DNA of 64,000 bases from Spirochaetales bacterium (lineage in GTDB: Bacteria; Spirochaetota; Spirochaetia; DSM-27196; Alkalispirochaetaceae): assembly GCA_028282545.1 (NCBI GenBank), contig JANQHT010000070.1, positions 1 through 64,000 on the forward strand. Direction: 5' to 3'. Within the stretch, counting starts at the first letter, position 1. Every line of letters starts with the position of its first letter. The translations under genes and the position numbers were made by a program. The notes below the pieces were generated by a model. The model was not told the DNA's origin. It saw only the letters and a program-made list of their open reading frames with translations, and made no database searches. Shown one piece after another: positions 1-64,000 of the stretch.

Positions 1-5
1 TTTTT

Positions 6-28
6 CACGAAAACTGCCGTTTTTCGTG
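6..28. repeat. 8-bp hairpin at the window edge
   Basis: CACGAAAA at 6-13 and TTTTCGTG at 21-28 form a perfect stem with a 7-nt loop. No useful T-run follows it on either strand, so it is not a convincing terminator. It lies just beyond the point where the neighbouring permease gene breaks off and could belong to whatever replaced the end of that gene. Bases 29-95 show no coding signal. Confidence 0.4.
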
Positions 29-95
29 CACCCGTTACAGAAGAATACCATGTAACTCTATGTACTGTAAATTCTTAGGTGTTGTTCAGGAAGCT

Positions 96-326
96 CTAGG
101 TAGGGAAGTTTGAATAAAACAGGACCTTGTAATAGCTGTCGAATGTCACCGCCTTTGGCCAAAGTATCGGCGGGTACCGGTTGATCTCGTCGAGCGGCTT
201 AAGGGACGTTGCGAGCCCCCAGAACACCGGTATGAGCGAAAATACAACCAGCGTTATGAGTACAATGTACGTGAGCAGATCGCGACGGACCATATCCCAG
301 CATATTACGGGGCGTTCTTCAGTCAC
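96..326 (-). pseudogene. Truncated carbohydrate ABC transporter permease (MalG-type)
   Basis: The 76-residue product starts like an inner-membrane MalG/UgpE permease: a cytoplasmic N-terminus, one hydrophobic segment at about residues 19-40, and the loop 'ATSLKP' typical of the family. Family members are about 270-300 residues, so three quarters of the protein is missing, including the EAA loop that docks the ATPase. The frame ends in TAG; a few codons after it still resemble the family (FLNN) before a second stop. The gene overlaps the upstream permease by 4 nt and would be the last gene of the importer operon. It has been broken by nonsense or insertion, unless the window boundary hides an assembly problem. 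Confidence 0.7.
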
Positions 327-1201
327 CGGTCTCTCCTTTTCAAAACACGGACGTACACCAGGCTGAACAGGATGTTCAGGAGGAAGATGAGCACGCTGTA
401 CGCCGACCCCCGGTCGATATTCCAGTAGTCAATCCCTTGCTTGAACGCGGCGACGCTCATCGTCTCGGTCGCGTTGAACGGGCCACCGCTGGTCATCACA
501 TAGATGAGCGTGACCATGTTGAAGTACTCCATGCTCAGAAGCACCGTCGTCGTAAGGACCGTCGGCATGATCAGCGGGATCGTGATCATCCCGAACATGC
601 GGGTATCAGACGCGCCGTCAACCCGGCCGGCCTCGTAGAGCTCCTGCGGAATCGTCTGAAGCGCCGCAAGCGTCAGGAGAAGTGCGACCGGGAAGGAATA
701 CCAGACGTTTGCCAGCGTCACGGTAAACCGCGCCATCACCTCGGTGTTGAAAAAGTCGATCCGCCGACCGGTCAGTTCGCTCAACACGAATACGACAGGG
801 CCAAAGTTGGCGTTGAGCATCCATCGCCACAGGAGCGCCGCGACCGTTTGGGAAAGGATCCACGGTATGATCGCCGCCGTTCGGAGCGCGGCGCGCATCA
901 GAATGCTCCGGTTGAGAAGTGTCGCCGAGATGATCCCCAAGGGAATCACCAGGAGCAGTGAAAGGACGACATATCGGATCGAATTGCCGATCCTGAGCCA
1001 TCCGTCGGGAGAAAGCAGGATGTCCCGATAGTGCGCCAACCCGACAAATTCCTCGATCTGCGCGTAGTCCGTTGCGTGGAGGCTGGTGAATATCGCGATC
1101 CCGATAGGAATAGCGGTCACAAACAGGATCAGCACGAATGTAGGCGATAGAAACGCCCACACGAGCAATCTGCTTGCCCGGCTATCTTGTATGGTGGCCA
1201 T
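323..1201 (-). CDS. Carbohydrate ABC transporter permease (MalF/UgpA-type)
   Basis: This 292-residue inner-membrane permease has six predicted membrane segments and the EAA loop near residue 190 (EAGRVDGASD), where the ATPase docks. With the substrate-binding protein at 3599-4876 it would import a sugar or polyol. It lies 10 bp downstream of the IclR gene and overlaps the partner permease by 4 nt. No ATPase gene is in the operon; spirochaetes often share one MsmK-like ATPase among several importers (family knowledge). The substrate is unknown. Confidence 0.9.
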   Translation of the reverse strand: MATIQDSRASRLLVWAFLSPTFVLILFVTAIPIGIAIFTSLHATDYAQIEEFVGLAHYRDILLSPDGWLRIGNSIRYVVLSLLLVIPLGIISATLLNRSILMRAALRTAAIIPWILSQTVAALLWRWMLNANFGPVVFVLSELTGRRIDFFNTEVMARFTVTLANVWYSFPVALLLTLAALQTIPQELYEAGRVDGASDTRMFGMITIPLIMPTVLTTTVLLSMEYFNMVTLIYVMTSGGPFNATETMSVAAFKQGIDYWNIDRGSAYSVLIFLLNILFSLVYVRVLKRRDR

Positions 1202-1211
1202 GCTCAGTACC

Positions 1212-1970
1212 TCAGTAGTACGTGATTTCGATGCTCGGCCGATGTTCGTCGATCAGTCGGGCGAATCGCTCGATTGACTCATCGTCAAAACGGAGTGACG
1301 GGCCGGAGAGGCTGATCGCGGCGACAACGTCACCGTGCTCGTCCATGACCGGCACACCGACACCTTTGACACCGTGCTCGTGTTCCATGTTGTCGACGGA
1401 GTATCCGCGATCCCTGCTTTGTGCCAAGTCTTCTTTCAGTCGAGCAGGTTCTACGAGGGTATTCTCCGTCATCCGTTTCAAACCCGACGTCACGATCGAG
1501 TCGACTTCCTCCTCGGGAAGCATCGAAAGAATCGCCTTCCCGGTGGCGGTGCAATGGAGCGGTGCGGTATGTCCGATCACCTGTTTCGGCACAACAAAAC
1601 TTGCCGCGGACATATGGTCGAGATACAGGGTCGAGTTCCCGCTCCGGATTCCGTAGTAGACGGTCTCCCCGGTCTCGGCGGCGAGCGTCCGCACGATCCG
1701 GGAGATCTCGTCGCGCTGCGGCCGAGAACGATTTAGAACCCCAGCAAGGCGAAACACCTTGCTGTCCAGGTGGTACCGTGAGTTCGACGGATTCTGCCTG
1801 AGATACCCGTGTGCCTCGAACGTGACCACGATGCTGTGCACGGTGCTTTTGTTCATTCCGAGTCGAGCACAGATCTCCGTGATGCCGAGTTCCGGTGTTT
1901 CCACGTTAAAGCACTCAAGGACCTTGATCGCCCGTGAAAGCGCTTTGTTCCTGATATCTTCGTCGGCCAT
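1212..1970 (-). CDS. IclR-family transcriptional regulator
   Basis: The 252-residue protein has an N-terminal winged HTH (about residues 8-65, with 'ITEICARLGMNKSTVHSIV') and a C-terminal IclR effector domain (about 80-250, including 'HCTATGKAILSML' and the closing motif 'AAISLSGP'). The start at 1970 is preferred over one 21 codons upstream because GAGGGG lies 4 nt before it. It sits inside the importer operon between the oxidoreductase and permease genes. It probably controls this operon through the palindrome at 4903-4919. The effector is unknown and presumably a catabolic intermediate of the transported compound. Confidence 0.92.
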   Translation of the reverse strand: MADEDIRNKALSRAIKVLECFNVETPELGITEICARLGMNKSTVHSIVVTFEAHGYLRQNPSNSRYHLDSKVFRLAGVLNRSRPQRDEISRIVRTLAAETGETVYYGIRSGNSTLYLDHMSAASFVVPKQVIGHTAPLHCTATGKAILSMLPEEEVDSIVTSGLKRMTENTLVEPARLKEDLAQSRDRGYSVDNMEHEHGVKGVGVPVMDEHGDVVAAISLSGPSLRFDDESIERFARLIDEHRPSIEITYY

Positions 1971-2063
1971 TTGTCCCCTCACGTCGCAGTCCGGTGGTAG
2001 CGTCGCCGCCCCAAGAGAATCATAGAATATCATTGATACCGTTGCTCTCGGGACGGCGGCCGA

Positions 2064-3578
2064 CTACAGTCGCGGTGCCTTGGCACCACCCATCGCTTCT
2101 TGCACGTACTTGCCGGTGATTCGGCCCTGGCGGAGCGCTTCCGCAACCGCTTCCTGTGCCCGTTGCTTTTCTTGCGCGGCGACTTCAGGGTCCCGCCGAA
2201 TCGACGCACCTTCCGCCTCGAGGGCCGCCTGGAGTGTGGACACGTCCAGGTCCCGGGGCTGTACGCCGGACAACGCGGCGAGAGCCGCGGCCGTACCGGC
2301 TGCGTGGCCGATCCCCATCACGCCGCCCTGCGTTCGAAATGATCCCATCGCCTGATGGGTGGCCGATATCGAACGACCGGAGATCACCAGTCCATCGACC
2401 GTCTCGGGTACCAGGCACCGATACGGGATGTCGTAGGAGTCCTGGAGGTCGGTCCAGTCACCGCCACCTTTCACATAGCCTTCCCGGCCCTTCACGTTGT
2501 GGATGTCGATCGGGAAATAACCGCGTGCGATCGCGTCGTCAAACTTGCGGCCTTCCATAACGTCCTCGCCCTGGAGTACGTACTCCCCGAGGATATGCCG
2601 CGTCTCACGAATACCGATCTGGATACCCGTGTCGGCGAGGTACGCGTCCTCGAATCTCGGAATATGTTTACGCAGGAACTTTGAGAGTGACATCACCTGG
2701 CCCCGCGCCTCGATTTCCGCACGGGTCAGGTCTTCGGCGCTTGTTCCGTTTACGTTGTGAACGCGCGTGGAGTTGAAGTGGATTACGCCGGGGTGAGTCG
2801 TCGTCAGGAAAAGAATCGTGTCGCGGGCGAGTTTGAGTTCGCCGGAGTCGATCGCCCCGGATACCAGGTTGCGAAACCCCTGCCCGACGAAATAGTTGCT
2901 CTCGAGGTCTTCCGAAAAAGGCCTCATCGGGACGATCTCGGTTGCCCATTCGAACTCGTCGAGATGGTCGTCCATGTACGCTTTCAGCGCCCGGGAATCG
3001 ACGTTGGCCATATCGAACATCATCGTTCCCGGCTGCATCGCGCCGTCACTTTCCCGTCCGAGCACGTGCTTCGCTCCGGCGGATGCGGCAACATCAGCGT
3101 CACCGGTCGCGTCCACGACAACCTTGGCGCGGTACGTCGCCTGGCCGGATTTATTGGTGACTGTAACGCCGGTGACCCGGCCGGATCCGTCTGTTTGGGT
3201 ACCACTCAGAAACGAGTGAAACAGCGGGGTGACTCCCGCTTCGAGGACCATCTGGAGCGCGGCCCACTTGTAGACCTGTCGATCATAGAAACACAGGTAC
3301 GCGCCGCTTCCGTGCGGATTCGTGCATTTCGCGTGACCTGTGCTTCCACCGAGCTCGACCATTCGGTCGACGAACTGCTGCGGAATGCCCTTGATCACCT
3401 GCTCGTCACCAAAGTGGAACGGCGAAATGGGGCCCAGGGCGGCACCAGTGGGCATACCGCCAAGAAACCCGTATTTTTCGATAAGCAGGGTCTTCGCTCC
3501 AAGGCGTCCCGCGGCGATCGCCGCAATGAACCCTGAAGGTCCCCCGCCGACAACAACCACATCAAAATCGTTACTCAT
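2064..3578 (-). CDS. FAD-dependent oxidoreductase
   Basis: This 504-residue protein opens with a dinucleotide-binding Rossmann motif (VVVGGGPSG, residues about 6-14, followed by 'LLIEKYGFLGG'). It also has the second FAD motif 'VVDATGDADVAA' and a C-terminal 'GLVISGRSISATHQAMGS', the pattern of the FAD_oxidored family (PF12831) found in sugar and polyol gene clusters. The start at 3578 leaves 20 nt to the upstream gene and has GGAAGGAA about 11 nt before it; a start at 3620 would overlap that gene. It probably oxidises the imported substrate in the cytoplasm. The exact reaction cannot be told from sequence. Confidence 0.85.
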   Translation of the reverse strand: MSNDFDVVVVGGGPSGFIAAIAAGRLGAKTLLIEKYGFLGGMPTGAALGPISPFHFGDEQVIKGIPQQFVDRMVELGGSTGHAKCTNPHGSGAYLCFYDRQVYKWAALQMVLEAGVTPLFHSFLSGTQTDGSGRVTGVTVTNKSGQATYRAKVVVDATGDADVAASAGAKHVLGRESDGAMQPGTMMFDMANVDSRALKAYMDDHLDEFEWATEIVPMRPFSEDLESNYFVGQGFRNLVSGAIDSGELKLARDTILFLTTTHPGVIHFNSTRVHNVNGTSAEDLTRAEIEARGQVMSLSKFLRKHIPRFEDAYLADTGIQIGIRETRHILGEYVLQGEDVMEGRKFDDAIARGYFPIDIHNVKGREGYVKGGGDWTDLQDSYDIPYRCLVPETVDGLVISGRSISATHQAMGSFRTQGGVMGIGHAAGTAAALAALSGVQPRDLDVSTLQAALEAEGASIRRDPEVAAQEKQRAQEAVAEALRQGRITGKYVQEAMGGAKAPRL

Positions 3579-3598
3579 ACAGGTAGCTGTTCCTTCCC

Positions 3599-4876
3599 TC
3601 AATCCTTGCTGTTGTACCATTCAGCGACTTCATCGAGCGCTGCACTCGCGTCCGCATCGCGGTAGACGACATCCTGCACTGCCTGTACCAGTGTCACCGC
3701 GAGTTCGGTGTAGTCGTCCGGGTAAAATACGACGCGACCGGTGCCGGCGTACTCGTTCCACCGCTGAAGTTCATCAAAGTTTGCCAGTTCCTGGATTACC
3801 GGTTCTTCAAACACCGACGCGCGCGCCGGGAGGACGTTTGCCTGCAGCCAGCGGACCTGAGCTTCGGTCGAATAGAAGTATTGAATGAAATCGAACGCCA
3901 TCTCGGCGTCCTGCGCAAACGCACCGATCGCGAGCGTCTGTCCGGCAACGAGTGCCGGTGCAGGCTGCCCTTGCTCGAAGCCCGGCATCGGCACCGACAC
4001 GATGTTCGCGTTCAATGAGGATTCCCGGATCGTCGCCGCGCGCTGCGTTCCAGCGTTCATCGAGTAGATCGTTCCCGCTTTGAACCCATCAACGATGTCA
4101 TCGACGCCAAGACTCAACGCCGTTCGGTCCATCACACCGTTCTCGACCAGGTCCTTCACGAACGTGACGGTGCGAACTCCCGCGTCGCTGTTGAAGACGG
4201 CTCGACCGTTCTGATCAAAGAGGTCGCCACCGGCCGCGCGAATCAGTGGAATGAACGACTCCATGAAGCTGGCCGCGTTAGAGCCATCTGAGAGCCCGAT
4301 CACGAACCCGAGCGCCATGCCCTGACTCAACTCTGCGCGGTCCAGAAGGTCGTCAACGCCGGCCGGTACTGAGTCAATCACATCGTCGCGGTACCAGTGC
4401 ACGAACGTTCGGCTTTCCCAGGGCAGCGAATAGATCTCGCCGTTCACCCGCAGATCATCAGCCGAATACGCGTAGTCGGGCATCGAATCGATGAAAGGAA
4501 CCGCGAACTCCGTCATCGGTTGGACTGTCCCGCCGGCGACGTGCTGACGGAGCTGGTCGCTGTAGACGTTGATGATGTCGGGACCGTTGTTCGCGGATGC
4601 AGCCTGAATCGCCTGAGCCTCAAACCGGCTCCAATGGATGCTCTCTACCGTCACGTGATTGCCGTATTCGTTGTTCCTGTTGTAGTCCTCGACGATGTCT
4701 CGGAGTACAACGTTTCGCGGGTCTTCGGTGGAGTTGGGGTTCAAGAAGATCCAAAAGGTCATCTCCAAGCCATCCGAATCGGTTGCCGGCTCCTCGGACG
4801 CGCCGGCGGCAAACGCACCGAATGCGGCAACGGACAGATAGATCGCCACCCCGACAAGAACTATAAACCTTCGCAT
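3599..4876 (-). CDS. ABC transporter substrate-binding protein (sugar family 1)
   Basis: The 425-residue periplasmic binding protein has an N-terminal signal peptide ending near 'GAFAAGASEE', the spirochaete style. A family-1 solute-binding fold follows, with 'GPDIINVYSDQLRQHV' and 'AMAFDFIQYFYSTEAQVRWL' as recognisable blocks. GGAGGG lies 4 nt before the ATG at 4876, which decides between two in-frame starts. It is the first gene of the importer operon and lies directly downstream of the palindromic operator. The substrate is unknown and probably a sugar or sugar acid. Confidence 0.9.
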   Translation of the reverse strand: MRRFIVLVGVAIYLSVAAFGAFAAGASEEPATDSDGLEMTFWIFLNPNSTEDPRNVVLRDIVEDYNRNNEYGNHVTVESIHWSRFEAQAIQAASANNGPDIINVYSDQLRQHVAGGTVQPMTEFAVPFIDSMPDYAYSADDLRVNGEIYSLPWESRTFVHWYRDDVIDSVPAGVDDLLDRAELSQGMALGFVIGLSDGSNAASFMESFIPLIRAAGGDLFDQNGRAVFNSDAGVRTVTFVKDLVENGVMDRTALSLGVDDIVDGFKAGTIYSMNAGTQRAATIRESSLNANIVSVPMPGFEQGQPAPALVAGQTLAIGAFAQDAEMAFDFIQYFYSTEAQVRWLQANVLPARASVFEEPVIQELANFDELQRWNEYAGTGRVVFYPDDYTELAVTLVQAVQDVVYRDADASAALDEVAEWYNSKD

Positions 4877-4902
4877 AACACCCTCCATGTGTGTTCTGTA
4901 TC

Positions 4903-4919
4903 ACCGAACAATGTTCGGT
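4903..4919. promoter_or_regulatory. Palindromic operator, probably for the IclR regulator
   Basis: ACCGAACA-A-TGTTCGGT is a perfect 8-bp dyad around one central base. It lies 27 bp upstream of the first gene of the importer operon and in the divergent gap before the SAM-hydrolase-like gene. Its size, symmetry and place fit an IclR-type operator. The link to the IclR gene at 1212-1970 is inferred. Confidence 0.6.
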
Positions 4920-5037
4920 ATATTTCAATTGTAGACTTGGTGGGGCGATCCGTCAAACAAAAACTCCTCAGAAGCCGACATCATACGAAGGATGACAATC
5001 TCCCCAATTCGCCACACGCCCTGCTACACTGACAACG

Positions 5038-5823
5038 ATGAAACGACTGTTACACGTGATTGCAGATTACAAACCGATGTCCCAGGAGTTTGGAGAGATC
5101 CTTCAGCGCCTGTGGACGCAGAACTGGGATCTCGACCTGGCAATCGTCCCGACGTCGGTACCGCCTATGGACACGGTGGGCACCGGTTTCATCGTGTACC
5201 AGCTCGCGGTGGGGCACAATCCGCCGGGAACGGTCGTGTACGCCAATACGGCGCCGCGGAAGGAACGGAAGTCGCCAATGGAAGACAACGCCGGAGAGAA
5301 ACTGACGTATGCCCGGCTGGAGAACGACGTGGAACTGGTGGTTGTGAACAGTGGTTTGAGTTTGTCGCTCGTGAAGGACCACATCGTGGAACTGCGAGCG
5401 GTCGAAGTTTCTCACAGGGGGAGCCAGTTCCGCAGCCGAGACTTCTTTCCACCGGTAGTGGCGGATATCCTCCACGGGCGCCACGCGGAACGCCTCCGCG
5501 ACGCGATTGACCCGGCAACGATCCCTAAGATGGCCTCTTCCGTTGTCATGTGGACCGACGGTTTCGGGAACATCAAGACGAGCGTTCGCCGGAGCCGGAG
5601 TACCTGGGAAGAGGGACGCAAGGTGCACGTGGCGATCAACGATAAGCGCGCCACGGCGCTTGTCACCGGCGGCGTCTTTGCCGTGGACGAGGGCGAGATG
5701 GCGTGGGCGGTCGGTTCGAGCGGGTTCGACGACCCCTTCATGGAAATCCTGCTCCGCGGGGGAAGCGCGGCGGACCTCTTTGACCATCCGCACGCTGGAA
5801 TGAAAATCGAGATTTCGTCGTAA
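5038..5823 (+). CDS. SAM hydroxide adenosyltransferase-like protein (DUF62-related)
   Basis: This 261-residue protein resembles the S-adenosyl-L-methionine hydrolase / hydroxide adenosyltransferase fold. It has a block like 'FPxGTVxVVxxDP' (NPPGTVVYANTAPRK, about residues 61-75), 'NSGLSLSLV' around residue 104, 'SRDFFPPVVADIL' (about 133-145), and 'WTDGFGNIKTSV' (about 171-182), matching the family's 'DxFGNxxTN'. The canonical N-terminal 'TDFGxxDxYVG' is not visible, so it is a divergent member. It begins at an ATG without a Shine-Dalgarno, 7 nt after the -10-like TACACT at 5025-5030. It stands alone. If active, it would split SAM to adenosine and methionine, and metK, ahcY and adenosine kinase in this window would handle the products. 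Confidence 0.5.
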   Translation: MKRLLHVIADYKPMSQEFGEILQRLWTQNWDLDLAIVPTSVPPMDTVGTGFIVYQLAVGHNPPGTVVYANTAPRKERKSPMEDNAGEKLTYARLENDVELVVVNSGLSLSLVKDHIVELRAVEVSHRGSQFRSRDFFPPVVADILHGRHAERLRDAIDPATIPKMASSVVMWTDGFGNIKTSVRRSRSTWEEGRKVHVAINDKRATALVTGGVFAVDEGEMAWAVGSSGFDDPFMEILLRGGSAADLFDHPHAGMKIEISS

Positions 5824-5951
5824 CGCGGAGCGCTGTGCGCCGATGATACGTCGGCGATGGTCTGAGGTGAGGTGGAGGGCCACTTCCGCACCTGGCGGCT
5901 CGGTTCCATCGATCGGTCGGGCGCGGTCATCTGTGAGCTGTCGAACGAAGG

Positions 5952-6086
5952 CCCGGCTATGACGGAATGAAGACAGTCTCTATACGGAACCTGGCCGATC
6001 TTCTCTACTCGTCGTGCGGCTTCATCTGATCCCGGTCCGAGCACGTGCAGCTTCACGAGCACGCCGGAATCGACGTAGGCGTTCAT
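5952..6086 (-). pseudogene. PIN-domain (VapC-type) toxin relic
   Basis: The first 45 codons read as a PIN-domain N-terminus: 'MNAYVDSGVLVKL' (the first catalytic Asp is in YVDSGV), then 'DEAARRVEKIGQVPY'. After that the frame loses resemblance and runs into sequence antisense to the SAM-hydrolase-like gene. A full PIN toxin is about 130-140 residues. No antitoxin frame is visible at 6087-6127, where the next gene's operator starts. The rest of 5824-6126 holds nothing else recognisable. Confidence 0.5.
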
Positions 6087-6127
6087 CGTCGCAGGTATCT
6101 TTACACACCCACGTCGCGTTGATAGGG

Positions 6128-6160
6128 TGGTAAAGTTAGCGTCAACTAACTATTTTACCA
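6128..6160. promoter_or_regulatory. Nested palindrome upstream of the metal/chelate importer
   Basis: An outer pair TGGTAAA (6128-6134) and TTTACCA (6154-6160) encloses an inner pair AGTTAG (6134-6139) and CTAACT (6146-6151). The GTTAG..CTAAC core resembles half-sites bound by DtxR/IdeR-type iron regulators (family knowledge). Its place 33 bp before the binding-protein gene fits a metal-responsive operator. The alternative is an mRNA hairpin in the leader. Confidence 0.5.
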
Positions 6161-6192
6161 TACCCCTGTTGTCGCTCAAGGAGTCTCCGTAT

Positions 6193-7317
6193 ATGGAAAA
6201 ACGTATGAACCGTACCGTCGTAGTGTTTGTGTTGATGATCATGGGCGCAGTGCTCGGTGTTTCCACCGTCTTTGCGAGCGGCGCCGGTGAGATGGAATCG
6301 GCCGCGGGGTCGACAATAACGATCACCGATCAAACGGAACGGGAGGTTACCGTACCGGTTCCGGCCCGGCGGATCATCACGATCCCTATTCCGGCGGCCA
6401 GCATGATGATCGCTATCGATGGAGGACCGGAACGCCTGGTGGGCATGCATTCCAAGTCGAAGTCGGCTCTGGAAGAGGGGATCTTACGCGAGTTTTACCC
6501 GGAAGCCCTTGCGATCCGAAGCGACGTTGTGGGCGATGGTTTTGTGCCGAACGTTGAGACGATTCTCTCGATGGACCCCGATCTCGTCCTTCAATGGGGC
6601 CATTTAGGGGTCGATGTCGTTCAGCCTCTGGAGAATGCCGGTATCAACACCGCTCTTTTGCTTTACGGGACGCAGGAGTACCTGGAGGGGTGGATTTCGA
6701 CCTTCGGAACCGTACTGGGCCGTGAGGATAAGGCAGACCGAATCATCAACTGGCACCATGAGACTCGTGATTTGATCGAGCAGGAAGTCGCGGAGATACC
6801 GGAACGTGAAAAACCGAGGGTTCTCTACTTCCTGCGTTGGCTCTCCGGCAAGCGGGTGGCCGGAAGCGGTACCTATAACGATTACTACATCGGTCTTGCC
6901 GGTGGGGTGAACCCGGCCGCGGAGCTTTCCCGTTTCTCCGAGGTAAGCGAGGAGCAGATCATCGCCTGGGACCCGGAGGTGATTCTTCTCAACGGTTTCG
7001 AGTCGGAGCTTTCGCCTGAAGACGTGTACGCCAATGAACGGCTCGCCGATGTGAGTGCGGTGCGAAATCGACGGGTGTACAAGATCCCCTTGGGCGGCTA
7101 CCGCTGGGATCCCCCCAATCAGGAGTCTCCGTTGATGTGGAAATGGCTCACCATGGCGTTTCACCCCGATCGATTCGACTGGGAGCTCCGCAACGAGATC
7201 GCAGAGGCGTACGAGTGGATCTACGGCCACGTGCCGACCTCCGATCAGATCGACGGAATCCTTCGCACCGGTATGAACGCCGACGCGTCCGGGTACGCCC
7301 GGTTTGAGGCCGAGTAA
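6193..7317 (+). CDS. Periplasmic binding protein of an iron-chelate/cobalamin-type ABC importer
   Basis: The 374-residue protein has a signal peptide (hydrophobic about residues 9-24, ending 'VFASGAGEME') and a FecB/BtuF-type fold: 'ITITDQTEREVTVPVPARRII' followed by a region with 'NVETILSMDPDLVLQW' and 'EEQIIAWDPEVILLNG', hallmarks of class III binding proteins (PF01497). AAGGAG lies 9 nt before the ATG at 6193, favouring it over an upstream in-frame start. It is the first gene of a five-gene operon (6193-11122). The ligand is probably a metal chelate; which one is not visible. Confidence 0.85.
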   Translation: MEKRMNRTVVVFVLMIMGAVLGVSTVFASGAGEMESAAGSTITITDQTEREVTVPVPARRIITIPIPAASMMIAIDGGPERLVGMHSKSKSALEEGILREFYPEALAIRSDVVGDGFVPNVETILSMDPDLVLQWGHLGVDVVQPLENAGINTALLLYGTQEYLEGWISTFGTVLGREDKADRIINWHHETRDLIEQEVAEIPEREKPRVLYFLRWLSGKRVAGSGTYNDYYIGLAGGVNPAAELSRFSEVSEEQIIAWDPEVILLNGFESELSPEDVYANERLADVSAVRNRRVYKIPLGGYRWDPPNQESPLMWKWLTMAFHPDRFDWELRNEIAEAYEWIYGHVPTSDQIDGILRTGMNADASGYARFEAE

Positions 7318-7326
7318 GCCGGCCCA

Positions 7327-8361
7327 TTGACAACTAAAACACGAACCCGGACGAGTTCGATCGTCTGGGTTCTTCTTATTCTCGGACTACTTGTCTCCGT
7401 CTTGATCTCCTTCGGACTCGGACGATATGCGGTGCCGTTGCCACACGTAGTGGGGGTCCTGTTTCAGCGGCTCCTGCCCATTGAGCCCTATTGGAGCGCT
7501 ACCGATGCGCGGGTCGTTACGCTGATTCGTCTTCCCCGCATTCTTCTCGCGCTGGTATCGGGAGCGGGACTGGCGCTCAGCGGCGCCGTACTCCAAGGGA
7601 TCTTTCGCAATCCTCTTGTGGGTCCCCAGGTGATCGGCGTCTCGACCGGAAGCGGATTCGGCGGGGCCTTGGCGATTCTGTTCTTCAGTAGCCAGTTCAT
7701 GATGATGGGTTTCGCCTTCGTGTTCGGCCTCATTTCCGTTGCGATCGTCTTTGCACTCAGCCGAATGCACGGGCGGTCTCCGGTGCTGATGGTTGTGCTG
7801 GCCGGTATAATCGCCGGAGCCCTGTTCAACGCGCTGACCTCTCTTATCAAGTACGTCGCCGATCCCTATGACAAGCTTCCGGCGATCGTGGTGTGGCTCA
7901 TGGGGAGTTTTGCAACCACCACGTACAAGACGTTGGCAATCGCCGCGGTTCCGATCGTACTTGCGGGGATGTTCCTCTATCTTGTCCGGTTTCGGTTGAA
8001 TATCGTGAGCCTGGGAGAAGAGGAGGCTGAGGCGATGGGGGTCAACACCGATCGACTACGGTGGATGATCCTAACCGCCGTATCGGTCGTGACGGCTGCG
8101 ATCGTATCGGCGGCGGGAATCGTCGGCTGGATCGGACTCGTCGTTCCACACATCGCCCGAATGATCGTGGGCCCCGATCACCGCCGGTTGCTGCCGGCCG
8201 CCGCGGTGATTGGAGGAATCTACACGTTGTGGATCGACAACATCGCCCGTGCTGCTACCCCCGCCGAGATTCCCTTGGGCATCATCACGGCGATTATCGC
8301 GGTTCCCGTCTTTGGGTACCTGTTGAAACGGACCCAGGCGAAGGGGTGGAAACATGATTGA
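7327..8361 (+). CDS. FecCD/BtuC-type ABC transporter permease
   Basis: This 344-residue multi-spanning inner-membrane protein carries the FecCD signatures 'LPRILLALVSGAGLALSGAVLQ' (about residues 62-83, given in part) and 'GWIGLVVPHIARMIVGPDHR' near residue 270. The start is a TTG at 7327 with only a distant purine-rich stretch upstream, so the exact start is uncertain. It follows the binding-protein gene by 9 nt and overlaps the ATPase gene by 8 nt. It forms the channel of the importer. Confidence 0.9.
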   Translation: MTTKTRTRTSSIVWVLLILGLLVSVLISFGLGRYAVPLPHVVGVLFQRLLPIEPYWSATDARVVTLIRLPRILLALVSGAGLALSGAVLQGIFRNPLVGPQVIGVSTGSGFGGALAILFFSSQFMMMGFAFVFGLISVAIVFALSRMHGRSPVLMVVLAGIIAGALFNALTSLIKYVADPYDKLPAIVVWLMGSFATTTYKTLAIAAVPIVLAGMFLYLVRFRLNIVSLGEEEAEAMGVNTDRLRWMILTAVSVVTAAIVSAAGIVGWIGLVVPHIARMIVGPDHRRLLPAAAVIGGIYTLWIDNIARAATPAEIPLGIITAIIAVPVFGYLLKRTQAKGWKHD

Positions 8362-9160
8362 GTTCGACCGGGTCTCGTTTCGATATGAGAGCGGTAACGA
8401 CATCTTTAGAAACCACTCGTTTCGGCTGAAGCGTGGAGGGATTCTCGCGATTCTCGGACCGAACGGACGCGGGAAGACGACCCTGCTGAAGTGCATACTG
8501 GGGATTCTTACACCCACCAACGGACGGATCAGCGTAGACGGGGAGACCGGATACGTTCCTCAGCAAGCTTCAACGCTCTTTTCCTACACCGTGCTCGATA
8601 TGGTGGTGATGGGGCGAACCCGTCACATCGGATTCTTCTCATCGGCCCAGCCGCGGGATTATCGTATCGCGGAAGAGGCGCTGCGGACGGTCGGGGTGAA
8701 AGATCTCGTCGAACGCACCTTCATGGAGCTCTCCGGCGGGGAGCGCCAACTGGTCCTTCTGGCCCGGGCGGTTGCCTCGGAGTGTTCGCTTCTCATCCTG
8801 GACGAGCCTACCTCCGCGCTCGATTACCGGAATCAGCGGAAGGTTCTCCACGCGCTGGAGCGGTTGGCCCGGCAGCGGGACCTTACAGTGGTCTTCACAA
8901 CCCACTCGCCGAACCATGCCGCCTATCTCGCCGATCACGTCCTGATGATGCGCACTCCCGATCGCTATCGATTCGGTGTGATCGACGAGGTGATGACCGA
9001 AACCAATTTGGAAGAACTCTACGGAATCGAAGTGCGAAACGTAGCGTATGACTACTCCGGCGGTCGAGGACGGGCGATCGTGCCCGTACTTCATGCTTCA
9101 TCGTCGGATCAACAAGGAGAAAACCATGAACAAGATCGGTGTTCTGTACTCAGGCATTAG
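8354..9160 (+). CDS. ABC transporter ATP-binding protein (FecE/BtuD-type)
   Basis: The 268-residue ATPase has Walker A 'GPNGRGKTT', the Q-loop in 'GYVPQQAS', signature 'LSGGERQLV', Walker B 'LLILDEPTSALD' and the H-loop 'FTTHSPNHAAYLADHV'. It energises the permease encoded just upstream. Its last 35 nt overlap the start of the next gene, whose own Shine-Dalgarno (AAGGAG) lies inside this gene, so translation is probably coupled. Confidence 0.93.
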   Translation: MIEFDRVSFRYESGNDIFRNHSFRLKRGGILAILGPNGRGKTTLLKCILGILTPTNGRISVDGETGYVPQQASTLFSYTVLDMVVMGRTRHIGFFSSAQPRDYRIAEEALRTVGVKDLVERTFMELSGGERQLVLLARAVASECSLLILDEPTSALDYRNQRKVLHALERLARQRDLTVVFTTHSPNHAAYLADHVLMMRTPDRYRFGVIDEVMTETNLEELYGIEVRNVAYDYSGGRGRAIVPVLHASSSDQQGENHEQDRCSVLRH

Positions 9161-10400
9161 CTTTCAGCACCAGACACTGAACAATCCTACCTATCGAGGT
9201 CGGTTTGTTCCCATCGACATCTACGACCTCCCGAAGATCGACCTCTCGTTGTACGACGCGATCGTTGTGCCGCGGTCGGTTGATCAGGTAGCCCTAAACG
9301 ACTACAAGCGTGTTATCCGCGAATTCCTGGACCTTCCCGGAATCGTCGTCGCCCTGGGTGATTACCGGGGCGAATGGCTGCCCGGGTGCAAACCGGGCGG
9401 TTTTACCCCCGAAGACGACAATCCGCTGGTGAAGGCCTCGGATCACCCGATCCTCAACGGTTTGGAGTCGCCCGAACTCCATTGGCACCGCGGTACCAAC
9501 GGATTGTGCAGCCACGGTCATTTGATCGGGCCCGACGCGGCGAAAGCGCTCATCAAAAACTCCAAAGGGGACACGATTCTCTACGTCGACAGAACAACCA
9601 CCAAGGGAGTGATCCTTGCCGGAACGCAGTTCGATATCTTCTGCCACTGTTTTTCTCAGGATCAGGGTGCTCTCCGCGCAATGGAAAACCTCCTCGCCTG
9701 GATCGATGAAGAGGTCGCCCTGCAGCGTTCGCAACGGAACCGACGCAAGATCGCGGTTGTGTACAGTGGGCTTCACTTCCATCACGACCTCTTCACCCGG
9801 CCGGAGTACGACGATATGGAACTTGTCTATATTCGTCGGTTGGCGCGTACGGATCTCTCCCGCTATCGCGTATTGATCATTCCGCGGGAGACAAACCAGG
9901 AGATCTTGTATGCACAGCGTGAACAGATCATCACCTACCTGGAATCCGGGGGCACCGTGCTCTCCTTCGGTGAGGTGATCCTTCCCTGGGTGCCCGGGCT
10001 GGTGTGGCACAAAGCGCTTCCCGAAGTTCGCTATCCGGAAGACGCGGCGGAGCGGTACGATCGCGGATACGTCCAGACCGAAAATCTGGTGATTGAAGAG
10101 CCGGAGAACCCTCTTTTTGAGGGGATAACGATAGAGGATATGCGGTGGCACTACCACGGGGTTTTCGTTCCGACGGCGGGGCAGCGGACGCTTCTGTCCG
10201 ACGGAAAGGACAACGCCGTGATCCTCCTCGATGAGAGCAGCTTTGCCGGGACACTGCTTGCGACGACCCTCGACCCGGAAGAACATGCCGGATTTGGAGC
10301 GGTAACGATCACCGAACGCTTTCTTGAACGTTGTATGGCGTGGGTACGGGAGGTCGCCGCAAAACCCATACCACTGAATGACAGGGAGGATGAAACGTGA
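9126..10400 (+). CDS. Uncharacterised protein with two tandem glutamine-amidotransferase-fold repeats
   Basis: I do not recognise a named family. The 424-residue cytoplasmic protein is an internal duplication. Residues 1-200 and 208-415 align along their length: 'KIGVLYSGISFQH' with 'KIAVVYSGLHFHH', 'DAIVVPRSVDQ' with 'RVLIIPRETNQ', 'LGDYRGEWLPG' with 'FGEVILPWVPG', 'LHWHRGTNG' with 'MRWHYHGVF', and 'GVILAGTQFDIFCH' with 'GTLLATTLDPEEHAG'. The alternating beta strands and early 'P-R' turn suggest a ThuA/GATase1-like fold, but no nucleophile elbow Cys is clear. AAGGAG precedes the ATG at 9126. It is translationally coupled to the importer ATPase, suggesting a role in handling the imported chelate. 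Confidence 0.6.
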   Translation: MNKIGVLYSGISFQHQTLNNPTYRGRFVPIDIYDLPKIDLSLYDAIVVPRSVDQVALNDYKRVIREFLDLPGIVVALGDYRGEWLPGCKPGGFTPEDDNPLVKASDHPILNGLESPELHWHRGTNGLCSHGHLIGPDAAKALIKNSKGDTILYVDRTTTKGVILAGTQFDIFCHCFSQDQGALRAMENLLAWIDEEVALQRSQRNRRKIAVVYSGLHFHHDLFTRPEYDDMELVYIRRLARTDLSRYRVLIIPRETNQEILYAQREQIITYLESGGTVLSFGEVILPWVPGLVWHKALPEVRYPEDAAERYDRGYVQTENLVIEEPENPLFEGITIEDMRWHYHGVFVPTAGQRTLLSDGKDNAVILLDESSFAGTLLATTLDPEEHAGFGAVTITERFLERCMAWVREVAAKPIPLNDREDET

Positions 10401-11122
10401 GTATTCAGATAGACCGTGCGGCGCTCAAGACGATTCTTTACGGGACGCTGAGCTGCCGATGCTCGATAGCAACAGAGACCGAGCGGGCTCTGTGCGCCGC
10501 CATGACTCGGTCCGAAGGGGGCAAGCCCCGGCCTCCCGCGGGGCCGGAGGAGGAGGACGCCGGCGAGAACCTGGAACTCCAGCCCTATCTGGATATCGCC
10601 GACCGGGACCCGGCGCGGACACCCCTTCATCTCTTTGTCGACTTTTGTTCATACGCCCATGAAGACCCGGACACCTTTGCCATTACCCACGACGATTCGT
10701 TGCGGTACTTCAGTTGTCGCTACCACTTTGACCGCATGTTGCCGGGCGTCGATCCGATGAGGATACCGGATCCCGCAGTCCACCTGGTGGGTCACATGCT
10801 GTTGCCGGTAACCATCGTCGACCGAAAAAACGGCGTGTGTCGGTTCCGGCACGGCGATCGGCACGATCTCACCTTGCGGAACGTGTTCATTCCGCCGGAA
10901 GCGGCGTTCTCCGCCGCGCACTACTACGGGTTTCACTTTGGTATGCTGCTTACGCCGCTTACAACGCGCCAGGTGACGATGGTTGAGCGCCATCTCGGCC
11001 GGATTCCCGAGTTCAGCACCCTCGCTGAACGCGTTCGGGAGATCGATTACGCCGATTATCAGAGCTTCGGCAACCATCACGATCGAATCGCATCACGCTA
11101 CCGTGGTGCCATACCTCGGTAA
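10397..11122 (+). CDS. Uncharacterised histidine-rich protein of the importer operon
   Basis: This 241-residue protein has no recognised domain and no signal peptide or membrane segment. It has a Cys pair near the N-terminus (SCRCS, residues 14-18), a low-complexity Pro/Glu linker (about 35-55), then many His residues in short motifs: 'CRYHFDRM', 'HLVGHMLLP', 'HYYGFHFGM' and 'FGNHHDRI'. The GTG start overlaps the previous stop (GTGA) and has GGGAGGA upstream. Being last in a FecBCD-type operon and His-rich suggests binding of a metal or metal complex (inference). Confidence 0.55.
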   Translation: MSIQIDRAALKTILYGTLSCRCSIATETERALCAAMTRSEGGKPRPPAGPEEEDAGENLELQPYLDIADRDPARTPLHLFVDFCSYAHEDPDTFAITHDDSLRYFSCRYHFDRMLPGVDPMRIPDPAVHLVGHMLLPVTIVDRKNGVCRFRHGDRHDLTLRNVFIPPEAAFSAAHYYGFHFGMLLTPLTTRQVTMVERHLGRIPEFSTLAERVREIDYADYQSFGNHHDRIASRYRGAIPR

Positions 11123-11297
11123 CGAGGGCGGCCGGACCCATCTTCATCAGCAGCGCACCGGTCTGTTCATCAATACCCACCCGACCGGCGATTGAGGGAT
11201 TGAGAGAAGGTGCTCGCGCCGATTGTTGCAGCGGTCACGACTCCGATCAAAGCGCGCATCGCCGTCACAGGAAACACCGAGGTAGAAGCCGAGGCCG

Positions 11298-12395
11298 TCA
11301 CACGCCGGATGAACGCCGTACGAGAAACCACGGGTTGAGAAGTTCGCGCTTGTTGTAGCGCAAGGGGCGCCCGTGATGGTCCGGTGGCCCCTCAAAGTCC
11401 GGGGTGGTTCCCGGGGCACGGGCGGAGTCGCGGGCGCTTCTCCGGGTGTGGTCCTGGGGTGCAGTCCGGGCCGTATCGCGGGCCGGCCCGTATTCGGTGA
11501 CGGCGCACCCGGCGGCGCGCGCCACGGCGTCCCCGGCGGCGGTGTCCCACTCGTTGGTGGGGGCAAAGCGCGGGTACTCGTCGGCGCTTCCGTCGGCAAC
11601 GCGACAGAGCTTCAGGCTGCTCCCGGCGGACACCAGTTTCAGTCCGGGGTGCGCCCGCCGGCGTTCATCGATAAACGCCGCGGTTTCCGGCGACAGGTGA
11701 CTTCGACTGGCAACAATAGTGTAGGGGCGGCTTTCCGCCGCGCCGGTGAGCGGCAGAGACTCCGCGCGCCGGCGGAGCGTGTTTGCCGGCTCGGCAAATG
11801 GCGCGGCGCCGTCGGCCAGTGAACCAACTGCGGCGGCGATGATCGCCCGCGCGTCGGGATCGTCAACAGGCAGTCCGGTAACCCGCCACGCCTCAAATCC
11901 GACGACTCCAACGTAAAGCTCCTCGAGATAAGGTGCGTAGACGACGCCGGCCAGGGGCGAGTATGCAGCGGACGCCGCCTCGGCCGCGGCGACAGGTTTG
12001 CGTTCTCCGGCCGTGTACTCGTGGCCGATCTCGTCCGCCGGCGGCCCGTCTTTACCAAAGCCGTGCGTGACGTCCCGCGCCACCCAGGCGATATTCACCG
12101 TGAACTCGCCGTTCCGTTTGACGAACTCCTTGGTTCCGTCCAGGGGATCGATGAGGTAGTAGCTCTCCCAGGAAGCGCGCTCCTCGTAGGGGGGATGGGC
12201 GCCCTCCTCGCTCAGAAAAGGCGTGTCCGGTTCCGCCCCGCGAAGTATGCGTTCGATGACGTCGTGACTGCCTTTGTCGGCTTCGGTGAGGGGACTCGTG
12301 TCCTCCTTGAACGCCACGGCGAAATCGCGCGCGTACACGTCCATGATCTCGCGTCCGCCGGCCAGCGCCGCGGCAATCATCGCATCCAGGTTCAT
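11298..12395 (-). CDS. CysQ-like 3'(2'),5'-bisphosphate nucleotidase / inositol monophosphatase family
   Basis: The protein (365 residues) belongs to the FIG superfamily of lithium-sensitive phosphatases. The N-terminus 'AGGREIMDVY', 'SPLTEADKGSH', the metal-binding 'DPLDGTKEF' and the C-terminal 'WDTAAGDA' are all present. The 'TKEF' form favours CysQ (PAP phosphatase) over inositol monophosphatase. It is longer than CysQ (about 250-270) because of an Ala/Gly-rich insertion in the middle and a 50-residue basic tail. The start at 12395 is chosen because the conserved region begins there and a -10-like TACACT (12404-12409) lies 8 nt upstream with no Shine-Dalgarno. The gap 11123-11297 shows nothing recognisable. 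Confidence 0.8.
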   Translation of the reverse strand: MNLDAMIAAALAGGREIMDVYARDFAVAFKEDTSPLTEADKGSHDVIERILRGAEPDTPFLSEEGAHPPYEERASWESYYLIDPLDGTKEFVKRNGEFTVNIAWVARDVTHGFGKDGPPADEIGHEYTAGERKPVAAAEAASAAYSPLAGVVYAPYLEELYVGVVGFEAWRVTGLPVDDPDARAIIAAAVGSLADGAAPFAEPANTLRRRAESLPLTGAAESRPYTIVASRSHLSPETAAFIDERRRAHPGLKLVSAGSSLKLCRVADGSADEYPRFAPTNEWDTAAGDAVARAAGCAVTEYGPARDTARTAPQDHTRRSARDSARAPGTTPDFEGPPDHHGRPLRYNKRELLNPWFLVRRSSGV

Positions 12396-12486
12396 GGGCC
12401 GGGAGTGTACCCCGGAATCCCGATCTTTGCACGGGACCGCGTCGTACGGGGTGGGGGCCATGGGTACCCCGGTACCGCCCCAACGT

Positions 12487-15453
12487 CTATTGCGATAGAT
12501 TCACTACCACCAGCCCGGCGTCGGTTGCCACATATGCGTACGAGCCCGCCACGGCAAGGTCGTTGGGGAGGGCACCGGCAAGCGACTCGGTCAGGTCCGT
12601 GCGTCCAACCCCCACGATAACGTTCTCTTCCGACGTGTCGGCCCGGTAGACGATGCCGTTGTTGTCGGCGGCGATGAGCCCATTCGGAACAGCTACGGCG
12701 CGGGCAAGGAAATTCTGCGACGAGTCGAGCGAAAGCGGGTGCGGTTCACCATATGCCGAAGGATTCGTGGGATCGGAGATGTCGAGCGCCGAGATGCCGT
12801 CGTTGCCGGTCGAACCAAAGAGCACGTCGTCCACGATCGTGACCTTGTAGAATCGATCGACGGTTGTGTCGTCAACGGAACCAATCAACGCCAGCGTGCC
12901 CGGATTGGAGAAGGGATCGAACACCAGGAGGTCCTCGGTCCCGTCGTTGCCGATATACATGTACTCTCCGTCCGTGGCGACACCGTAGGCGGTGCCGAGT
13001 GTCCGTTCCGACGCTTCGATCACCGGCGCGTCGGGATTCGCGATGTTGATAACCATGGCGCCATCGGTGCCGTTGGCGACCAGGACGAGGTCGTTCCATA
13101 TCGCCACGTCATTGGCGGTTGAGTCGGTGTTGGTGGTCGATCGCTCGGTGAACGCGGTGTCGCCGATATCTCCGACGTACACCCCGGACGTACCACCGGC
13201 GGCAACAATGGTCGTGTCGGTGGCGCGAATCGCGGTGACGGTTGTCCCGATGTCGGTGGAAAAGAGCCGGCTGGGCGCCGTTGGCGTCGAAATATCATAG
13301 GCGAACAAGCCACCGGTGTCCGTCCCGGCGTAGAGGCGATTTCCAGCGGCAAATACAGCTGTCACGTTGCCCGCACCCGGGGAGACGTCGGTGACAACGG
13401 TGGGGTTGTACACGTCGGAGGTGTCGTAGCTGATCACCCCGTCGGCGGATACGGCCATTAGGTAACCGTCCGACGTGAACGCGGCGTCGCGCGGCGGCAC
13501 CGATGTGGAAGCTACGCGGGAGCCGACCAGCACCGGGGAGGACGGATCTGTAACATCCATGATCGACAGAGTGCCCTGTACGCCGACAGTTGATCCAACC
13601 GAAAACAGCACGTCACCGGTGACGACGAGATCGTTACCTCCAATGTTCGCGGGAAGCGAGCTTGTGTTCCCGTGAACCCACGTGCCGGTACTGGAAGAGG
13701 GCGAGTCGGGGGAGCCCCCGGGGTAAACCCACCGGTAAAAGGTATCAGCACCGAGATAGAGTCGATCACCGATCCGCGTGAGCGACGTATAAGAAGACGT
13801 CTCAAAACCGAACGAGTTATACGCGTATAGGGAAAGGCTCGGCATGGCGCCGTAGTTGACCTGGAAGGAGTAGAGGATCTTTCCCGGGTCACCCTCACCG
13901 GCCACCCACAGGTAGCCTGTACCGCCGGACGGCACCGCCGCGTACAAAGCGCCGGCGTTCAAGCCGGGAGACATTGTGCCGTCGTAGATGTATGTGTCCT
14001 GCGAGGGTGTAATTCGACTTGTTACGTCGATCATGTAGATTCCGTAGCCGCCGGCGGCGAGGAAAACGGTATTGTTGGCGTAGACCACGTCGGTGGCGTA
14101 GACGTTTTTTCCCGATATGTCACCGTTAGATAGTATCTCGTAGGAACTCACAAAAGCGGGCGCGGTGGGTGTGCTGATATCGTAGATTTCGATCCCGGGG
14201 AAGTTGTCGCCGTCTGCCTTGTCGCCGTCGACGTTGTTCACGGCGACGTAGAGGTAGTTTCCGTCGCGGACCATCGCTTGCGGGTCGCCGGTGTCGGAGA
14301 ACGAGCCGATCTCCTTGATATCCCGCGGGTCATTCGCGTCGAGAATGAGTATCTCACCCGCCTCGTTGAAGGTGAGCTCCCTCGCGACGTACAGCGTATT
14401 GCCGACCGCGAGTGCGTCACCTACCGTCCACATGTCCCGGTACTGACCAAACGGGGTGAACACGCCGTCCGGCACGGGAATCGTGGTCGCACTGATCGAT
14501 TCGCTGATGCCGGCACCGGCAAGTGACGGCCGGATCGCGTAGGAATAGACGGTACCGTCCGACACCTGCGTGTCAACGAAGAAATTCCGTTCGATTTCCC
14601 CCGAGATGTTCACCAGTTCCGAGCCGGCGGCGTTGTCGGTCCGGAAGACTTCGAAGGAGTCCGAGCCGGGGATCGCAGGCCAGTCGATGCGAATACCCGA
14701 GGAGACCGCGGAACTCCGGGGCACCACCGTGAGACCGGAGAGGGGAATCGTCCGTAACGCGTCAGATTCCAACGTCGAACCGTCGCTCATGTTGGCGATC
14801 AACCGAAACACGTACTGGTTGCCGTTCCTGAGTCCGGCGAGTGAAACTGGGCTCGTCCGGCCGAGAAGTTGTTCGCCGTATACCGCCGACGGAACGGAGC
14901 CGTTGTCGGTATAGTAGACGTCGTAACTCTCCGCCCCGACAACGTCGTTCCACGTCAACTGAATTGTCTGGGAGCCCACCTGGGCGGCAAAACTCGGGAG
15001 TTCTACGCCGGGATCTTTCAACGTTATCCGTTGCGTCGCGCTGTTGCCGTTCCAATCGGTGGCGGTTACGACGATGCCGATGTCACCGTCGTACCCAACC
15101 GTATCGAATGAAAACGAAAACGAACCGTCGCCGGCAACCGATACGTTTATGTCGTCGGTCGTACCGAGCGATGTCACGATCTGGTACACCAAGTTGGGGA
15201 GGTTCCCACTCGCATTGCTTTCGTCCTGAACGGAACCGGCCACCGTGACCGTTTCAAAGTAGTTGGAGTTGGTCTCCGGCGAGGTGACCGAGATGACCGG
15301 CGATTGCTCGTCGGTCGCCTCGAGAAGATAGTCACCGCTGAGCGGCTCGGGACAACCAACGAGCACGACGGTGGCGGCGGCCACACATGTCGCAACCGTT
15401 CGCCGTGCCGCGCGGCGGATTCGCGTTGTAGGCGTGTTGTGAGCGTGCATCAT
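12487..15453 (-). CDS. Large lipoprotein with Fn3 domains and LVIVD-type beta-propeller repeats
   Basis: The 988-residue protein has a lipoprotein signal with lipobox 'LVGC' (Cys about 34). A bacterial Ig-like region follows (about 50-145), then two fibronectin-III-like domains (about 148-235 and 240-325). A long array of repeats from about 335 to the end is of the type 'LYVAVNN..GIEIYDISTPTAPAFV', matching LVIVD/beta-propeller repeats. It should sit on the cell surface or in the periplasm as an adhesion or scaffolding protein. It overlaps the preceding transglutaminase gene by 4 nt (ATGA type), with GGAGG before its ATG, so the two are co-translated. No enzymatic motif is visible. Confidence 0.75.
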   Translation of the reverse strand: MMHAHNTPTTRIRRAARRTVATCVAAATVVLVGCPEPLSGDYLLEATDEQSPVISVTSPETNSNYFETVTVAGSVQDESNASGNLPNLVYQIVTSLGTTDDINVSVAGDGSFSFSFDTVGYDGDIGIVVTATDWNGNSATQRITLKDPGVELPSFAAQVGSQTIQLTWNDVVGAESYDVYYTDNGSVPSAVYGEQLLGRTSPVSLAGLRNGNQYVFRLIANMSDGSTLESDALRTIPLSGLTVVPRSSAVSSGIRIDWPAIPGSDSFEVFRTDNAAGSELVNISGEIERNFFVDTQVSDGTVYSYAIRPSLAGAGISESISATTIPVPDGVFTPFGQYRDMWTVGDALAVGNTLYVARELTFNEAGEILILDANDPRDIKEIGSFSDTGDPQAMVRDGNYLYVAVNNVDGDKADGDNFPGIEIYDISTPTAPAFVSSYEILSNGDISGKNVYATDVVYANNTVFLAAGGYGIYMIDVTSRITPSQDTYIYDGTMSPGLNAGALYAAVPSGGTGYLWVAGEGDPGKILYSFQVNYGAMPSLSLYAYNSFGFETSSYTSLTRIGDRLYLGADTFYRWVYPGGSPDSPSSSTGTWVHGNTSSLPANIGGNDLVVTGDVLFSVGSTVGVQGTLSIMDVTDPSSPVLVGSRVASTSVPPRDAAFTSDGYLMAVSADGVISYDTSDVYNPTVVTDVSPGAGNVTAVFAAGNRLYAGTDTGGLFAYDISTPTAPSRLFSTDIGTTVTAIRATDTTIVAAGGTSGVYVGDIGDTAFTERSTTNTDSTANDVAIWNDLVLVANGTDGAMVINIANPDAPVIEASERTLGTAYGVATDGEYMYIGNDGTEDLLVFDPFSNPGTLALIGSVDDTTVDRFYKVTIVDDVLFGSTGNDGISALDISDPTNPSAYGEPHPLSLDSSQNFLARAVAVPNGLIAADNNGIVYRADTSEENVIVGVGRTDLTESLAGALPNDLAVAGSYAYVATDAGLVVVNLSQ

Positions 15454-17711
15454 TCGTCCTCCGCAAAGAGAATGACCGGTCCCTGGACCGCCTGGCTGGC
15501 GCGCCCGGTGCCCGCCGCCGTCCCGATGTCGCCGGCGGAAGCGATGCCGATGCCGCCGGAAGGGTCCGACCCGACAGCGCCACCCGCGGCCGTGTCTATC
15601 CGCCCCAGATAGGAGAACTGCGACGCAACATCCGCGTCTGCTTCCGCCGCAATGCTGTAGTTCCGCTGCGCTTCAAGGTTCTGTCCGAGTTCGTATTGAG
15701 CGCGGGCGAGGTTGACGTACACGGTGGCGCGCGTGCCGGCCCGCACTCGCCGCGCCGTCTCGACGGCGTTTCGTGCCGATTCAAAGGCCGATAGGGCGCC
15801 GCGGTAGTCCTCCTCCAGGAAGCTCACCGATCCCAGGTTGATGCGAGGACTGACGTACTCGGGATCGAGCGACGCGGATCGATTAAAGGCGTTCCGTGCC
15901 TCGCTGTATTGACCCCACCGGGCGGCGAGGACGCCGTAACGGTTCCAGGCGCGGTCGCTGTTTTGCGATTCAGCTTCGGCGCGAACTTCCGCTAAGACGT
16001 CGGCACTCACCGCCTGCAGGCTGCGTTCAAACTTCCGGGCGACGCTGGTCATGTCGCCGTACTGGAGCCCCAGGTCCGTCTGGCGGAGCCCCACCGGTCG
16101 ATAGAGCGCCTGCGCCTCACGGGTGAGGAAAAACCCACGTTGGGCCGGTGTTGATTCGACCTTGTGCCACTCGTCGATTCCGTAGCGCCACGCTTCCACG
16201 AAGTCACCGCGGCCGAGCATGGTGATCTCCACCGGCACCCAGACGGTGTCGTTCACGACCAGCGTCCGGCGGCGATCGGGATGTATCTCGGCGTAGTCCG
16301 CGGCTGAGACGCCGGTGTTGACCGCCACGTAGATGTGTCCCGGGGTCGTCATGAAGGCGGTCTCGAACCCGGCCGATTCGAGCATGGTGCAGTAGAGTGC
16401 CGTCAGGTCGTCACAGTCCCCGGTAAGCCGCGAGAGCGTATCCCGGGGGAGCGAGATCGAATCAACTGCAGTGGTGTCCCCCTGGACCTGCGTGAAGGGA
16501 TTGGTGGGGTCCACTTGGTAGTAGATGCCCAGTTCTTCCAGGGCGTGGTAGATGAGCACGGCCGTCTGGAGCGCCTGGCTCACGCCGTCCAGGGTGAGTT
16601 CGCGGTTCTGTCGGCGGATGTAGCTGGCGTAATTCCGTACGGCGCTGTCCGAGGGGGTGACAAAGGCGCCCATCTTCCGATCGTCGGTCCAGGTGAGCGC
16701 CGTCTTGTCGTGGAGGTCGTAGGTGACGCTCTGGCGCTGTTCCGCCGCGCGCCCGTCCCGGGTATACCGTACGATGACTTCGCCGGTGAGCGGCGTAACG
16801 CCCTCCGTTTCGAATACCTCGGAGTTAAAACTGGCGGTGAGGTCCACCGTGACCTCTTCGCCCGGACCGATTTCGTCGATGCGCGACGCCGGGGTGGGGC
16901 TGTCCATAAAGCCGTTCTGCAGGAAAAGAACCTCCACGTTTTGTATCGCCCGGGTGTCGCCGTTTGCAAAGACAACGCTGCCGATCGCGTTGTCCACGTA
17001 CCAGCTTTGGAGCGCCGCGAAAGCCGGGGGTATCTCGGTTTTGCCAAAGCGAATCGAGCGAATCTCCGTCTGCGGGGCATCCGGGTCGCGGCCGGTTCGA
17101 AAGCTCGCTCCAAACCCGATGGCAAAGGAGAGACCGTCAAAGCGGTCTATCTCGCCCAGCCCGTAGAGGTAGCGAAGCTGCGGTGCGACGTCGATGGAGA
17201 AATTAAACGACGGTATGAGGCTGATCCGTGCCCCGGCGGCGCCGATGAGCCCACTGTAACCAACCGGCTCCTCCACCAAGTTATCGAACCACGTTTGGGA
17301 ATAGGCGGCGCTGAGTTCGCCGGCGACCTCGAAGTTGCGGGAGAAGCGCGAAGATAGGGCAAACCCGGCTCCCGCGGATGCGTGGTAGTGGTCCCACTTG
17401 TCGGGAAACTCCTCGTCGTTCGAATTGAAGTCCAGGTAGCCGGCGCGTAGGAGCGGCTGGAAGCCGGGGCGCCCCCGCGGCGAGAATCGCAGAGTGGAAA
17501 CCGCCTCGAAAACGGTGAACTCCGACGCGTAGTCCCCGAAGGGTGTCCACGAATGGTACTCGCCAGTCACGATGAGCGGCGAGCGGTAGTAGCTGTTCAG
17601 ATGTGGAGGTGGAGACGAAGCGGGGTTCGGCGCCGTCTGAGCGAACGCCACGGTCGTGTTGACGGCGACGACCACTATTGCGATCCAACGACTCGATCCC
17701 CGATATGTCAT
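15450..17711 (-). CDS. Exported transglutaminase-like protein with TPR repeats
   Basis: This 753-residue protein has a signal peptide (hydrophobic 10-23, then 'AFAQ'). An N-terminal beta-rich region (about 40-205) looks like an outer-membrane-type barrel. A middle domain (about 345-500) has the transglutaminase triad candidates Cys433 in 'GDCDDL', His459 in 'GHIYVAV' and an acidic residue in 'WVPVEIT'. C-terminal TPR-like helices follow (about 575-700). GGAGGG precedes the ATG by 9 nt. Such periplasmic Cys-protease-like proteins often act on peptide bonds or cross-links of partner proteins (family knowledge). The co-translated beta-propeller lipoprotein is the obvious candidate partner. Confidence 0.7.
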   Translation of the reverse strand: MTYRGSSRWIAIVVVAVNTTVAFAQTAPNPASSPPPHLNSYYRSPLIVTGEYHSWTPFGDYASEFTVFEAVSTLRFSPRGRPGFQPLLRAGYLDFNSNDEEFPDKWDHYHASAGAGFALSSRFSRNFEVAGELSAAYSQTWFDNLVEEPVGYSGLIGAAGARISLIPSFNFSIDVAPQLRYLYGLGEIDRFDGLSFAIGFGASFRTGRDPDAPQTEIRSIRFGKTEIPPAFAALQSWYVDNAIGSVVFANGDTRAIQNVEVLFLQNGFMDSPTPASRIDEIGPGEEVTVDLTASFNSEVFETEGVTPLTGEVIVRYTRDGRAAEQRQSVTYDLHDKTALTWTDDRKMGAFVTPSDSAVRNYASYIRRQNRELTLDGVSQALQTAVLIYHALEELGIYYQVDPTNPFTQVQGDTTAVDSISLPRDTLSRLTGDCDDLTALYCTMLESAGFETAFMTTPGHIYVAVNTGVSAADYAEIHPDRRRTLVVNDTVWVPVEITMLGRGDFVEAWRYGIDEWHKVESTPAQRGFFLTREAQALYRPVGLRQTDLGLQYGDMTSVARKFERSLQAVSADVLAEVRAEAESQNSDRAWNRYGVLAARWGQYSEARNAFNRSASLDPEYVSPRINLGSVSFLEEDYRGALSAFESARNAVETARRVRAGTRATVYVNLARAQYELGQNLEAQRNYSIAAEADADVASQFSYLGRIDTAAGGAVGSDPSGGIGIASAGDIGTAAGTGRASQAVQGPVILFAEDE

Positions 17712-17814
17712 TGCGGATATCCCTCCGAATGATAAATGTAACTGAAACAGTCATGTTTTTGTATAGAGAAACATTCCGGCCGGGCCGGAGCCGTGTTAGC
17801 GGCGGAGGGATTGG

Positions 17815-17881
17815 CACGTTAATTGCGGGCATTATCCAGCACCTGCTCTTCTAATTCATTTCTTCATATGCAATTAACGTG
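17815..17881. repeat. Perfect 12-bp inverted repeat in an intergenic gap
   Basis: CACGTTAATTGC (17815-17826) and GCAATTAACGTG (17870-17881) are exact reverse complements separated by 43 nt. They lie between the start of the transglutaminase gene and the end of the sulfatase gene. They could be two operator half-sites joined by a DNA loop or the ends of a small insertion. The rest of the 234-bp gap shows nothing else. Confidence 0.55.
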
Positions 17882-17945
17882 ACAAAGGAACGGTCGGCGT
17901 GCAGCGAACACGTTGTATTACATGTATCCGCCTTTCCGACGCCCC

Positions 17946-19421
17946 CTATGAATCGGTTACCGGATCATAGTGCTCGCCCCGGAGCGGCGCCCAGCGCGTT
18001 TGCGCGGGCGGGGTGGAATCGAGGACGTAGTCCTTGCGGTCTCGCATCAGTTGGAGCACGGAACGGATATGATCGTTCATGTACGGCTGCTGAGTCAGAT
18101 TACACAGTTCATCCGGATCTTCCATGAGATCATAGAGCTCTTCCCGATATGTGCCGGGCCGCTCATAGCGCAACCACCGGACGTACTTATACCGATCATC
18201 CTGTACGGCGTACCATTCGCCGCCGCATTCGGAAAAACTGAAATCGCGGATTCGATCTTCCTCACCGCGAACGATCGACATCAGTGAACGACACGGAATC
18301 CGATCGTGGAAGGCGGGCCAATCCTTTGCGAGGGCTTTTCTGAAATCCAGTCCCGCTATCTCGGCGATGGTGGCGGTAATATCCGTTAACTCCACCGGGG
18401 AATCGATGCGAGTTCCTGTGAGGTGGCGCGGATGGCGAATAGCCAGCGGTACCGTGAGCGCCTCCTTATAATAGATGCTCTTTTGCGCCCGGCCGTGGTC
18501 CCCCATCATCTCGCCGTGATCCGAACAGAACAGTATCGCCGTATCATCCATCAGACCTCGATCTTCCAACGCCCCGATGATCCTCCCGATCTGATCGTCG
18601 ATCAGCCCCACCAATGCGCGATATGCCCGCCAGTGTTTCGTCAGTTGCGCGACCTCTCTTTCCGTGAGCTGATCAGGTCCCTCAATCACGTCGGGAATCT
18701 CAGACGGTACCGAGTTCAAGTATTCGGGCGGCGGGTCAAAGGGTTTATGGGGACTGCAAAATGAAGCGTGCACGTAAAAATTACGATCCTTCGGCAGGTT
18801 GTTGATTACGTCAATAGTTTTGTCGGCCGTCATGATATCCACGTGCTTGTCGGGAGAGAACGGCCACGGACTACCGTCGAAATTCTCCTCCCAGTTGCCG
18901 TGGATCGTATCATCGTTCGGTCCGGCTGCATCTACGAAGTCAAAGTACGCATCGAGCATATGCTCCGAGCTCAGCGCGGCGGCATGCTGACAGAAGTTTT
19001 GCCGGGACAACTGTTTTCCCGCCGTTTCCCAGACATAGTCATACCCGTACGTTTTCATCTCTTCGGAAAGCGCGACCAGATCCAGTCCTTTTCTTTTTGC
19101 AGTCGCCCATCGCCATGTTTGCAGGTAATGCAGTTTCCCGATGCTCGCGGTATAGTACCCGGTTTTTTGCAGCGCTCCAGGAAGGGTGGGGTGTTGGCGG
19201 TTGAGATCTCCGGACATAGCAAGGGTTCCGATTTGATGGGGATACTTGCCGGTCAACAGGGCCGTACGCGCCGGCATGCAAATCGGATTGACGGTCTGAC
19301 AGGTGGTGAAGGAGGTTCCCTCGGCAATACGGTCTATATTCGGCGTTTCTACATAGGAGTTACCCGAGAAACCGCAATGGTCGAGTCTCAACTGATCGAC
19401 CATGATCAAAAGGATATTCAT
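17946..19421 (-). CDS. Sulfatase (type I, formylglycine-dependent)
   Basis: The 491-residue sulfatase belongs to the alkaline-phosphatase superfamily. The N-terminus has 'LLIMVDQLRLDH' (metal Asp9), 'ETPNIDRIAEGT', and the maturation motif C48-M-P-A-R followed by 'TALLTGKYP', in which Cys48 would become formylglycine. 'DHGEMMGDHG' supplies later metal ligands. There is no clear signal peptide, so it may act in the cytoplasm on imported oligosaccharides. No sulfatase-maturating radical SAM enzyme is in this window. It is divergent from an AraC regulator and near an LplABC-type importer, which suggests desulfation of an imported sulfated glycan. Confidence 0.9.
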   Translation of the reverse strand: MNILLIMVDQLRLDHCGFSGNSYVETPNIDRIAEGTSFTTCQTVNPICMPARTALLTGKYPHQIGTLAMSGDLNRQHPTLPGALQKTGYYTASIGKLHYLQTWRWATAKRKGLDLVALSEEMKTYGYDYVWETAGKQLSRQNFCQHAAALSSEHMLDAYFDFVDAAGPNDDTIHGNWEENFDGSPWPFSPDKHVDIMTADKTIDVINNLPKDRNFYVHASFCSPHKPFDPPPEYLNSVPSEIPDVIEGPDQLTEREVAQLTKHWRAYRALVGLIDDQIGRIIGALEDRGLMDDTAILFCSDHGEMMGDHGRAQKSIYYKEALTVPLAIRHPRHLTGTRIDSPVELTDITATIAEIAGLDFRKALAKDWPAFHDRIPCRSLMSIVRGEEDRIRDFSFSECGGEWYAVQDDRYKYVRWLRYERPGTYREELYDLMEDPDELCNLTQQPYMNDHIRSVLQLMRDRKDYVLDSTPPAQTRWAPLRGEHYDPVTDS

Positions 19422-19491
19422 GGAGAAATCCTATCGGGATTTTGTCTGCGTGAGCGTTGGAAAAACCGGGCATTACTTGTGATAATTCACC

Positions 19492-20280
19492 ATGCTTGAA
19501 TTGTTCGATGACCTGGATAGTATGCCTCCCAAGGTTGATCGCATCGGAAGCCATTTCAAGCATCTGCGAGAAGAACGGTATCGGCATCTGCCCCATGCAA
19601 GCATACTATTGGCAGACGGCCATTCCGAGTTTCATACGGAAGACTTCAGTATGAACCTGAAGCCGGGGGACGTCATTGTCCTTCCCCCGGGTCGTACCCG
19701 GCATTTTATCCGGCCCGAAAGACTCATGCTTCGGTTCGCGCATTTTTATCCGGCACATCCGCACCCGGAAAAAACGGGGTTCTTTTTTCATAGCAGAGAA
19801 AAATTCCTCCTCTTGCGGACCGGTATGGACGCATTGATTCTCGATTCCATTCGGAACAGTCCGGCATTGACCGCGAAATTCTGGAATTTTCTCTTCACAT
19901 TGGATGATATCTACCGGGCTCAACAATACGGAATCGGAATGGCTATCGGTGATCCCCGAATCGAAACGATTCTCGATACGATTCACCGACATCGAGCCGA
20001 CACTATTTCCATTTCGGAAATGGCCGGTCGGATCGGCGTATCGCATAATCACCTTTCGCGCCTGTTCCGTCGGGCGACGGGCATGACCGTCATGCAGTAC
20101 ATGCAAAAGGTCCGGATGGAAATGGCCGAAGAACTGTTGACCCGGACGTCGATCCCGGTAAAGGAAGTTGCGCACTATTGCGGGTTCCGAACTCTTCAAT
20201 ACTTCAATCGGGCCGTTCATCGGGCATTCCATTGCAGCCCCAGGGAACTTCGCGAATCACAGCAAACACTCCCGCATTGA
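19492..20280 (+). CDS. AraC-family transcriptional regulator with cupin-like N-terminus
   Basis: The 262-residue protein combines an N-terminal cupin-type sensor ('FHTEDFSMNLKPGDVIVLPPG', given in part; about residues 40-100) with a C-terminal pair of HTH motifs (about 165-258: 'ISEMAGRIGVSHNHLSRLFR' and 'VKEVAHYCGFRTLQYFNRAVH'). It is divergent from the sulfatase and precedes the importer operon, so it probably controls one or both. The ATG lacks a Shine-Dalgarno and lies 5 nt after the -10-like GATAAT at 19481-19486. Its ligand is presumably a glycan fragment. Confidence 0.88.
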   Translation: MLELFDDLDSMPPKVDRIGSHFKHLREERYRHLPHASILLADGHSEFHTEDFSMNLKPGDVIVLPPGRTRHFIRPERLMLRFAHFYPAHPHPEKTGFFFHSREKFLLLRTGMDALILDSIRNSPALTAKFWNFLFTLDDIYRAQQYGIGMAIGDPRIETILDTIHRHRADTISISEMAGRIGVSHNHLSRLFRRATGMTVMQYMQKVRMEMAEELLTRTSIPVKEVAHYCGFRTLQYFNRAVHRAFHCSPRELRESQQTLPH

Positions 20281-20340
20281 AACACCTCTGCAGCATGGAA
20301 ACTGCACTATCTTCATTTTTTGAGGGCTCCCGTGTACAGG

Positions 20341-20430
20341 GTGCCATTTTTTGACAAAATAACTAATTATGTTAAATAAAAAGTATAATACTCTTATTTT
20401 AGCGCCGTTTGACGAAAAAAGTATAACTCA
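20341..20430 (+). promoter_or_regulatory. AT-rich promoter region with direct repeats before the LplABC-type operon
   Basis: TTGACA at 20351-20356 and TATAAT at 20384-20389 occur, but too far apart to pair as -35 and -10. A repeated motif AAAAAGTATAA occurs at 20378-20388 and again (AAAAAAGTATAACTC) at 20414-20428, about 36 bp apart. Direct repeats are the usual form of AraC-family sites, so this may be the binding region of one of the two flanking AraC regulators. Confidence 0.4.
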
Positions 20431-20519
20431 GCTTAAAAGCTTCGCATTTACGGCTCAGTATTCTGCCTCGACACTGTTCTCAATAGGGAAGGAGAAAACG
20501 TGCCGGGGAAAGAGAACAC

Positions 20520-21434
20520 GTGCCGGTTCTAAAAAACGAGCTGAGCAAAGCGATCCATAGAGACAGATTACTGTATCTGATGCTTTTACCGGGGCTGATC
20601 TATTTCATCGTCTACCGTTATGTACCGATGGGAGGGTTGGTTATTGCGTTTCAACGCTATTTCCCCTTGCGAGGATTCGCCGGTTCGGAATGGGTAGGCC
20701 TGGCAAATTTCGAACGGATTTTTCGCTCCCCCGAGATCGTCCGTGTATTTAGAAATACCCTGACATTGAGTCTTGCGAAAATAGTGTTCGGATTCCCCGT
20801 TCCCATCGTACTTGCGATTATCATCAACGAGATACGGATCGGATCGGTAAAAAAGACCGTACAGACGCTCACTTATCTACCGCATTTCCTTTCATGGGCG
20901 GTGTTCGGTGAGATAATACTCGTCTTTCTTTCCGGAAACGGCGCAATTAATCATATCATTTCGGCGTTGGGCGGCGAAAAAATATATTTTCTCATAGAAC
21001 CCATACTATTCCAGCCAATCGCCGTGATATCGGCAATTCTGAAAAATTCAGGGTGGGGTACCATCGTATATCTGGCGGCAATTTCCAGCATCGATCCGCA
21101 GCTGTATGAAGCGGCAAAAATGGACGGTGCCAGCCGTCTTCAGAGAATTCGGCATATAACTCTGCCCTCCATAAAAAGCGTTATCGTGATTCTTCTGATT
21201 ATCCGGATCGGCTACATCATGGACGCCGGATTTCATCAGGTTCTGGTGCTGTATAACGACGCGGTTTTGGAAACCGCCGATATTTTCGGCACCTATACCT
21301 ATCGCGTCGGCCTGTCACAGGGCGAGTACAGCCTCGCGACGGCGGTCGGGCTGTTCCAGGGAGTTGTGGGTTTTGCACTGGTCTGGATGGCGAATCGTTT
21401 TGCCAAGCGAATCGGCGAAGAAGGTATTTGGTAA
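20520..21434 (+). CDS. Oligosaccharide ABC transporter permease (LplB/YtcP group)
   Basis: This 304-residue inner-membrane permease opens with the LplB-type 'LYLMLLPGLIYFIVYRYVPMGG' (given in part), followed by six membrane segments and the EAA loop 'YEAAKMDGASRLQRI'. A GTG start is used, with GGAAAGAG upstream. A near-duplicate of the ribosome-binding-site region lies 20 bp earlier, out of frame. It pairs with the permease at 21436 and the binding protein at 22359. LplABC-type systems import complex oligosaccharides using a shared ATPase (family knowledge), and no ATPase is encoded here. Confidence 0.9.
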   Translation: MPVLKNELSKAIHRDRLLYLMLLPGLIYFIVYRYVPMGGLVIAFQRYFPLRGFAGSEWVGLANFERIFRSPEIVRVFRNTLTLSLAKIVFGFPVPIVLAIIINEIRIGSVKKTVQTLTYLPHFLSWAVFGEIILVFLSGNGAINHIISALGGEKIYFLIEPILFQPIAVISAILKNSGWGTIVYLAAISSIDPQLYEAAKMDGASRLQRIRHITLPSIKSVIVILLIIRIGYIMDAGFHQVLVLYNDAVLETADIFGTYTYRVGLSQGEYSLATAVGLFQGVVGFALVWMANRFAKRIGEEGIW

Positions 21435-21435
21435 C

Positions 21436-22317
21436 ATGAAGGGGAGATCGATCCGATTCAACGCCGACACTGTACTCGGCGTTATCAGCACGCTGTTTCT
21501 GGTGGTCTTCTTGATCGCGGTGGTATATCCGTTCGTGTATACCATCAACCTTTCATTGAGCAATAGCGATGCCGCCTTACGGGGGGGATTATTCCTTCTC
21601 CCCCAGGGCTTCGACGTGAACTCCTACCACACCGTTTTGGGCTCACGTTTTATCTGGTCTGGGTATGTGAACTCCGTCTTTGTGACGGTGCTCGGCACAT
21701 TCGTACAGGTTCTCTTCACCGCTCTGATGGCATATCCACTATCGAAGAGACGGGTGAAGGGACAGCGGTTCCTGAACGGGATGGTGGTTTTCAGCATGCT
21801 GTTCAACGGCGGGATCATACCCACCTTCCTTGTAGTGAGAGCAACGGGACTGCTCGATACGCATCTAGCCCTTATTCTGCCGATTCTCATTTCGCCGTTC
21901 AACTTGATCATTCTTCGCAGCTTCTTTTCAAACATTCCCGGTTCCCTCGAGGAATCGGCGACGATAGACGGCGCGAATGACCTGCGGATTTTTTTCACGA
22001 TCATCATCCCGCTATCGAAGGCGGCCCTCGCCACTATTTCACTCTGGTCTGCAGTGTTTCTCTGGAATGATTTTTTTAACGCCCTTATCTATCTCCAGGA
22101 TCGGACAAAGTTTGTATTGCCCCTCATGCTCCGTGAAATCATCGCATCGGCAAACCTGGCCGATCTGGATCTGCAAGGTGACGACATGTTGCAGACCACT
22201 ACCGAGACGATAAAGGCCGCCACGATCATGGTGGTAACGCTGCCGATTTTACTGGTGTATCCGTTTATTCAAAGATACTTCGTCAAAGGGGCTCTGATCG
22301 GCTCCGTAAAAGGGTGA
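21436..22317 (+). CDS. Oligosaccharide ABC transporter permease (LplC/YtcP-type)
   Basis: The 293-residue second permease has the family N-terminus ('LIAVVYPFVYTINLSLSN'), six membrane segments and the EAA loop 'EESATIDGANDLRIF'. It ends with the LplC-type 'PFIQRYFVKGALIGSVKG'. The ATG lies 1 nt after the preceding stop, so translation is coupled. It completes the membrane channel of the LplABC-type importer. Confidence 0.92.
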   Translation: MKGRSIRFNADTVLGVISTLFLVVFLIAVVYPFVYTINLSLSNSDAALRGGLFLLPQGFDVNSYHTVLGSRFIWSGYVNSVFVTVLGTFVQVLFTALMAYPLSKRRVKGQRFLNGMVVFSMLFNGGIIPTFLVVRATGLLDTHLALILPILISPFNLIILRSFFSNIPGSLEESATIDGANDLRIFFTIIIPLSKAALATISLWSAVFLWNDFFNALIYLQDRTKFVLPLMLREIIASANLADLDLQGDDMLQTTTETIKAATIMVVTLPILLVYPFIQRYFVKGALIGSVKG

Positions 22318-22358
22318 TCAAACTGCAGCAATGCAGAAAAAAAACAGGGGGGTACAAC

Positions 22359-23864
22359 ATGTACCAAAAAATTGTGGCACTGGTGATTTTCGTATTTGCT
22401 CTTGTGTTCTCCGGCTACGCAGCAGGTGGAGGGGAAGATATTGACGCAGCTGCCGCTGAGCCGTTGTGGCATTTCAATTCATTTGCCAATCCGGGCTTCC
22501 CGACGGACACGGAAGATAACGCCGTATTGCAGTACATGATTGAGCAATCCGGGGTCGATGTCAGGATTGAAACCGTTTCGGTAGATGACTTCGACACAAA
22601 GCTGCAACTGTACGCCGCCGCCGGTACGTTGCCCGATTTCTGGCATCATAATGTGGACATAGCGTTGAACACCGCCGAATGGAAAGCCCAGGGATTGATC
22701 CAACCGGTTGGGAACCTCATTGAGGAACACGCTCCCGAGTTGTTTGATTTCATTCCGCAAGCCGCCCTCGATGCGGTTACGATCGATGGAGAAATCTACG
22801 CGATTCCCGCAGGATTCAATCCCGATGATCCGGCCGGTGGATATTCGATCAGCGGTCTTGTACTTCGGGAGGACTGGCTGAACAATCTCGGACTGTCGGT
22901 TCCCGAAACGCTTGATGAACTCTACGACGTGCTGTGGGCCTTCACCTATGATGACCCGGATGGAAACGGACGGGACGATACGTTCGGAATGGGCTCCTCG
23001 GATAACTTGGACTCACTTACGGTCATCGCGAACGCGTTCGGCGTGCATCCCCTCCATTGGTATGAGCAGGACGGGCAACTGGTCCGCGGCGATCTAACGG
23101 AGCGGTATGTAGAAGCGCTGCAGGTAACTCGCAACTGGTATGAAGCCGGGGTCATCGACCCCGAGTTCGCGGCCATCGACTACGCCTCCCTGCAAGCGAA
23201 GGTCATCAATAGTCAGATCGGTGCTTTGGGGGCCCATGTCTGGTTTCCCCATCCGAGATGGCACGCTCTTCCCGTCTTGAGAGAGCAGGTACCCGAGGCT
23301 GAAATTACCATGATCCCCGCGGTGGAGGGCCCCTATGGTGACCGGGGGTACGGTCCGGGAAATGCCCTGCTCCAGACGGTGTGGATTAGTTCACAGGCGG
23401 AAAACCCTGAGAGGATCATGCAATTACTGAGCTGGCTGGCAACGGGCACCAACCATCTGGTTCCCCGCTTCGGAATCCAGGGAGTCGACTGGGAATACAA
23501 TGAAACCGGAACCGGATACAACTGGCTTTCCGAGCCGCTTCAGGGTGATCAAAACGACAGAGTCGCCTATGGACTGGGAAATGCCGGACGTATGTGGCCC
23601 GTGATCGATCGGACTCCATGGCGGCCGGAAATAGAAGCATCCTTTGAGGCGATCGAGGCGCATCTGCTGGACAACAAATTTATCGGTGCCGTACCCGCCA
23701 TGAGCGAGTACACCGATATCGACAGTCTGCTGCAGGAAGCGTTTGTACTGTACATTATCGGAAGATCATCAATAGATGATGTACGCCGGGCCCAGGAAGC
23801 GTGGTATGCCGAAGGCGGGGATGAAATAACCGCCCAGGTAAATGCCCAGGTACGTAACCGCTGA
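22359..23864 (+). CDS. Extracellular oligosaccharide-binding protein (LplA-type)
   Basis: This 501-residue substrate-binding protein has a signal peptide ending 'GYAAGGGED' and the LplA-type layout: 'FNSFANPGFPTDTEDNAVLQYM' (given in part), 'LPDFWHHNVD', 'YAIPAGFNPDDPAG', and 'LREDWLNNLGLSVPETLDELYD'. GGGGGG lies 6 nt before the ATG at 22359, which is preferred over a GTG overlapping the previous gene. It is large enough to bind an oligosaccharide. With the sulfatase and two AraC regulators it forms a probable sulfated-glycan utilisation locus (inference). Confidence 0.9.
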   Translation: MYQKIVALVIFVFALVFSGYAAGGGEDIDAAAAEPLWHFNSFANPGFPTDTEDNAVLQYMIEQSGVDVRIETVSVDDFDTKLQLYAAAGTLPDFWHHNVDIALNTAEWKAQGLIQPVGNLIEEHAPELFDFIPQAALDAVTIDGEIYAIPAGFNPDDPAGGYSISGLVLREDWLNNLGLSVPETLDELYDVLWAFTYDDPDGNGRDDTFGMGSSDNLDSLTVIANAFGVHPLHWYEQDGQLVRGDLTERYVEALQVTRNWYEAGVIDPEFAAIDYASLQAKVINSQIGALGAHVWFPHPRWHALPVLREQVPEAEITMIPAVEGPYGDRGYGPGNALLQTVWISSQAENPERIMQLLSWLATGTNHLVPRFGIQGVDWEYNETGTGYNWLSEPLQGDQNDRVAYGLGNAGRMWPVIDRTPWRPEIEASFEAIEAHLLDNKFIGAVPAMSEYTDIDSLLQEAFVLYIIGRSSIDDVRRAQEAWYAEGGDEITAQVNAQVRNR

Positions 23865-23901
23865 CGCGTTCGGCAGTTCGATTTTCACTCTTTCCATGAA
23901 C

Positions 23902-23938
23902 ACAGCATGGGTCGATCTTTTTGATTGACCCGTGCTGT
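23902..23938 (+). terminator. Long stem-loop after the binding-protein gene
   Basis: A 16-bp stem with two G-U pairs (23902-23917 and 23923-23938) encloses a TTTTT loop. No strong T-run follows, so it may terminate weakly or stabilise the importer mRNA. It ends 12 nt before the ATG of the membrane AraC regulator, and an alternative GTG start for that gene would lie inside the stem. Confidence 0.65.
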
Positions 23939-23949
23939 CATTCGTTACC

Positions 23950-26145
23950 ATGGCAAGAAAGGCGAATAGGCCGGGAAAATACTTTCTCCTCCTCTACGTG
24001 TCTCTACTCGTCGTTACGCTGATCCCGACCATCGTTTTGGGCAGCCTGGCAATTGATCAGATAACGAAGGGAATACATCGGGAATTACAACGCAGTAATA
24101 CTGCAGTGCTGAACACCATTCAAAGGACCGTAGATGGTCAATTGCTTCTGATACAAAATGATTTCATACTCATAAAAAATAATCGAAATTTCTCTGCGAA
24201 TTTCACGCCTGTCCAATCTGTCGGTGAAAACATTTTCTATTTGAGAGAAACCCAGCAAGTCTTATCGGATATGGTTTCCGCAAATCAGTTACTACATTCA
24301 ATAGTTATCTATTTTCCTGCGAATAATCGAATTCTTACCAACACGACCACATCGGTATTTGATACCTATCCGAACGCACCGCTGCTCTTCCCCGATGGTG
24401 AAGAGATCCCCGATGGAGGCGTTCGTACCATCATCGACGATATCAGGCTGAATACGCACGTCGACGTCTATCCCTTCTTCCGAAGAAATCCGCTCTTCGG
24501 TGACACCGTCAATGCCGTTACCGTGATGAATATCCGCATTGCTTCACTAACGGCCATACTCGAAGAACTCCGCTTCAGCCCCGATGTAATTCTGGATATC
24601 GTTGATGAAAACGGTACACAGGTTGCCTCGACGCATGGGACTGAGGTGGCTTCGGAGGCTTTTACCATTGAAGAGATCCGGTCTGATTTTTTCAATTTCT
24701 CGTATCGTTCCTTGATTCCTCGGAGCTTCTTTGATGACCGAATACGGCCCATTTCCCGGTTCATCGTCATCATGGGCATCATTCTCACGGCGGTTAACGG
24801 GATTGTCGCGTACGGCATCAGCCGCAGACTGTACCATCCGGTAAGCAGAATCATGAACGCAATCATAAAACCGGGATCTCAATCCGATATCGATCAAAGA
24901 AGCGAATTTGCCTACATTCAGGAAGCGGTCAACAGTTACATCAACACCAATACGCGCCTGAGAACGTTCATTGAGCAGGAACGCGATCCTATCAGCTTCA
25001 ATTTATTGAGAAATCTCTTCGAACAGAGCATCATCTCCCGGGAAAGTCTGGAAAAAAGTCTCGATATTATCGGTATTACCATTGATCACGATCATTTTAC
25101 GGTATTGGCGGTGGAGTCTGTCGAGCCGGACATGGTGGCCGAGCTTCTTCCCCGGTTGTTGCGACTTACGGTGAGAGAAACCGTGAATGAAACTGCCGAA
25201 TCATTTGAACTTTCGGCGATACTGGCCGCTATTCAAAATAACCGATTCCATATCCTCTTGATGAGTGATCTATCGTTGGTCAGGCACCAATCGACCGTCA
25301 GGGAATTTGCAGAAGGGCTGATTGAGAAACTCAGCCGGCGATTGGAGACGAATTTCGTCGGTTCTCTCGGTCCTTCGGAGCAACGGGTGCATTTCGTTTC
25401 AATATCCTATCGGGAAGCGAATGCTGCGCTGGATCAGAAATTCTTTCGGTCCGCCGACGTGCCTATTCTCGATTATGTCGACACATTGTCACACAGCAAG
25501 AGTTTTCTCTTTCCAGAAGTAGAAATTTCAAGGATTATCGAAGTTACTTTTTCAAATGATACATCGGGAATCGACGCTCAACTCGAAGTCATGTTTTCGC
25601 TTTTCGAAAGCCACACGCTCTCGGAGAGTGCTATCAAGTCGGTAGTAAACCACTTGATATTTGTATTGGCCACAAAACTCCGGGAGAGAAAAGAAGAACT
25701 GAGTGACGTTTTCCAAAACGCCGATGAACTCATTTCCGAACTGGAACACATTACATCCGTGGGATCTCTGAAAACATGGTTGCGAAGCCTTCTGTTTCAT
25801 ACGGCGAATGCCGTCCATGAAAACCTCAGCCGGTACAGTATCCAGGTGGAAACGGCCATGGATTTTATACAACGCAATTATATGAACCTGATCTCATTAT
25901 CCGATGTAGCGGATGCGCTGAATATCTCCAGCCAGTATCTCAGCAAAATCTTCAAAGATGAAACGGGATACAACTACATTGATTTTCTGAATGAAATTCG
26001 GCTTGAAAGAGCATACGCACTCGTAGTCGATACCGATCTTCTCATCAAGGAGATCGCATCGCGGACCGGGTTCTCGAATTCTCAGTATCTCATCAAACGA
26101 TTCAAGGCGAAGTATGGGGTCACCCCGTCGCATGTAAGATCATAG
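23950..26145 (+). CDS. Membrane-anchored AraC-family regulator (two-TM sensor)
   Basis: The 731-residue protein has a membrane segment at about residues 13-35, an extracytoplasmic sensor region to about 270, and a second segment at about 272-294 ('FIVIMGIILTAVNGIVAYGIS'). A cytoplasmic region ends in a two-HTH AraC domain (about 635-731: 'LSDVADALNISSQYLSKIF' and 'IKEIASRTGFSNSQYLIKRF'). This one-piece architecture is common next to LplABC importers and probably senses the sugar or the loaded binding protein. The ATG at 23950 is chosen because the upstream GTG lies in the terminator stem. Confidence 0.88.
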   Translation: MARKANRPGKYFLLLYVSLLVVTLIPTIVLGSLAIDQITKGIHRELQRSNTAVLNTIQRTVDGQLLLIQNDFILIKNNRNFSANFTPVQSVGENIFYLRETQQVLSDMVSANQLLHSIVIYFPANNRILTNTTTSVFDTYPNAPLLFPDGEEIPDGGVRTIIDDIRLNTHVDVYPFFRRNPLFGDTVNAVTVMNIRIASLTAILEELRFSPDVILDIVDENGTQVASTHGTEVASEAFTIEEIRSDFFNFSYRSLIPRSFFDDRIRPISRFIVIMGIILTAVNGIVAYGISRRLYHPVSRIMNAIIKPGSQSDIDQRSEFAYIQEAVNSYINTNTRLRTFIEQERDPISFNLLRNLFEQSIISRESLEKSLDIIGITIDHDHFTVLAVESVEPDMVAELLPRLLRLTVRETVNETAESFELSAILAAIQNNRFHILLMSDLSLVRHQSTVREFAEGLIEKLSRRLETNFVGSLGPSEQRVHFVSISYREANAALDQKFFRSADVPILDYVDTLSHSKSFLFPEVEISRIIEVTFSNDTSGIDAQLEVMFSLFESHTLSESAIKSVVNHLIFVLATKLRERKEELSDVFQNADELISELEHITSVGSLKTWLRSLLFHTANAVHENLSRYSIQVETAMDFIQRNYMNLISLSDVADALNISSQYLSKIFKDETGYNYIDFLNEIRLERAYALVVDTDLLIKEIASRTGFSNSQYLIKRFKAKYGVTPSHVRS

Positions 26146-26150
26146 AAAGG

Positions 26151-26264
26151 CTTATCTCCGAGCGCACGCGTAACACGGCGCTGATGGGTGAGTTTGCACG
26201 AAAGCGCGGCGGCAAGAACCCCTCGCACGTATACCGTTCCCCTGAGAACCTGGACCACCTATAG
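26151..26264 (+). pseudogene. Possible C-terminal relic of a serine recombinase
   Basis: A 37-codon frame begins with 'LISERTRNTALMGEFARKRGG' (first residues only matter: L-I-S-E-R-T-R). This resembles the 'ISERTKxAL' helix that follows the catalytic domain in serine resolvases and invertases. There is no start or catalytic region. It directly abuts a truncated toxin gene on the other strand, consistent with a rearrangement point. The match is short, so this is tentative. Confidence 0.3.
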
Positions 26265-26269
26265 TCGAA

Positions 26270-26449
26270 CTATGGGAGGTTCGAAATGGAACCGGGCCTC
26301 GAGATCGTGTCGCCGTATCCAATCTCGGCAATCGTTATCGTGGACACGTATAGGGCCGTTGTCTCTTGGCCGTTGAGCCACCGAATGACGCGGTCCGGCG
26401 GTGTCGCGCTCATAACCGCCGACACGATATTCGTGTCCAAGAGGATCAT
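26270..26449 (-). pseudogene. Truncated FitB/VapC PIN-domain toxin
   Basis: The 59-residue product starts 'MILLDTNIVSAVM' (catalytic Asp5) and has 'STITIAEIGYG' (catalytic Glu in 'AEI'), the first 45 residues of a FitB-type PIN ribonuclease. It then runs into unrelated residues and stops. Full FitB toxins are about 140 residues, so the C-terminal acidic residues are missing and it should be inactive. Its ATG overlaps the antitoxin stop (ATGA). Confidence 0.75.
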
Positions 26450-26676
26450 TCCGCGAATCCGATCGGTTCGTGTATCTCTCGCGTTGGAACGTGTACATCG
26501 ACACCGCGCTCCCCAAACAGATGCAAGGCCATGTCACCGAGGCGCTCCGGTGCGTTAACGCTGGCGGTGATGATCCGTCGTACCTCTTCCTCCATGGATA
26601 CCCCATGTTTCGCGGCGCGTACCCGTAGGCGCTCATATACTTCAGGGTCTATCTTTCGGACGCTTAAACTCGACAT
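26446..26676 (-). CDS. FitA-type ribbon-helix-helix antitoxin
   Basis: This 76-residue protein has the FitA pattern: 'SLSVRKIDPEVYERLRVRAAKHGVSMEEEVRRII' (first part only is diagnostic) is a beta strand plus two helices, followed by a toxin-binding tail. GGAGG lies 5 nt before the ATG at 26676. In an intact FitAB module the antitoxin binds its own promoter and neutralises the PIN toxin. Here the partner toxin is truncated, so the antitoxin is an orphan. Confidence 0.85.
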   Translation of the reverse strand: MSSLSVRKIDPEVYERLRVRAAKHGVSMEEEVRRIITASVNAPERLGDMALHLFGERGVDVHVPTREIHEPIGFAE

Positions 26677-26762
26677 CACATCCTCCGTATTGAATGATAG
26701 CGAATGAGATACTGTTTGTGTTTCGTGTACCAGAGCGTCCCCGGTGGCGAGTGCACGCGTCG

Positions 26763-27707
26763 TTATGTCTCATCCAACGATAACGCCTGCTGCACAGGCT
26801 CCGATCGTTCGCTTGATGCACGATGTGCAGAACAGATTTTGCATCGACAAGATTTAGGCGCGAAATGCCGAACACCAACCGCTTTCCCGCCACGACGATC
26901 GGCTCGCGCAAACACCATGTCGAACAACTTCGATTCCCCATTCTCCAAGTACCGTCTGATTGCGTACGAACAAAGGTCCGCGATTTGGACCATCGACGTG
27001 AGCGCGCTGTCGACGAACAAAGGTGTTTCCATTATGTTTTCCACCTTGGTCCACAACGTGCCCGCGACGTGGAATCGTTGCATTAGTTCGGTGTGTCGAG
27101 CAGCCACGGTCTGATTGTTGTCGTGGATCAGAAGCCCGTATCTTTTTTCTGACCCATCGCCGGAATTCTCAAGGAACTGCTCGAATCTCGAGACGACCTG
27201 TTCAAACGCTTGCTCGTCGACAGATTTCCGCCGTTTTCCAGCACCGAAATGGATCTTGTCGATACACTCGGCGAACAGCCGCGCAGAACCCCACCCGCTA
27301 ACGCACGTTGCGATCTCAGCGATGAAGGCGACGCGTTCGTCGTACGATAGATGAATGTAATCGGCAGTCTTCGAGTAGCTTTTTTTGGTTTGCCGATAGT
27401 GTTTCGTGTTGTTCGAACGTTGCAGTCGAAGCAGTTCTGCGTTGCGTTTTTGTTCGACGGCGACGTGACGCTTCTGGTAGCTCATCGCTTCGAAACCAGG
27501 GATTCGATCCTGTTCCAAATACTTGCGCAACATCCACGCAGTGTGAATCTCGGCCTCGCTGAGGCTGTGTTTTTGCCTTAGCTCATTGATTGAACGGTCT
27601 GACTGTTTCCAATCCCAAATCGGAATGGACAATCCCGCAAGGACATAGTGCGACGTGTTTCCTGGAATACTCGATGTTCCTGACTCGTCGATGTAGCAGA
27701 GATACAC
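26763..27707 (-). CDS. DUF3800 family protein
   Basis: The 314-residue protein has the DUF3800 hallmarks: 'YLCYIDESG' at the N-terminus and 'MVQIADLCSYAIRRYLE' (Asp/Cys region) near residue 255. These fit the RNase-H-like nuclease fold proposed for the family, which is common on mobile and defence islands. A Cys-rich tail 'CRCKICSAHR' is present. The start is taken as GTG 27707, because 'MYLCYIDESG' is the usual family beginning and GGAG lies 9 nt upstream; a TTG 5 codons earlier borders a run of nine T. It lies in an accessory patch with toxin-antitoxin genes. Its function is unknown. Confidence 0.7.
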   Translation of the reverse strand: MYLCYIDESGTSSIPGNTSHYVLAGLSIPIWDWKQSDRSINELRQKHSLSEAEIHTAWMLRKYLEQDRIPGFEAMSYQKRHVAVEQKRNAELLRLQRSNNTKHYRQTKKSYSKTADYIHLSYDERVAFIAEIATCVSGWGSARLFAECIDKIHFGAGKRRKSVDEQAFEQVVSRFEQFLENSGDGSEKRYGLLIHDNNQTVAARHTELMQRFHVAGTLWTKVENIMETPLFVDSALTSMVQIADLCSYAIRRYLENGESKLFDMVFARADRRGGKAVGVRHFAPKSCRCKICSAHRASSERSEPVQQALSLDET

Positions 27708-27933
27708 TTGTCGCTGCTCCAAAAAAAAAGCGACTGGGCTGTAGGGCGTTAAGCCCTAGACGAGACGCTTGGCGACTCATCCCAGACGCGCTTTTAATGC
27801 TACTCCAATGATCGGTCGGTGTCAAAGATTTTCTGACAGTTCATCATCCTCGCTTTGGCTCCGCTGGGGCAGCTTTGTAATACTCCAGGACATAGGTAAC
27901 AGGTTATGCCGCCTTTTAAGGTGCGGTTGATAT

Positions 27934-27952
27934 GTAACCAATAAATGGTTAC
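27934..27952. promoter_or_regulatory. Palindrome before the RelE-like toxin operon
   Basis: GTAACCA (27934-27940) and TGGTTAC (27946-27952) form a perfect 7-bp dyad with a 5-bp spacer, 46 bp upstream of the toxin ATG. This fits the autoregulatory operator of a toxin-antitoxin operon bound by the Xre antitoxin. The rest of 27708-27998 shows only a small TAGGGC/GCCCTA hairpin and an insertion-end-like motif at 27884-27910. Confidence 0.5.
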
Positions 27953-27998
27953 TTTTCATCAGTGATGATGTTCGCGGAAAGGAAGAGAAGGCTGGATT

Positions 27999-28355
27999 AT
28001 GGCTGAAAACCTGGAACAGTCATGGCGGGTATTCTTTCGGTGGAAAGTGGAAAAGCAAGTCGCGAAAATGCCGCGAAGAGAACAAGCGATGTTCGCGAAT
28101 CTGGTGGAGGATCTGATCCAAAAAGGCCCGATTCGAACGGAATGGCGCAACTTCAGCAAACTATCCGATCGAGAATACCATTGCCATCTCTCGTATTCGT
28201 GGGTGGCATGCCGGCGAGTCGAGAATCAAGAATTGGAAATAGAGGTGTACTATGCAGGTAGTCGTGAAAAAGCCCCGTATTTAGGCTTGAGGGAGAAATC
28301 AGTGGTTCGCTGGTACGATTCTTGCGCGACCAGTACGGTGAGATCGAAGTCATAG
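27999..28355 (+). CDS. RelE/HigB-like mRNA interferase toxin with an extended C-terminus
   Basis: This 118-residue protein matches small HigB/RelE-superfamily toxins: 'WRVFFRWKVEKQVAKMP', 'YHCHLSYSWVACRRVE' and 'IEVYYAGSREKAPY'. Homologues I know end at the residues 'KAPY'. Here the codon after Tyr is TTA instead of TAG, as if one T had been inserted, so the frame runs on for 23 residues into the antitoxin start. It has AGGAAGAGAAGG upstream. The toxin would cleave mRNA unless held by the antitoxin encoded next. Confidence 0.75.
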   Translation: MAENLEQSWRVFFRWKVEKQVAKMPRREQAMFANLVEDLIQKGPIRTEWRNFSKLSDREYHCHLSYSWVACRRVENQELEIEVYYAGSREKAPYLGLREKSVVRWYDSCATSTVRSKS

Positions 28356-28612
28356 AAGATACTGACGACGAACTTGTTGAAGTGAAAAATAGTGATTGGT
28401 ATCGATCGATTAAGGGCACAATCACTCCAGGCGAAAACATACGGATCTATCGCAAGATGCATGGTTTGACGCAAGATCAATTGGCGGAAAGACTTGGCAA
28501 CCTAACGCGGCAAAACATCTCGAACATGGAAAACGGGCACCGATCGATCAGCGTAAAAACGGCAAAGAAACTCGCCGCTTTGTTCGATGTGTCTGTGGAG
28601 AAGTTCGTATAA
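28322..28612 (+). CDS. Xre/HTH-type antitoxin
   Basis: The 96-residue protein has an acidic N-terminal arm ('YGEIEVIEDTDDELVEV') and a C-terminal lambda-repressor-type HTH ('IRIYRKMHGLTQDQLAERLG..RQNISNMENGHR'). The likely start is TTG at 28322, which overlaps the toxin frame by 34 nt; with the ancestral toxin stop the two genes would not overlap. It should neutralise the toxin and repress the operon through the palindrome at 27934-27952. Confidence 0.8.
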   Translation: MRDQYGEIEVIEDTDDELVEVKNSDWYRSIKGTITPGENIRIYRKMHGLTQDQLAERLGNLTRQNISNMENGHRSISVKTAKKLAALFDVSVEKFV

Positions 28613-28652
28613 GGAACCTCTCTGAAGCGAGCCAACTGACCGTTTTCTCGCA

Positions 28653-28916
28653 GTGTCGAAATGTGGAATCGTTCAACCCATCATCGGACGCGGGCACGGT
28701 TGGGCGTTCTCTGACTGCGACCTGGATGAGGCAACCTGCGAGGCCATTCACTTCCTGCCGGAGGTTGCGCACACATTCATCTCCTGTCTTAACTGCGGGA
28801 GCCCTGACTTCCGCGTGACAGCCGGTCGGGACGTGAGCGTGGTGTCCATCGGATCGCCCGCCCCCGACTCAGCTGCCGGCTCCGCCGACGGAGAGTCTGA
28901 AGGAGCAGATCGATGA
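28653..28916 (+). pseudogene. HypA-like zinc-finger relic
   Basis: Within this 87-codon frame, residues 43-67 ('ISCLNCGSPDFRVTAGRD' and onward) match the second half of the HypA/HybF zinc domain, whose family form is 'CPxCGSxxxxxxxGxELxVxSI'. The first CxxC pair and the nickel-binding N-terminal 'MHE' are absent. It overlaps the decayed Mrp gene by 4 nt, the arrangement of a hypA-mrp pair. It is probably a remnant of a metallochaperone gene. Confidence 0.45.
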
Positions 28917-29689
28917 TGGACCCGCGTCGCTCCGTCTTTGAGAAGCGACTCATGCCGGTCCACCGTATCGTCGCGGTGGGTGGCGGCAAAGGTGGGGTGG
29001 AGAAGACCACCGTAACGGCGCTCTCAGTGTTGACCGACGCGGCCAGTGGGGCCCGCGTTGGCCTTCTTGGTCTGGACATCCACGGAGCTGCTGCGCATCT
29101 CATGCTGGGAATGAACCTCAGTTTTCCGGAGGAAGAGGGACTCATCCCGATATCCGGTCCGGAAAGAATCCACTTCATGAGCGCCACGGTCTTTTCCGGC
29201 AACCGTCCCCTGGCTCTTCGCGACGCAGAGGTTTCAGACGCGATCAGCGAGATGCTCGACGTGACTGTCTGGCCCGAGCTTGATCTGCTCCTTGTTGATC
29301 TGCTCCTTGTTGATCTGCCTCCCGGATTAGGGGAAGCAATACTGGACGTGATCAGATTCATGCCGCGGGCGGAGGCCATCGCAGTCGCGACTCCTTCGTT
29401 GCCCGCGGTGGGAGTTGCGGACCGGTTCCTCTCCGCGGTTGGGCCGCTACATCGCGTGACCGGCGTGGTCGCCAACATGGTGGAAGACCAGTCGATCCAG
29501 CGCTCGGAGGAGGTGTAGAATCTCGCAGAGGTCACCAGCCTTGCCGGCCGGCACGATGTGCCGATCCTGGCCTGTATCCAGACGGACCCGGACCTGGAGG
29601 CTGCCCTGGGGCGGCCGGGAGCAATGTTTGCCTCCAGGGCCGCTGCCTCAGTCTGCGGGGTGGTATCAGGATACTGCGGGGAATGGTAG
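28913..29689 (+). pseudogene. Decayed Mrp/NBP35-family P-loop ATPase
   Basis: The reading frame encodes an Mrp/ApbC-type ATPase of about 258 codons interrupted by an in-frame TAG at 29516-29518. After the stop the same frame continues with recognisable family sequence ('LAEVTSLAGRHDVPILACI') to 29689. Two further lesions are visible: the Walker A motif reads GGKGGVEKTT where GGKGGVGKST is expected, and a 15-bp unit is duplicated in tandem (29282-29296 and 29297-29311), giving 'LLLVDLLLVDLPPG'. Intact homologues load Fe-S clusters or act with HypA. This copy should be inactive. Confidence 0.75.
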
Positions 29690-29708
29690 GAAAGCACCGG
29701 AGGCACGC

Positions 29709-29801
29709 ATGAGTCTTGATCTGTTTTCACTGGAAGGGCGGACCGCCCTTGTCACCGGATCAACCCAGGGAATCGGACGGCGAATCACCTCGGCGATGTA
29801 G
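29709..29801 (+). pseudogene. N-terminal relic of a short-chain dehydrogenase
   Basis: A good GGAGG and ATG start a 30-codon frame, 'LEGRTALVTGSTQGIGRRI', which contains the full SDR nucleotide-binding motif TGxxxGIG, followed immediately by TAG. The remaining roughly 220 codons are missing: the divergent kinase gene ends 20 bp later. This is the third consecutive broken gene in the patch. Confidence 0.7.
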
Positions 29802-29820
29802 GCATGGTGCTCCAGTAGAC

Positions 29821-31686
29821 CTACGCCTCAAGCACCTCCCGGTCAGGTTGCGCGATCACCGTGGGAAGGCGAATGGTGACTCGACACCCGCCTGCCGGTA
29901 CATTCCGCAGCTCCAGAGAACCTCCGAGTTTGCGAACCAGACTGAAGGATATGGACAGACCAAGCCCCATGTTGGGGCTGGGACTGGACTTGGACGAGTA
30001 GAACGGTACGAAGATATCGCGCTCAATACTCTTGTCGATTCCGGGCCCTGTATCGGTGATGGTGATGATGCCTTCAACGCTGTCGGGACCCGGACCTGAC
30101 AGCGTCTTCACAACAATCTCTCCGCCGTCTGACATCGCCTCATACGCGTTGCGGAAGACGTTGAGCAGGACTTGTCGCAATTCGGTTCGAACCCCCCGCA
30201 CGAAGAACGGCTGTTTTTGATGCTCGTAATGTATTCGGATCGACTTCTCTTCAAATGTTCGGCCCATGAGTCTTACCATTGTGGACACTAGGTCGTGAAC
30301 ATCGACTTTCTCCTCGAGTTGCACGCGGTTCTCAGAGAACACCAGAAGATTGCCGATGATTCCGGATACCGTGACGATTTCTTCCTGAATATCGCGAACG
30401 GAGTCGGCAATTTCCGGATTGTCCGGATTCGTGAGCAGGATGTTCTGGACGTAGTAGTTGATGATCTCCAGCGGGTTGTTGATCTCATGGGCGACACCGG
30501 CCGCAAGCAGCCCGAGCGAGGACAGATTCTCTGTAAGGCTGATCTGGCGGCGAAGGCGCTCATACTCGGTGACGTCTTCTATGGTGATGATCTTACCGAT
30601 AGGGTACGTCCCGTCGTAGAGGGGGATGATGTTGACGTTCTTGCTGGCAAGATCGTCATCAAGTGACAGTTCGACGTTGAAGAAGCAGTTGTCTGAGTCC
30701 GTTTCAATCCGGGACCGGATTGTCTCATAGAAGACATGGTTGCGTGGACCGATGAAGGTCTCAAGCGGCTCATTGATGTGCATGGAACCCTGCGACGAAA
30801 ACAGCGCCGCGGCGGCCTCGTTCATCAACCTGACGTTCATCCTGGAGTCGGTCACAAGCAGCGCGAAAGGAAGCTTCGTAAGAATGGCTTCGTTGTACTT
30901 GAGCAGCTCGTAGATATCCGGCTCAAGATACTTCACGCCCGGAGTCAGACTCACGTGCGTATACGCCAGTTTGATGAGGCTGATCTTGTCTATGCTCTGA
31001 ACGGGCTCCGTGATGAGTAGACTTCCATCTCGGAAGATCGAGACACGATCCGCAAGTTCGTACACGTCATCAATCCGGTGGGTGATGAAGATGATAAGGC
31101 CGTCGTCGTTTCTGATTGAGCGTAGCATTGGGAGCACGACCTTCAGATGCTCGCTCGACAACTGCTCGACCGTCTCGTCGAGAATGAGCACTTGTGGCCG
31201 ACGAAAGACGTGCTTGAGGAAATCGACCATAACGCGATCCGATCGCTTGAGAGTCGAGACCTTTCTGCGCGAGTCCAGGCTCACGTTGTGCGCGGAGAGG
31301 AAGGCATCCACCGTCGCCTCGTCGCGCTTGCGGTTGAATATCCGCAGCGGTCCTGGCTGCTTGTCGATCAAAATATTGCGGGCGATCGAAAAGCTGTCGA
31401 ACAGACAGGTTTCCTGCCGTACCACTTCAATACCCAGGCGCCGTGCAGCGATCAGCCGGTGGATGCGGACGGGCTCGCCGCGAAGCAGGACGGTTCCCTC
31501 CGTTGGACGATCCTGCCCGGCAATTATCCGCGCGAGCGACGTCTTCCCGGCGCCATGCTCGCCGACCACCGCGTGGATCTCCCCGGCGCGGAAGTCCAGA
31601 TTGACGTCATTGAGGGCGGCAATCGAATCGTAGGTCAGGCCAACGTTTCGCAGTGAGAGTAATGGTGAATCGCTGACGCTACACAT
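29821..31686 (-). CDS. Histidine kinase with an N-terminal ABC-ATPase domain (sugar-transporter type)
   Basis: This 621-residue protein joins two machines. Residues 8-240 are an RbsA/XylG-like ABC ATPase: Walker A 42-50 (GEHGAGKTS), Q-loop Gln91, Walker B 166-171 (VLILDE) and H-loop His203 ('THRIDDVYELADRV'). The signature LSGGQ is lost ('STLKRSDRV', about 144-152). Residues 265-378 are PAS-like, and 385-455 are HisKA with phospho-acceptor His400 in 'GVAHEINNPL'. Residues 495-612 are the HATPase with N-box 509-513, G1 'DTGPGI' 545-550, F-box 'FVPFYSSK' and G2 'GLGLSIS'. No membrane segment is seen. It overlaps the upstream sigma-54 response-regulator gene by 8 nt, so they form one two-component system. 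The ATPase domain probably docks on an importer permease or senses its state (inference). Confidence 0.88.
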   Translation of the reverse strand: MCSVSDSPLLSLRNVGLTYDSIAALNDVNLDFRAGEIHAVVGEHGAGKTSLARIIAGQDRPTEGTVLLRGEPVRIHRLIAARRLGIEVVRQETCLFDSFSIARNILIDKQPGPLRIFNRKRDEATVDAFLSAHNVSLDSRRKVSTLKRSDRVMVDFLKHVFRRPQVLILDETVEQLSSEHLKVVLPMLRSIRNDDGLIIFITHRIDDVYELADRVSIFRDGSLLITEPVQSIDKISLIKLAYTHVSLTPGVKYLEPDIYELLKYNEAILTKLPFALLVTDSRMNVRLMNEAAAALFSSQGSMHINEPLETFIGPRNHVFYETIRSRIETDSDNCFFNVELSLDDDLASKNVNIIPLYDGTYPIGKIITIEDVTEYERLRRQISLTENLSSLGLLAAGVAHEINNPLEIINYYVQNILLTNPDNPEIADSVRDIQEEIVTVSGIIGNLLVFSENRVQLEEKVDVHDLVSTMVRLMGRTFEEKSIRIHYEHQKQPFFVRGVRTELRQVLLNVFRNAYEAMSDGGEIVVKTLSGPGPDSVEGIITITDTGPGIDKSIERDIFVPFYSSKSSPSPNMGLGLSISFSLVRKLGGSLELRNVPAGGCRVTIRLPTVIAQPDREVLEA

Positions 31687-33013
31687 CTATCCCCCACTTC
31701 TCAAGCTTGTTGTACAGAGTGCGTCGGCTGATCTTGAGCATATCGGCAGCTTTTGACTTGTTGTGCCGGCAACGCACGAGAACCTCCTCGATGCGTTCCT
31801 TTTCTGACAGCTCATGCCGCAACGCGGACGTGACTCGGGTCCGGGCGCTGCCAAAAAGGTGCTCCGGCAGGTCATCCATACCCATGACCGGTCCCGTGGC
31901 CACGACAGCACCGTAGTCAATGACATTTCTCAACTCTCTGACGTTGCCGGGCCAATCGTATTCATTGAAGAAGATCTCGACTGCCTTTGCCAGCCGCTTG
32001 GGGGCCGAGCCATCCAATGCCGCCCTCCTTTCCAGAAACAGCCTTCCCAGGTAGCCTATGTCTTCCGGACGATCGCGCAGCGGCGGCACGAGAACCTGGC
32101 AGGTGTTGAGCCGGAAGTAGAGATCCTCACGGAACCCGCCGCGCGCCACCAGTTCCTGGATATTTTTGTTAGTTGCTGCGATGAATCTGGTGTCGACCAC
32201 GATCTTCCTTTCGTCGCCCAGTCTGCGAATCTCCTGGCTCTGTATTGCACGCAGGATCTTCGCTTGTATAGCCAGCGGCATGTCCCCGATTTCGTCGAGA
32301 AAGAGCGTTGAGCCGTGCGACCTCTCAAAGACTCCCTTCATTGATGACACTGCTCCTGTGAACGCCCCCTTGGTATGGCCAAAGAGTTCGTCGTCCAGAA
32401 GTGTCTCAGAGAACGCTGCACAATTGATGGTTGAGAGCTCCTTTTCACGTCGATGAGAATGGGCGTGAATGTACTCAGCCACGAGTTCCTTTCCGGTGCC
32501 ACTCTCTCCGGTAATCAATACCGAGAGATTTGTCTCCGCAAATCGCCGGACGGTCTCGAGCAGTCCGAGCATCTCAGGATTCGCGGTCGGCACAATCTCG
32601 TGGCGATCCTGGTCCAGAAGCGTGCGAAGAGCGGTGTTGTCACGGGCCAGATTGCGCATGCCGACCGCATTCTTGATTACCCGGACCAGTCTCTCGAAGT
32701 TGACCGGTTTCTGGATGTAGTCAAAGGCTCCCTTCTTGATTGCCAGAACTGCAGATCCAATTGTTGCATTACCCGTAATCATGATGACCGGCAGGTCGGG
32801 CACGATTTTCCGCATCCGTTCAAGGACTTCGATCCCGTCTTCATTGCCGAGCTTCAGGTCCAGCAGGACGGCATCGACGTGTGTCTGACGGATCATGGTG
32901 AGTGCCGCATGCCCGGAGATTGCGTAGGTGACCTTATGGCCGAGTATCTCAATGTCCTTCTTGATGATCTTGCAGAGTTTCTCGGAGTCATCTACCACGA
33001 GAATCGTATACAC
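31679..33013 (-). CDS. NtrC-family sigma-54-dependent response regulator
   Basis: The 444-residue protein has a receiver domain (1-115; Asp8/Asp9, phospho-acceptor Asp52, Thr80, Lys102). An AAA+ sigma-54 activation domain follows (about 140-375; Walker A GESGTGKE 169-176, GAFTGA loop 216-221, Walker B 'TLFLDEIGD'). The C-terminus is a Fis-type HTH ('NKSKAADMLKISRRTLYNKL'). The start is GTG 33013, which begins exactly at the receiver fold and has GGAGG 6 nt upstream; a longer upstream frame has neither. It is transcribed first, followed by the kinase. The four-half-site array at 33026-33062 lies in its own leader, so autoregulation is likely besides activation of the divergent importer. Confidence 0.93.
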   Translation of the reverse strand: MYTILVVDDSEKLCKIIKKDIEILGHKVTYAISGHAALTMIRQTHVDAVLLDLKLGNEDGIEVLERMRKIVPDLPVIMITGNATIGSAVLAIKKGAFDYIQKPVNFERLVRVIKNAVGMRNLARDNTALRTLLDQDRHEIVPTANPEMLGLLETVRRFAETNLSVLITGESGTGKELVAEYIHAHSHRREKELSTINCAAFSETLLDDELFGHTKGAFTGAVSSMKGVFERSHGSTLFLDEIGDMPLAIQAKILRAIQSQEIRRLGDERKIVVDTRFIAATNKNIQELVARGGFREDLYFRLNTCQVLVPPLRDRPEDIGYLGRLFLERRAALDGSAPKRLAKAVEIFFNEYDWPGNVRELRNVIDYGAVVATGPVMGMDDLPEHLFGSARTRVTSALRHELSEKERIEEVLVRCRHNKSKAADMLKISRRTLYNKLEKWGIDV

Positions 33014-33025
33014 TGTAAACCTCCG

Positions 33026-33062
33026 TGCACATACCCTGCACATTTTGTGCAGAAAGTGTACA
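33026..33062. promoter_or_regulatory. Symmetric four-half-site enhancer (UAS) for the NtrC-type regulator
   Basis: Half-sites TGCACA (33026-33031), TGCACA (33037-33042), TGTGCA (33046-33051) and TGTACA (33057-33062) have spacers of 5, 3 and 5 bp and are symmetric about 33044. The inner pair is a perfect 17-bp palindrome (33036-33052). It lies 125 bp from the GG of the sigma-54 promoter, the usual distance for an NtrC-type enhancer, and covers the leader of the regulator gene itself. Confidence 0.75.
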
Positions 33063-33166
33063 GGCGTTTCGGCCCACACGCAAGAATAACCTTCCAATTA
33101 CCCGTTGCTTGTCAGCATCCCTTTGCCAGGTAACAAAATGGCTGAATCTCAAGCCAATGCCTGGTC

Positions 33167-33183
33167 TTGGCATTGAAATTGCT
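33167..33183 (+). promoter_or_regulatory. Sigma-54 (-24/-12) promoter of the ribose-type importer operon
   Basis: TTGGCA-N6-TTGCT carries the invariant GG (33169-33170) and GC (33181-33182) exactly 12 bp apart, as required for RpoN promoters. Transcription should start near 33194, just before the AAAGGAGG ribosome-binding site at 33201-33208 of the binding-protein gene. Confidence 0.8.
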
Positions 33184-33213
33184 TTTATGAAGAAAACATC
33201 AAAGGAGGATGAC

Positions 33214-34158
33214 ATGAGGAAGGTCATTGCTATCGGTATCGTGCTTCTTCTCGCATTTGGACTGGCTTCGGCGGTCTTTGCGGGTGGAAGGAGGGAGGAA
33301 TCGGAGACGATCCGAATTGGTTTCTCAATCGCAGATATATCAAATCCGGTGTGGGTGGATATGTACCGTGAGATGCAAGTACGGGCAGAGGCCTTGGGCG
33401 CAGAGATAATACTCAACGACGCAAAACAGGACCCGAACTCTCAGATTTCGGCGATTGAGAACTTCATTGCATCGGGAGTTGACGCACTGATTGTCCATGC
33501 GTTTGACCAGGAAGCTTCGGTACCGGCGATCAACAGGGCAATGGAAGCCGGCCTCAAGGTCGTTGCATATGACATCATGATCGAGAGTTACGACAGTTCG
33601 CTCACTGTGGAAAACTACGAGTTTGGCTACACGGTGGGAGAAGCCGCGGCGGCCTGGATAAACGATCGGCTGGATGGCAACGGTGTGGTCGGAATAGTGA
33701 ACTTCCCGTTGATCCCGATCCTCAACGAACGCGTGATGGGCATCACTGATGCGCTCAACGAGCTTGCGCCGACGGCAAATATCGTCCAGGAGGTCTCGGC
33801 AAGCAATCCGATTACAGCAGTAGAAGCAGTTGAGGATCTCATGCAGGCTCACCCGGACGTTAACGTCATCTGTACCACCGCCGGCCTCTTTGCCTTCGCG
33901 GCGAACGAAGCGGTGAACTCGCAGAACAAGGGAAGTGAGAGCTTTGGGATCTTCACCTGTGATGCGAGCCCCGACGTGTTGACCGTCATCAGCGAGGGTG
34001 GCTACATACGAACGGCGGTCTACACGGATGTTGTAGAGAAGGGTGCCCAGATGGTTGATACTGCGGTGGCGCTCGTGCGTGGAGAAGAGGTTCCAAGGGA
34101 TATCTATTTCGAGATGATCCCCGTCACGGCTGAAAACGTCGACGACTTCATCGACTGA
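33214..34158 (+). CDS. Ribose/sugar-type periplasmic binding protein
   Basis: The 314-residue binding protein has a signal peptide ending 'AVFAGGRREE' and a type I periplasmic-binding (RbsB-like) fold: 'IGFSIADISNPVWVDMYREM', 'DPNSQISAIENFIASGVDALIV' (in part), 'AGLKVVAYDIMI'. The ATG at 33214 has AAAGGAGG upstream. It is the first gene of the sigma-54-controlled operon and its product delivers the sugar to the RbsAC-like transporter. The ligand is unknown. Confidence 0.92.
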   Translation: MRKVIAIGIVLLLAFGLASAVFAGGRREESETIRIGFSIADISNPVWVDMYREMQVRAEALGAEIILNDAKQDPNSQISAIENFIASGVDALIVHAFDQEASVPAINRAMEAGLKVVAYDIMIESYDSSLTVENYEFGYTVGEAAAAWINDRLDGNGVVGIVNFPLIPILNERVMGITDALNELAPTANIVQEVSASNPITAVEAVEDLMQAHPDVNVICTTAGLFAFAANEAVNSQNKGSESFGIFTCDASPDVLTVISEGGYIRTAVYTDVVEKGAQMVDTAVALVRGEEVPRDIYFEMIPVTAENVDDFID

Positions 34159-34174
34159 ACGCCGGAGCAGGGCG

Positions 34175-34207
34175 CAGGCGAGTCCGTCCGATGGCCGGAC
34201 TCGCCTG
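34175..34207 (+). terminator. Intra-operon stem-loop after the binding-protein gene
   Basis: CAGGCGAGTCCG (34175-34186) and CGGACTCGCCTG (34196-34207) form a perfect 12-bp stem with a 9-nt loop and no following T-run. Such structures usually allow partial read-through and stabilise the binding-protein mRNA, giving more binding protein than transporter. Confidence 0.7.
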
Positions 34208-34247
34208 TATCTGTCAGGACCCGCGCAGTACGAGACCGGACGAGAGC

Positions 34248-35741
34248 ATGACATCTACCAAGCAGAAGATCCTGTCGCTTTCAGGAATAACAAAGACGTA
34301 TCCCGGCGTGACGGCGCTATCCGGAGTTTCGGTGGAATTCCATTCCGGGGAAGTGCACGCAATCATCGGTGAGAACGGTGCCGGGAAGTCGACTATGATC
34401 AAGATCATCTCTGGTGCGGAGGTGCCGGACAGCGGCACGATCGAGTACGAGAGCGTCGTGTATGAGCACATGACTCCGCATCTGTCCCGGCAGAACGGGA
34501 TAGACGTCGTGTACCAGGAGATCAACCTCGTTCCGACACTGTCTGCCTCCGAGAACATATTCCTGGGCAATCCCATCATGCGTGGTCTCACTCTCGATCG
34601 AAAGGAGATGTCGCGCCGCGCGACAGAACTCTTCGAACGCATCAAACTTGGGATTGATCCCAAGGCCCGCATAAAGGATCTCACAATACCGCAGATGCAG
34701 CTCGTGGAGGTTGCCAAGGCGGTATCCAAGATCCCCAAGGTGTTGATTCTGGACGAGCCCACTGCAATGCTCACTGACACGGAGATTGAGATCCTCTTTG
34801 ACCTGATCCGGGATCTCAGGAATCAGGGCACGTGCATCATCTACATCTCGCACCGGCTCCAGGAACTCTCTCAGATCGCCGACACGGTGACTGTCATGCG
34901 CGACGGTCAGAAGATCATCCATCTCAAGACGAGCGAGACTTCGCGCAAGGAACTCATCAGTTACATGGTCGGCCGCGACGTCGCGGAGACCTTCCCGGAA
35001 CGCAACATTGCTCCCGGCGAAACGAAGCTGGAGGTCCGAAAACTCTCCGGAAACGGGATAAGGAACATCTCGTTTGCCGTCCGTGCTGGAGAGATAGTGG
35101 GACTGGCGGGTCTTGTTGGAGCGGGAAGGACCGAGCTGGTGAGGCTCATTTTCGGGGCCGATCCAAAGAGCAGCGGCGAGATTCTCGTAGACGGCAGGCC
35201 AGTGGAAATCAAGCACCCGCGCGACGCAGTCGAGGCCGGGATTGGTTTCATACCGGAGGACCGGAAGGGCCAGGGAGTCCTTCTCAATATGTCTACGAGG
35301 TGGAATATCGTCCTTCCGATGCTTCGCCAGTTGTCCGGAAGGCTGATGATCGTGGACAGAAACCGGGTGGATGAGATCTGCAACGATTTCAAGGATCGTC
35401 TTGACATTCGGACACCCAACATGGATCAGCTCGCGCGAAATCTCAGTGGCGGAAATCAGCAGAAGCTCGTGCTCAGCAAGTGGGTCGCTCGCAAACCGCA
35501 CATACTGATCCTGGACGAACCCACACGGGGCATAGATGTCGGGGCAAAGCAGGAGATCTACCGCCTGATCAGCAAGCTTGCGGAAGAAGGCTACGCCGTT
35601 GTCATGATCTCATCTGAGCTTCCCGAGGTAATCGGACTCTCAGATCGTATTCTCGTGGTTGCTGACGGCCAGATCGCGGGGGAGCTTGAACGACCTGAGT
35701 TTGATCAGGACAAGATACTCAACTATGCGTTTGTTCACTAG
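34248..35741 (+). CDS. Ribose-type ABC transporter, double ATP-binding protein (RbsA/MglA-like)
   Basis: This 497-residue protein has two ABC modules. The first (about 5-240) has Walker A 'GENGAGKST', 'LILDEPTAML' and H-loop 'ISHRLQELSQIAD'. The second (about 255-495) has the degenerate Walker A 'GLVGAGRTEL' normal for this family, 'LSGGNQQKL' and 'LDEPTRGIDVGAK'. Both are typical of carbohydrate uptake transporter-2 systems. The ATG at 34248 has GGACGAGAG upstream. It energises the permease encoded next. The kinase at 29821-31686 carries a domain resembling its first module. Confidence 0.93.
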   Translation: MTSTKQKILSLSGITKTYPGVTALSGVSVEFHSGEVHAIIGENGAGKSTMIKIISGAEVPDSGTIEYESVVYEHMTPHLSRQNGIDVVYQEINLVPTLSASENIFLGNPIMRGLTLDRKEMSRRATELFERIKLGIDPKARIKDLTIPQMQLVEVAKAVSKIPKVLILDEPTAMLTDTEIEILFDLIRDLRNQGTCIIYISHRLQELSQIADTVTVMRDGQKIIHLKTSETSRKELISYMVGRDVAETFPERNIAPGETKLEVRKLSGNGIRNISFAVRAGEIVGLAGLVGAGRTELVRLIFGADPKSSGEILVDGRPVEIKHPRDAVEAGIGFIPEDRKGQGVLLNMSTRWNIVLPMLRQLSGRLMIVDRNRVDEICNDFKDRLDIRTPNMDQLARNLSGGNQQKLVLSKWVARKPHILILDEPTRGIDVGAKQEIYRLISKLAEEGYAVVMISSELPEVIGLSDRILVVADGQIAGELERPEFDQDKILNYAFVH

Positions 35742-35756
35742 GATAAGAGGCACACA

Positions 35757-36719
35757 ATGAAATTCATGTTCTTCGTCAAGAAGCTCGGTATTCTCGGAAT
35801 ACTGCTGCTGCTCGTCATATTCTTCTCGATCGCGAGTCCCGCGTTCCTGACAGTTCAGAACTTCATCAACGTGATTCGACAGGTGTCCATGCTGGCGATA
35901 GTTGGTGTGGGATTCACCTTCGTCCTCATTGGACAAGGCATAGACCTCTCCGTTGGATCACAGATCTCCCTCATTGGTGTAGTCACCGCGCTTCTGATTC
36001 GGGATGCAGCCATGTCACCCGCCCTCGCAGTAGCGATTGGAGTTGCCATGGGAGCGGTCATTGGCTTCATCAATGGGATTCTGGTGACGAAGATGCGGAT
36101 CAATCCGCTGATTGCGACACTCGCAATGCTCACAATCCTCAAGGGGGTGAGCTACATCGCATGCGGCGGAATGCCGGTCTACAATATGCCCTCGTCGCTC
36201 AAGGCGATCGCTCAGGGATATGTTTGGGTGATTCCTATTCCGGTCATCATCATGATTGTGATAGTCCTTGTGGGTGGGTTTCTGCTCAACAAGACGTACT
36301 TCGGTGTTGAGGTGTATGCAGTTGGCAGCAACCTGGAGGCGGCACGTCTCTCAGGCCTGAACACGGACCGCATCAAGATAACCGTCTATGCCCTTCTTGG
36401 ACTGCTTACCGGTATCGCGGCGATCATAATGCTTGCACGGATCAATTCCGGACAGCCTGTGGCGGGCACCGGATTTGAGCTCGACGTTCTCACGGCCATC
36501 GTACTTGGTGGAGTGAGTATCTCCGGCGGTGAGGGCAAGATATCCGGCGCATTTGTGGGGGTCCTCGTCATGGGCGTCCTGAGCAATGGACTGCTCCTTG
36601 TTGGCCTCGGCGAGTACTACCAGATGCTCGTGAAGGGGTTGGTGCTGCTGACGGCGGTCGGGATTGACGGTCTACAGCACAAGAGATCCGCCGCATCCAA
36701 GGCTGCGGCTGCAGCCTAG
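35757..36719 (+). CDS. Ribose-type ABC transporter permease (RbsC-like)
   Basis: The 320-residue inner-membrane permease has 8-10 hydrophobic segments and RbsC-family motifs 'GQGIDLSVGSQISLIG', 'INGILVTKMRINPLIATLAM' and 'LTAIVLGGVSISGGEGK'. Its N-terminus is short, as in many family members. It starts 15 bp after the ATPase gene with AGAGG upstream and completes the sigma-54-controlled importer. Confidence 0.93.
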   Translation: MKFMFFVKKLGILGILLLLVIFFSIASPAFLTVQNFINVIRQVSMLAIVGVGFTFVLIGQGIDLSVGSQISLIGVVTALLIRDAAMSPALAVAIGVAMGAVIGFINGILVTKMRINPLIATLAMLTILKGVSYIACGGMPVYNMPSSLKAIAQGYVWVIPIPVIIMIVIVLVGGFLLNKTYFGVEVYAVGSNLEAARLSGLNTDRIKITVYALLGLLTGIAAIIMLARINSGQPVAGTGFELDVLTAIVLGGVSISGGEGKISGAFVGVLVMGVLSNGLLLVGLGEYYQMLVKGLVLLTAVGIDGLQHKRSAASKAAAAA

Positions 36720-36728
36720 GGAGGATCA

Positions 36729-37709
36729 ATGCAGAAACTCAATCCAGAGAACATCAGTCTGAACTATGGTGAACTCGCGCCGGAAGTTGTGCTCCCGCCA
36801 CCTGACAGGTTTGATCTTGCCCCTGATGCTGAGGCACGCGCACTGTATCATCGCGAGAAGTTCGCCGTCATGACCCTGGCAGTCATGAAGAAAGCCGTCT
36901 ATCCGCAACTGATGAAGGTCCGAACGACGGAGTCCGGATTTGAGCGCGATGGATACTTCGTGCCCGTCCGGGTGTACCATCCGGCGGAACCGGGGGGCGC
37001 TCCGGTGCTCGTCCTCTACCACGGCGGGGGCTGGGCAATCAACGACATCAACATCTATGACTATGTGTGCCGCTACCTTGCCTACAGATCCGGCGCCGTG
37101 ATCTTCTCAGTGGACTACCGTCTTGCACCCCAGCACAAGTTTCCTGTTGGATTGGAGGACTGTTATGGCGCCACGCAGTGGGTCTTCGACAACGCGGCGA
37201 AGGCGCACGGAGGCGATCCAAATCGAATCTCGGTAGCCGGCGACAGCGCCGGCGGCAACTATGCCGCTGTTGTGTCAATGACAGCCAGAGACAGCGGCGA
37301 CTTCCCCGTTGCAAACCAGATCCTGATCTACCCCGGCCTTGATCTCACCGAGACAGAGTACTACTCATTGAAACGATACGCGAAAGGATACTTCCTTGAG
37401 ATTGATCTGAGCGGGCCAAACATAGCTACAGAGATGTACTTGCAGGACCTGAGTCAGGCCAGCGACCCTCGCGTGTCCCCGATGCTGGCGAAGGATTTCC
37501 GCGGACTTCCGCGAACGCAAGTCATTTCGGCTGAATCTGATCCGATTGTTGACCATGCAGTTCGCTACGCAAAACTCCTCAGCGCAGCAGAAGTTCCGGT
37601 CGACTTCTATCTGTTTGAAGGAATGCCTCACGGGTTCATCACCGACAACTACGGCGCTTCATTTCAGGCGATGGACCTGATGTGCGATCTGCTGCGCGGC
37701 GGGAGCTGA
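36729..37709 (+). CDS. Alpha/beta hydrolase of the hormone-sensitive-lipase family
   Basis: This 326-residue esterase has the HSL oxyanion motif 'YHGGGWAIND' near residue 97, the nucleophile elbow 'GDSAGGN' near residue 166, the acid in 'ESDPIVDHA' and the catalytic His in 'GMPHGF'. There is no signal peptide, so it acts in the cytoplasm. GGGAGGATCA precedes the ATG, 9 bp after the permease gene. It probably hydrolyses an ester, such as an acetylated sugar, after import. Confidence 0.9.
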   Translation: MQKLNPENISLNYGELAPEVVLPPPDRFDLAPDAEARALYHREKFAVMTLAVMKKAVYPQLMKVRTTESGFERDGYFVPVRVYHPAEPGGAPVLVLYHGGGWAINDINIYDYVCRYLAYRSGAVIFSVDYRLAPQHKFPVGLEDCYGATQWVFDNAAKAHGGDPNRISVAGDSAGGNYAAVVSMTARDSGDFPVANQILIYPGLDLTETEYYSLKRYAKGYFLEIDLSGPNIATEMYLQDLSQASDPRVSPMLAKDFRGLPRTQVISAESDPIVDHAVRYAKLLSAAEVPVDFYLFEGMPHGFITDNYGASFQAMDLMCDLLRGGS

Positions 37710-37775
37710 ACTCACACAAGGCGCGGTGTATTTCGCGTCAGCCTCTTGGATTGAGGGGCACCTGAAGGGAGAGCA

Positions 37776-38786
37776 ATGCGGATGAGAGCTGCAGAAATAC
37801 GAGAACCTCACGTTATCAAGATCGTCGAGTTGTCGGAAGAGGATTTGATGAACCCGGCAGACCGAAACCTGACAATTGAAGTTGCGGCAAGCGGCATCTG
37901 TGGCACGGATCTGCACATCTACAAGGGCGAGTACATTGGCGAGTTTCCTGTCATCCCGGGGCACGAGTTCTCCGGGACGGTTGTCGCCACGGGATCCGCC
38001 GTGACGCACTTCAAGCCGGGCGACCGTGTTGCTGTGGAACCGAACGTTGCCTGCGAAGACTGCCAGGAATGCAGGGAGAATCGGCGTCACTTCTGCCGGA
38101 ACTGGTGGGCGGTCGGAGTCACAGCGCCCGGCGGGATGGCGACGCATGTGACTGTACCGGAGACCGCCGTCTTCTCCATTGGGGAAATCGACTTTGTCTA
38201 CGGCGCGTTCATGGAACCGTTGTCGTGCGTGATCCACGGCGTGGAGATAGCGAAACCACGTCTTGCTGACCGGATTGCCATAGCCGGTGCCGGCCCTATT
38301 GGCATCCTGCTTCTCCGCGTGTTCCGCGCGACGGGAGTCTCCTGGATAGATGTGATCGAGCGGAACGAGAGTCGTGCACAATTCGTCGAGGGCGCTGGTG
38401 CGAACAGCGTGTTTCGAGATCTGAGTGATGTGCCACGAGGTCAATACGACATGTTTGTAGACGCCACCGGCGTGCCATCCGTGGTCGAGGATTCGGTTGA
38501 CCTGGTGCGACCCGCCGGCAGGATCCTGCTCTTTGGGGTTCCTCCAAAGGATTCGCGTCTGACCATCGATCCATTCAAGGTCTTCAACCGAGAGCTCACG
38601 ATACTGGGTTCCTTCACATCCCTTCGAAACTCACGGCAAGCCATCGACCTCATTGAGTCAGGCATCGTCAGAGTTTCTGATCTTGTCTCGCATCTGCTGC
38701 CTCTTGAGCAATTCGCCAGGGGCATCGATCTTCTTCTGCATCCAACCGAACCCACGATGAAAGTGATGATTGATCCGCGACTGTAG
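37776..38786 (+). CDS. Zinc-dependent medium-chain dehydrogenase (sorbitol/threonine-type)
   Basis: The 336-residue dehydrogenase has the catalytic zinc site in 'GICGTDLHIYKGEY' and 'PGHEFSG'. The structural zinc motif has four Cys ('CEDCQECRENRRHFC'), and the NAD site is 'IAGAGPIGILLLRVF'. This is the pattern of polyol and sugar-alcohol dehydrogenases. Two ATGs 6 nt apart are possible starts; GGGAG serves the first. It ends the sigma-54 operon, and with the esterase it suggests that a sugar alcohol or its ester is imported and oxidised. Confidence 0.9.
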   Translation: MRMRAAEIREPHVIKIVELSEEDLMNPADRNLTIEVAASGICGTDLHIYKGEYIGEFPVIPGHEFSGTVVATGSAVTHFKPGDRVAVEPNVACEDCQECRENRRHFCRNWWAVGVTAPGGMATHVTVPETAVFSIGEIDFVYGAFMEPLSCVIHGVEIAKPRLADRIAIAGAGPIGILLLRVFRATGVSWIDVIERNESRAQFVEGAGANSVFRDLSDVPRGQYDMFVDATGVPSVVEDSVDLVRPAGRILLFGVPPKDSRLTIDPFKVFNRELTILGSFTSLRNSRQAIDLIESGIVRVSDLVSHLLPLEQFARGIDLLLHPTEPTMKVMIDPRL

Positions 38787-38835
38787 CCCGGCAAACGCGA
38801 GGAGTGTAGCGCGCAGGAGTTGCGGGATTTCATAT

Positions 38836-38976
38836 CTATCTGTCCTTCTCCAGGTTGCGTAGATCCTCAAACCGGCGCTCATTTTCCTTCTTGGCGAGAT
38901 CCCTCGGTCGTTGCGCCTCTTCTGGCTGTGCGAGTTCGAGGGCCCGGTAGCGGATCTCCGCCTGCACGTTGTAGCT
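38836..38976 (-). pseudogene. Open reading-frame remnant with charged coiled-coil-like tail
   Basis: Downstream of the IS30 relic stop, in the same frame, 46 codons read as a plausible protein end: 'VQAEIRYRALELAQPEE' and then a highly charged stretch with 'KKENERRFEDLRNLEKDR' before TAG. There is no start codon or recognisable family. It may be the tail of a gene disrupted by the IS. The 383-bp gap 38787-39169 holds only this and the IS30 relic. Confidence 0.3.
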
Positions 38977-39064
38977 TCAACCATCAAGTGCAACAAAGCG
39001 TCGGTCTCTGAACACTTCGTTGGGCAGTATTGAAGCCGAGGCGTTTTCTGGGACGTGAGCGGTT
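38977..39064 (-). pseudogene. IS30-family transposase C-terminal relic (frameshifted)
   Basis: One frame reads 'RPRKRLGFNT', and the next frame continues 'PNEVFRDRRFVALDG' and a stop. IS30-family transposases end in just this way ('NxRPRKxLGxxTPxEVF...VAL'). The switch occurs at about 39026, so a single frameshift separates the halves. Nothing further upstream matches the transposase core, so this is only the last 30 codons of an old insertion. Confidence 0.55.
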
Positions 39065-39169
39065 GCTTCGGCGCGCTCGTTGCTGATCGGCCGCGCCGGC
39101 AAGGGACGCGCCAATCGGCTCCCTCCGGTCGCCGCCGTAGCCGGCAAGAGATCTCAAGGTTATGTTGAT

Positions 39170-39805
39170 TCACTTCCGGCCATAATTGTTCAAAGGGCGG
39201 AGAATCGTGATCTTTCCACGACCGGTTTCAAGCGATCCTCGGTTTTCCAGCTCTTTTAACGTTCGATTCACCGTCTCGCGACTCAATGATAACCGATGGG
39301 CGATTTCTTCTTGCGTGACTGTGATTTGAGATTCATTGTTCTTATTGGTGAGAAGAAACTGGACAACTCGGTCCCGTGCCGACGACAGACTGAGGTGCTT
39401 GTGGAGCCGGTAGTATTCACGGGCAAGGAATTGCGACATGTTTTCGGGGAAACGGGACACAAGATCCCGAGTCGCTGACACACCGAAGGTAGCGGTATAG
39501 CAATCGGGGGCCGCACAGGCGTCTGAAAGATATGGACCCGCCGCGACTGTTTCGGCTAACCCTATCCATTCACCCGGTTCGACCGTGCGAACGAGCAATC
39601 GTGAGCCATCCAATCTCCATTTGGACAATTCGGCCATTCCGGCGACCACCAGCCTCGCCGCGTCCGCCAGGTCGTCTTGGTATTCGATGTGTTTCTCGCG
39701 TCGAAACTCTTCAATCCGAAATGAGGGGAGATTTCGTGCGAATATACGGCGGTCGTTTTGACCAAATGCGTCGGCGATACGTTCGATGATCTCCGATTGT
39801 TTCAC
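39170..39805 (-). CDS. Crp/Fnr-family transcriptional regulator
   Basis: This 211-residue protein has a cyclic-nucleotide-binding-type beta-roll (about 25-120) and a C-terminal winged HTH ('VTQEEIAHRLSLSRETVNRTLKELENRGSL', in part; about 162-195). No Fnr-type Cys cluster is seen at the N-terminus. The GTG start overlaps the stop of the FliM-like gene (GTGA), so it is translated with it. Such coupling suggests that it regulates with, or in response to, the motor-switch-like protein. The signal is unknown. Confidence 0.88.
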   Translation of the reverse strand: MKQSEIIERIADAFGQNDRRIFARNLPSFRIEEFRREKHIEYQDDLADAARLVVAGMAELSKWRLDGSRLLVRTVEPGEWIGLAETVAAGPYLSDACAAPDCYTATFGVSATRDLVSRFPENMSQFLAREYYRLHKHLSLSSARDRVVQFLLTNKNNESQITVTQEEIAHRLSLSRETVNRTLKELENRGSLETGRGKITILRPLNNYGRK

Positions 39806-40947
39806 GAGGAGAGTCCCGCAAGCAGGCCGAGGAGTTTCCGAAGGTATCGGTACGGGTAGGTAACCGTGAGGTTGCCATTGTCGGCCTGCAAACGAACGAA
39901 GACTACCATTTCAAAGTCTTCGAGGAAGTCTTGCCGAAGCGGTGTCTGCCAATCGGTCTGGTCGGCGAATTGAACGGGAAACAAGCGCCCCCAACTGTGT
40001 TCGAGCGCGGACGTTACCAGTTCAACGGGAAGCTGGTCGGGCGTACCGGACCACCCTATCAGAACTCGTTCAAGGGGCAACGCCGTAGCCATATCGTGCG
40101 CCCGTTGTCGGAATTTCCGATCCCAATCGGGATCGCTTTTCCCAGTGTCTAGATCGTTGAAGTACTCAATTTCTTGATCCGCGCGGGACCGCGAACCGTC
40201 GGTGACCGTGTACCCTGCCGAGAGTTCGGAGAACGAAGCGCCAGGGTCCACAAACTCCGCGATCTCATGCCAGGCAATTTGATCGACGAGCCGAAGCGTT
40301 ATCGATCGAACGTGGGGTACAAAGTTCGCGAGGCGGTCGGCGATGGTATTGTGCAGGACGGCCAGCGCGTGGATCTGGTCCCGGCTGAAACGGTCCGGCT
40401 TGCTGAAATCGTAGATCTTGAGGTCGTCTGGGACGCCGGTAGGCATTGTCCCAATGCCTTGGTTCCATCCATCAGCAACAACGTCCGTGATTTGGATACC
40501 CCAAAACTCACCCGATATCACGGGCACCCCAACCGCGACGACTCCTCCGAAAACGGTCAGCTCCGCTACAACTCCACGCGGGTCACCTGTGACCGCTGAG
40601 AGAACCGATCCGGCACCGAGTGAACTCAACGTCCGCGCGTCAACGCGCCCGGACCATAAACGGAGTTCGATGGGCAGTTGATCCAACAAACGCTCGGTGC
40701 TCAGACGACCGGGAAGGCTCTTGGGTTTCCAATCGCCGTCGAAAATCTGAAAGAACCACCGATCGTCTTTTTTGTAGACTTCGACAAGCGCAAGCTCGCG
40801 ACCGTTGCAAGTGATCGTCGCGGGTTCGCCGGGGCACCGATCCAATAGAAGGACAACGGACCCGACTTCGAGTTTTCTCAGTTGGGCGGGCGACAGATGA
40901 CCTTTTGCGAGGATAATCTCCAGATTCGTTTCACCAACGGTTTTCAT
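39802..40947 (-). CDS. Domain-permuted FliM/FliN-like protein (SPOA-SPOA-FliM core)
   Basis: This 381-residue cytoplasmic protein has two SPOA domains first: residues about 8-70 ('LEVGSVVLLLDRCPGEPATI') and about 87-155 ('LPIELRLWSG..LGAGSVLSAV..GIQITDV'). The FliM core follows, beginning 'KIYDFSKPDRFSRDQIHALAVLH' (in part; about 178-200) and ending with a FliM-like 'EMVVFVRLQADNGNLTVTYPYRYL'. In canonical FliM the YDF..P.RFS block is near the N-terminus and a single SPOA domain is at the C-terminus, so the order here is reversed and SPOA is duplicated. AGGAG precedes the ATG. It could be an alternative switch component or a FliN/SpaO-like adaptor. It is coupled to a Crp-family gene, not to a flagellar operon. 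Confidence 0.75.
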   Translation of the reverse strand: MKTVGETNLEIILAKGHLSPAQLRKLEVGSVVLLLDRCPGEPATITCNGRELALVEVYKKDDRWFFQIFDGDWKPKSLPGRLSTERLLDQLPIELRLWSGRVDARTLSSLGAGSVLSAVTGDPRGVVAELTVFGGVVAVGVPVISGEFWGIQITDVVADGWNQGIGTMPTGVPDDLKIYDFSKPDRFSRDQIHALAVLHNTIADRLANFVPHVRSITLRLVDQIAWHEIAEFVDPGASFSELSAGYTVTDGSRSRADQEIEYFNDLDTGKSDPDWDRKFRQRAHDMATALPLERVLIGWSGTPDQLPVELVTSALEHSWGRLFPVQFADQTDWQTPLRQDFLEDFEMVVFVRLQADNGNLTVTYPYRYLRKLLGLLAGLSS

Positions 40948-41161
40948 TTCGTGACTCCTGCAGGTTTGATTGCCGAATGAGATTGTGTCGCCAAATCCTC
41001 AGTTCATCCGTTCGATACGTCTATGATGTTCGTCACATAGTACTGAAATTTCGCCGTTCCCAACGCGGCGGCGGCACGCGTAGTAAAGCCTCGTGCGCGA
41101 AGGAGCCGCGGTCGCGATGACGGCGGTCCGGTGCGAGTCGGCAATGGTTCGCGTATAGCCT

Positions 41162-41228
41162 GTGGGTTCCCGAGGGGGGAGCGGAAGCGCCGAGCGCGGC
41201 GGAGGTGACGGAGCCGGGGAACGCCGCG
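41162..41228. repeat. Direct repeat, copy 1 (left of the HEPN-MNT pair)
   Basis: This 67-bp sequence matches 42247-42318 along its length. The last 28 bp (41201-41228) are identical to 42291-42318, and the difference is mainly a 6-bp insertion in copy 2. It lies just downstream of the MNT gene. The rest of the gap 40948-41236 shows no gene. Confidence 0.85.
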
Positions 41229-41236
41229 TCTGGTGC

Positions 41237-41611
41237 CTACCGGTCCGGGGCGGGGTCTGCCGCGTAGAGAACGACACCGCGCTGATTGATGGACGTTTGA
41301 ACGTGTTCGGGAACGCAGGCGATCGTGACGATGTCTACGTCGAACTCCGATTGCTCGGCAATCTCCATGGCGCGGAAGAGGTCACCCCCGTCGATTGCAA
41401 GATCGATATCGAAGTGTGGTGTCGGGGGCGATCCGTCGGCGAGTGAACCGAAGAGAACGACGCGCTGTACCGACGGGTCCCCCGAGGCGATCTTTGCGGC
41501 GAGGCGGGCTGCCTCGGCTCGTGCAAGCTCCGCTCTCCGCGCGATTGCCCGGGCCTCCCGCTCGTTCTCCGCGCGTATTCCGGTAGCGTACGATTCCGGA
41601 TCAAAGGGCAT
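41237..41611 (-). CDS. MNT-type nucleotidyltransferase antitoxin
   Basis: The 124-residue protein has the minimal nucleotidyltransferase motif: 'VVLFGSLADGSPPTPHFDIDLAI' (in part; GS at about 55 and DxD at about 68-70), followed by a second strand with 'FDVDIV'. An N-terminal helix-rich arm precedes it. The ATG at 41611 lies inside the end of the HEPN gene (11-nt overlap). In HEPN-MNT modules the nucleotidyltransferase AMPylates or otherwise silences the HEPN ribonuclease (family knowledge). Confidence 0.85.
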   Translation of the reverse strand: MPFDPESYATGIRAENEREARAIARRAELARAEAARLAAKIASGDPSVQRVVLFGSLADGSPPTPHFDIDLAIDGGDLFRAMEIAEQSEFDVDIVTIACVPEHVQTSINQRGVVLYAADPAPDR

Positions 41612-42092
41612 CGGCGATCGCCTTGAGCTTTCGGCAGTAGTCACGGTGGAGTTCCGGAAAGCGTGCAAAAAAGCGAACGACGATTTCCTGGACCGCCGCC
41701 GTCTTCCCGGGATCGAGATCCTCGCCGTAGAGGTGGCGGAAACGGTGGCGAAACCGCAGGATCTCCCGTACGTCGCGACTCTCCCCCGGTGCAACGAGAA
41801 AGGCCGGCCGCAGGTTGGGGATATCGAGTGCCATTCGTTCGACCAGGGCATGGTGCCACCGGTGGCCGGGCAGGTTGTTTTCAAAGGCTTTGGAAACGCG
41901 GAGGAAGTAGTTTTCCAGTACGCCGTAGAGCGTATAAATCGTGTAGCCCAGGGCGCCCCAGTCGATGGGACCGTCGGCACCGTTCCGGATACGCTGCCAT
42001 GCGGTGCGATTTCGCGCGAGAAGTCGGTCTATTTCGGCGGCGTCGCCCACCAGTTCCTGGACGAGCGTCGTTAGGGAGGCGCTGGTTCGCAT
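41601..42092 (-). CDS. HEPN-domain protein (toxin partner of MNT)
   Basis: This 163-residue all-helical protein has the HEPN layout, with a conserved late motif 'RFRHRFRHLYGEDLDP' (about residues 111-126) that includes an R-x4-H pattern like the HEPN active site, and an earlier 'YTLYGVLENYFLRV'. It comes first in a two-gene unit overlapping the MNT gene. Together they form a type VII-like toxin-antitoxin module. Both genes lie between two copies of a 70-bp direct repeat. Confidence 0.75.
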   Translation of the reverse strand: MRTSASLTTLVQELVGDAAEIDRLLARNRTAWQRIRNGADGPIDWGALGYTIYTLYGVLENYFLRVSKAFENNLPGHRWHHALVERMALDIPNLRPAFLVAPGESRDVREILRFRHRFRHLYGEDLDPGKTAAVQEIVVRFFARFPELHRDYCRKLKAIADAL

Positions 42093-42246
42093 ACATCGAT
42101 AAGCGTATCACTCGTGGACGGTGACGAGGAACTCCCGGGGCGTGACGAAGGCGACTGTGCCGACGCTGCACGTGATTCCGGATCGCAGGCTGGAAACCTC
42201 GATGAGGGCATCCTCACTACGGTGTGCTTCGAATGGCACGGTTCGG

Positions 42247-42318
42247 GTGGGAACCGAGGGGGTAGCGGAAGCACCGAACGCGGCGCCGGCGGAGGTGACG
42301 GAGCCGGGGAACGCCGCG
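42247..42318. repeat. Direct repeat, copy 2 (right of the HEPN-MNT pair)
   Basis: This 72-bp sequence is the partner of 41162-41228 in the same orientation, with 28 identical bases at the right end. The two copies are about 1,090 bp apart and bracket the HEPN-MNT module. They are too long for target-site duplications and could be cassette boundaries or recombination sites. Confidence 0.85.
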
Positions 42319-42467
42319 CGGTGCGGCGGACGGGCGCGGGGCAAGAACGGCGGACGAGTGCGCTCCAGCACGTGGTACGTCGCCCTTCTACGTATGGGGA
42401 CCACCGGGCCGTATACGGTTCTCCGGGGAGGAGACGTCATGCGCTCGTCCGCCGACGGTGCTGAAGC

Positions 42468-42502
42468 GAGGGGGAGACTTCCCCCTCATGATTTTTGTTT
42501 TT
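42468..42502 (+). terminator. Rho-independent terminator (plus strand)
   Basis: GAGGGGG (42468-42474) and CCCCCTC (42481-42487) form a stem with a 6-nt loop, followed by ATGATTTTTGTTTTT. It reads rightward, against the neighbouring adenosine kinase gene, and has no obvious plus-strand gene before it. Confidence 0.65.
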
Positions 42503-42558
42503 GCCGCCGCGCAGGGCTTGCAGGCCGGATCCGGATTCCCGGCTCCCCGGTGGCGTCT

Positions 42559-43581
42559 CTATACGGGAAAGAGCTCGGCCCGTAACTCGCGCATCCGGTC
42601 GATCGAGATCTGGGCGCCGAGTTGCTGGATGATCTCTTCTGCGAGGTACCCGGCGATGCGGGCCGCGTCGGGTGCGTTTCTTCCGCGTGATAGGGCCGCC
42701 AGGAACCCGGCCGCGTACATATCGCCGGCGCCGGTAGTGTCGGTAGGTTTGATGGGGCGCGCGGGTACGTGGGCGATGGACGGTTGGTTTGCCGGGTCCG
42801 CTGCACCTCCCGATTCTTCCGCCGGCCATGTCAACGATCCGTCCTTCCCGATTTTGAGTGCACCGGTGGGTACCAGGCGTGCCAGGCTTTGTGCGCTCTC
42901 TTCGCGCTCGTCTGTGTCAAAGAGGATGGACGCCTCCGAATGGTTGGAAAAGACGACGTCCACGTCCCGTTCCAGGAGTTTTAGGAAATCGGCCCGGTAC
43001 CGGCTGACGGCAAAGGGATCGGCTACGTCGAAAACGACGCGCGCGCCGTTTTTCCTGGCGATCGCGATGGCGTGCTGCAGCGCCTCTTTCTGCACGTCCG
43101 TGTCCCACATGTAGCCGGTGAAGTAGAGGAAGTTCGACTGTGATAGGAGCGCTTCGTCTATGTCTTCCCGGTTGTACTCCTGACACATGCCCAGGTGGGT
43201 GTTCATAGTGCGTTCGCCGTCCGGTGTGATCAGGATCACGCTGGACCCGGTGGGACCGTCACCGGCCACAAGCCGCGAGGTGATTCCGTAGGCTGCCACC
43301 TGGTCCCGGTAGGAGTCGCCGAAGTCGTCGTTCCCGATCTTCCCCGCAACCACGGTGGGGACGCCGAGTCCGCCACAGGCGAGCATGGTATTGGGCGCCG
43401 ACCCGCCCGGTCTGAGCACCGGTTCGCGCGTGGCGAAGCGATTGAGGATTTCCCGTTGGCGCTCGGCGGTGACGAGATGCATGATGCCTTTGTCCAGGCC
43501 GAGGGCGGTCAGGTCGTTTTCCGATGCGTGGTAGACAACGTCGATCAGGGGGTTTCCGATTCCGTAGGCGACGGGTTTCAC
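42559..43581 (-). CDS. Adenosine kinase (PfkB family)
   Basis: The 340-residue PfkB-family kinase has the N-terminal substrate motif 'YGIGNPLIDVV', 'RPGGSAPNTM', 'GKIGNDDFG' and the C-terminal catalytic signature 'DTTGAGDMYAAGF'. Overall it resembles bacterial/eukaryotic-type adenosine kinases more than ribokinase. It would convert adenosine to AMP, pulling S-adenosylhomocysteine hydrolysis (ahcY in this window) forward. The GTG start at 43581 has AAGGAGAGG upstream. It appears monocistronic. Confidence 0.82.
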   Translation of the reverse strand: MKPVAYGIGNPLIDVVYHASENDLTALGLDKGIMHLVTAERQREILNRFATREPVLRPGGSAPNTMLACGGLGVPTVVAGKIGNDDFGDSYRDQVAAYGITSRLVAGDGPTGSSVILITPDGERTMNTHLGMCQEYNREDIDEALLSQSNFLYFTGYMWDTDVQKEALQHAIAIARKNGARVVFDVADPFAVSRYRADFLKLLERDVDVVFSNHSEASILFDTDEREESAQSLARLVPTGALKIGKDGSLTWPAEESGGAADPANQPSIAHVPARPIKPTDTTGAGDMYAAGFLAALSRGRNAPDAARIAGYLAEEIIQQLGAQISIDRMRELRAELFPV

Positions 43582-44043
43582 GTGCCTCTCCTTGTGGGGG
43601 TTGCTCGCGGTCGGGGTAGCTTTATGTGTACCGACGCGGCGCGACCAATCATTATATCGATGCAGCGAAACTCCGCAATCGCTTCACTGCAGTTCAAGCT
43701 GTTCGCATGGTGGAGATCACATAGCCTTGGCACGGTTCGAAGAACAAAACGCTGGGCTTCGCTGCGCTGCAGAGACGCGTTTTGTTCTTCCTTCCGGGCG
43801 CGCCTGGGGATACTCACTTCCAATCGGTAATGTGATCTCCGAAATGGGACCTGATTGCGTTTGACAGAGACACAGTCGTCGGAGGGCTCGTCACCCTCCG
43901 TCCATACTGAGAATTGCTGCTGCAGCTCAAGCACGGCGATGAGTTCCCGCCAACACACAGCGTACGCGCGAATACGCGTTTGACGGCGAACGCGGCTGTG
44001 AGGCCGCGTTCGGGACACGCATGGGACTCATGGGAGGAGACCA
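43582..44043. other. 462-bp intergenic region with palindromic element
   Basis: No gene is supported here. It contains the palindromic dispersed element (43712-43840), a small hairpin near 43881-43898, a perfect 9-bp GAACGCGGC/GCCGCGTTC hairpin (43988-44011), and the GGGAGGAG ribosome-binding site of the next gene. The promoter of the 44-47 kb operon should lie in it but was not pinpointed. Confidence 0.6.
43712..43840. repeat. Palindromic MITE-like element, copy A
   Basis: Outer inverted repeats GGAGATCACAT (43712-43722) and ATGTGATCTCC (43830-43840) enclose a perfect 14-bp inner inverted repeat (43739-43752 and 43777-43790, core GAACAAAACGC) with a loop containing 'gcttcgctgcg'. There is no coding capacity. 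A related inner core occurs at 48858-48925 and a related outer end at 63948-64000. Confidence 0.7.
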
Positions 44044-44763
44044 TTGCACTTTACACGTTTCGTTTGTTGGTTCACTTTTTTGGTGGGCACGCTTGCACCG
44101 TTTTCCGCGGTTGCCGGTGATGTTGATTGTTGGGCCGAAACGGCTCCGATTGGTGTGCCGCGGGGTGGAGCCATAGCGTCCGCCACGGCGGATCAAGACC
44201 CCGGTTCGGCCGGCGCTGTGATAGAAGGGACGGCGGAACCGTTCCTGGCCGGAGTTGCGGGCGCGCTGCTTTCGGAGACCGAGATGGAGGAGGCCACCGG
44301 TGCCCTACATGTCCGGGGCGTCCGCGTTCGCAACCGGGCGCGGCGATCCCGCCGCCGGTCGTTCCGCCCGCGAAACAGGAACAACGTGCACTGCGACATC
44401 ATCGCCCGCAACCGGGCGGAGGCGCTGGGACTCGACACCGATGCCGGTCCGGGCGCCAGGATGGATTTCAACAACGTGACGGTGGCGCAGATCTATTCGC
44501 AGTATCGCGGCCGGGGCACAGCAACCCCGCGTCCCGGAACCGCGGGGTACATCTTCACCGCCTCCGACGGATCAAAGGGCCATCTGCAGGTGTACGATGC
44601 ACGGGGAACAGGCGCCGGAACGTATCGTCGTTACACCAACGGCAGTTACGCGGGAACTGAACGAATGTCGACCCACCGTGACGGCTACGTCCCGGACCGC
44701 GTGACCGCGCAACGGTTTGTTCCTATTCCACGAAGGGCATACTACACGGTCTGGTCGAGGTAG
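44044..44763 (+). CDS. Exported protein of unknown family, possible Cys-His hydrolase fold
   Basis: This 239-residue protein starts at TTG 44044 with GGGAGGAG upstream and has a clear signal peptide (hydrophobic 8-20, 'SAVAGD'). A disordered Ala/Gly region and an Arg-rich linker (about 95-118) precede a folded C-terminal domain. In that domain a Cys in 'NNVHCDIIARNRAEALG' and a His in 'GSKGHLQVYDA' about 75 residues later resemble a papain/NlpC-like catalytic pair. This assignment is only a suggestion. It is the first gene of a tight five-gene operon encoding exported proteins. Confidence 0.5.
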   Translation: MHFTRFVCWFTFLVGTLAPFSAVAGDVDCWAETAPIGVPRGGAIASATADQDPGSAGAVIEGTAEPFLAGVAGALLSETEMEEATGALHVRGVRVRNRARRSRRRSFRPRNRNNVHCDIIARNRAEALGLDTDAGPGARMDFNNVTVAQIYSQYRGRGTATPRPGTAGYIFTASDGSKGHLQVYDARGTGAGTYRRYTNGSYAGTERMSTHRDGYVPDRVTAQRFVPIPRRAYYTVWSR

Positions 44764-44768
44764 GCGTT

Positions 44769-45569
44769 GTGTACTTGCCAAGATACCGAGGTCTCGTCGG
44801 TTCAATGGCTTTGTCGTTGCTGGTCGCCGTGGCGGCCAGCGGCGAACCCAATATTGTCTCGATCGAAGTCGAGTATGCGGACGGATCGGTATCTCCATAC
44901 GATCAGATATCGGAACACACGCAATCGTTGTTTGTTTCCGTGTGGGGTTTCGAAGAGCGTGGATTGTCAGCTTCACCGTCCAACAGGATCACCGCAATAA
45001 CTGGTCTGCCTGCTGTGACCGGGCTGCAGGATCTCACGTTTTATAACGTGATCGCCATCTCAGATTTCGGATTTCTCCGTGATGTTCGTCAAGTTGAAAA
45101 CCTGGTGATCTCGCTTTGTGCCGCAACGGAATTGTCGTTCATCTCAGGAATGTCCAATCTTAGGACGTTCGTCGTCTCGTCCAACTACTCGCGATTCGGT
45201 TTGGACGGGCCAAGTCCGTTAAATGGTAAGCTGATCGACCTCACCAATAACAATCAGGTCGAGTTAGTCGCTATCGACGACCCCGGCATGGTCAAACTAC
45301 CCGTCCTACGGAGCGTTCCCCCTTCCCTACAGATCGTCCAGTTGATGCCGGAACACGGAACGATCGTCACCGATGAAACCGAGTGGATGGACAGCCTCAC
45401 AGCCGTCCCCTACGTATTCCTGCCCGGCTGCGTTGTCTCGGAGGAAGCTCTTGTCTCATATCCAAACGTCAGCACCGCCTATCTCACCCCGGACGAGATC
45501 GATGCGCTGCTTGGAGATCTGCGGGCGGGACGCGCCGTTGATCGCAGCCGGTTTCGTGACGAGTCGTGA
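44769..45569 (+). CDS. Exported leucine-rich-repeat-like protein
   Basis: The 266-residue protein starts at GTG 44769. It has a signal peptide (about 10-25) and a region of irregular repeats, such as 'ITAITGLPAVTGLQDLTFYNV', 'ISDFGFLRDVRQVENLVIS' and 'LSFISGMSNLRTFVVSS', that look like internalin-type LRRs (about 75-160). No anchor motif is visible. It starts 5 nt after the previous gene and overlaps the next one (GTGA), so it is part of the operon. Function unknown; LRRs usually bind partner proteins. Confidence 0.55.
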   Translation: MYLPRYRGLVGSMALSLLVAVAASGEPNIVSIEVEYADGSVSPYDQISEHTQSLFVSVWGFEERGLSASPSNRITAITGLPAVTGLQDLTFYNVIAISDFGFLRDVRQVENLVISLCAATELSFISGMSNLRTFVVSSNYSRFGLDGPSPLNGKLIDLTNNNQVELVAIDDPGMVKLPVLRSVPPSLQIVQLMPEHGTIVTDETEWMDSLTAVPYVFLPGCVVSEEALVSYPNVSTAYLTPDEIDALLGDLRAGRAVDRSRFRDES

Positions 45570-46150
45570 CCTCCGCGATCTGTACCCTCGCCATCGCGCT
45601 GGTTGTTCCGTTGGAAGAGTTGCGATTCGCGGGAGTGTTCGAACAGGAACACGCCGACAGTTGCGCAGCGGCGGCAATCGCGTCGTTGGTGGGACCCTTC
45701 TGGGGAATCGATTCGGTCAGCGACGATGACGACGACTTCCGCGGTTATGTGTCCGTTGCCGAGGTCGCCGCGTCGCTTCGGTCCCTGGGGTTCGCAGTCG
45801 GCGCCTTCCGTATGACTCCCGGCGAACTCCAGACCAACGTGAACGGGTACGGACCGACTATCGTGCACTTCGATCGGCCCACCGGGCATTTTGCCGTATG
45901 TGTTACCGCGTTGCCCGGATCGTTTCTTTTTGTCATCGCTGATCCAGCCCGGGGAGTTCTCACCTGGGACAGCCGGCAGTTGGCGCGTCACTTCTCCGGT
46001 GTCGCGGTGATCCCTGTTCACCGGGAGGTTGGTCTTAATCGTGATGCAATTCACCGCGTGGCGGCGCCGGCATTGGAACGGCGCCGCGCACTGGAAGATA
46101 CCATTCGCCGCGTTGATGTTCATCGCCTGCGCGGCGCCCCTCTGGAGTGA
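45566..46150 (+). CDS. C39-like cysteine peptidase domain protein
   Basis: The 194-residue protein has the peptidase C39 pattern: 'QEHADSCAAAAIASLV' (oxyanion Gln27, nucleophile Cys33), 'GPTIVHFDRPTGHFAVCV' (His108) and 'IADPARGVLTW' (Asp126). A hydrophobic N-terminus (about 4-16) could be a signal peptide or anchor. Free-standing C39 proteins process leader peptides at GG sites or act as housekeeping proteases (family knowledge). No obvious double-glycine substrate was identified nearby. The GTG start overlaps the previous stop, and its 3' end overlaps the next gene by 107 nt. Confidence 0.7.
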   Translation: MTSAICTLAIALVVPLEELRFAGVFEQEHADSCAAAAIASLVGPFWGIDSVSDDDDDFRGYVSVAEVAASLRSLGFAVGAFRMTPGELQTNVNGYGPTIVHFDRPTGHFAVCVTALPGSFLFVIADPARGVLTWDSRQLARHFSGVAVIPVHREVGLNRDAIHRVAAPALERRRALEDTIRRVDVHRLRGAPLE

Positions 46151-46892
46151 CACCAGCGAACACGAGCGCATAGCCGTCGCTGAACGCCACGATGTGCTGG
46201 TGTCCCTGTCGCTTCAGGTCGATATCGATGAAAACGTCGGCACCGGATGGCGAGCGACCGGTGCGTCCCCCGGTATTTCATTGACGATCAAGGATCGCCT
46301 CATTCTCTCGTCGGTTCTGGGGACGACCATCGCCGTGAACCGGTCAGCCGGCCGGTGGAGTTGGTTCGCCGGGGTGTGGTCCGGTTCGGTAACCGTCACG
46401 TCCGAGCCGGCGTCGCGACGACACGCGGTGTCTGTCGGATACCGGAGGAGCATCGAGGCAGCGTCCTCGCCAACGTCTCCGTTTGGCGAACCCGCCTACG
46501 ATCGCGTGTCCCTCGGCTACGTCTACACGTTCATTCGAGACCCCGTGGCGTTTGCGGTTGGTCCGATGGCAACCCGGACTCGGGAGCGATGGCCCGGACC
46601 GGGAGTATCCACGTTCCATTCGGTGAGTCTCGACGGAACGGCGATCCTCGTGGTGAACGATCCGGTGGCGTTTTCGCTTTCCGTTTCCGTCCGGGTAAAC
46701 GAAGCGGGCAGCGGATCGCGGGAGTGGCTCGAATCGCGGTCGGGGCGAATGGTGGGTCTTACGGCGGGCGTGCGCTTATCCGGCCGGCGCTGGTTCTCGT
46801 CTCTTCAAAAAAGCCTATCCGGCGGTGTCAACGCGATTTCAATCGAAGGAGGAGTTGAATGGTCCCATTCACGCGACAGGGACGACGCGTGA
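46044..46892 (+). CDS. Predicted outer-membrane beta-barrel protein of the exported-protein operon
   Basis: This 282-residue protein has a long N-terminal extension ending in a signal-like segment ('FAALMFIACAAPLWSD', about residues 22-37) and a beta-rich body of alternating hydrophobic residues ('AVSVGYRRSI', 'RVSLGYVYTFIRDPVAFAVGPMA'), as in outer-membrane barrels. Start sites at 46029 (TTG) and 46044 (ATG) both lie inside the C39-like gene; ATG is chosen, with GGGAGG 15 nt upstream. If the true start is lower, the overlap would shrink. No named family was recognised. Confidence 0.45.
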   Translation: MQFTAWRRRHWNGAAHWKIPFAALMFIACAAPLWSDTSEHERIAVAERHDVLVSLSLQVDIDENVGTGWRATGASPGISLTIKDRLILSSVLGTTIAVNRSAGRWSWFAGVWSGSVTVTSEPASRRHAVSVGYRRSIEAASSPTSPFGEPAYDRVSLGYVYTFIRDPVAFAVGPMATRTRERWPGPGVSTFHSVSLDGTAILVVNDPVAFSLSVSVRVNEAGSGSREWLESRSGRMVGLTAGVRLSGRRWFSSLQKSLSGGVNAISIEGGVEWSHSRDRDDA

Positions 46893-47281
46893 GGTTTGCC
46901 GATCTGCTGCGCGATATTGCCACGCCGGCGCTGGTTGGCATCTTTGCGGTCATCGTGACCGTCGCCTGTGATCTGCCGAACATCACCGTTCCCACGGGCG
47001 AGGCGGAGATTCTGGGATGTTATCGCGTTCCGGGCGCCGTACCCGCTGCCTTTGATGTTCCCGTGTTGGTGACGAACACCGGCTCAGTGACCATCACCGC
47101 GAGTCACGTAACCGTGGCGCTGTCCAGTTCCAGGCGTGAGTACATACGGAGCGTCCATGAATCGGTGGGCGTGGTTCCCGGCGGCGCGCTGGCCCTGTCG
47201 TTGGTCTTCGAGTTTCTGGGGGAGGAGGAAGAACTCGCCGAGGATGCGGCGCCGGAGCTGGTCAACGTCTACTTCGAGTGA
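46859..47281 (+). CDS. Small exported protein, probable lipoprotein
   Basis: The 140-residue protein has a basic N-terminus, a hydrophobic segment (about 20-36) and a lipobox-like 'VTVAC' (Cys37). A single beta-sandwich-like domain follows ('PVLVTNTGSVTITASHVTVALSS'), similar to DUF11/CARDB-type folds. AAGGAGG lies before the ATG at 46859, which overlaps the barrel gene by 34 nt. It is the last gene of the operon and converges with the GNAT gene. Confidence 0.55.
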   Translation: MVPFTRQGRRVRFADLLRDIATPALVGIFAVIVTVACDLPNITVPTGEAEILGCYRVPGAVPAAFDVPVLVTNTGSVTITASHVTVALSSSRREYIRSVHESVGVVPGGALALSLVFEFLGEEEELAEDAAPELVNVYFE

Positions 47282-47798
47282 TAAGCCGTTTACCCATAAA
47301 GAGCAGCCCGGCGCCGCCCAGCGCCCGTTCCACGGTGAACGTGTATCCGTTCCGGAGGTAGAACGACACATTGCGAGCTCCCGCAGATGTGACCAAGTGC
47401 ACCCCTGAGGTCGCCGGTGTGGCGCCCGCCAGCGCCTCCTCAAAGGAGCGTAGCAGTTTCGCGCCGATCCCTTGACCACGCGTCCGGGCGTGGACGTTGA
47501 TGTGAAGATGGGCCGGGTACTCGTCGTAGAGATCGTCGAAGAGCGGCAGGTGATCTGAGATGGGATAGAGAGCTTGGTGTTCCCGTGTACGGGCGACGCC
47601 GCAGATATATCCACAGACACCGATGTCGTCACGAGCCACCAGGAAAAGCGCCGACTCGCAGTCGCGATAGTATCCAAAGTACTTGAAAACGAACTCCCGG
47701 CGCTCGGTGTCCGAGACGAAATCGGTCTGTGCAGCCGTTTCCCAAAACACCTCCAGCGCCCCCGGGCAGTCCTCCTGTCCCGCCGCCGTGACTATCAT
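47262..47798 (-). CDS. GNAT-family N-acetyltransferase
   Basis: The 178-residue protein has the acetyl-CoA-binding motif 'HARTRGQGIGAKLL' (about 103-116) and a C-terminal 'NVSFYLRNGYTF'. These define the GNAT fold. There is no Shine-Dalgarno; a -10-like TATGCT (47805-47810) lies 6 nt before the ATG, so the mRNA may be leaderless. Its 3' end overlaps the converging lipoprotein gene by 20 nt. The acceptor substrate is unknown. Confidence 0.85.
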   Translation of the reverse strand: MIVTAAGQEDCPGALEVFWETAAQTDFVSDTERREFVFKYFGYYRDCESALFLVARDDIGVCGYICGVARTREHQALYPISDHLPLFDDLYDEYPAHLHINVHARTRGQGIGAKLLRSFEEALAGATPATSGVHLVTSAGARNVSFYLRNGYTFTVERALGGAGLLFMGKRLITRSRR

Positions 47799-47863
47799 GA
47801 CGAAAGCATATCACGGGTGATTGCTCCTTTGCCCGCTGAGCGTAACCGGGGTACCATAGGATC

Positions 47864-48841
47864 ATGAAACGCGTATTGGGACGATCGGGAATCGAGGTGA
47901 GCGCGATCGGGATGGGATGCTGGGCGATCGGCGGACCCTTCAACGCCGGCGGCGATCAGGTGGGCTGGGGCGAGGTTGACGACCATGAATCGATCGCCGC
48001 CATCCACGCCGCTCTCGATTCGGGGGTGACGTTCTTCGATACCGCCGATGTATACGGCGCCGGCCACAGCGAACGCATCCTATCAATGGCGCTCGTTGGT
48101 CAGCGTCAGAATGTTGTAATCGCGACGAAGTTCGGGAGCACCTTCGACGAGGATGAAAAGGAGATCACCGGGAACGACGGTTCTCCGGAATACGTCCGCA
48201 GGGCGTGCGAGTCGTCGCTGCGACGACTCAAGACGGATTACATCGACCTGCTGCAGTTTCACATAAACGACTTCGATCCCGCCGCGGGCGTCGCCGTACG
48301 GGACGCCCTGGAAGATCTCGTCTCCCAGGGAAAGATTCGCGCCTACGGGTGGAGTACCGACTTCCGGGACCGTGCCGAGGTCTTCGCCGCAGGTACCAAC
48401 TGTTCGGCGATCCAGTTCCAACTCAACGTTCTTGATGACAACGCCTCGCTTCGTACGTTCTGCGAAGAACAGAACCTTGCGGCGATCAACCGGGGACCGC
48501 TTGCGATGGGTCTGCTCACCGGCAAGTACGACAAGGTCGGGGTCACCGATCCGAGCGACGTCCGCGGTCCCAACAGTCCGAATTGGATGAAGTACTTCGA
48601 AAAGGGACGGCCCAGCCCTGAGTTCCTCGATAAGCTCGACGCTATCCGGGAAATTCTCACGTCGAACGGTCGCTCACTCGTTCAGGGAGCGCTCGCCTGG
48701 CTTTGGGCCCGAAGTACGCACACGATTCCGATCCCGGGATTCAAGACGTTCGAACAGGTGGAAGAGAACGCCGGGGCCATGGAAAAGGGCCCTCTCACCG
48801 CCGGCCAGGTCGCGGAAATAGACGCTCTGTTGGAGCGGTAG
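47864..48841 (+). CDS. Aldo/keto reductase
   Basis: This 325-residue TIM-barrel oxidoreductase has the catalytic tetrad Asp59, Tyr64 ('FFDTADVYG'), Lys89 ('ATKFG') and His133 ('LQFHIND'), and the NADP-binding 'IPGFKTFEQVEENAGA' near the C-terminus. It is of the general stress/AKR type. The ATG follows the -10-like TACCAT (47852-47857) by 6 nt without a Shine-Dalgarno. It is divergent from the GNAT gene and monocistronic. Confidence 0.92.
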   Translation: MKRVLGRSGIEVSAIGMGCWAIGGPFNAGGDQVGWGEVDDHESIAAIHAALDSGVTFFDTADVYGAGHSERILSMALVGQRQNVVIATKFGSTFDEDEKEITGNDGSPEYVRRACESSLRRLKTDYIDLLQFHINDFDPAAGVAVRDALEDLVSQGKIRAYGWSTDFRDRAEVFAAGTNCSAIQFQLNVLDDNASLRTFCEEQNLAAINRGPLAMGLLTGKYDKVGVTDPSDVRGPNSPNWMKYFEKGRPSPEFLDKLDAIREILTSNGRSLVQGALAWLWARSTHTIPIPGFKTFEQVEENAGAMEKGPLTAGQVAEIDALLER

Positions 48842-48857
48842 CTCGATCCAGACCAGG

Positions 48858-48943
48858 CGAACAAAAAGCGTTTCTGCGGCGAAGCGAAACCGGCTTCGCC
48901 ACGCTACAGGTGCGCGTTTTGTTCGTTCGGCCGGCCGCGCGCC
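48858..48943. repeat. Palindromic element, copy B
   Basis: CGAACAAAAAGCG (48858-48870) pairs, with one mismatch, with GCGTTTTGTTCG (48914-48925). Between them lies a nested gcgaagc/gcttcgc hairpin, and the right flank is GC-rich (ggccggccgcgcgcc). This is the same design as the inner core of copy A at 43739-43790. It lies in the gap between converging genes and might also act as a bidirectional terminator. Confidence 0.6.
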
Positions 48944-48987
48944 ACGTGTGCGCCGCGCGCCGGCGGAGCCTGGTACGGCGCGGCGAC

Positions 48988-49959
48988 CTACTCCTTCACA
49001 CCCCCTGCCGACAATCCGCCGACGAGACGTTTTTGGACGGCCATGAACATGGCAATGACCGGCAACGCCGTGAGCATACTGGCGCTCATGATTCGGTCCC
49101 AGATCGCGTTTTTGCTGACGAAGAGCGCCCGCAGTCCAAGCGGGAGTGTATAGATCTCCTTGAACGACTTGAGGAATACGCTCGCAAAGAGGTACTCGTT
49201 CCAGGCAATCATAAAGGAGTAGATGTACACCGTTGCGATGGCTCCAACCGAGAGCGGAACGATGATACGCCGGATCGTTTGGAACCGCGTCAGGCCGTCG
49301 ATCAACGCCGCCTCTTCAATCGAGAACGGTATTGTCCGGAAGTAGTTCCCGAGCATGTAGAGCGACACCGGGAGTGTCTGGACCATGTACACGACGAGGA
49401 GCGCCACGAACGTTCCCGTCGGAGTCGACAGCAGACCGATCTGCACCGCCACCTTGTAGAGGGGAATCAGGAGCAGGATGCCCCCGAACATGTACACAAG
49501 CAGCACTCCCCGTTGTACGTAGCCGCGACCCTTGTATTCGAGGCGACTGAAAGAGTACGCCCCGAACACGGCGACAAAAACCGACAGAAATGCGGCGATT
49601 GCCGACAGCATAAGCGAGTTCCGGAAGTACCGGGGGAAGGGAAAGACGTCTCCCGTATCGATGTAGTCCGCGAGAATCCGTTCGCGTTGTTCCGGTGTGA
49701 TCTCCGATTCCTCCAGAAGGTTCTTGACCGACTCGGGTACCTGCGACATGTCCGGTTCGGGCAGGCCGATGCCGAGCAGTTCCCTGTACGCACCGGTGTT
49801 GATCCGTTCCGGGATGAGCGACGGATTCCCCCAGTCCCGCGGGTACTTGAGACTGGTGGACAGCATCTGCACAAACGGGAAGAGCGAGAAGAGCAGGATT
49901 GCAAGAAGTAGGATAACAAATCCGGCACTCCGGAGAAGGCTGCGCTGGCGTACTACCAT
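48988..49959 (-). CDS. Carbohydrate ABC transporter permease (MalG-type)
   Basis: The 323-residue inner-membrane permease has six membrane segments and the EAA loop 'EEAALIDGLTRFQTI'. It carries an extra periplasmic region (about 35-90) between the first two segments, longer than usual. It overlaps the upstream permease by 7 nt. It is the third gene of a MalEFG-type operon read from 52312 leftward, with no ATPase gene. Confidence 0.92.
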   Translation of the reverse strand: MVVRQRSLLRSAGFVILLLAILLFSLFPFVQMLSTSLKYPRDWGNPSLIPERINTGAYRELLGIGLPEPDMSQVPESVKNLLEESEITPEQRERILADYIDTGDVFPFPRYFRNSLMLSAIAAFLSVFVAVFGAYSFSRLEYKGRGYVQRGVLLVYMFGGILLLIPLYKVAVQIGLLSTPTGTFVALLVVYMVQTLPVSLYMLGNYFRTIPFSIEEAALIDGLTRFQTIRRIIVPLSVGAIATVYIYSFMIAWNEYLFASVFLKSFKEIYTLPLGLRALFVSKNAIWDRIMSASMLTALPVIAMFMAVQKRLVGGLSAGGVKE

Positions 49960-50846
49960 TTGAGCACCCTCTTTACGTAGTAGAGAATAAAGATGATCAG
50001 GATTCCGAATTGGACAACCGCCAGCGTGGCCCCGCGGCCGAGATCAAAGGCGCCGGTAAACGCCGTCAGGTAGGTGTAGATCGAGAGCACCTGCACGTTG
50101 TCGGTTATCAGGTAGACCTCTTCGAACTTGTTGAAGTTCCAGATAACGCGGAGCAAAACCAGGGACCCGACGATGAAGTAGAGTTCCGGCAGTGTCACGT
50201 ACCGGAACTTCTCCCATCCGTTGCAGCCGTCCAGTTCGGCCGCTTCGTAGAGCGTTTCGTCGACCGCCTGCAGGCGACTGAGGATCATCAGATAGGCGAA
50301 GGGAAAGTTCTTCCAGACGCTGAACACGATGGCAACGACGACGGCGGTGCTCGGATTGCCGATCAAGTTGAACCGGTTCTGAACGAGGTTGAGTACTTCC
50401 ACGGTCAGGTGGACGAAGATACCGTTCACCGGATCGAAGAAGAACTGCCAGGCGAACACCGTGGCGATGACGGGCGCCACGTAAGGCAGAAGGATGATAC
50501 TCCGCGCGAGCCACCGGAGCGGAAACTCCCGGTTCATGACCATGGCGACGATCAGGCCAAAGATGACCGTCCCCAGAACGGAAAAAATGACGTAGATCAC
50601 CGTTGTCCAGACCGCGCCCCAGAAATTGCCGTCGGTAATGACCTCGACGTGATTTTCGAATCCGGTGAAGACGTTGTTTCCAGACAGGCTGACGTCGAAA
50701 AAACTCAGGTAGACGTTATAGATGATCGGGTAGAGAACGAGCCCGGCGATTACGATGACCGCCGGCAGAACCAAGGCCCAGCCGAGTCTCGCTTCCCGTT
50801 CCTTGGGCGAAAGCACGCGCGGGACCGTCAGATCGATAGTTGCCAT
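49953..50846 (-). CDS. Carbohydrate ABC transporter permease (MalF-type)
   Basis: This 297-residue permease has six membrane segments and the EAA loop 'YEAAELDGCNGWEKF'. It pairs with the MalG-type permease encoded 7 nt into its end. It follows the binding-protein gene by 62 bp. Confidence 0.92.
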   Translation of the reverse strand: MATIDLTVPRVLSPKEREARLGWALVLPAVIVIAGLVLYPIIYNVYLSFFDVSLSGNNVFTGFENHVEVITDGNFWGAVWTTVIYVIFSVLGTVIFGLIVAMVMNREFPLRWLARSIILLPYVAPVIATVFAWQFFFDPVNGIFVHLTVEVLNLVQNRFNLIGNPSTAVVVAIVFSVWKNFPFAYLMILSRLQAVDETLYEAAELDGCNGWEKFRYVTLPELYFIVGSLVLLRVIWNFNKFEEVYLITDNVQVLSIYTYLTAFTGAFDLGRGATLAVVQFGILIIFILYYVKRVLKW

Positions 50847-50908
50847 AGGGTTTCCTCGAAGAAAAACGGCCGGGACGGATACACCGCCCCGGCCGTGAAG
50901 TGCCGATG

Positions 50909-52312
50909 TTACATGCTGTCGATGACGTCCTGCATGGCGGCTTCGGCCTCCGCCATGGCAGCGTCGATATCCGCACCTTCCTGGGTGATCGAATAGAGCA
51001 TCTGTGGAATGATCTGCCGTTCGAAGATGACGCTGGCCGCTTCAATGCGCTTGCCGTCGACGATACCAAAGGACTCGATGCTGCCGAGTCCGCTGATGAT
51101 CTCTTCGAGCTTTTCACCGCCGTAGTTGGAGTACACCCCCTTGGGGTCGTTCAGGAACCGCGCGTTGGCGGCCATTTCGGGAACAACCGGGTTCATGCCG
51201 CCCGGCGCCATGTGGAGATAGGTCACGTAGGCGTTGGGCGTGAACAGATAGGTCAGGAACCGCTTCGCCGCTTCAGTCTTGGCTGGATCGCCGTGGTCGA
51301 AGAGCGTCATCGAAACGATCACGCCGTAGCCGGCGTCACGTTCGTTCGTGACGATCGGTGCAAGGCGCGTGTTGTTAACGAGTTCAGGATCGAACGCCGT
51401 CCCGCTGAGGTCGGCGAAGTTGTCACTCGTGAGGCTCCCGGCCGCGACGTCTTCAATCGCAAGGTCGTCCATGATGTACGTGCTGTAGAAGAACATCGCC
51501 ATCTTGCCCTGCAGGTAGTAGTCGCGGGCGCGCCACGTCTGTGGTCCGGGGGGAGTGTATTGGGCGAGTTCGGCGTAGTACTCGATCGCCTCTTTCATCT
51601 CTGGGCTGTTGAAAATCAGATTTCCGTTGCGGTCAAAGAGACCGGCGCCGTTGGAGCGGGCAAACTGCGTAAAGACCTGCTCCGTGTACGCTTCAGCTTT
51701 TGTTCCAACCAATATGCCATATTGGTTGTCGCCGGGGTCGTTGAAATACGCAGCCGCCGAGAGTATGTCATCCCAGGTGCGGGGTTCGTCGAGGCCGGCC
51801 TCCTCGAACCAGTCCGCACGATACCAGATGCCCTGTATCCAACCGTGGTACGGAACCGCGTAGTAGTCGCCTGCACCGGTACCGACCATGCGGAGCGCTC
51901 CCTGGTAGAAACGGTCTTCGCCGTAGGATTCGATGAAATCGGTGATCCCGGCTACGTCGATAACGCCTTCCGCCCCGAGGGCGACGGCTGTCTCTGCGCC
52001 GAACTCGGCGAGAGCCGGCAGGGTGCCCGATGCGGCTGCGGCTGCGACTTGGGTAGACATGTCGTTTTCGTCCACCGGCACAACCTTGATCGTGATGTTC
52101 GGGTTCAGCGCCTCAAACGTATCTACCAGAACCTGGATCGTAGCCTGTCGATCGGACTGCGTCTGGGTGGTCCAAAACTCGATCTCCACCGGTCCGGACA
52201 TCTGCTGCCCCATGACCGCAGTCTGTCCCTCCTCGACTCCGGCGGCAAAGAGTGATGTGGTGACCAGACCCAGGATCGCGACCAGGGCCAGCATTCGATT
52301 GAATATCTGCAT
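50909..52312 (-). CDS. Sugar ABC transporter substrate-binding protein
   Basis: The 467-residue periplasmic binding protein has a signal peptide ending 'TTSLFAAGVEEG' and a family-1 solute-binding fold: 'VEIEFWTTQTQSDRQ', 'WYRADWFEEAGLDEPRTWDD', 'YYLQGKMAMFFYST'. GGAGGT lies 5 nt before the ATG at 52312. It is first in the MalEFG-type operon, downstream of the inverted repeat at 52374-52407. The substrate is unknown. Confidence 0.92.
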   Translation of the reverse strand: MQIFNRMLALVAILGLVTTSLFAAGVEEGQTAVMGQQMSGPVEIEFWTTQTQSDRQATIQVLVDTFEALNPNITIKVVPVDENDMSTQVAAAAASGTLPALAEFGAETAVALGAEGVIDVAGITDFIESYGEDRFYQGALRMVGTGAGDYYAVPYHGWIQGIWYRADWFEEAGLDEPRTWDDILSAAAYFNDPGDNQYGILVGTKAEAYTEQVFTQFARSNGAGLFDRNGNLIFNSPEMKEAIEYYAELAQYTPPGPQTWRARDYYLQGKMAMFFYSTYIMDDLAIEDVAAGSLTSDNFADLSGTAFDPELVNNTRLAPIVTNERDAGYGVIVSMTLFDHGDPAKTEAAKRFLTYLFTPNAYVTYLHMAPGGMNPVVPEMAANARFLNDPKGVYSNYGGEKLEEIISGLGSIESFGIVDGKRIEAASVIFERQIIPQMLYSITQEGADIDAAMAEAEAAMQDVIDSM

Positions 52313-52373
52313 ACGCACCTCCACTTTTTGCGCCCTCTCCGGCGCAAACCGCCGGAGGCGGGCTTCCATTAGG

Positions 52374-52407
52374 TTAACCAGTTACTCTACCTTGGTAAAC
52401 CGGTTAA
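52374..52407. promoter_or_regulatory. Imperfect inverted repeat, probable operator between divergent transcription units
   Basis: TTAACC-AG-TTAC (52374-52385) and GTAA-ACC-GGTTAA (52395-52407) are near reverse complements. They lie 62 bp upstream of the binding-protein ATG and about 60 bp upstream of the divergent AraC-GyrI gene. This looks like an operator of a LacI- or AraC-type regulator; no LacI gene is adjacent. Confidence 0.45.
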
Positions 52408-52467
52408 GGTCAAACGCCTCACCGGCGTTCAGCGGTTCTCGTTCCGACCGGTGTATAATCCCATTCC

Positions 52468-53406
52468 GTGAACCGTACGCATCGCGAATACATACAACGA
52501 ATCAATCGAGTCATGGACTACGTGGACCGCCACCTGGCCGACCCTCTCCCGCTGGATACACTGGCGGAAGTTGCGACCTTCTCCAAGTATCACTTCCATC
52601 GCATATTCTTCGCGCTCCGCGGCGAGACTCCAGGGCAGTTCATTCAACGACTTCGCCTGGAACGAGCGGCGCGTTCCCTGCTGACGGATCGGGACGCCTC
52701 GGTCACGGAGGTGGCCTTTGACTCCGGTTTTTCCGACGCCGCCGCCTTTTCGCGGGCTTTCAAGAACGCTTTTGGTACGTCACCGTCGGCGTACCGGGAA
52801 GAACGCAGCAATCTGAGCATGACGGACCGCAACGCCGGCAAGGCGAACAGAGCTGGGTCCTCTTACGATGGAGGCAACTCGATGCTGAATATGGAACCGA
52901 TTCTCGCTTCGGAGGTTTCGGTGGTGGAGAAACCGGAGACGACGGTGGCGTACGTGCGTCACACGGGCCCCTACATGGGGGACGAGCAGCTCTTCCAGCG
53001 ATTGTACAAAACGCTCTATACCTGGGCGGGGCCACGCAATTTGGTCCAACGGGGAGTGACTGAGGATCTGATCATCTGCCACGACGATCCGGAAATGGTG
53101 GAGGCCGAGAAACAGCGCGTCAGCTGTTGTATCTCCGTCCCGCCGGGCACGCCGGTGGAGGGGGAGATCGGCAAAATGGTGATTGACGCGGGCACATACG
53201 TAGAAGCGAGGTTTACGATCGACGCGACGCAGTTTGCCGGCGCCTGGAACTGGGTGTACGGTGTCTGGCTCCCCGAGAGCGGTTACCAACCGGATGACCG
53301 CTACTGTTACGAAAAGTACCCGGACCACGAACCGGAAAATGAGATAGACGGAACGATAGGGCACACCTGTGTCGTGGATATCTGCGTTCCGGTGAAACCG
53401 TTGTAG
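52468..53406 (+). CDS. AraC-family regulator with C-terminal GyrI/SbmC-like domain
   Basis: This 312-residue protein has two HTH motifs at the N-terminus (about 10-110: 'LDTLAEVATFSKYHFHRIFF' and 'VTEVAFDSGFSDAAAFSRAF'). A GyrI-like small-molecule-binding domain follows (about 140-310: 'TVAYVRHTGPYMG', 'CCISVPPGTPVEGEIGKMVI' and 'AGTYVEARF'). This Rob/BmrR-like architecture is typical of drug or metabolite sensors. The GTG start lies 8 nt after a perfect TATAAT (52454-52459) and has no Shine-Dalgarno, so the transcript is probably leaderless. Confidence 0.9.
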   Translation: MNRTHREYIQRINRVMDYVDRHLADPLPLDTLAEVATFSKYHFHRIFFALRGETPGQFIQRLRLERAARSLLTDRDASVTEVAFDSGFSDAAAFSRAFKNAFGTSPSAYREERSNLSMTDRNAGKANRAGSSYDGGNSMLNMEPILASEVSVVEKPETTVAYVRHTGPYMGDEQLFQRLYKTLYTWAGPRNLVQRGVTEDLIICHDDPEMVEAEKQRVSCCISVPPGTPVEGEIGKMVIDAGTYVEARFTIDATQFAGAWNWVYGVWLPESGYQPDDRYCYEKYPDHEPENEIDGTIGHTCVVDICVPVKPL

Positions 53407-53477
53407 CGGGTGGGGCACACGGGTGCTGTAGTTTCGCACCGGAAGTATACACCGACCGACCATGCTATAGTTGAGCG

Positions 53478-54098
53478 ATGCCGGTTCGCAAAGCCGCGAT
53501 GACCGTCGTGTCGGTTCTGTCGCTTTTCATTCTTGCCGCCCTCCCAGGCTGGACACAGACGAGCACGGGCTTCACCGTATCGGTCCGGGGTGGAGTGCCG
53601 CAGCCGGAGAACGAGTTTATTGAGCGAGGCGTGGTTGGCGGCATGGTCGGCTACCGAACGCCCCGGGCTCTGCTCTTCGCCGTCGATTTCCTCTACGCCG
53701 GGAAGGACTACTACTACTTCGAGAAGGGCCGGTGGTCGGAAGGAGTCGAGTGGTCCCAGGTGCCCGCGGGCGTGAGCGGCCGCTCCGACTGGATCTTCTA
53801 CCGGTCACGAAACGTTCTCTCCCCGTCGGTCGGTGCGTCCTTGCCCCTCGGCGCAGTGGGTGTGTACGCCACGGCGGGTGTGAACTTCTCCTTTGTCGTG
53901 CTCTCCGACGCCCGCGATGCATATCCGGGGTTTGCCGCGGCTGCGGAAAGATCGCCGGCGTCGGTCGTTCCCGTGGTTCGGGGCGGCCTCCGTTGGCCGG
54001 CACGGTCGCTCTTTGGTTTTCAGCTCGAGTACAGTTGGTCCCGGGATGATGCGGTCATCATATTCGGCGCAGTGTTCGACAGCGGGGGGAGTTCGTGA
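53478..54098 (+). CDS. Predicted outer-membrane beta-barrel protein
   Basis: The 206-residue protein has a signal peptide (about 8-25, cut after 'GWTQ'). A body of amphipathic strands follows, such as 'GFTVSVRGGVPQ', 'VVGGMVGYRTPRALLFAVDFLY' (in part) and 'GFQLEYSWSRDDAVIIFGAVF', suggesting a small barrel. The ATG lies 6 nt after the -10-like TATAGT (53466-53471) with no Shine-Dalgarno. Its stop overlaps the GTG of the next gene (GTGA). Confidence 0.55.
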   Translation: MPVRKAAMTVVSVLSLFILAALPGWTQTSTGFTVSVRGGVPQPENEFIERGVVGGMVGYRTPRALLFAVDFLYAGKDYYYFEKGRWSEGVEWSQVPAGVSGRSDWIFYRSRNVLSPSVGASLPLGAVGVYATAGVNFSFVVLSDARDAYPGFAAAAERSPASVVPVVRGGLRWPARSLFGFQLEYSWSRDDAVIIFGAVFDSGGSS

Positions 54099-54826
54099 GA
54101 ACCCTGGGTTCCACTATTGCCCTCGCCGCAGCGATCGCGGCTCTTGTTGGCTGTTCCGCCGTTATCGAAGCGATTCTTCTTCCCGATGCACCGTCGTCAC
54201 TGGCGGCAACGGATGGGGAATACGGCGATTCGATCGTGCTGACCTGGAACGCACCGGACGCCACGGACGACAGCGGCAATGAGCGTACCGTGTCCCATTA
54301 CGAGATCGACCGGTCCCCGGGGTTTTCGCTTTTTACTCCGACCTCGACGTTTGACGACGGGACCTCCTGGAGCGATGACGACGTATCGGTGGGAACACTC
54401 TACAGGTACCGCGTCCGGGCTGTTTTCGACGATTCACTCGGCTCGGACCGCTCCAACTACTCGGTGTCGGACACGGGGTTCGCCATGGACGCCGTGGCGG
54501 TTCGGCTGCACCCGACGCCGGCCGTCTACCAGTACGCCCTCGACGACGACGGCTGGTTTTCGTTCCCCCTTCAGCGTGGGTGGCGCTACCACATTGCGGC
54601 AACCTCCGGAGCCGTTTCCGAGGAGACGGTGACGCTTCTCTACGGTTCATCTCTCACGGTAATCCCCGGGAGCGCCCGGGAGACAACGACGGTAACCACC
54701 AAGGGGGGCTTGGACATTCCCGCGGTCGCCTTCACTGCGCCTGACTCCGAGACGGTCTACGTCCACGTTCAAGGCCCGCCGACCGGGGCCGGTTCCGTGG
54801 CGTTCCTCTACGGGTACGACGAATAG
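54095..54826 (+). CDS. Fibronectin-III-like lipoprotein
   Basis: This 243-residue lipoprotein has lipobox 'ALVGC' (Cys20). A fibronectin-III-like domain follows (about 33-130: 'PSSLAATDGEYGDSIVLTWNAP', in part, and 'YRYRVRAVF'), then a second beta domain. The GTG start overlaps the preceding barrel gene by 4 nt. It is probably surface exposed and partners the small barrel. A strong hairpin follows it. Confidence 0.65.
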   Translation: MRTLGSTIALAAAIAALVGCSAVIEAILLPDAPSSLAATDGEYGDSIVLTWNAPDATDDSGNERTVSHYEIDRSPGFSLFTPTSTFDDGTSWSDDDVSVGTLYRYRVRAVFDDSLGSDRSNYSVSDTGFAMDAVAVRLHPTPAVYQYALDDDGWFSFPLQRGWRYHIAATSGAVSEETVTLLYGSSLTVIPGSARETTTVTTKGGLDIPAVAFTAPDSETVYVHVQGPPTGAGSVAFLYGYDE

Positions 54827-54855
54827 CAACCGGAATCGCGGGTGGTTCCGGTTGC
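54826..54855 (+). terminator. 10-bp stem-loop after the lipoprotein gene
   Basis: GCAACCGGAA (54826-54835) and TTCCGGTTGC (54846-54855) pair perfectly around a 10-nt loop. There is no T-run after it, so termination would be partial. It separates the lipoprotein from the BamA-like gene. Confidence 0.6.
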
Positions 54856-54893
54856 GAATTCACTACATCACCGTATATAGTGCCGTTGGACCG

Positions 54894-56333
54894 ATGAACC
54901 GCATCGTTTTCGCTTCCGTCCTTACCATGATTCTCACCTTCCTCTTTCCGGCGCCGGTTCCGGCGGAAACGTTCGAAATTACCTCCATCGAATACGGGAT
55001 CGTGGGGCGAACGCGCGTCTGGGCCGTAAAGGACAAGCTCCGCCTAACGGAAGGGCAGCAGTTCGCGGACCGGGATGAGCTGGAGGCGTACCTCACCGAT
55101 CAGCAACAGCTCCTGATTAACGAGCGCGTACTCGACTACGCGCTGGTCGAGTACGACGAGTCGGTGGACGATCCCGACACGGATGAACGGGAGATCCTCG
55201 TTCGTGTTGAAACGGAAGACACCTGGAACTACTTCATCCTGCCCTACTTCAAGTACGATTCGAATACGGGTCTTCTCCTGAGCCTCCGCGGTCGCGACTA
55301 CAACTTCTTCGGAACGATGAAGGAGCTGGAGATAGACCTGGACTATGAGAAGACCGAGGATCTGGAAGACCTCGTCACAATCGCCGCCAACTTCTCAATT
55401 CCCCTGAATATCCTGGAACGCCGCTGGCGCCTGGCGATGAAACAGGAACTGGTCCTGGAAGCGGACGAAGTCGCGTACCTGTTCGACCTCGGCTTTGGGT
55501 ACGACTTCGACTGGCTCTCGCAGACGTGGACGACCACGTACACCCAGAGCTATCGCTACGATTCCGACGACGAGTTCGACGACACCTCCTACTTCGGCAG
55601 TCGCGTGGACTTCGCCTCCGATATCGAAACGCCGGTGAACGTGCCGGGCTTCGGCGCCCTTCGCTATCGCCCCAACCTCTACTCGGCCACGGAGTACAAA
55701 CCGGGGGGCATCAGCGACGAGCGGTCCGGCCTGCGGGTGGGGTACGAACACTCCCTCTTCGCCGGTCGTATCGACTGGATCGGGAACTATCGGAACGGTA
55801 CCACCGCGCGCGTCGGCAACGACAACTCTTTCGAAACGTTTGACCAGGAGTGGTCCAACGACGTGAACTTTGCAATTGCCGGGTACCGCTCGTGGCTCAA
55901 GGCGGGCGTGAGCGGCCGGGCCAGCGGCTTCTACCTGATCACCGGCGCCGACGAAGACCAGTCGGACGCCGCCAAGGCTGCCCGGGGTGTTCTCAACGAC
56001 GACATGAACGGTGACGTGGGGCTCTTTCTCAACCTGGACGCCACGGTGACGTTCTGGACGCTCCGCCCCATCTTCGAGGCGCAGGTGGGTGTGTTCTTCG
56101 ACACGGCCTATGTCCGGGATACGGAGGGCGCCTTCTACGGCGATACCTCCTTTGAGGCCGAACGAGATCTACTCTTTGGAAGCGGTATCGAAGTGGTGGG
56201 GTTTCCGCTCTTTGCGCGCAGCCTCTACATTCGGGCGTCGCTCGGAAGCAACGTCCGAGCGGTACTGGACGGCGCCAACCCTCTCAGTTCTGAAGCGCGA
56301 GAGATTTTCTTCGGCCTGGGCCACCACTACTAG
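54894..56333 (+). CDS. BamA/surface-antigen-like outer-membrane protein
   Basis: The 479-residue protein has a signal peptide ending 'PVPAETFEI'. One POTRA-like region follows (about 25-105: 'DKLRLTEGQQFADRDELEAYLTDQQQLLINERVLDYA', in part), then a long beta-barrel region (about 115-479). The C-terminal 'FFGLGHHY' ends in an aromatic residue, as expected for BamA-assembled barrels. It is shorter than BamA (about 800) and has only one POTRA, so it is more like TamA or patatin-type surface antigens. The ATG at 54894 begins the signal peptide; an upstream TTG is less likely. Confidence 0.65.
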   Translation: MNRIVFASVLTMILTFLFPAPVPAETFEITSIEYGIVGRTRVWAVKDKLRLTEGQQFADRDELEAYLTDQQQLLINERVLDYALVEYDESVDDPDTDEREILVRVETEDTWNYFILPYFKYDSNTGLLLSLRGRDYNFFGTMKELEIDLDYEKTEDLEDLVTIAANFSIPLNILERRWRLAMKQELVLEADEVAYLFDLGFGYDFDWLSQTWTTTYTQSYRYDSDDEFDDTSYFGSRVDFASDIETPVNVPGFGALRYRPNLYSATEYKPGGISDERSGLRVGYEHSLFAGRIDWIGNYRNGTTARVGNDNSFETFDQEWSNDVNFAIAGYRSWLKAGVSGRASGFYLITGADEDQSDAAKAARGVLNDDMNGDVGLFLNLDATVTFWTLRPIFEAQVGVFFDTAYVRDTEGAFYGDTSFEAERDLLFGSGIEVVGFPLFARSLYIRASLGSNVRAVLDGANPLSSEAREIFFGLGHHY

Positions 56334-56354
56334 GCGCGGCCCGGGTGCGCTCTC

Positions 56355-57320
56355 TCACACGGTTTGATAGTTCTCGATTCCCAGGTTTCGGCAGATCTGG
56401 ATCGTCGCCGTGGAGTGATTGAGCGTGTAGAGGTGCACGCCGGGAACGTCCCGGTAGAGCAGGTCCGCCACCTGGGCCGTGGCCCAGTGCGTTCCAACCC
56501 GTGCAACCGCCTCATCGTCGGCGGCTCTGGTAACGGCCCGCACCAGGGGTGCCGGGAACCGCGCACCGGCCGCGAGGTCCGCCATACGTTCCATGCTCGA
56601 CCGGCTTGCCACCGGCATTATCCCCGGTACGATCGGCACCTCGATTCCCGCCAGGCGGGCGCGGTCGACGAAGTCGAAGTAGTCACGATTCTCGAAGAAG
56701 AGCTGCGTGACGACGTAGTCCGCGCCGGCATCGATCTTCGCCTTGAGATACTCCATCTCCCGCAGGCGGTTGGGTGTCGCCGGATGGCCTTCGGGAAATC
56801 CGGCAACACCGATGCTGAACTCCGGGTAGTTCTCTCGGACAAAGGCCACTAGGTCCGCGGCGTGGGGAAATACGTCGGCGGAGGGTGAGTCGGGATCGGC
56901 GGGGGGCTGTTCGTCGGTGGGGGCGTCGGTGGTCCGGTCGGGACCGTTCGTCGTAGCGGATATGGGCGGATCTCCCCGCAGAGCCAGGACATTGACAACA
57001 CCGCTGTCCCGGTATTCGTCGAGGATCGATCGGATCTCCTCCCGGGACGATCCGACGCAGGTGAGGTGGGCAACAACGGTGAGCCCGAAGTCACTCTGGA
57101 TCGTCGTTACGAGATCGTGGGTACGGGTGCGTGTTGAGCCGCCGGCACCGTAGGTGACGCTCACGTAGGCGGGATACAGGGGGAGAAAGTCATCACGGAT
57201 CGCCTTGGCCAGCCGCGCCCATCCCCGATCGGTCTTTGGCGGGAAGAACTCGAAGCTGAAGAGCGTGGTGTCGGATGCGAAGAGATCGGCTACGCGTTGT
57301 GCGCCGGCGGTGCGCCCCAT
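56355..57320 (-). CDS. metF: Methylenetetrahydrofolate reductase
   Basis: The 321-residue flavoprotein reduces 5,10-methylene- to 5-methyl-tetrahydrofolate, supplying the methyl group for methionine synthesis. Family blocks are 'FSFEFFPPKTDRGW' (catalytic Glu), 'YVSVTYGAGGSTR', 'VVAHLTCVGSSREEI', 'VLALRGDPP' and 'DYVVTQLFF'. A Pro/Asp-rich insertion of about 30 residues follows 'RGDPP' and is longer than usual. It lies 15 bp downstream of metK in the same direction, so it probably belongs to the ahcY-metK-metF unit. Confidence 0.93.
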   Translation of the reverse strand: MGRTAGAQRVADLFASDTTLFSFEFFPPKTDRGWARLAKAIRDDFLPLYPAYVSVTYGAGGSTRTRTHDLVTTIQSDFGLTVVAHLTCVGSSREEIRSILDEYRDSGVVNVLALRGDPPISATTNGPDRTTDAPTDEQPPADPDSPSADVFPHAADLVAFVRENYPEFSIGVAGFPEGHPATPNRLREMEYLKAKIDAGADYVVTQLFFENRDYFDFVDRARLAGIEVPIVPGIMPVASRSSMERMADLAAGARFPAPLVRAVTRAADDEAVARVGTHWATAQVADLLYRDVPGVHLYTLNHSTATIQICRNLGIENYQTV

Positions 57321-57335
57321 CGCTCCGTGTCCGCG

Positions 57336-58505
57336 CTATCCGGCAGCGCGCTGCAGTTCGTCGACGCGGTTGGTCCTCTCCCAAGAGAAGATGTCGCGTC
57401 CGAAGTGCCCGTACGTGGAGGTTGCACTGTAGATCGGTTTTTTGAGATCCAGCGTCTTCACGATACCCGCCGGCGTCAGATCGAAGCACGTGGTGATCGC
57501 CGCTTCGATGCGCTCCTCCGGAACGGTGGCCGTGTCGAAGCTGTCCACCATGACGCTCACGGGAAAGGGCACTCCGATCGCGTAGGCAAGCTGGACCTCG
57601 CACCGCGTGGCAAGCCCGGCGGCGACGACGTTTTTTGCCACGTAACGCGCCATGTACGCCGCCGACCGGTCCACCTTGGAGGGGTCCTTCCCGCTGAAGG
57701 CGCCGCCGCCGTGGCGTCCCATGCCGCCGTAGGTATCCACGATGACCTTGCGTCCCGTGAGACCGCTGTCGCCGTGGGGACCGCCGATGACAAATCGCCC
57801 GGTGGGATTCACAAAATAGCGCGTCGTGTCGCCCAGGAGGTTCGTCGGCTCCAGGACGGGCTTCACGATGCGCTCGACGATGTCGTGCTCGAGCTGATCG
57901 TGGCCCACTTCCGGGTCGTGCTGGTGGCTGACGACCACGGTGTCGATCCGGACCGGTGCACCCTGGTCGTACTCGACCGTCACCTGGCTCTTTGAGTCGG
58001 GTCGCAGCCAGGGGATCTCACCCTGTTTGCGCGCCTCGGCCGCCCGGAGTAGGATCTTGTGGGCCAGCATGATGGGAGCCGGCATGAGTTCCGGCGTCTC
58101 GTCACAGGCGTAGCCGAACATCATTCCCTGATCGCCGGCGCCCTGTTGACCGGTGAACTCCTGGACGCCCGTTCCGTCCACGCCCTGGGCGATGTCTGCA
58201 CTCTGGGAGTGAATGGCGTTGAGGACGCTCATCGATTCGTAGTCGAGGCCGTAGGCCGGATCATCGTAGCCGATACGCTTGGCAACGCCCCGAGCGATCT
58301 CCTGAATGCCCACGTACGTGTCGGTGGTGATCTCCCCGCCCACCAGGATGAGGCCCGTGGTGGTGAAGGTTTCGCAGGCGACGCGGCTCTCAGGGTCTTC
58401 CTTGAGACACGCGTCCAATACGGCGTCGCTCACCTGGTCGGCAAGCTTATCCGGGTGCCCTTCGCTGACGCTTTCGGACGTAAACAGATGTTTCCGGATG
58501 CTCAT
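57336..58505 (-). CDS. metK: S-adenosylmethionine synthetase
   Basis: This 389-residue enzyme makes SAM from methionine and ATP. Signatures are '[19 protein letters not shown]', '[15 protein letters not shown]' (ATP-binding hexapeptide region) and '[18 protein letters not shown]' (the P-loop-like motif). GGAGATGG lies upstream of the ATG. It follows ahcY by 118 bp, in which a strong hairpin lies. No known SAM riboswitch consensus was recognised there. Confidence 0.97.
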
Positions 58506-58530
58506 CGTTGTTCCATCTCCTCATCTGGTG

Positions 58531-58563
58531 GGTTCGCGGTAGTTAGGCTCCGGACCGCGAACC
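58531..58563 (-). promoter_or_regulatory. 10-bp stem-loop in the metK leader
   Basis: GGTTCGCGGT and ACCGCGAACC (58531-58540 and 58554-58563) pair perfectly around a 13-nt loop, 25 bp before the metK ATG. There is no T-run, so it may be a regulatory leader structure, a processing site or a weak terminator for ahcY. Confidence 0.55.
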
Positions 58564-58623
58564 CTGGCCGGGACCAGCGTGGCGCCGGCCGGCCTCGTGT
58601 GCGGCAATAAGTGTCATTATGTA

Positions 58624-60081
<1,458 letters not shown>

Positions 60082-60112
60082 AACGCTCTCCAGTGTAGCG
60101 AATTATCGGAGG

Positions 60113-60176
60113 AAAAACAAAGCCGGCGCACCCGTTACCCCCCGTCTATGACTGAGAATGGCTTCCCGGTAACGGG
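60113..60176 (-). terminator. Terminator-like structure between gcvH and ahcY
   Basis: CCCGTTAC and GTAACGGG (60131-60138 and 60169-60176) can pair at the base of a structure on the minus strand, followed by GC-rich bases and a T-rich run (60113-60121). It probably ends gcvH transcription or attenuates entry into ahcY. The 30-nt apical region could hold further structure. Confidence 0.5.
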
Positions 60177-60238
60177 CACACTGTGCCACAGACCGGTCGT
60201 GTCCTTTCGGTCGCGTCCTTCCGCGCCTGATTCACCGG

Positions 60239-60628
60239 TCAGTCGCCCGGCGATTCCGTATACGCCCTGTAGGCGGCGGCATCCATCAGCGCGTCGTACT
60301 CGGAGGGATCGGTGGGTTTGAATTTGATCATCCACCCTTCGTCGAAGGGCGCTTCGTTCACTTTCTCCGGCTCGTCTTCGAGGACCGCGTTCACGGCAAC
60401 GATTTCGCCGCCCATGGGCATGTAGAGGTCGCTTGCCGCCTTGACACTTTCCACCGCGCCGAAGATCTCGCCCTTGCCCAGCGTTGTTCCCACTTCGGGA
60501 ACCTGGACGAACACCACGTCGCCCAGTTCATCCTGGGCGTAGTCCGTGATGCCAACCACCACGAGGTCTTCATCCTTACGCGCCCACTCGTGGCTTTGCT
60601 GGTACCTAACACCTTCGTTAAAAACCAT
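60239..60628 (-). CDS. gcvH: Glycine cleavage system H protein
   Basis: This 129-residue lipoyl carrier has 'GITDYAQDELGDVVFVQVPEVG' (in part) and the lipoylation site Lys in 'GAVESVKAASDLYMP'. It ferries the aminomethyl group between the P and T proteins of the glycine cleavage system. Those genes are not in this window, so it stands alone. GGAGG lies 5 nt before the ATG. Confidence 0.95.
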   Translation of the reverse strand: MVFNEGVRYQQSHEWARKDEDLVVVGITDYAQDELGDVVFVQVPEVGTTLGKGEIFGAVESVKAASDLYMPMGGEIVAVNAVLEDEPEKVNEAPFDEGWMIKFKPTDPSEYDALMDAAAYRAYTESPGD

Positions 60629-60643
60629 CTCGTCCTCCTGATG

Positions 60644-60802
60644 TTATCCACCGGTTATCCCCAAGCAACGGTGCTTGCAACGGGGCATTTGGTAGACAGA
60701 ACACGCTCGATAGCGGGTTATCGAACACCTAAAACATCAATTTATTCAAAAATAGGCGAAGAACTACTTAATCTGTGTTAACGAGAACGCGGTTTATCCA
60801 CA
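60644..60802 (+). other. Candidate replication origin (DnaA boxes and AT-rich segment)
   Basis: In the 187-bp gap between gcvH and jag, DnaA-box matches lie in one orientation: TTATCCACC (60644-60652), TTATCCCCA (60655-60663), a weak TTATCGAAC (60718-60726) and the perfect TTATCCACA (60794-60802). An AT-rich stretch at 60727-60780 separates them in an otherwise GC-rich region. The nearby rpmH-rnpA-yidC-jag block is a common neighbour of bacterial origins. dnaA itself is not in the window. Confidence 0.55.
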
Positions 60803-60815
60803 GATCTTCCACACT

Positions 60816-61586
60816 CTAGGGATTATCGCGATAGATCACTCGGACCTGTTTGTAGAGTCCTTCGCCTTCGCTCTCGGTTCGAATGCCCTCAATGTCGTTG
60901 AGTGTAGTGTGAATCAGGCGTCGTTCAAAGGGGTTCATCGGTTCAAGCAGCTTGCTTCGGCGTGTGCGCATGACCTGATCGCCCACCTTGTGCGCCAGGC
61001 GGATAAGGCTCTCCTCACGACGCGCGCGATACCCTTCGGCATCGAGGATGATCTTGGGGCTCTCCTCTTCGATCCGGCTTGCCACGACGTTGGCAAGCAG
61101 TTGGAGCGCGTCGAGGTTCTTTCCCTTGCGGCCGATCAGGATGTTCGAGAAGTCCGAGTCCAGCCGCATGCCGATCTTATCCTGCCGGCGGTACATGATC
61201 TGTACCGATGCCGGGAACCCGAGCTTGCCGGTGACGGCGGTGACAAAGTCGACGACGGCGTGCTCGAAATCGGTCTCCGGCTGGGCGCTCCGGGAGGCAG
61301 CCGTCGCCGCGGCGGCCGGTGCGTCGCTTCCGGGCGGAACGTCGTTGTCCGACGATACCGGGGCGCCCCGTGAGCCACCGCCGTAGACGGTGGCCGTCTC
61401 TTCGCTGACCAGCCCCTCTTCATCCCCCGGCAGGTGCACAAGGATTCGGACCTTTTTACCCATCCCGAGCAGACCGCCCTGACTTTCGAGGATTTCGATC
61501 TCGATCTCTTCCGCTTCGATACCGAGCGCTTCTACCGCGGCGTCGATCGCCTCGCGTTCGGTTCTTCCTTCGAAAATTCGTTCCAT
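60816..61586 (-). CDS. jag: Jag/KhpB RNA-binding protein (SpoIIIJ-associated)
   Basis: The 256-residue protein has an N-terminal Jag domain ('RIFEGRTEREAIDAAVEALG'), an Ala/Ser-rich linker, a KH domain (about 130-190; 'FSNILIGRKGKNLDALQLLANV') and a C-terminal R3H domain ('MNPFERRLIHTTLND', with R-x3-H). The ATG at 61586 has GGGAG upstream and lies 4 nt after yidC; a longer frame begins inside yidC. It is a conserved partner of YidC and binds RNA. Confidence 0.92.
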   Translation of the reverse strand: MERIFEGRTEREAIDAAVEALGIEAEEIEIEILESQGGLLGMGKKVRILVHLPGDEEGLVSEETATVYGGGSRGAPVSSDNDVPPGSDAPAAAATAASRSAQPETDFEHAVVDFVTAVTGKLGFPASVQIMYRRQDKIGMRLDSDFSNILIGRKGKNLDALQLLANVVASRIEEESPKIILDAEGYRARREESLIRLAHKVGDQVMRTRRSKLLEPMNPFERRLIHTTLNDIEGIRTESEGEGLYKQVRVIYRDNP

Positions 61587-61590
61587 ATCG

Positions 61591-63351
61591 TTACTCCCTG
61601 GCTTGTCGCTTCCGGTTGATGTAGTACTGCTGGCCAACGGTAAGGACGTTGGAAAAGATCCAGTAAACCAGCAGTCCACTCGGCATGTTATAGAGGATAA
61701 AGAAGAACATGATGGGCATGCCGTACTGCATCATCTTCATCTGGCTGTTGCTCTGACCGCTCGCCGGTGTCTGCATGAGGCGGCTCGAAAGGATCTGGCT
61801 GGCGACGAAAATGATCGGGAGGAGGCGCAGGTCCGTCCAGCCGAGCAGGGGTAACGTATATCCCCCGAAATTCCAGATCGACTCCGGTGCAGAGAGGTCG
61901 GTGATCCAGCCTGGGATAAACGAGGCGCCCCGCAGGTCAAAGTGGTTGTTGAACAATCCGAACATGGCGATAAAAAACGGGAACTGGATCAGCATGGGAA
62001 GACACCCTCCCATGGGATTGGCGCCCTCCTTTTTGTACATCGCCGCCATCTCGGCGTTGAGTTTCTGCGGGTTGTCCTTGTACTTCTCCCGGAGCTCCTG
62101 CATCTTCGGATTCAACTGCTGCATCTTGCTGGTGCTCTCGTAGCTCTTGTGCGTCAGCGGAAAGAGCAGGATCTTCACGATGATCGTGAGAATAATAATC
62201 GCGAACCCGTAGTTGGGAATCACCCGGTTGATGAGCTGCAGCAGGAACTTCAGGATCGTTTCGAGCCACCCGAAGAGGAGACGGGACTCCTGGACCTGGT
62301 CCAGGTTGAGGTCGCGCGCTCCCAGGGCATTTTCGTCGGCATCGTTGTATCGATCCAGAACGCGGGCGACTTTGGGTCCCACGTAGAAACGGACCACGTC
62401 TTTATTGGCGGCGCTGCTGATGACGGGACGGTCCAGGGAGAGCTGCGCACCGTTTCTGAGGCCCGGGGACGTCACATTGGAGACGGTGAACTCGTAGTCG
62501 GTGGCACCGGGAATGGCTACCACGGCGAAGTACTTCCCTGAGAGGGCAATCCACTGGAACGGCTCCGTGACGGTTTCCGTCTGTTCCTGTCGCAGCCGGA
62601 TATTCTTGGGTCGCCGGTCGAAGAAGTACGAAAAGCGCCGGTACTCGTTCCGGTTGTCGAGTTCGGCGTAGCTGGGTCCGATCTGCGGCCCCACCGTAAG
62701 GGCGTAACTCACGCCGTTGAAGTTGAGCGGAATAAAGGCATTTACCGAATTCTGCGCTTCCACCGCCACTTCAAACATGTACTCCCCCGGAAAAAACCGG
62801 TAGCTCCGTGTCACGGTGAAGGGTTCGTCCTGTATGCCGGGAACGGTAAACTCTCGCCGGAACGTAACGGTGTTCGCGTCGGTGGAAGAAACGAGGCGGA
62901 AGAGATCGCGGACCGGGGGATTGGTGTGCGAGCCAAAGTGCAGTTCGAACGCCGCCATGTCGCTCTCTTCCCGCATGATCATTTCGACGGGCTGATCGCC
63001 GTCGATGTGTTCCAGAAGCTTGATTGAGGTAATCCTCGCCCCGGCGGGATCAAATGTTACCTCCATGAGATCGTTCTTGTAGGTAACGGGATCGGCGGAT
63101 AGACCGTCGCCGCTTAGGGCCACCACACCGGAGGTAGAGGCGGTTGAAGAGACGCTTTGGGCGCTCCCACCCGTGGTGTTGGCTTCGGTCTGCGCGATGT
63201 GTCCGTCCGCCTGCTCCGGGAGCGGTTGTGCCTGGGTCGTCTCGGTTGTCTCCACGGCCGATTGCGGAGGATAGAGCGCGTTCTGTACCATGAAGCCGAC
63301 GGTAATCACGACGACTGACAGGACTACCGCCAGGAGTGTTCGTTTATCCAT
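61591..63351 (-). CDS. yidC: Membrane protein insertase YidC
   Basis: This 586-residue insertase has a single N-terminal membrane segment (about 6-22), a large periplasmic P1 domain (about 80-330) and the conserved five-helix insertase core ('NYGFAIIILTIIVKILLFPLTHKSYESTSKMQQLNPKMQELREKY', in part). A conserved 'YKKEGANPMGGCLPMLIQFPFF' block follows. It inserts proteins into the inner membrane. It lies between rnpA and jag, the usual order. Confidence 0.97.
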   Translation of the reverse strand: MDKRTLLAVVLSVVVITVGFMVQNALYPPQSAVETTETTQAQPLPEQADGHIAQTEANTTGGSAQSVSSTASTSGVVALSGDGLSADPVTYKNDLMEVTFDPAGARITSIKLLEHIDGDQPVEMIMREESDMAAFELHFGSHTNPPVRDLFRLVSSTDANTVTFRREFTVPGIQDEPFTVTRSYRFFPGEYMFEVAVEAQNSVNAFIPLNFNGVSYALTVGPQIGPSYAELDNRNEYRRFSYFFDRRPKNIRLRQEQTETVTEPFQWIALSGKYFAVVAIPGATDYEFTVSNVTSPGLRNGAQLSLDRPVISSAANKDVVRFYVGPKVARVLDRYNDADENALGARDLNLDQVQESRLLFGWLETILKFLLQLINRVIPNYGFAIIILTIIVKILLFPLTHKSYESTSKMQQLNPKMQELREKYKDNPQKLNAEMAAMYKKEGANPMGGCLPMLIQFPFFIAMFGLFNNHFDLRGASFIPGWITDLSAPESIWNFGGYTLPLLGWTDLRLLPIIFVASQILSSRLMQTPASGQSNSQMKMMQYGMPIMFFFILYNMPSGLLVYWIFSNVLTVGQQYYINRKRQARE

Positions 63352-63360
63352 GTTGTATCC

Positions 63361-63708
63361 TTATGCGTTCGGAACGAGTCCGGCCCGCTTTGCTAGCATC
63401 ATTACCTGGGTGCGCCGGTCGTCAAACGTACATGCGCCTGGATATATGACAAACGCCAGGTCGTACCCCGGCGAAAGGTCCGCTTTGATGGTCCGGTATA
63501 TCTCCCGAACGTGCCGGCGGGCCCGGTTGCGCGCCACGGCGCTGGTATACCCCCGCGGGGCGGCAAAAAGCACACGACTCCACCCGTAGCCGTTGGGAGC
63601 TACGCGAAGGTGGAGTCCGGTGGTGCGATAGATCGTGGAACGTTGAAACAGGTTCCGAATGTCACGTCTACGTCGTAGTATTTCGGCCTTAGTAAGGCTT
63701 CTTCTCAT
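63361..63708 (-). CDS. rnpA: Ribonuclease P protein component
   Basis: The 115-residue basic protein has the RNase P protein signature '[13 protein letters not shown]' (family 'RN..KR..RE') and '[20 protein letters not shown]'. It binds the catalytic RNA that matures tRNA 5' ends. The start is taken at 63708 (alternatively 63714) and lies inside the end of rpmH, overlapping it by 20 nt. No Shine-Dalgarno is evident, so re-initiation after rpmH is likely. Confidence 0.93.
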
Positions 63709-63844
63709 CGGCAACGGTTAGCTTCGTCCGCCCCTTGGCACGACGTCGCTTGAGTACCAGCCGACCGCCCTTGGTTTTCATACGGGCGCGAAAGCCGAAT
63801 TTGCGGTTACGTTTCACGCGACTCGGCTGATAGGTACGCTTCAT
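63689..63844 (-). CDS. rpmH: Ribosomal protein L34
   Basis: This 51-residue protein has the L34 sequence '[20 protein letters not shown]' followed by '[19 protein letters not shown]'. A C-terminal extension ('[11 protein letters not shown]') makes it a little longer than the usual 44-46 residues. The extension is what overlaps rnpA. AAGGAGAGG precedes the ATG, and a good sigma-70 promoter lies upstream. Confidence 0.97.
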
Positions 63845-63879
63845 CTACCTCTCCTTCAAATATCATAGACAGAGAGCGA

Positions 63880-63909
63880 AGTATATAGACGCCTGATTGA
63901 TCGTGTCAA
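63880..63909 (-). promoter_or_regulatory. Sigma-70 promoter of the rpmH operon
   Basis: On the minus strand TTGACA (63904-63909) is followed 18 bp later by TATACT (63880-63885), or 16 bp later by TATATA. This is close to consensus and is suitable for the strong expression expected of rpmH-rnpA-yidC-jag. Confidence 0.75.
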
Positions 63910-63947
63910 TCGCGACCGCTTTTGTGAATCGCCGGTACCGCACCAAT

Positions 63948-64000
63948 TCTCATTCTGGAGATCACATGGCCGTGGCGCGATTCACTTCATGCCTGGCTTC
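63948..64000. repeat. Palindromic MITE-like element, copy C (cut by the window end)
   Basis: GGAGATCACAT (63957-63967) and the following 16 bases match the left end of copy A at 43712 with few changes ((A/G)GCC(T/G)TGGC(A/G)CG(G/A)TTC). The preceding TCTCATTC also resembles the outside of copy A's right end. The remainder lies beyond the window. Confidence 0.6.

Follow-up and report, generated by a model that had tools for sequence, protein, structure and literature searches.

A two-domain protein, here designated DUP, was compared across 27 loci of Spirochaetota, Proteobacteria, Paenibacillus, and haloarchaea, and in all 27 the DUP pair or a remnant of it was adjoined by ABC-importer genes. 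Both this linkage and the pairing of one N-type with one C-type domain are well supported. DUP came to attention in the window, the whole stretch of 64,000 nucleotides of Spirochaetales DNA that was analysed. There it belongs to an operon which, in our judgement with about even chances, would encode an iron-repressed chelate importer in which DUP serves as a cytosolic hetero-pair of GATase fold that helps iron release.

Operon organization and the orphan gene HIS

The operon occupies positions 6193-11122 on the + strand of the window and comprises five genes in a tight run: fecB (6193..7317), for which an ATG with AAGGAG spacing was chosen by us as the start; fecC (7327..8361); the importer ATPase gene (8354..9160); DUP (9126..10400; 424 aa, ATG after AAGGAG); and HIS (10397..11122; 241 aa, GTG start), all on the + strand. 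The initial annotation had described a FecBCD-type operon ending with two orphan genes, and the open reading frames were found at that place. The products of the first three consecutive genes passed the Pfam cut-offs for a substrate-binding protein (SBP; Peripla_BP_2, PF01497, E = 5.8e-26), a permease of the FecCD family (PF01032, E = 3.1e-84), and an ABC ATPase (ABC_tran, PF00005, E = 1.2e-28), respectively. The NCBIfam equivalog cut-offs for a named substrate were not reached; the best scores were 235 of 461 bits for the permease and 93.5 of 325 bits for the SBP. The gene overlaps read from the sequence were 8 bp for fecC and the ATPase gene, 35 bp for the ATPase gene and DUP, and 4 bp (GTGA) for DUP and HIS, and the coupling of the two orphans through overlapping starts and stops was thereby confirmed. 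A candidate metalloregulator (DtxR-type) box, the palindrome GTTAGCGTCAACTAAC, lies at 6135..6150 (+ strand), approximately 43 bp 5' of the fecB ATG. Farther upstream, a gene for a SAM hydroxide adenosyltransferase-like protein (5038-5823) ends about 370 bases before fecB; no match to it was found in the related loci L007 and L008.

Both orphans had been described as foreign to known uptake systems. Neither DUP nor HIS gave a Pfam or NCBIfam match up to E 0.1, and profile searches against the PDB returned only E values of at least 0.18 for DUP and at least 0.039 for HIS. When Pfam matches to HIS up to E 10 were considered, one chance-level match was seen (GH3_C, 0.19). HIS contains 13 His among 241 residues (5.4%), so that its earlier description as His-rich was a mild overstatement, and 6 Cys. 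The N-terminal Cys pair noted at the same time did stand: it forms the motif S-C20-x-C22, and C20, C22, H110, H133, H180, and H199 were invariant in all five aligned relatives. The structure model of HIS, predicted with AF2 from one sequence, was unusable (pLDDT 33.5). Two candidate relationships were rejected by hhalign, namely HIS as an FmdE protein (probability 0.7%, with no FmdE match in Pfam) and HIS as a third DUP-like domain (0.2%).

An intact HIS gene was present in five genomes. It follows DUP in three of them (the window, G070, and G050), in keeping with the suggested tie to the importer operon, but in the other two (G001 and G002) it stands elsewhere, ahead of genes for a MerR regulator and a DapB/2,4-diaminopentanoate-dehydrogenase-like oxidoreductase. 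All other DUP loci lacked HIS, and tblastn detected none on plasmids. At a guess, HIS may be a cytosolic metal-handling helper. It is the last gene of the operon of the window, a place taken by an FmdE-like gene in many other loci. This FmdE-like gene, which encodes about 170 aa, accompanies DUP in 11 of the 27 loci, the window not being one of them, and its products, where they matched PF02663, did so below the cut-off (E = 1.5e-4 to 0.011).

The two halves of DUP

The tandem homologous halves reported for DUP by the initial annotation were borne out. They share 26-29% identity in the alignment, and the profile of each half of the window protein matched the other half (E = 4e-26 and 1.5e-22). 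The N-type half (9126..9740, + strand; alignment A7, 19 rows) carries D53-Q54 and the glycines G123..G126..G131, and its spirochaete form includes HWHxGxNGLCSHGH. The C-type half (9747..10373, + strand; alignment A8, 19 rows) carries W341 H342 x H344 G345 and L382 D383 P384 x x H387 x G389, giving the signature WHxHG plus LDPxxHxG. In these alignments, both of which include near relatives, D53, G126, and G131 were invariant in the 19 N-type rows, and W341, H342, G375, L382, D383, P384, H387, and G389 in the 19 C-type rows, with H344 in 17 of 19. We infer that the conserved residues of the two types may form a metal or chelate site. There was no conserved Cys column in either type (at most 5 of 19 rows in the N-type, and 8 of 19 in one column of the C-type, where the window has Arg), and thus an amidotransferase reaction is not expected. 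No signal peptide was evident in DUP.

The fold was approached through an AF2 model of the C-type half (pLDDT 74.6, pTM 0.76), for which the input was four rows only, the two halves each of the window and the L006 protein. Foldseek against the PDB gave 2gk3 as the best match (E = 5.1e-6), with the ThuA-like protein 4jqs and anthranilate-synthase amidotransferase chains at E <= 1e-3. Alignment with VIA-align 2 gave Z scores of 15.0 for 8aa2_G (192 residues, 3.8 A), 14.8 for 3soz (183 residues, 3.1 A), 14.5 for both 3rht (185 residues, 3.5 A) and 4jqs (186 residues, 3.3 A), and 13.4 for 1i7q_B. According to the model, the C-type half is a class I amidotransferase/ThuA-like fold. The ThuA/GATase1-like features claimed earlier are therefore supported by the predicted structure but not by any significant sequence match. 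Three of 25 half-domains matched ThuA (PF06283) weakly (best E = 0.021), and a fused relative scored 17.4 bits, below the cut-off of 33.4 bits; weak matches of relatives to DUF4159, ThuA, and DUF4350 were likewise below the Pfam cut-offs. ThuA membership was also tried through one ThuA protein from G050, a weak test, and found no support (0.5% with the N-type profile).

Profiles A7 and A8 assigned every DUP domain clearly to the N-type or the C-type. A C-type domain adjoins the N-type in 28 of 29 cases, the exception being the truncated N-type of G008. By our tally from the profile assignments, the arrangements were N-C fusions (9, plus 2 frame-broken), C-N fusions (6), split neighbours (11), and a truncated N-type alone (1). 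In the phylogenetic tree, a single branch parted 29 N-type from 27 C-type domains with support of 100/99 and was recovered in every one of 200 bootstrap trees; the L033 row was omitted, as were two short fragments of the frame-broken C-type from L060. Bacterial and haloarchaeal rows occurred on both sides of this split. The tree program warned of long branches and one long-branch join, which makes the detail within each side unsure. As judged from the tree, the two halves are ancient paralogues derived from one duplication. Since N and C have been kept one each across both fusion orders and the split state, they are expected to work together, which implies a hetero-pair.

Distribution and linkage to ABC importers

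Within the phylum, DUP and HIS occur rarely and with a patchy distribution. Matches to the DUP profile were found in 6 of 392 phylum genomes (including the doubtful G140) and to HIS in 4 of 392, and the C-type was matched in 8 of 394 class genomes, one of them weakly. In G070 (L007) and G050 (L008), fecB, fecC, the ATPase gene, DUP, and HIS follow the same order as in the window, with identities to the window proteins of 68-70% for DUP and about 50% for HIS. G041 (L006) has permease, ATPase, SBP, and DUP genes without HIS, and G008 (L009) has permease and ATPase genes, a frame-broken SBP gene, and the truncated N-type half, adjoining a ZnuABC-like set. On plasmids, tblastn detected DUP in 31 records at E 1e-3 and 32 at E 0.1, the hosts being Rhizobium and other Alphaproteobacteria, Cupriavidus, Aliivibrio, Paenibacillus, and the haloarchaeon Natribaculum. 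Neither DUP nor HIS was found in the viral contigs searched.

The 27 loci consist of the window, six spirochaete loci (L006-L009, L031, and L032), and 20 of the 32 plasmid records, a biased sample that contains several near-copies; among the remaining 12 records, several appear from their names to be near-copies of those included. Two weaker matches lie outside the 27, namely L033 (G140; E = 6.1e-4, C-type-like 8e-7), in whose 7.7-kb contig no importer was found, and G071 (E = 2.7e-4). The importers were of the FecBCD class in 21 loci, Nik/Dpp in 3 (Paenibacillus L036, Paracoccaceae La6 L041, and G382 L032), Fbp in 2 (both Natribaculum, N. breve showing the SBP and permease only), and Ssu in 1 (Chelatococcus L059). 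TonB receptors adjoin the DUP loci of Methylocystis, Methylosinus, and Cupriavidus. A prevalence of DUP away from transporters, which would have spoken against the initial annotation, did not occur. The co-occurrence with importers that it anticipated was found throughout the 27 loci but is not specific to FecBCD, and the finding is more general than the earlier reading.

Such tight linkage, together with the frequent overlap of DUP with the ATPase gene and the lack of a conserved class I amidotransferase catalytic Cys, would also fit a regulatory or gating subunit that binds to the permease or the ATPase and acts as a sensor of metal or ligand, without any substrate chemistry. We regard this as unlikely. 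The permeases of the four importer classes are unrelated or only distantly related, and the presence of the same pair with all four is explained more readily by a substrate in common than by a docking surface in common; moreover, the ATPase gene of G382 is 5.5 kb away.

If the shared substrate is considered, the importers might take up an organic ligand, such as a phosphonate, sulfonate, peptide, or opine, with DUP as its catabolic enzyme and the metal incidental. In Labrenzia, Martelella, and A. vitis, the FecBCD and FmdE-like genes are followed directly by genes of the phn C-P lyase. Similarity to PhnS2 (E = 1.7e-16) was seen for the SBP of Natribaculum, and the SBP of Chelatococcus matches that of sulfonate importers (SsuA). 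A catabolic role would also be in line with the links of ThuA-like proteins to sugar metabolism. However, the phn link was confined to a few related plasmids, and both the TonB neighbours and the iron-type promoter boxes described below would be left unexplained, so that this explanation appears distinctly improbable.

Promoter motifs and proposed function

The palindrome RTTA-N8-TAAY was found at a similar distance 5' of all five spirochaete FecBCD and DUP operons for which upstream DNA was available. Its base rate was 0.024 per 350 bp, and the chance per operon under an order-1 model ranged from 0.006 to 0.077. The motif had been derived from four of the five operons scored, and the only independent tests are accordingly G008 (single-site chance 0.037) and the feoB loci. 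It was present in 7 of 12 strong feoB-type loci from six genomes, one site being 1.2 kb away. In G050, the 16-mer that precedes the DUP operon has one further exact copy, located about 600 bases upstream of the feoB domain; this copy stands ahead of a gene that encodes both iron-dependent repressor domains, and the repressor gene follows feoB. The DUP pair of G382 has a site at -177. Similar boxes were seen in G422, both upstream of the DUP genes and near a DUF3793 gene. Within the window's own genome, no second copy of the GTTAGCGTCAACTAAC 16-mer with 0-1 mismatches was detected, and the feoB locus had no such site.

A second line of evidence was provided by the Paenibacillus operon with its Nik/Dpp-class importer, which has an 18/19 match to the Fur 19-mer at -70 (0 of 200 shuffles), containing the exact 7-1-7 box TGATAATNATTATCA. 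Fur scoring of 16 upstream regions gave nothing notable in most; Alphaproteobacteria often use iron regulators other than Fur. When 435,638 bases were scanned, the 7-1-7 box with up to two mismatches occurred in only 5 of the 27 loci, three of them near-copies, where by our estimate about 1.4 sites are expected at even composition; by position, each of these boxes precedes genes for an importer or a TonB receptor.

These motifs bear on whether the system could instead serve nickel or cobalt chelates. FecBCD-type nickel importers exist, and NikA-like SBPs were found at three loci, below the NikA cut-off. The HupE/UreJ (HupE/UreJ_2) gene near DUP in La6 and the genes for a NicO-type protein and a CbiA/ParA-like ATPase in G382 could reflect nickel or cobalt at these two loci. 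A paper on a gastric Helicobacter nickel transporter (PMC5140060) points in the same direction. Set against them are the exact Fur box at the Paenibacillus Nik/Dpp-type operon and the boxes that the spirochaete operons have in common with feoB loci, and we therefore consider a system for nickel or cobalt chelates rather than iron very unlikely. A connection to nickel through CO dehydrogenase was rejected: TIGR01702 was searched in 50 genomes and exceeded its cut-off in 3, with none among 7 DUP-bearing genomes. Iron control of the DUP operons is likely from the motifs; boxes in common with feoB loci were seen in the relatives, the window's own genome showing only the one site before fecB. On the same grounds, iron is the best-supported metal.

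We prefer to read the operon as encoding an ABC importer that takes up an iron chelate and is repressed by iron. FecB would capture the chelate, and FecC with the ATPase would import it. DUP would then act in the cytosol as a built-in hetero-pair that takes hold of the ferric chelate on entry, with the conserved His and Asp residues of the C-type half (W-H-x-H-G and D-P-x-x-H) as the probable contacts. It would help iron release either through a change to the ligand or by keeping the metal until it is passed on. HIS, operon-terminal like the FmdE-like gene elsewhere, may be a second cytosolic helper.

The route by which an imported chelate gives up its iron has, to our knowledge, been worked out in only a few cases. 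The DUP pair, for which the libraries searched held no curated model, stands beside four importer classes and behind iron-type promoters in two phyla. It is possible, and we propose it only tentatively, that the GATase-fold hetero-pair is a general iron-release module recruited separately by FecBCD, Nik/Dpp, Fbp, and Ssu importers in bacteria and archaea, representing an undescribed cytosolic step for a shared class of iron chelates. If so, imported iron would pass through a common release or handover step, and many gene pairs now labelled 'hypothetical' in rhizobial, methanotroph, and haloarchaeal genomes would acquire a function. No paper on the N/C pair was found in the one literature library searched.

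Compared with known systems, the SBP, permease, and ATPase of the window belong to the same Pfam families as those of FecBCD/BtuCDF-type iron-chelate and corrinoid importers and are likewise encoded consecutively, whereas the operon adds DUP and HIS and reaches no substrate equivalog cut-off. Structures are available for the FmdE family (PF02663; PMC2954224). An FmdE-like gene accompanies DUP elsewhere, but HIS is not detectably related to this family. In its C-type half, DUP shares the predicted fold of class I glutamine amidotransferases and ThuA-like proteins; it differs from them in lacking a conserved Cys nucleophile, in scoring below the Pfam cut-offs, and in pairing two paralogues linked to importers. 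Dedicated siderophore-releasing enzymes include the Fes-type esterases and FhuF-type reductases. The job proposed for DUP would resemble theirs, that is, the freeing of iron in the cytosol beside an importer, whereas their folds and families differ from those of DUP.

Surroundings of the importer loci

Upstream of the operon in the window lies a SAM hydroxide adenosyltransferase-like gene (5038-5823), whose product scored above the Pfam cut-off in its C-terminal domain and below it in its N-terminal domain. On Agrobacterium, Labrenzia, and Martelella plasmids, FecBCD and an FmdE-like gene are directly followed by phn C-P lyase genes (loci L057, 8830-13161; L040, 6878-12839; and L058, 5461-12600). 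The FecBCD-DUP locus of genome G008 (L009, 4014-10303) is in decay, with the SBP split over two frames and the N-type half of DUP shortened, and a ZnuABC-like set adjoins it.

Further occurrences of HIS

A second, decayed HIS stretch was found in genome G050 (L008, 1531-1755), where 103 residues aligned at 46% identity with 3 TAG codons; it was also picked up by the HIS profile. HIS without DUP occurs at L016 (7042-9945) and L017 (9663-12404), loci of genomes G001/G002, where the genes after it encode a MerR regulator and a protein resembling DapB/2,4-diaminopentanoate dehydrogenase.

NicO-type genes

One stretch of G050 (L085, 7920-13189) unites the 16-mer palindromic box, feoB, an iron-dependent repressor gene, and a NicO-type gene, the last lying farther along than the other three. 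The NicO-type protein of genome G382 (L032, 3447-5216; 590 aa) carries an extra stretch (355-459), which matched Pfam Prismane with an E-value of 0.036 and resembles positions 237-346 of CO dehydrogenase (NCBIfam, E 1.8e-5).

Follow-up and report, generated by a model that had tools for sequence, protein, structure and literature searches.

A SPOA-SPOA-FliM protein encoded in tandem with a CRP-family regulator in divergent spirochaetes

Results

Genes and domains at the locus

We analysed a 64,000 nucleotide stretch of DNA from a Spirochaetales bacterium (contig JANQHT010000070.1, positions 1 to 64,000; hereafter the window), which carries two tightly coupled genes on the minus strand. The first gene (39802..40947, ATG start) encodes a protein of 381 aa, and an AGGAG ribosome-binding site, read directly from the sequence, is located 7 nt upstream of the ATG (40955..40959). 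Its stop codon overlaps the GTG start codon of the second gene within the four bases GTGA. This second gene (39170..39805) encodes a CRP-family regulator of 211 aa. A predicted CRP-type operator, TGTGA-CGAACA-TCATA, lies on the same strand at 41022..41037, 90 bp 5' of the start codon of the first gene, and is kept in sequence and position in relatives. The region directly upstream (41240-42092) encodes a nucleotidyltransferase (Polbeta) and, as its partner, a HepT-like protein; the two probably form an MNT/HEPN toxin-antitoxin module.

The 381 aa protein has the architecture SPOA-SPOA-FliM middle domain, i.e. the FliN-type domain is duplicated and N-terminal. Pfam detects the SPOA family FliMN_C in two stretches (1.7e-11; 44.4 bits, passing the cut-off of 23.8). 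The best stretch corresponds to the first SPOA domain (residues ~8-68, 40744..40926), which is preceded by no more than about 7 residues. The FliY model and FliN structures also detect the second one (residues ~95-158, 40474..40665). In profile comparisons with HHalign both domains are closest to the FliN/FliY-type SPOA and not to FliM's own SPOA. The remainder of the chain (residues ~175-379, 39811..40425) is a FliM middle domain according to Pfam/NCBIfam and profile comparisons. Pfam and NCBIfam place the beginning of the FliM similarity at 175-231. PF02154 (FliM) itself gives only a short match here (179-230) that with 22.7 bits stays just below the 27-bit cut-off, while three relatives exceed it (G461 49.6, G530 31.4 and G408 29.2 bits). 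Using the aligned members, HHalign covers the whole middle domain of canonical FliM with a probability of 99.8, E-values being pairwise in these comparisons.

These matches bear out the earlier note, which had proposed two SPOA domains before a FliM core with the YDF..PDRFS block and had made the FliM similarity of the second half a point to be checked. Its description of the protein as a canonical FliM in reverse order is correct as far as the SPOA domain is placed in front and duplicated. The second half is, however, the middle domain alone with no SPOA following.

Structure prediction added to this picture for the FliM half. A model of the window protein built from three sequences reached a pLDDT of 42.7 and was set aside. 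For the model of the relative in genome G162, Foldseek returned FliM middle-domain crystal structures as best matches, followed by CheC/FliY. This model is confident in the FliM half alone and is biased by the FliM rows in the alignment, such that we consider it supportive but not independent. The predicted structure of the SPOA-SPOA half was poor, and the assignment of this half to FliN/FliY-type SPOA domains rests on sequence profiles.

Tandem SPOA domains are also a feature of the injectisome sorting-platform protein SctQ/SpaO, from which the protein could in principle derive. A weak SpaO_YscQ match at residues 9-52 points in this direction, though it reaches 17.4 bits where the cut-off is 100.8. 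The opposite domain order, the recognisable FliM middle domain and the lack of secretion genes nearby mostly refute such a descent, which we regard as highly improbable.

Motifs lost and kept with respect to FliM

In canonical FliM the N-terminus binds CheY through an EIDALL motif. An EIDALL-like N-terminus is missing throughout the family described below, including the window sequence. Likewise, no SPOA domain follows the middle domain: the chain stops where FliM's SPOA would start, and its C-terminus is the final middle-domain helix. FliM binds FliG via a GGxG motif (PMC6700473). This motif is missing in all 11 members of the family; the canonical FliM proteins of the same genomes have the FGG block in 11 of 11 cases. 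The middle domain still has the YDF..RPD block at its start, the VDQ block and the final strands.

A family scattered over the phylum

A first look in the named genome collection did not confirm any relative of the gene. A whole-genome search then provided a full-length homologue of 25% identity with the same domain order in another family, and further members were found by profile. SPOA-SPOA-FliM proteins are a real family of 11 divergent members from 11 spirochaete genomes in 10 families of the phylum (G000, which is the window genome, G242, G162, G367, G404, G589, G443, G530, G408 and G582, as well as the more distant G461). Their domains have diverged strongly (22-25% identity) and their occurrence is patchy, with 10 of 393 evenly drawn phylum genomes above the search threshold. 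Two of these hits, in G403 and at a second locus in G404, turned out to be other FliM proteins. In a tree of FliM domains, which has long branches, ten members are found on one side (support 97/89) while the G461 member branches elsewhere. Because its branch is long, a second origin of this member is only possible.

Most host genomes are drafts, and that of the window is 86% complete and fragmented into 165 contigs, so that one may think of an assembly or frame artefact. Independent genomes, among them G582 in 3 contigs, share both the architecture and the neighbouring gene, which refutes this explanation and leaves it with a negligible probability.

Canonical FliM and FliY are encoded in all 11 host genomes. 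The window genome, for which the earlier note had suggested looking for these genes, carries FliY together with FliM on contig C154. G162 has in addition a second FliM copy (locus L190, contig C66; a 337-aa frame with 254 bits). None of the 11 SPOA-SPOA-FliM genes resides within a flagellar operon, and the genes beyond the pair with the CRP gene vary among the genomes. A prior description of the module was not found in the open-access papers searched.

A dedicated CRP-family partner

A CRP-family gene is located directly downstream in 10 of the 11 loci, overlapping by a few bases or following within roughly 40 nt. The coupling to a Crp-family regulator outside the flagellar operon that had been noticed in the window is a property of nearly the whole family. 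Scores against the profile of the paired CRPs are 142-356 bits for these CRPs themselves and at most 67 for the other CRPs of the same genomes. Since the profile has one to six matches per genome, a chance neighbour would be improbable for a single genome and can be neglected for ten. The pairing is also obligate when seen from the regulator: in the 393 phylum genomes all eight true members of the CRP subfamily adjoin a SPOA-FliM gene. A ninth match to the CRP profile (G552) was an ordinary FNR-type gene. When the canonical fliM loci of the 11 genomes were subjected to the same scan, neither CRP nor AraC genes were found nearby (0/11).

The G461 gene branches apart and lacks the CRP neighbour, such that this partner is not universal. 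It is preceded by an ECF sigma factor gene and by a gene whose product weakly matches the anti-sigma-like zf-HC2 (L169, 6683-8978). Its neighbours thus again belong to transcription control, with a possible anti-sigma gene among them.

The window CRP matches cNMP_binding (33.1 bits) and HTH_Crp_2 (52.4 bits), both over the cut-offs, and the paired CRPs share an HTH_Crp domain with an RETVN(R/K) recognition helix. All 10 paired CRPs lack the phosphate-binding cassette GE(L/I)...R(S/T) of cAMP-binding CRP. The cAMP-contact residues (G-E-L...R-S/T) are typically replaced by G-x-x-E...L-x-D. With the residues for the cAMP phosphate replaced throughout, cAMP is unlikely to be the signal. FNR-type regulators often lack the cAMP cassette too and sense small molecules instead.

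Such a dedicated regulator has to be considered when weighing a structural role of the switch-like protein. As an accessory part of the C-ring or the export platform, its tandem SPOA would insert into or cap the FliN layer or bind FliH, altering motor assembly or switching, and the CRP would do no more than control its expression. The FliN/FliY type of both SPOA domains, the preserved FliM fold and the presence of canonical FliM and FliY in 11 of 11 genomes are in agreement with this. A structural component, on the other hand, needs no dedicated co-inherited regulator, and the GGxG motif, the CheY-binding N-terminus, the C-terminal SPOA and a place in a flagellar operon (0/11) are all lacking. 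We therefore consider an accessory part a serious candidate but a rather unlikely one.

A conserved operator sequence before the gene pair

An unbiased dyad search of the 300 bp upstream of the genes gave TGTGA-N6-TCACA as the top motif, found in 8/11 sequences (3-4 in shuffles). Allowing at most 2 mismatches, it occurs 82-114 bp before the start codon in 9/10 CRP loci, and for 8 of these 9 a shuffled upstream sequence was equally good in at most 0.8% of the trials. The G367 promoter has the seven-base-spacer version alone, as judged by eye from the printed sequence. Upstream of the G461 gene, at the locus without CRP, the motif is absent. Six loci (L069, L164, L165, L167, L168 and L170) show a third half-site, similar to TTCAYA and ~8 bp downstream of the operator.

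We infer that the paired CRP binds the predicted operator from its RETVN(R/K) helix, from the position at which the site is kept and from the co-occurrence of both. Exact operator copies are scarce genome-wide; in G242 the single one is that at the SPOA-FliM locus. The operator resembles the Rex motif, and the other exact sites in G162 and G582 precede Rex-like genes (gene identity by eye). Given few sites in the exact-site searches and an extra pair of sites that in two genomes fronts a Rex-like gene, a wider CRP regulon is not claimed.

An autoregulated pair could also serve a purely local, non-flagellar role, in which the switch domains would be a protein-binding scaffold for an unrelated signal. 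This would fit the variable genes around the pair and the low identity of the domains. It is difficult to reconcile with the conserved YDF..RPD and VDQ blocks of FliM and the canonical fliM and fliY genes in all hosts, and we judge it to be improbable.

A parallel arrangement with AraC-family regulators

Many related spirochaetes carry another operon of switch parts, composed of SPOA1, SPOA2 and a fusion of the FliM middle domain, SPOA and the FliG middle/C-terminal part. Such fusions of about 540-627 aa were found at L024 (2687-4396), L025 (2328-4124), L027 (3424-5283), L029 (2473-4095), L039 (7577-9415), L071 (5801-7633), L171 (5626-7506), L173 (5396-7186), L174 (4690-6525) and L175 (2354-4219), generally with two small SPOA genes before and an AraC-family regulator alongside. 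An AraC-family gene lies within 3.5 kb of 13/15 FliM-FliG fusion loci, the two exceptions being near contig ends. This parallel suggests a repeated linkage of switch parts to transcription factors.

The gene order SPOA2-FliM in the AraC operons equals the domain order in the SPOA-SPOA-FliM protein. A correspondence of its first SPOA to SPOA1 of these operons was not supported, as both domains are nearer to the second, FliN-type one. At L072 (G242) and L171 (G404) the FliM portion of the fusion groups with the genome's own canonical FliM, as if copied or converted locally.

Discussion

The most plausible reading of the locus, to which we assign a modestly favourable probability on the basis of sequence comparisons, is an autoregulated two-gene module in which a switch-derived protein governs its partner CRP, probably by reporting the state of the motor base. 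The first gene would provide a protein made of flagellar switch parts, in which two SPOA domains of FliN type, probably paired within the chain, precede a FliM middle domain devoid of the motifs for FliG and CheY. The second gene, apparently translated together with the first, would provide a dedicated CRP-type transcription factor with replaced cAMP-pocket residues. Binding of the CRP to TGTGA-N6-TCACA before the operon would result in autoregulation. The switch-derived protein as input most likely binds and controls the CRP as output. The SPOA and FliM surfaces would then probably report on the motor base, for example through the free pool of FliN/FliM or through engagement with the C-ring or the FliH export platform. 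Alternatively, the CRP may do no more than regulate the operon, the switch-like protein having its function elsewhere.

Of the three roles considered in the earlier note, the best supported is that of a switch protein repurposed for regulation, because the CRP neighbours 10/11 members, its subfamily was never found without the gene in the 393 genomes and a CRP-type operator precedes the operon. A variant C-ring component that replaces FliM is less likely, given the loss of GGxG, of the N-terminus that binds CheY and of the C-terminal SPOA, and given canonical FliM/FliY in 11/11 genomes. The protein may alternatively act as an adaptor on FliN or FliH.

More tentatively, the locus may belong to a class of spirochaete modules in which dedicated transcription factors receive their input from duplicated switch proteins serving as sensors (CRP with SPOA-SPOA-FliM; AraC with SPOA, SPOA and FliM-FliG; in one case an ECF sigma factor), so that assembly or occupancy of the motor base is read directly into expression. 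If true, parts of the rotor ring were copied to become gene regulators, perhaps repeatedly within a single phylum, and kinase-free sensing of motor assembly would become directly testable. The permuted, duplicated switch architecture and the FliM-FliG fusions are moreover useful for studying the rearrangement of switch parts.

Among known proteins, FliM shares with the window protein the middle domain including the YDF..PDRFS and VDQ blocks (profile probability 99.8), and FliM middle-domain structures are the best fold match for the G162 relative. In contrast to canonical FliM, the window protein has neither the CheY-binding N-terminus nor GGxG nor a C-terminal SPOA, carries two SPOA domains in front and is encoded outside the flagellar operon. 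FliN and FliY are the best matches for both SPOA domains, which are, however, arranged one after the other in a chain that continues into a FliM middle domain, unlike the stand-alone SPOA protein of flagellar operons. SctQ/Spa33/SpaO, described as the equivalent of a FliM-FliN fusion, also holds two SPOA domains in one chain, where they form an intramolecular pair (PMC4832279). By analogy, the tandem domains of the window protein likely pair in the same way. In SctQ an N-terminal domain precedes the two SPOA domains and the gene belongs to an injectisome cluster, whereas here the order is opposite and the gene partner is a transcription factor. With CRP/FNR regulators the partner CRP shares the cNMP-binding fold, HTH_Crp with the RETVN(R/K) helix and the predicted TGTGA-N6-TCACA operator; it differs by the replaced cAMP-contact residues and by its tie to the SPOA-FliM gene. 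Finally, the checkpoint two-component systems FlgSR, FlrBC and FleSR link transcription to the MS ring, rotor and export apparatus (PMC7064773). There a histidine kinase system depends on the assembled structure, whereas the present module pairs a CRP with a protein derived from the switch.
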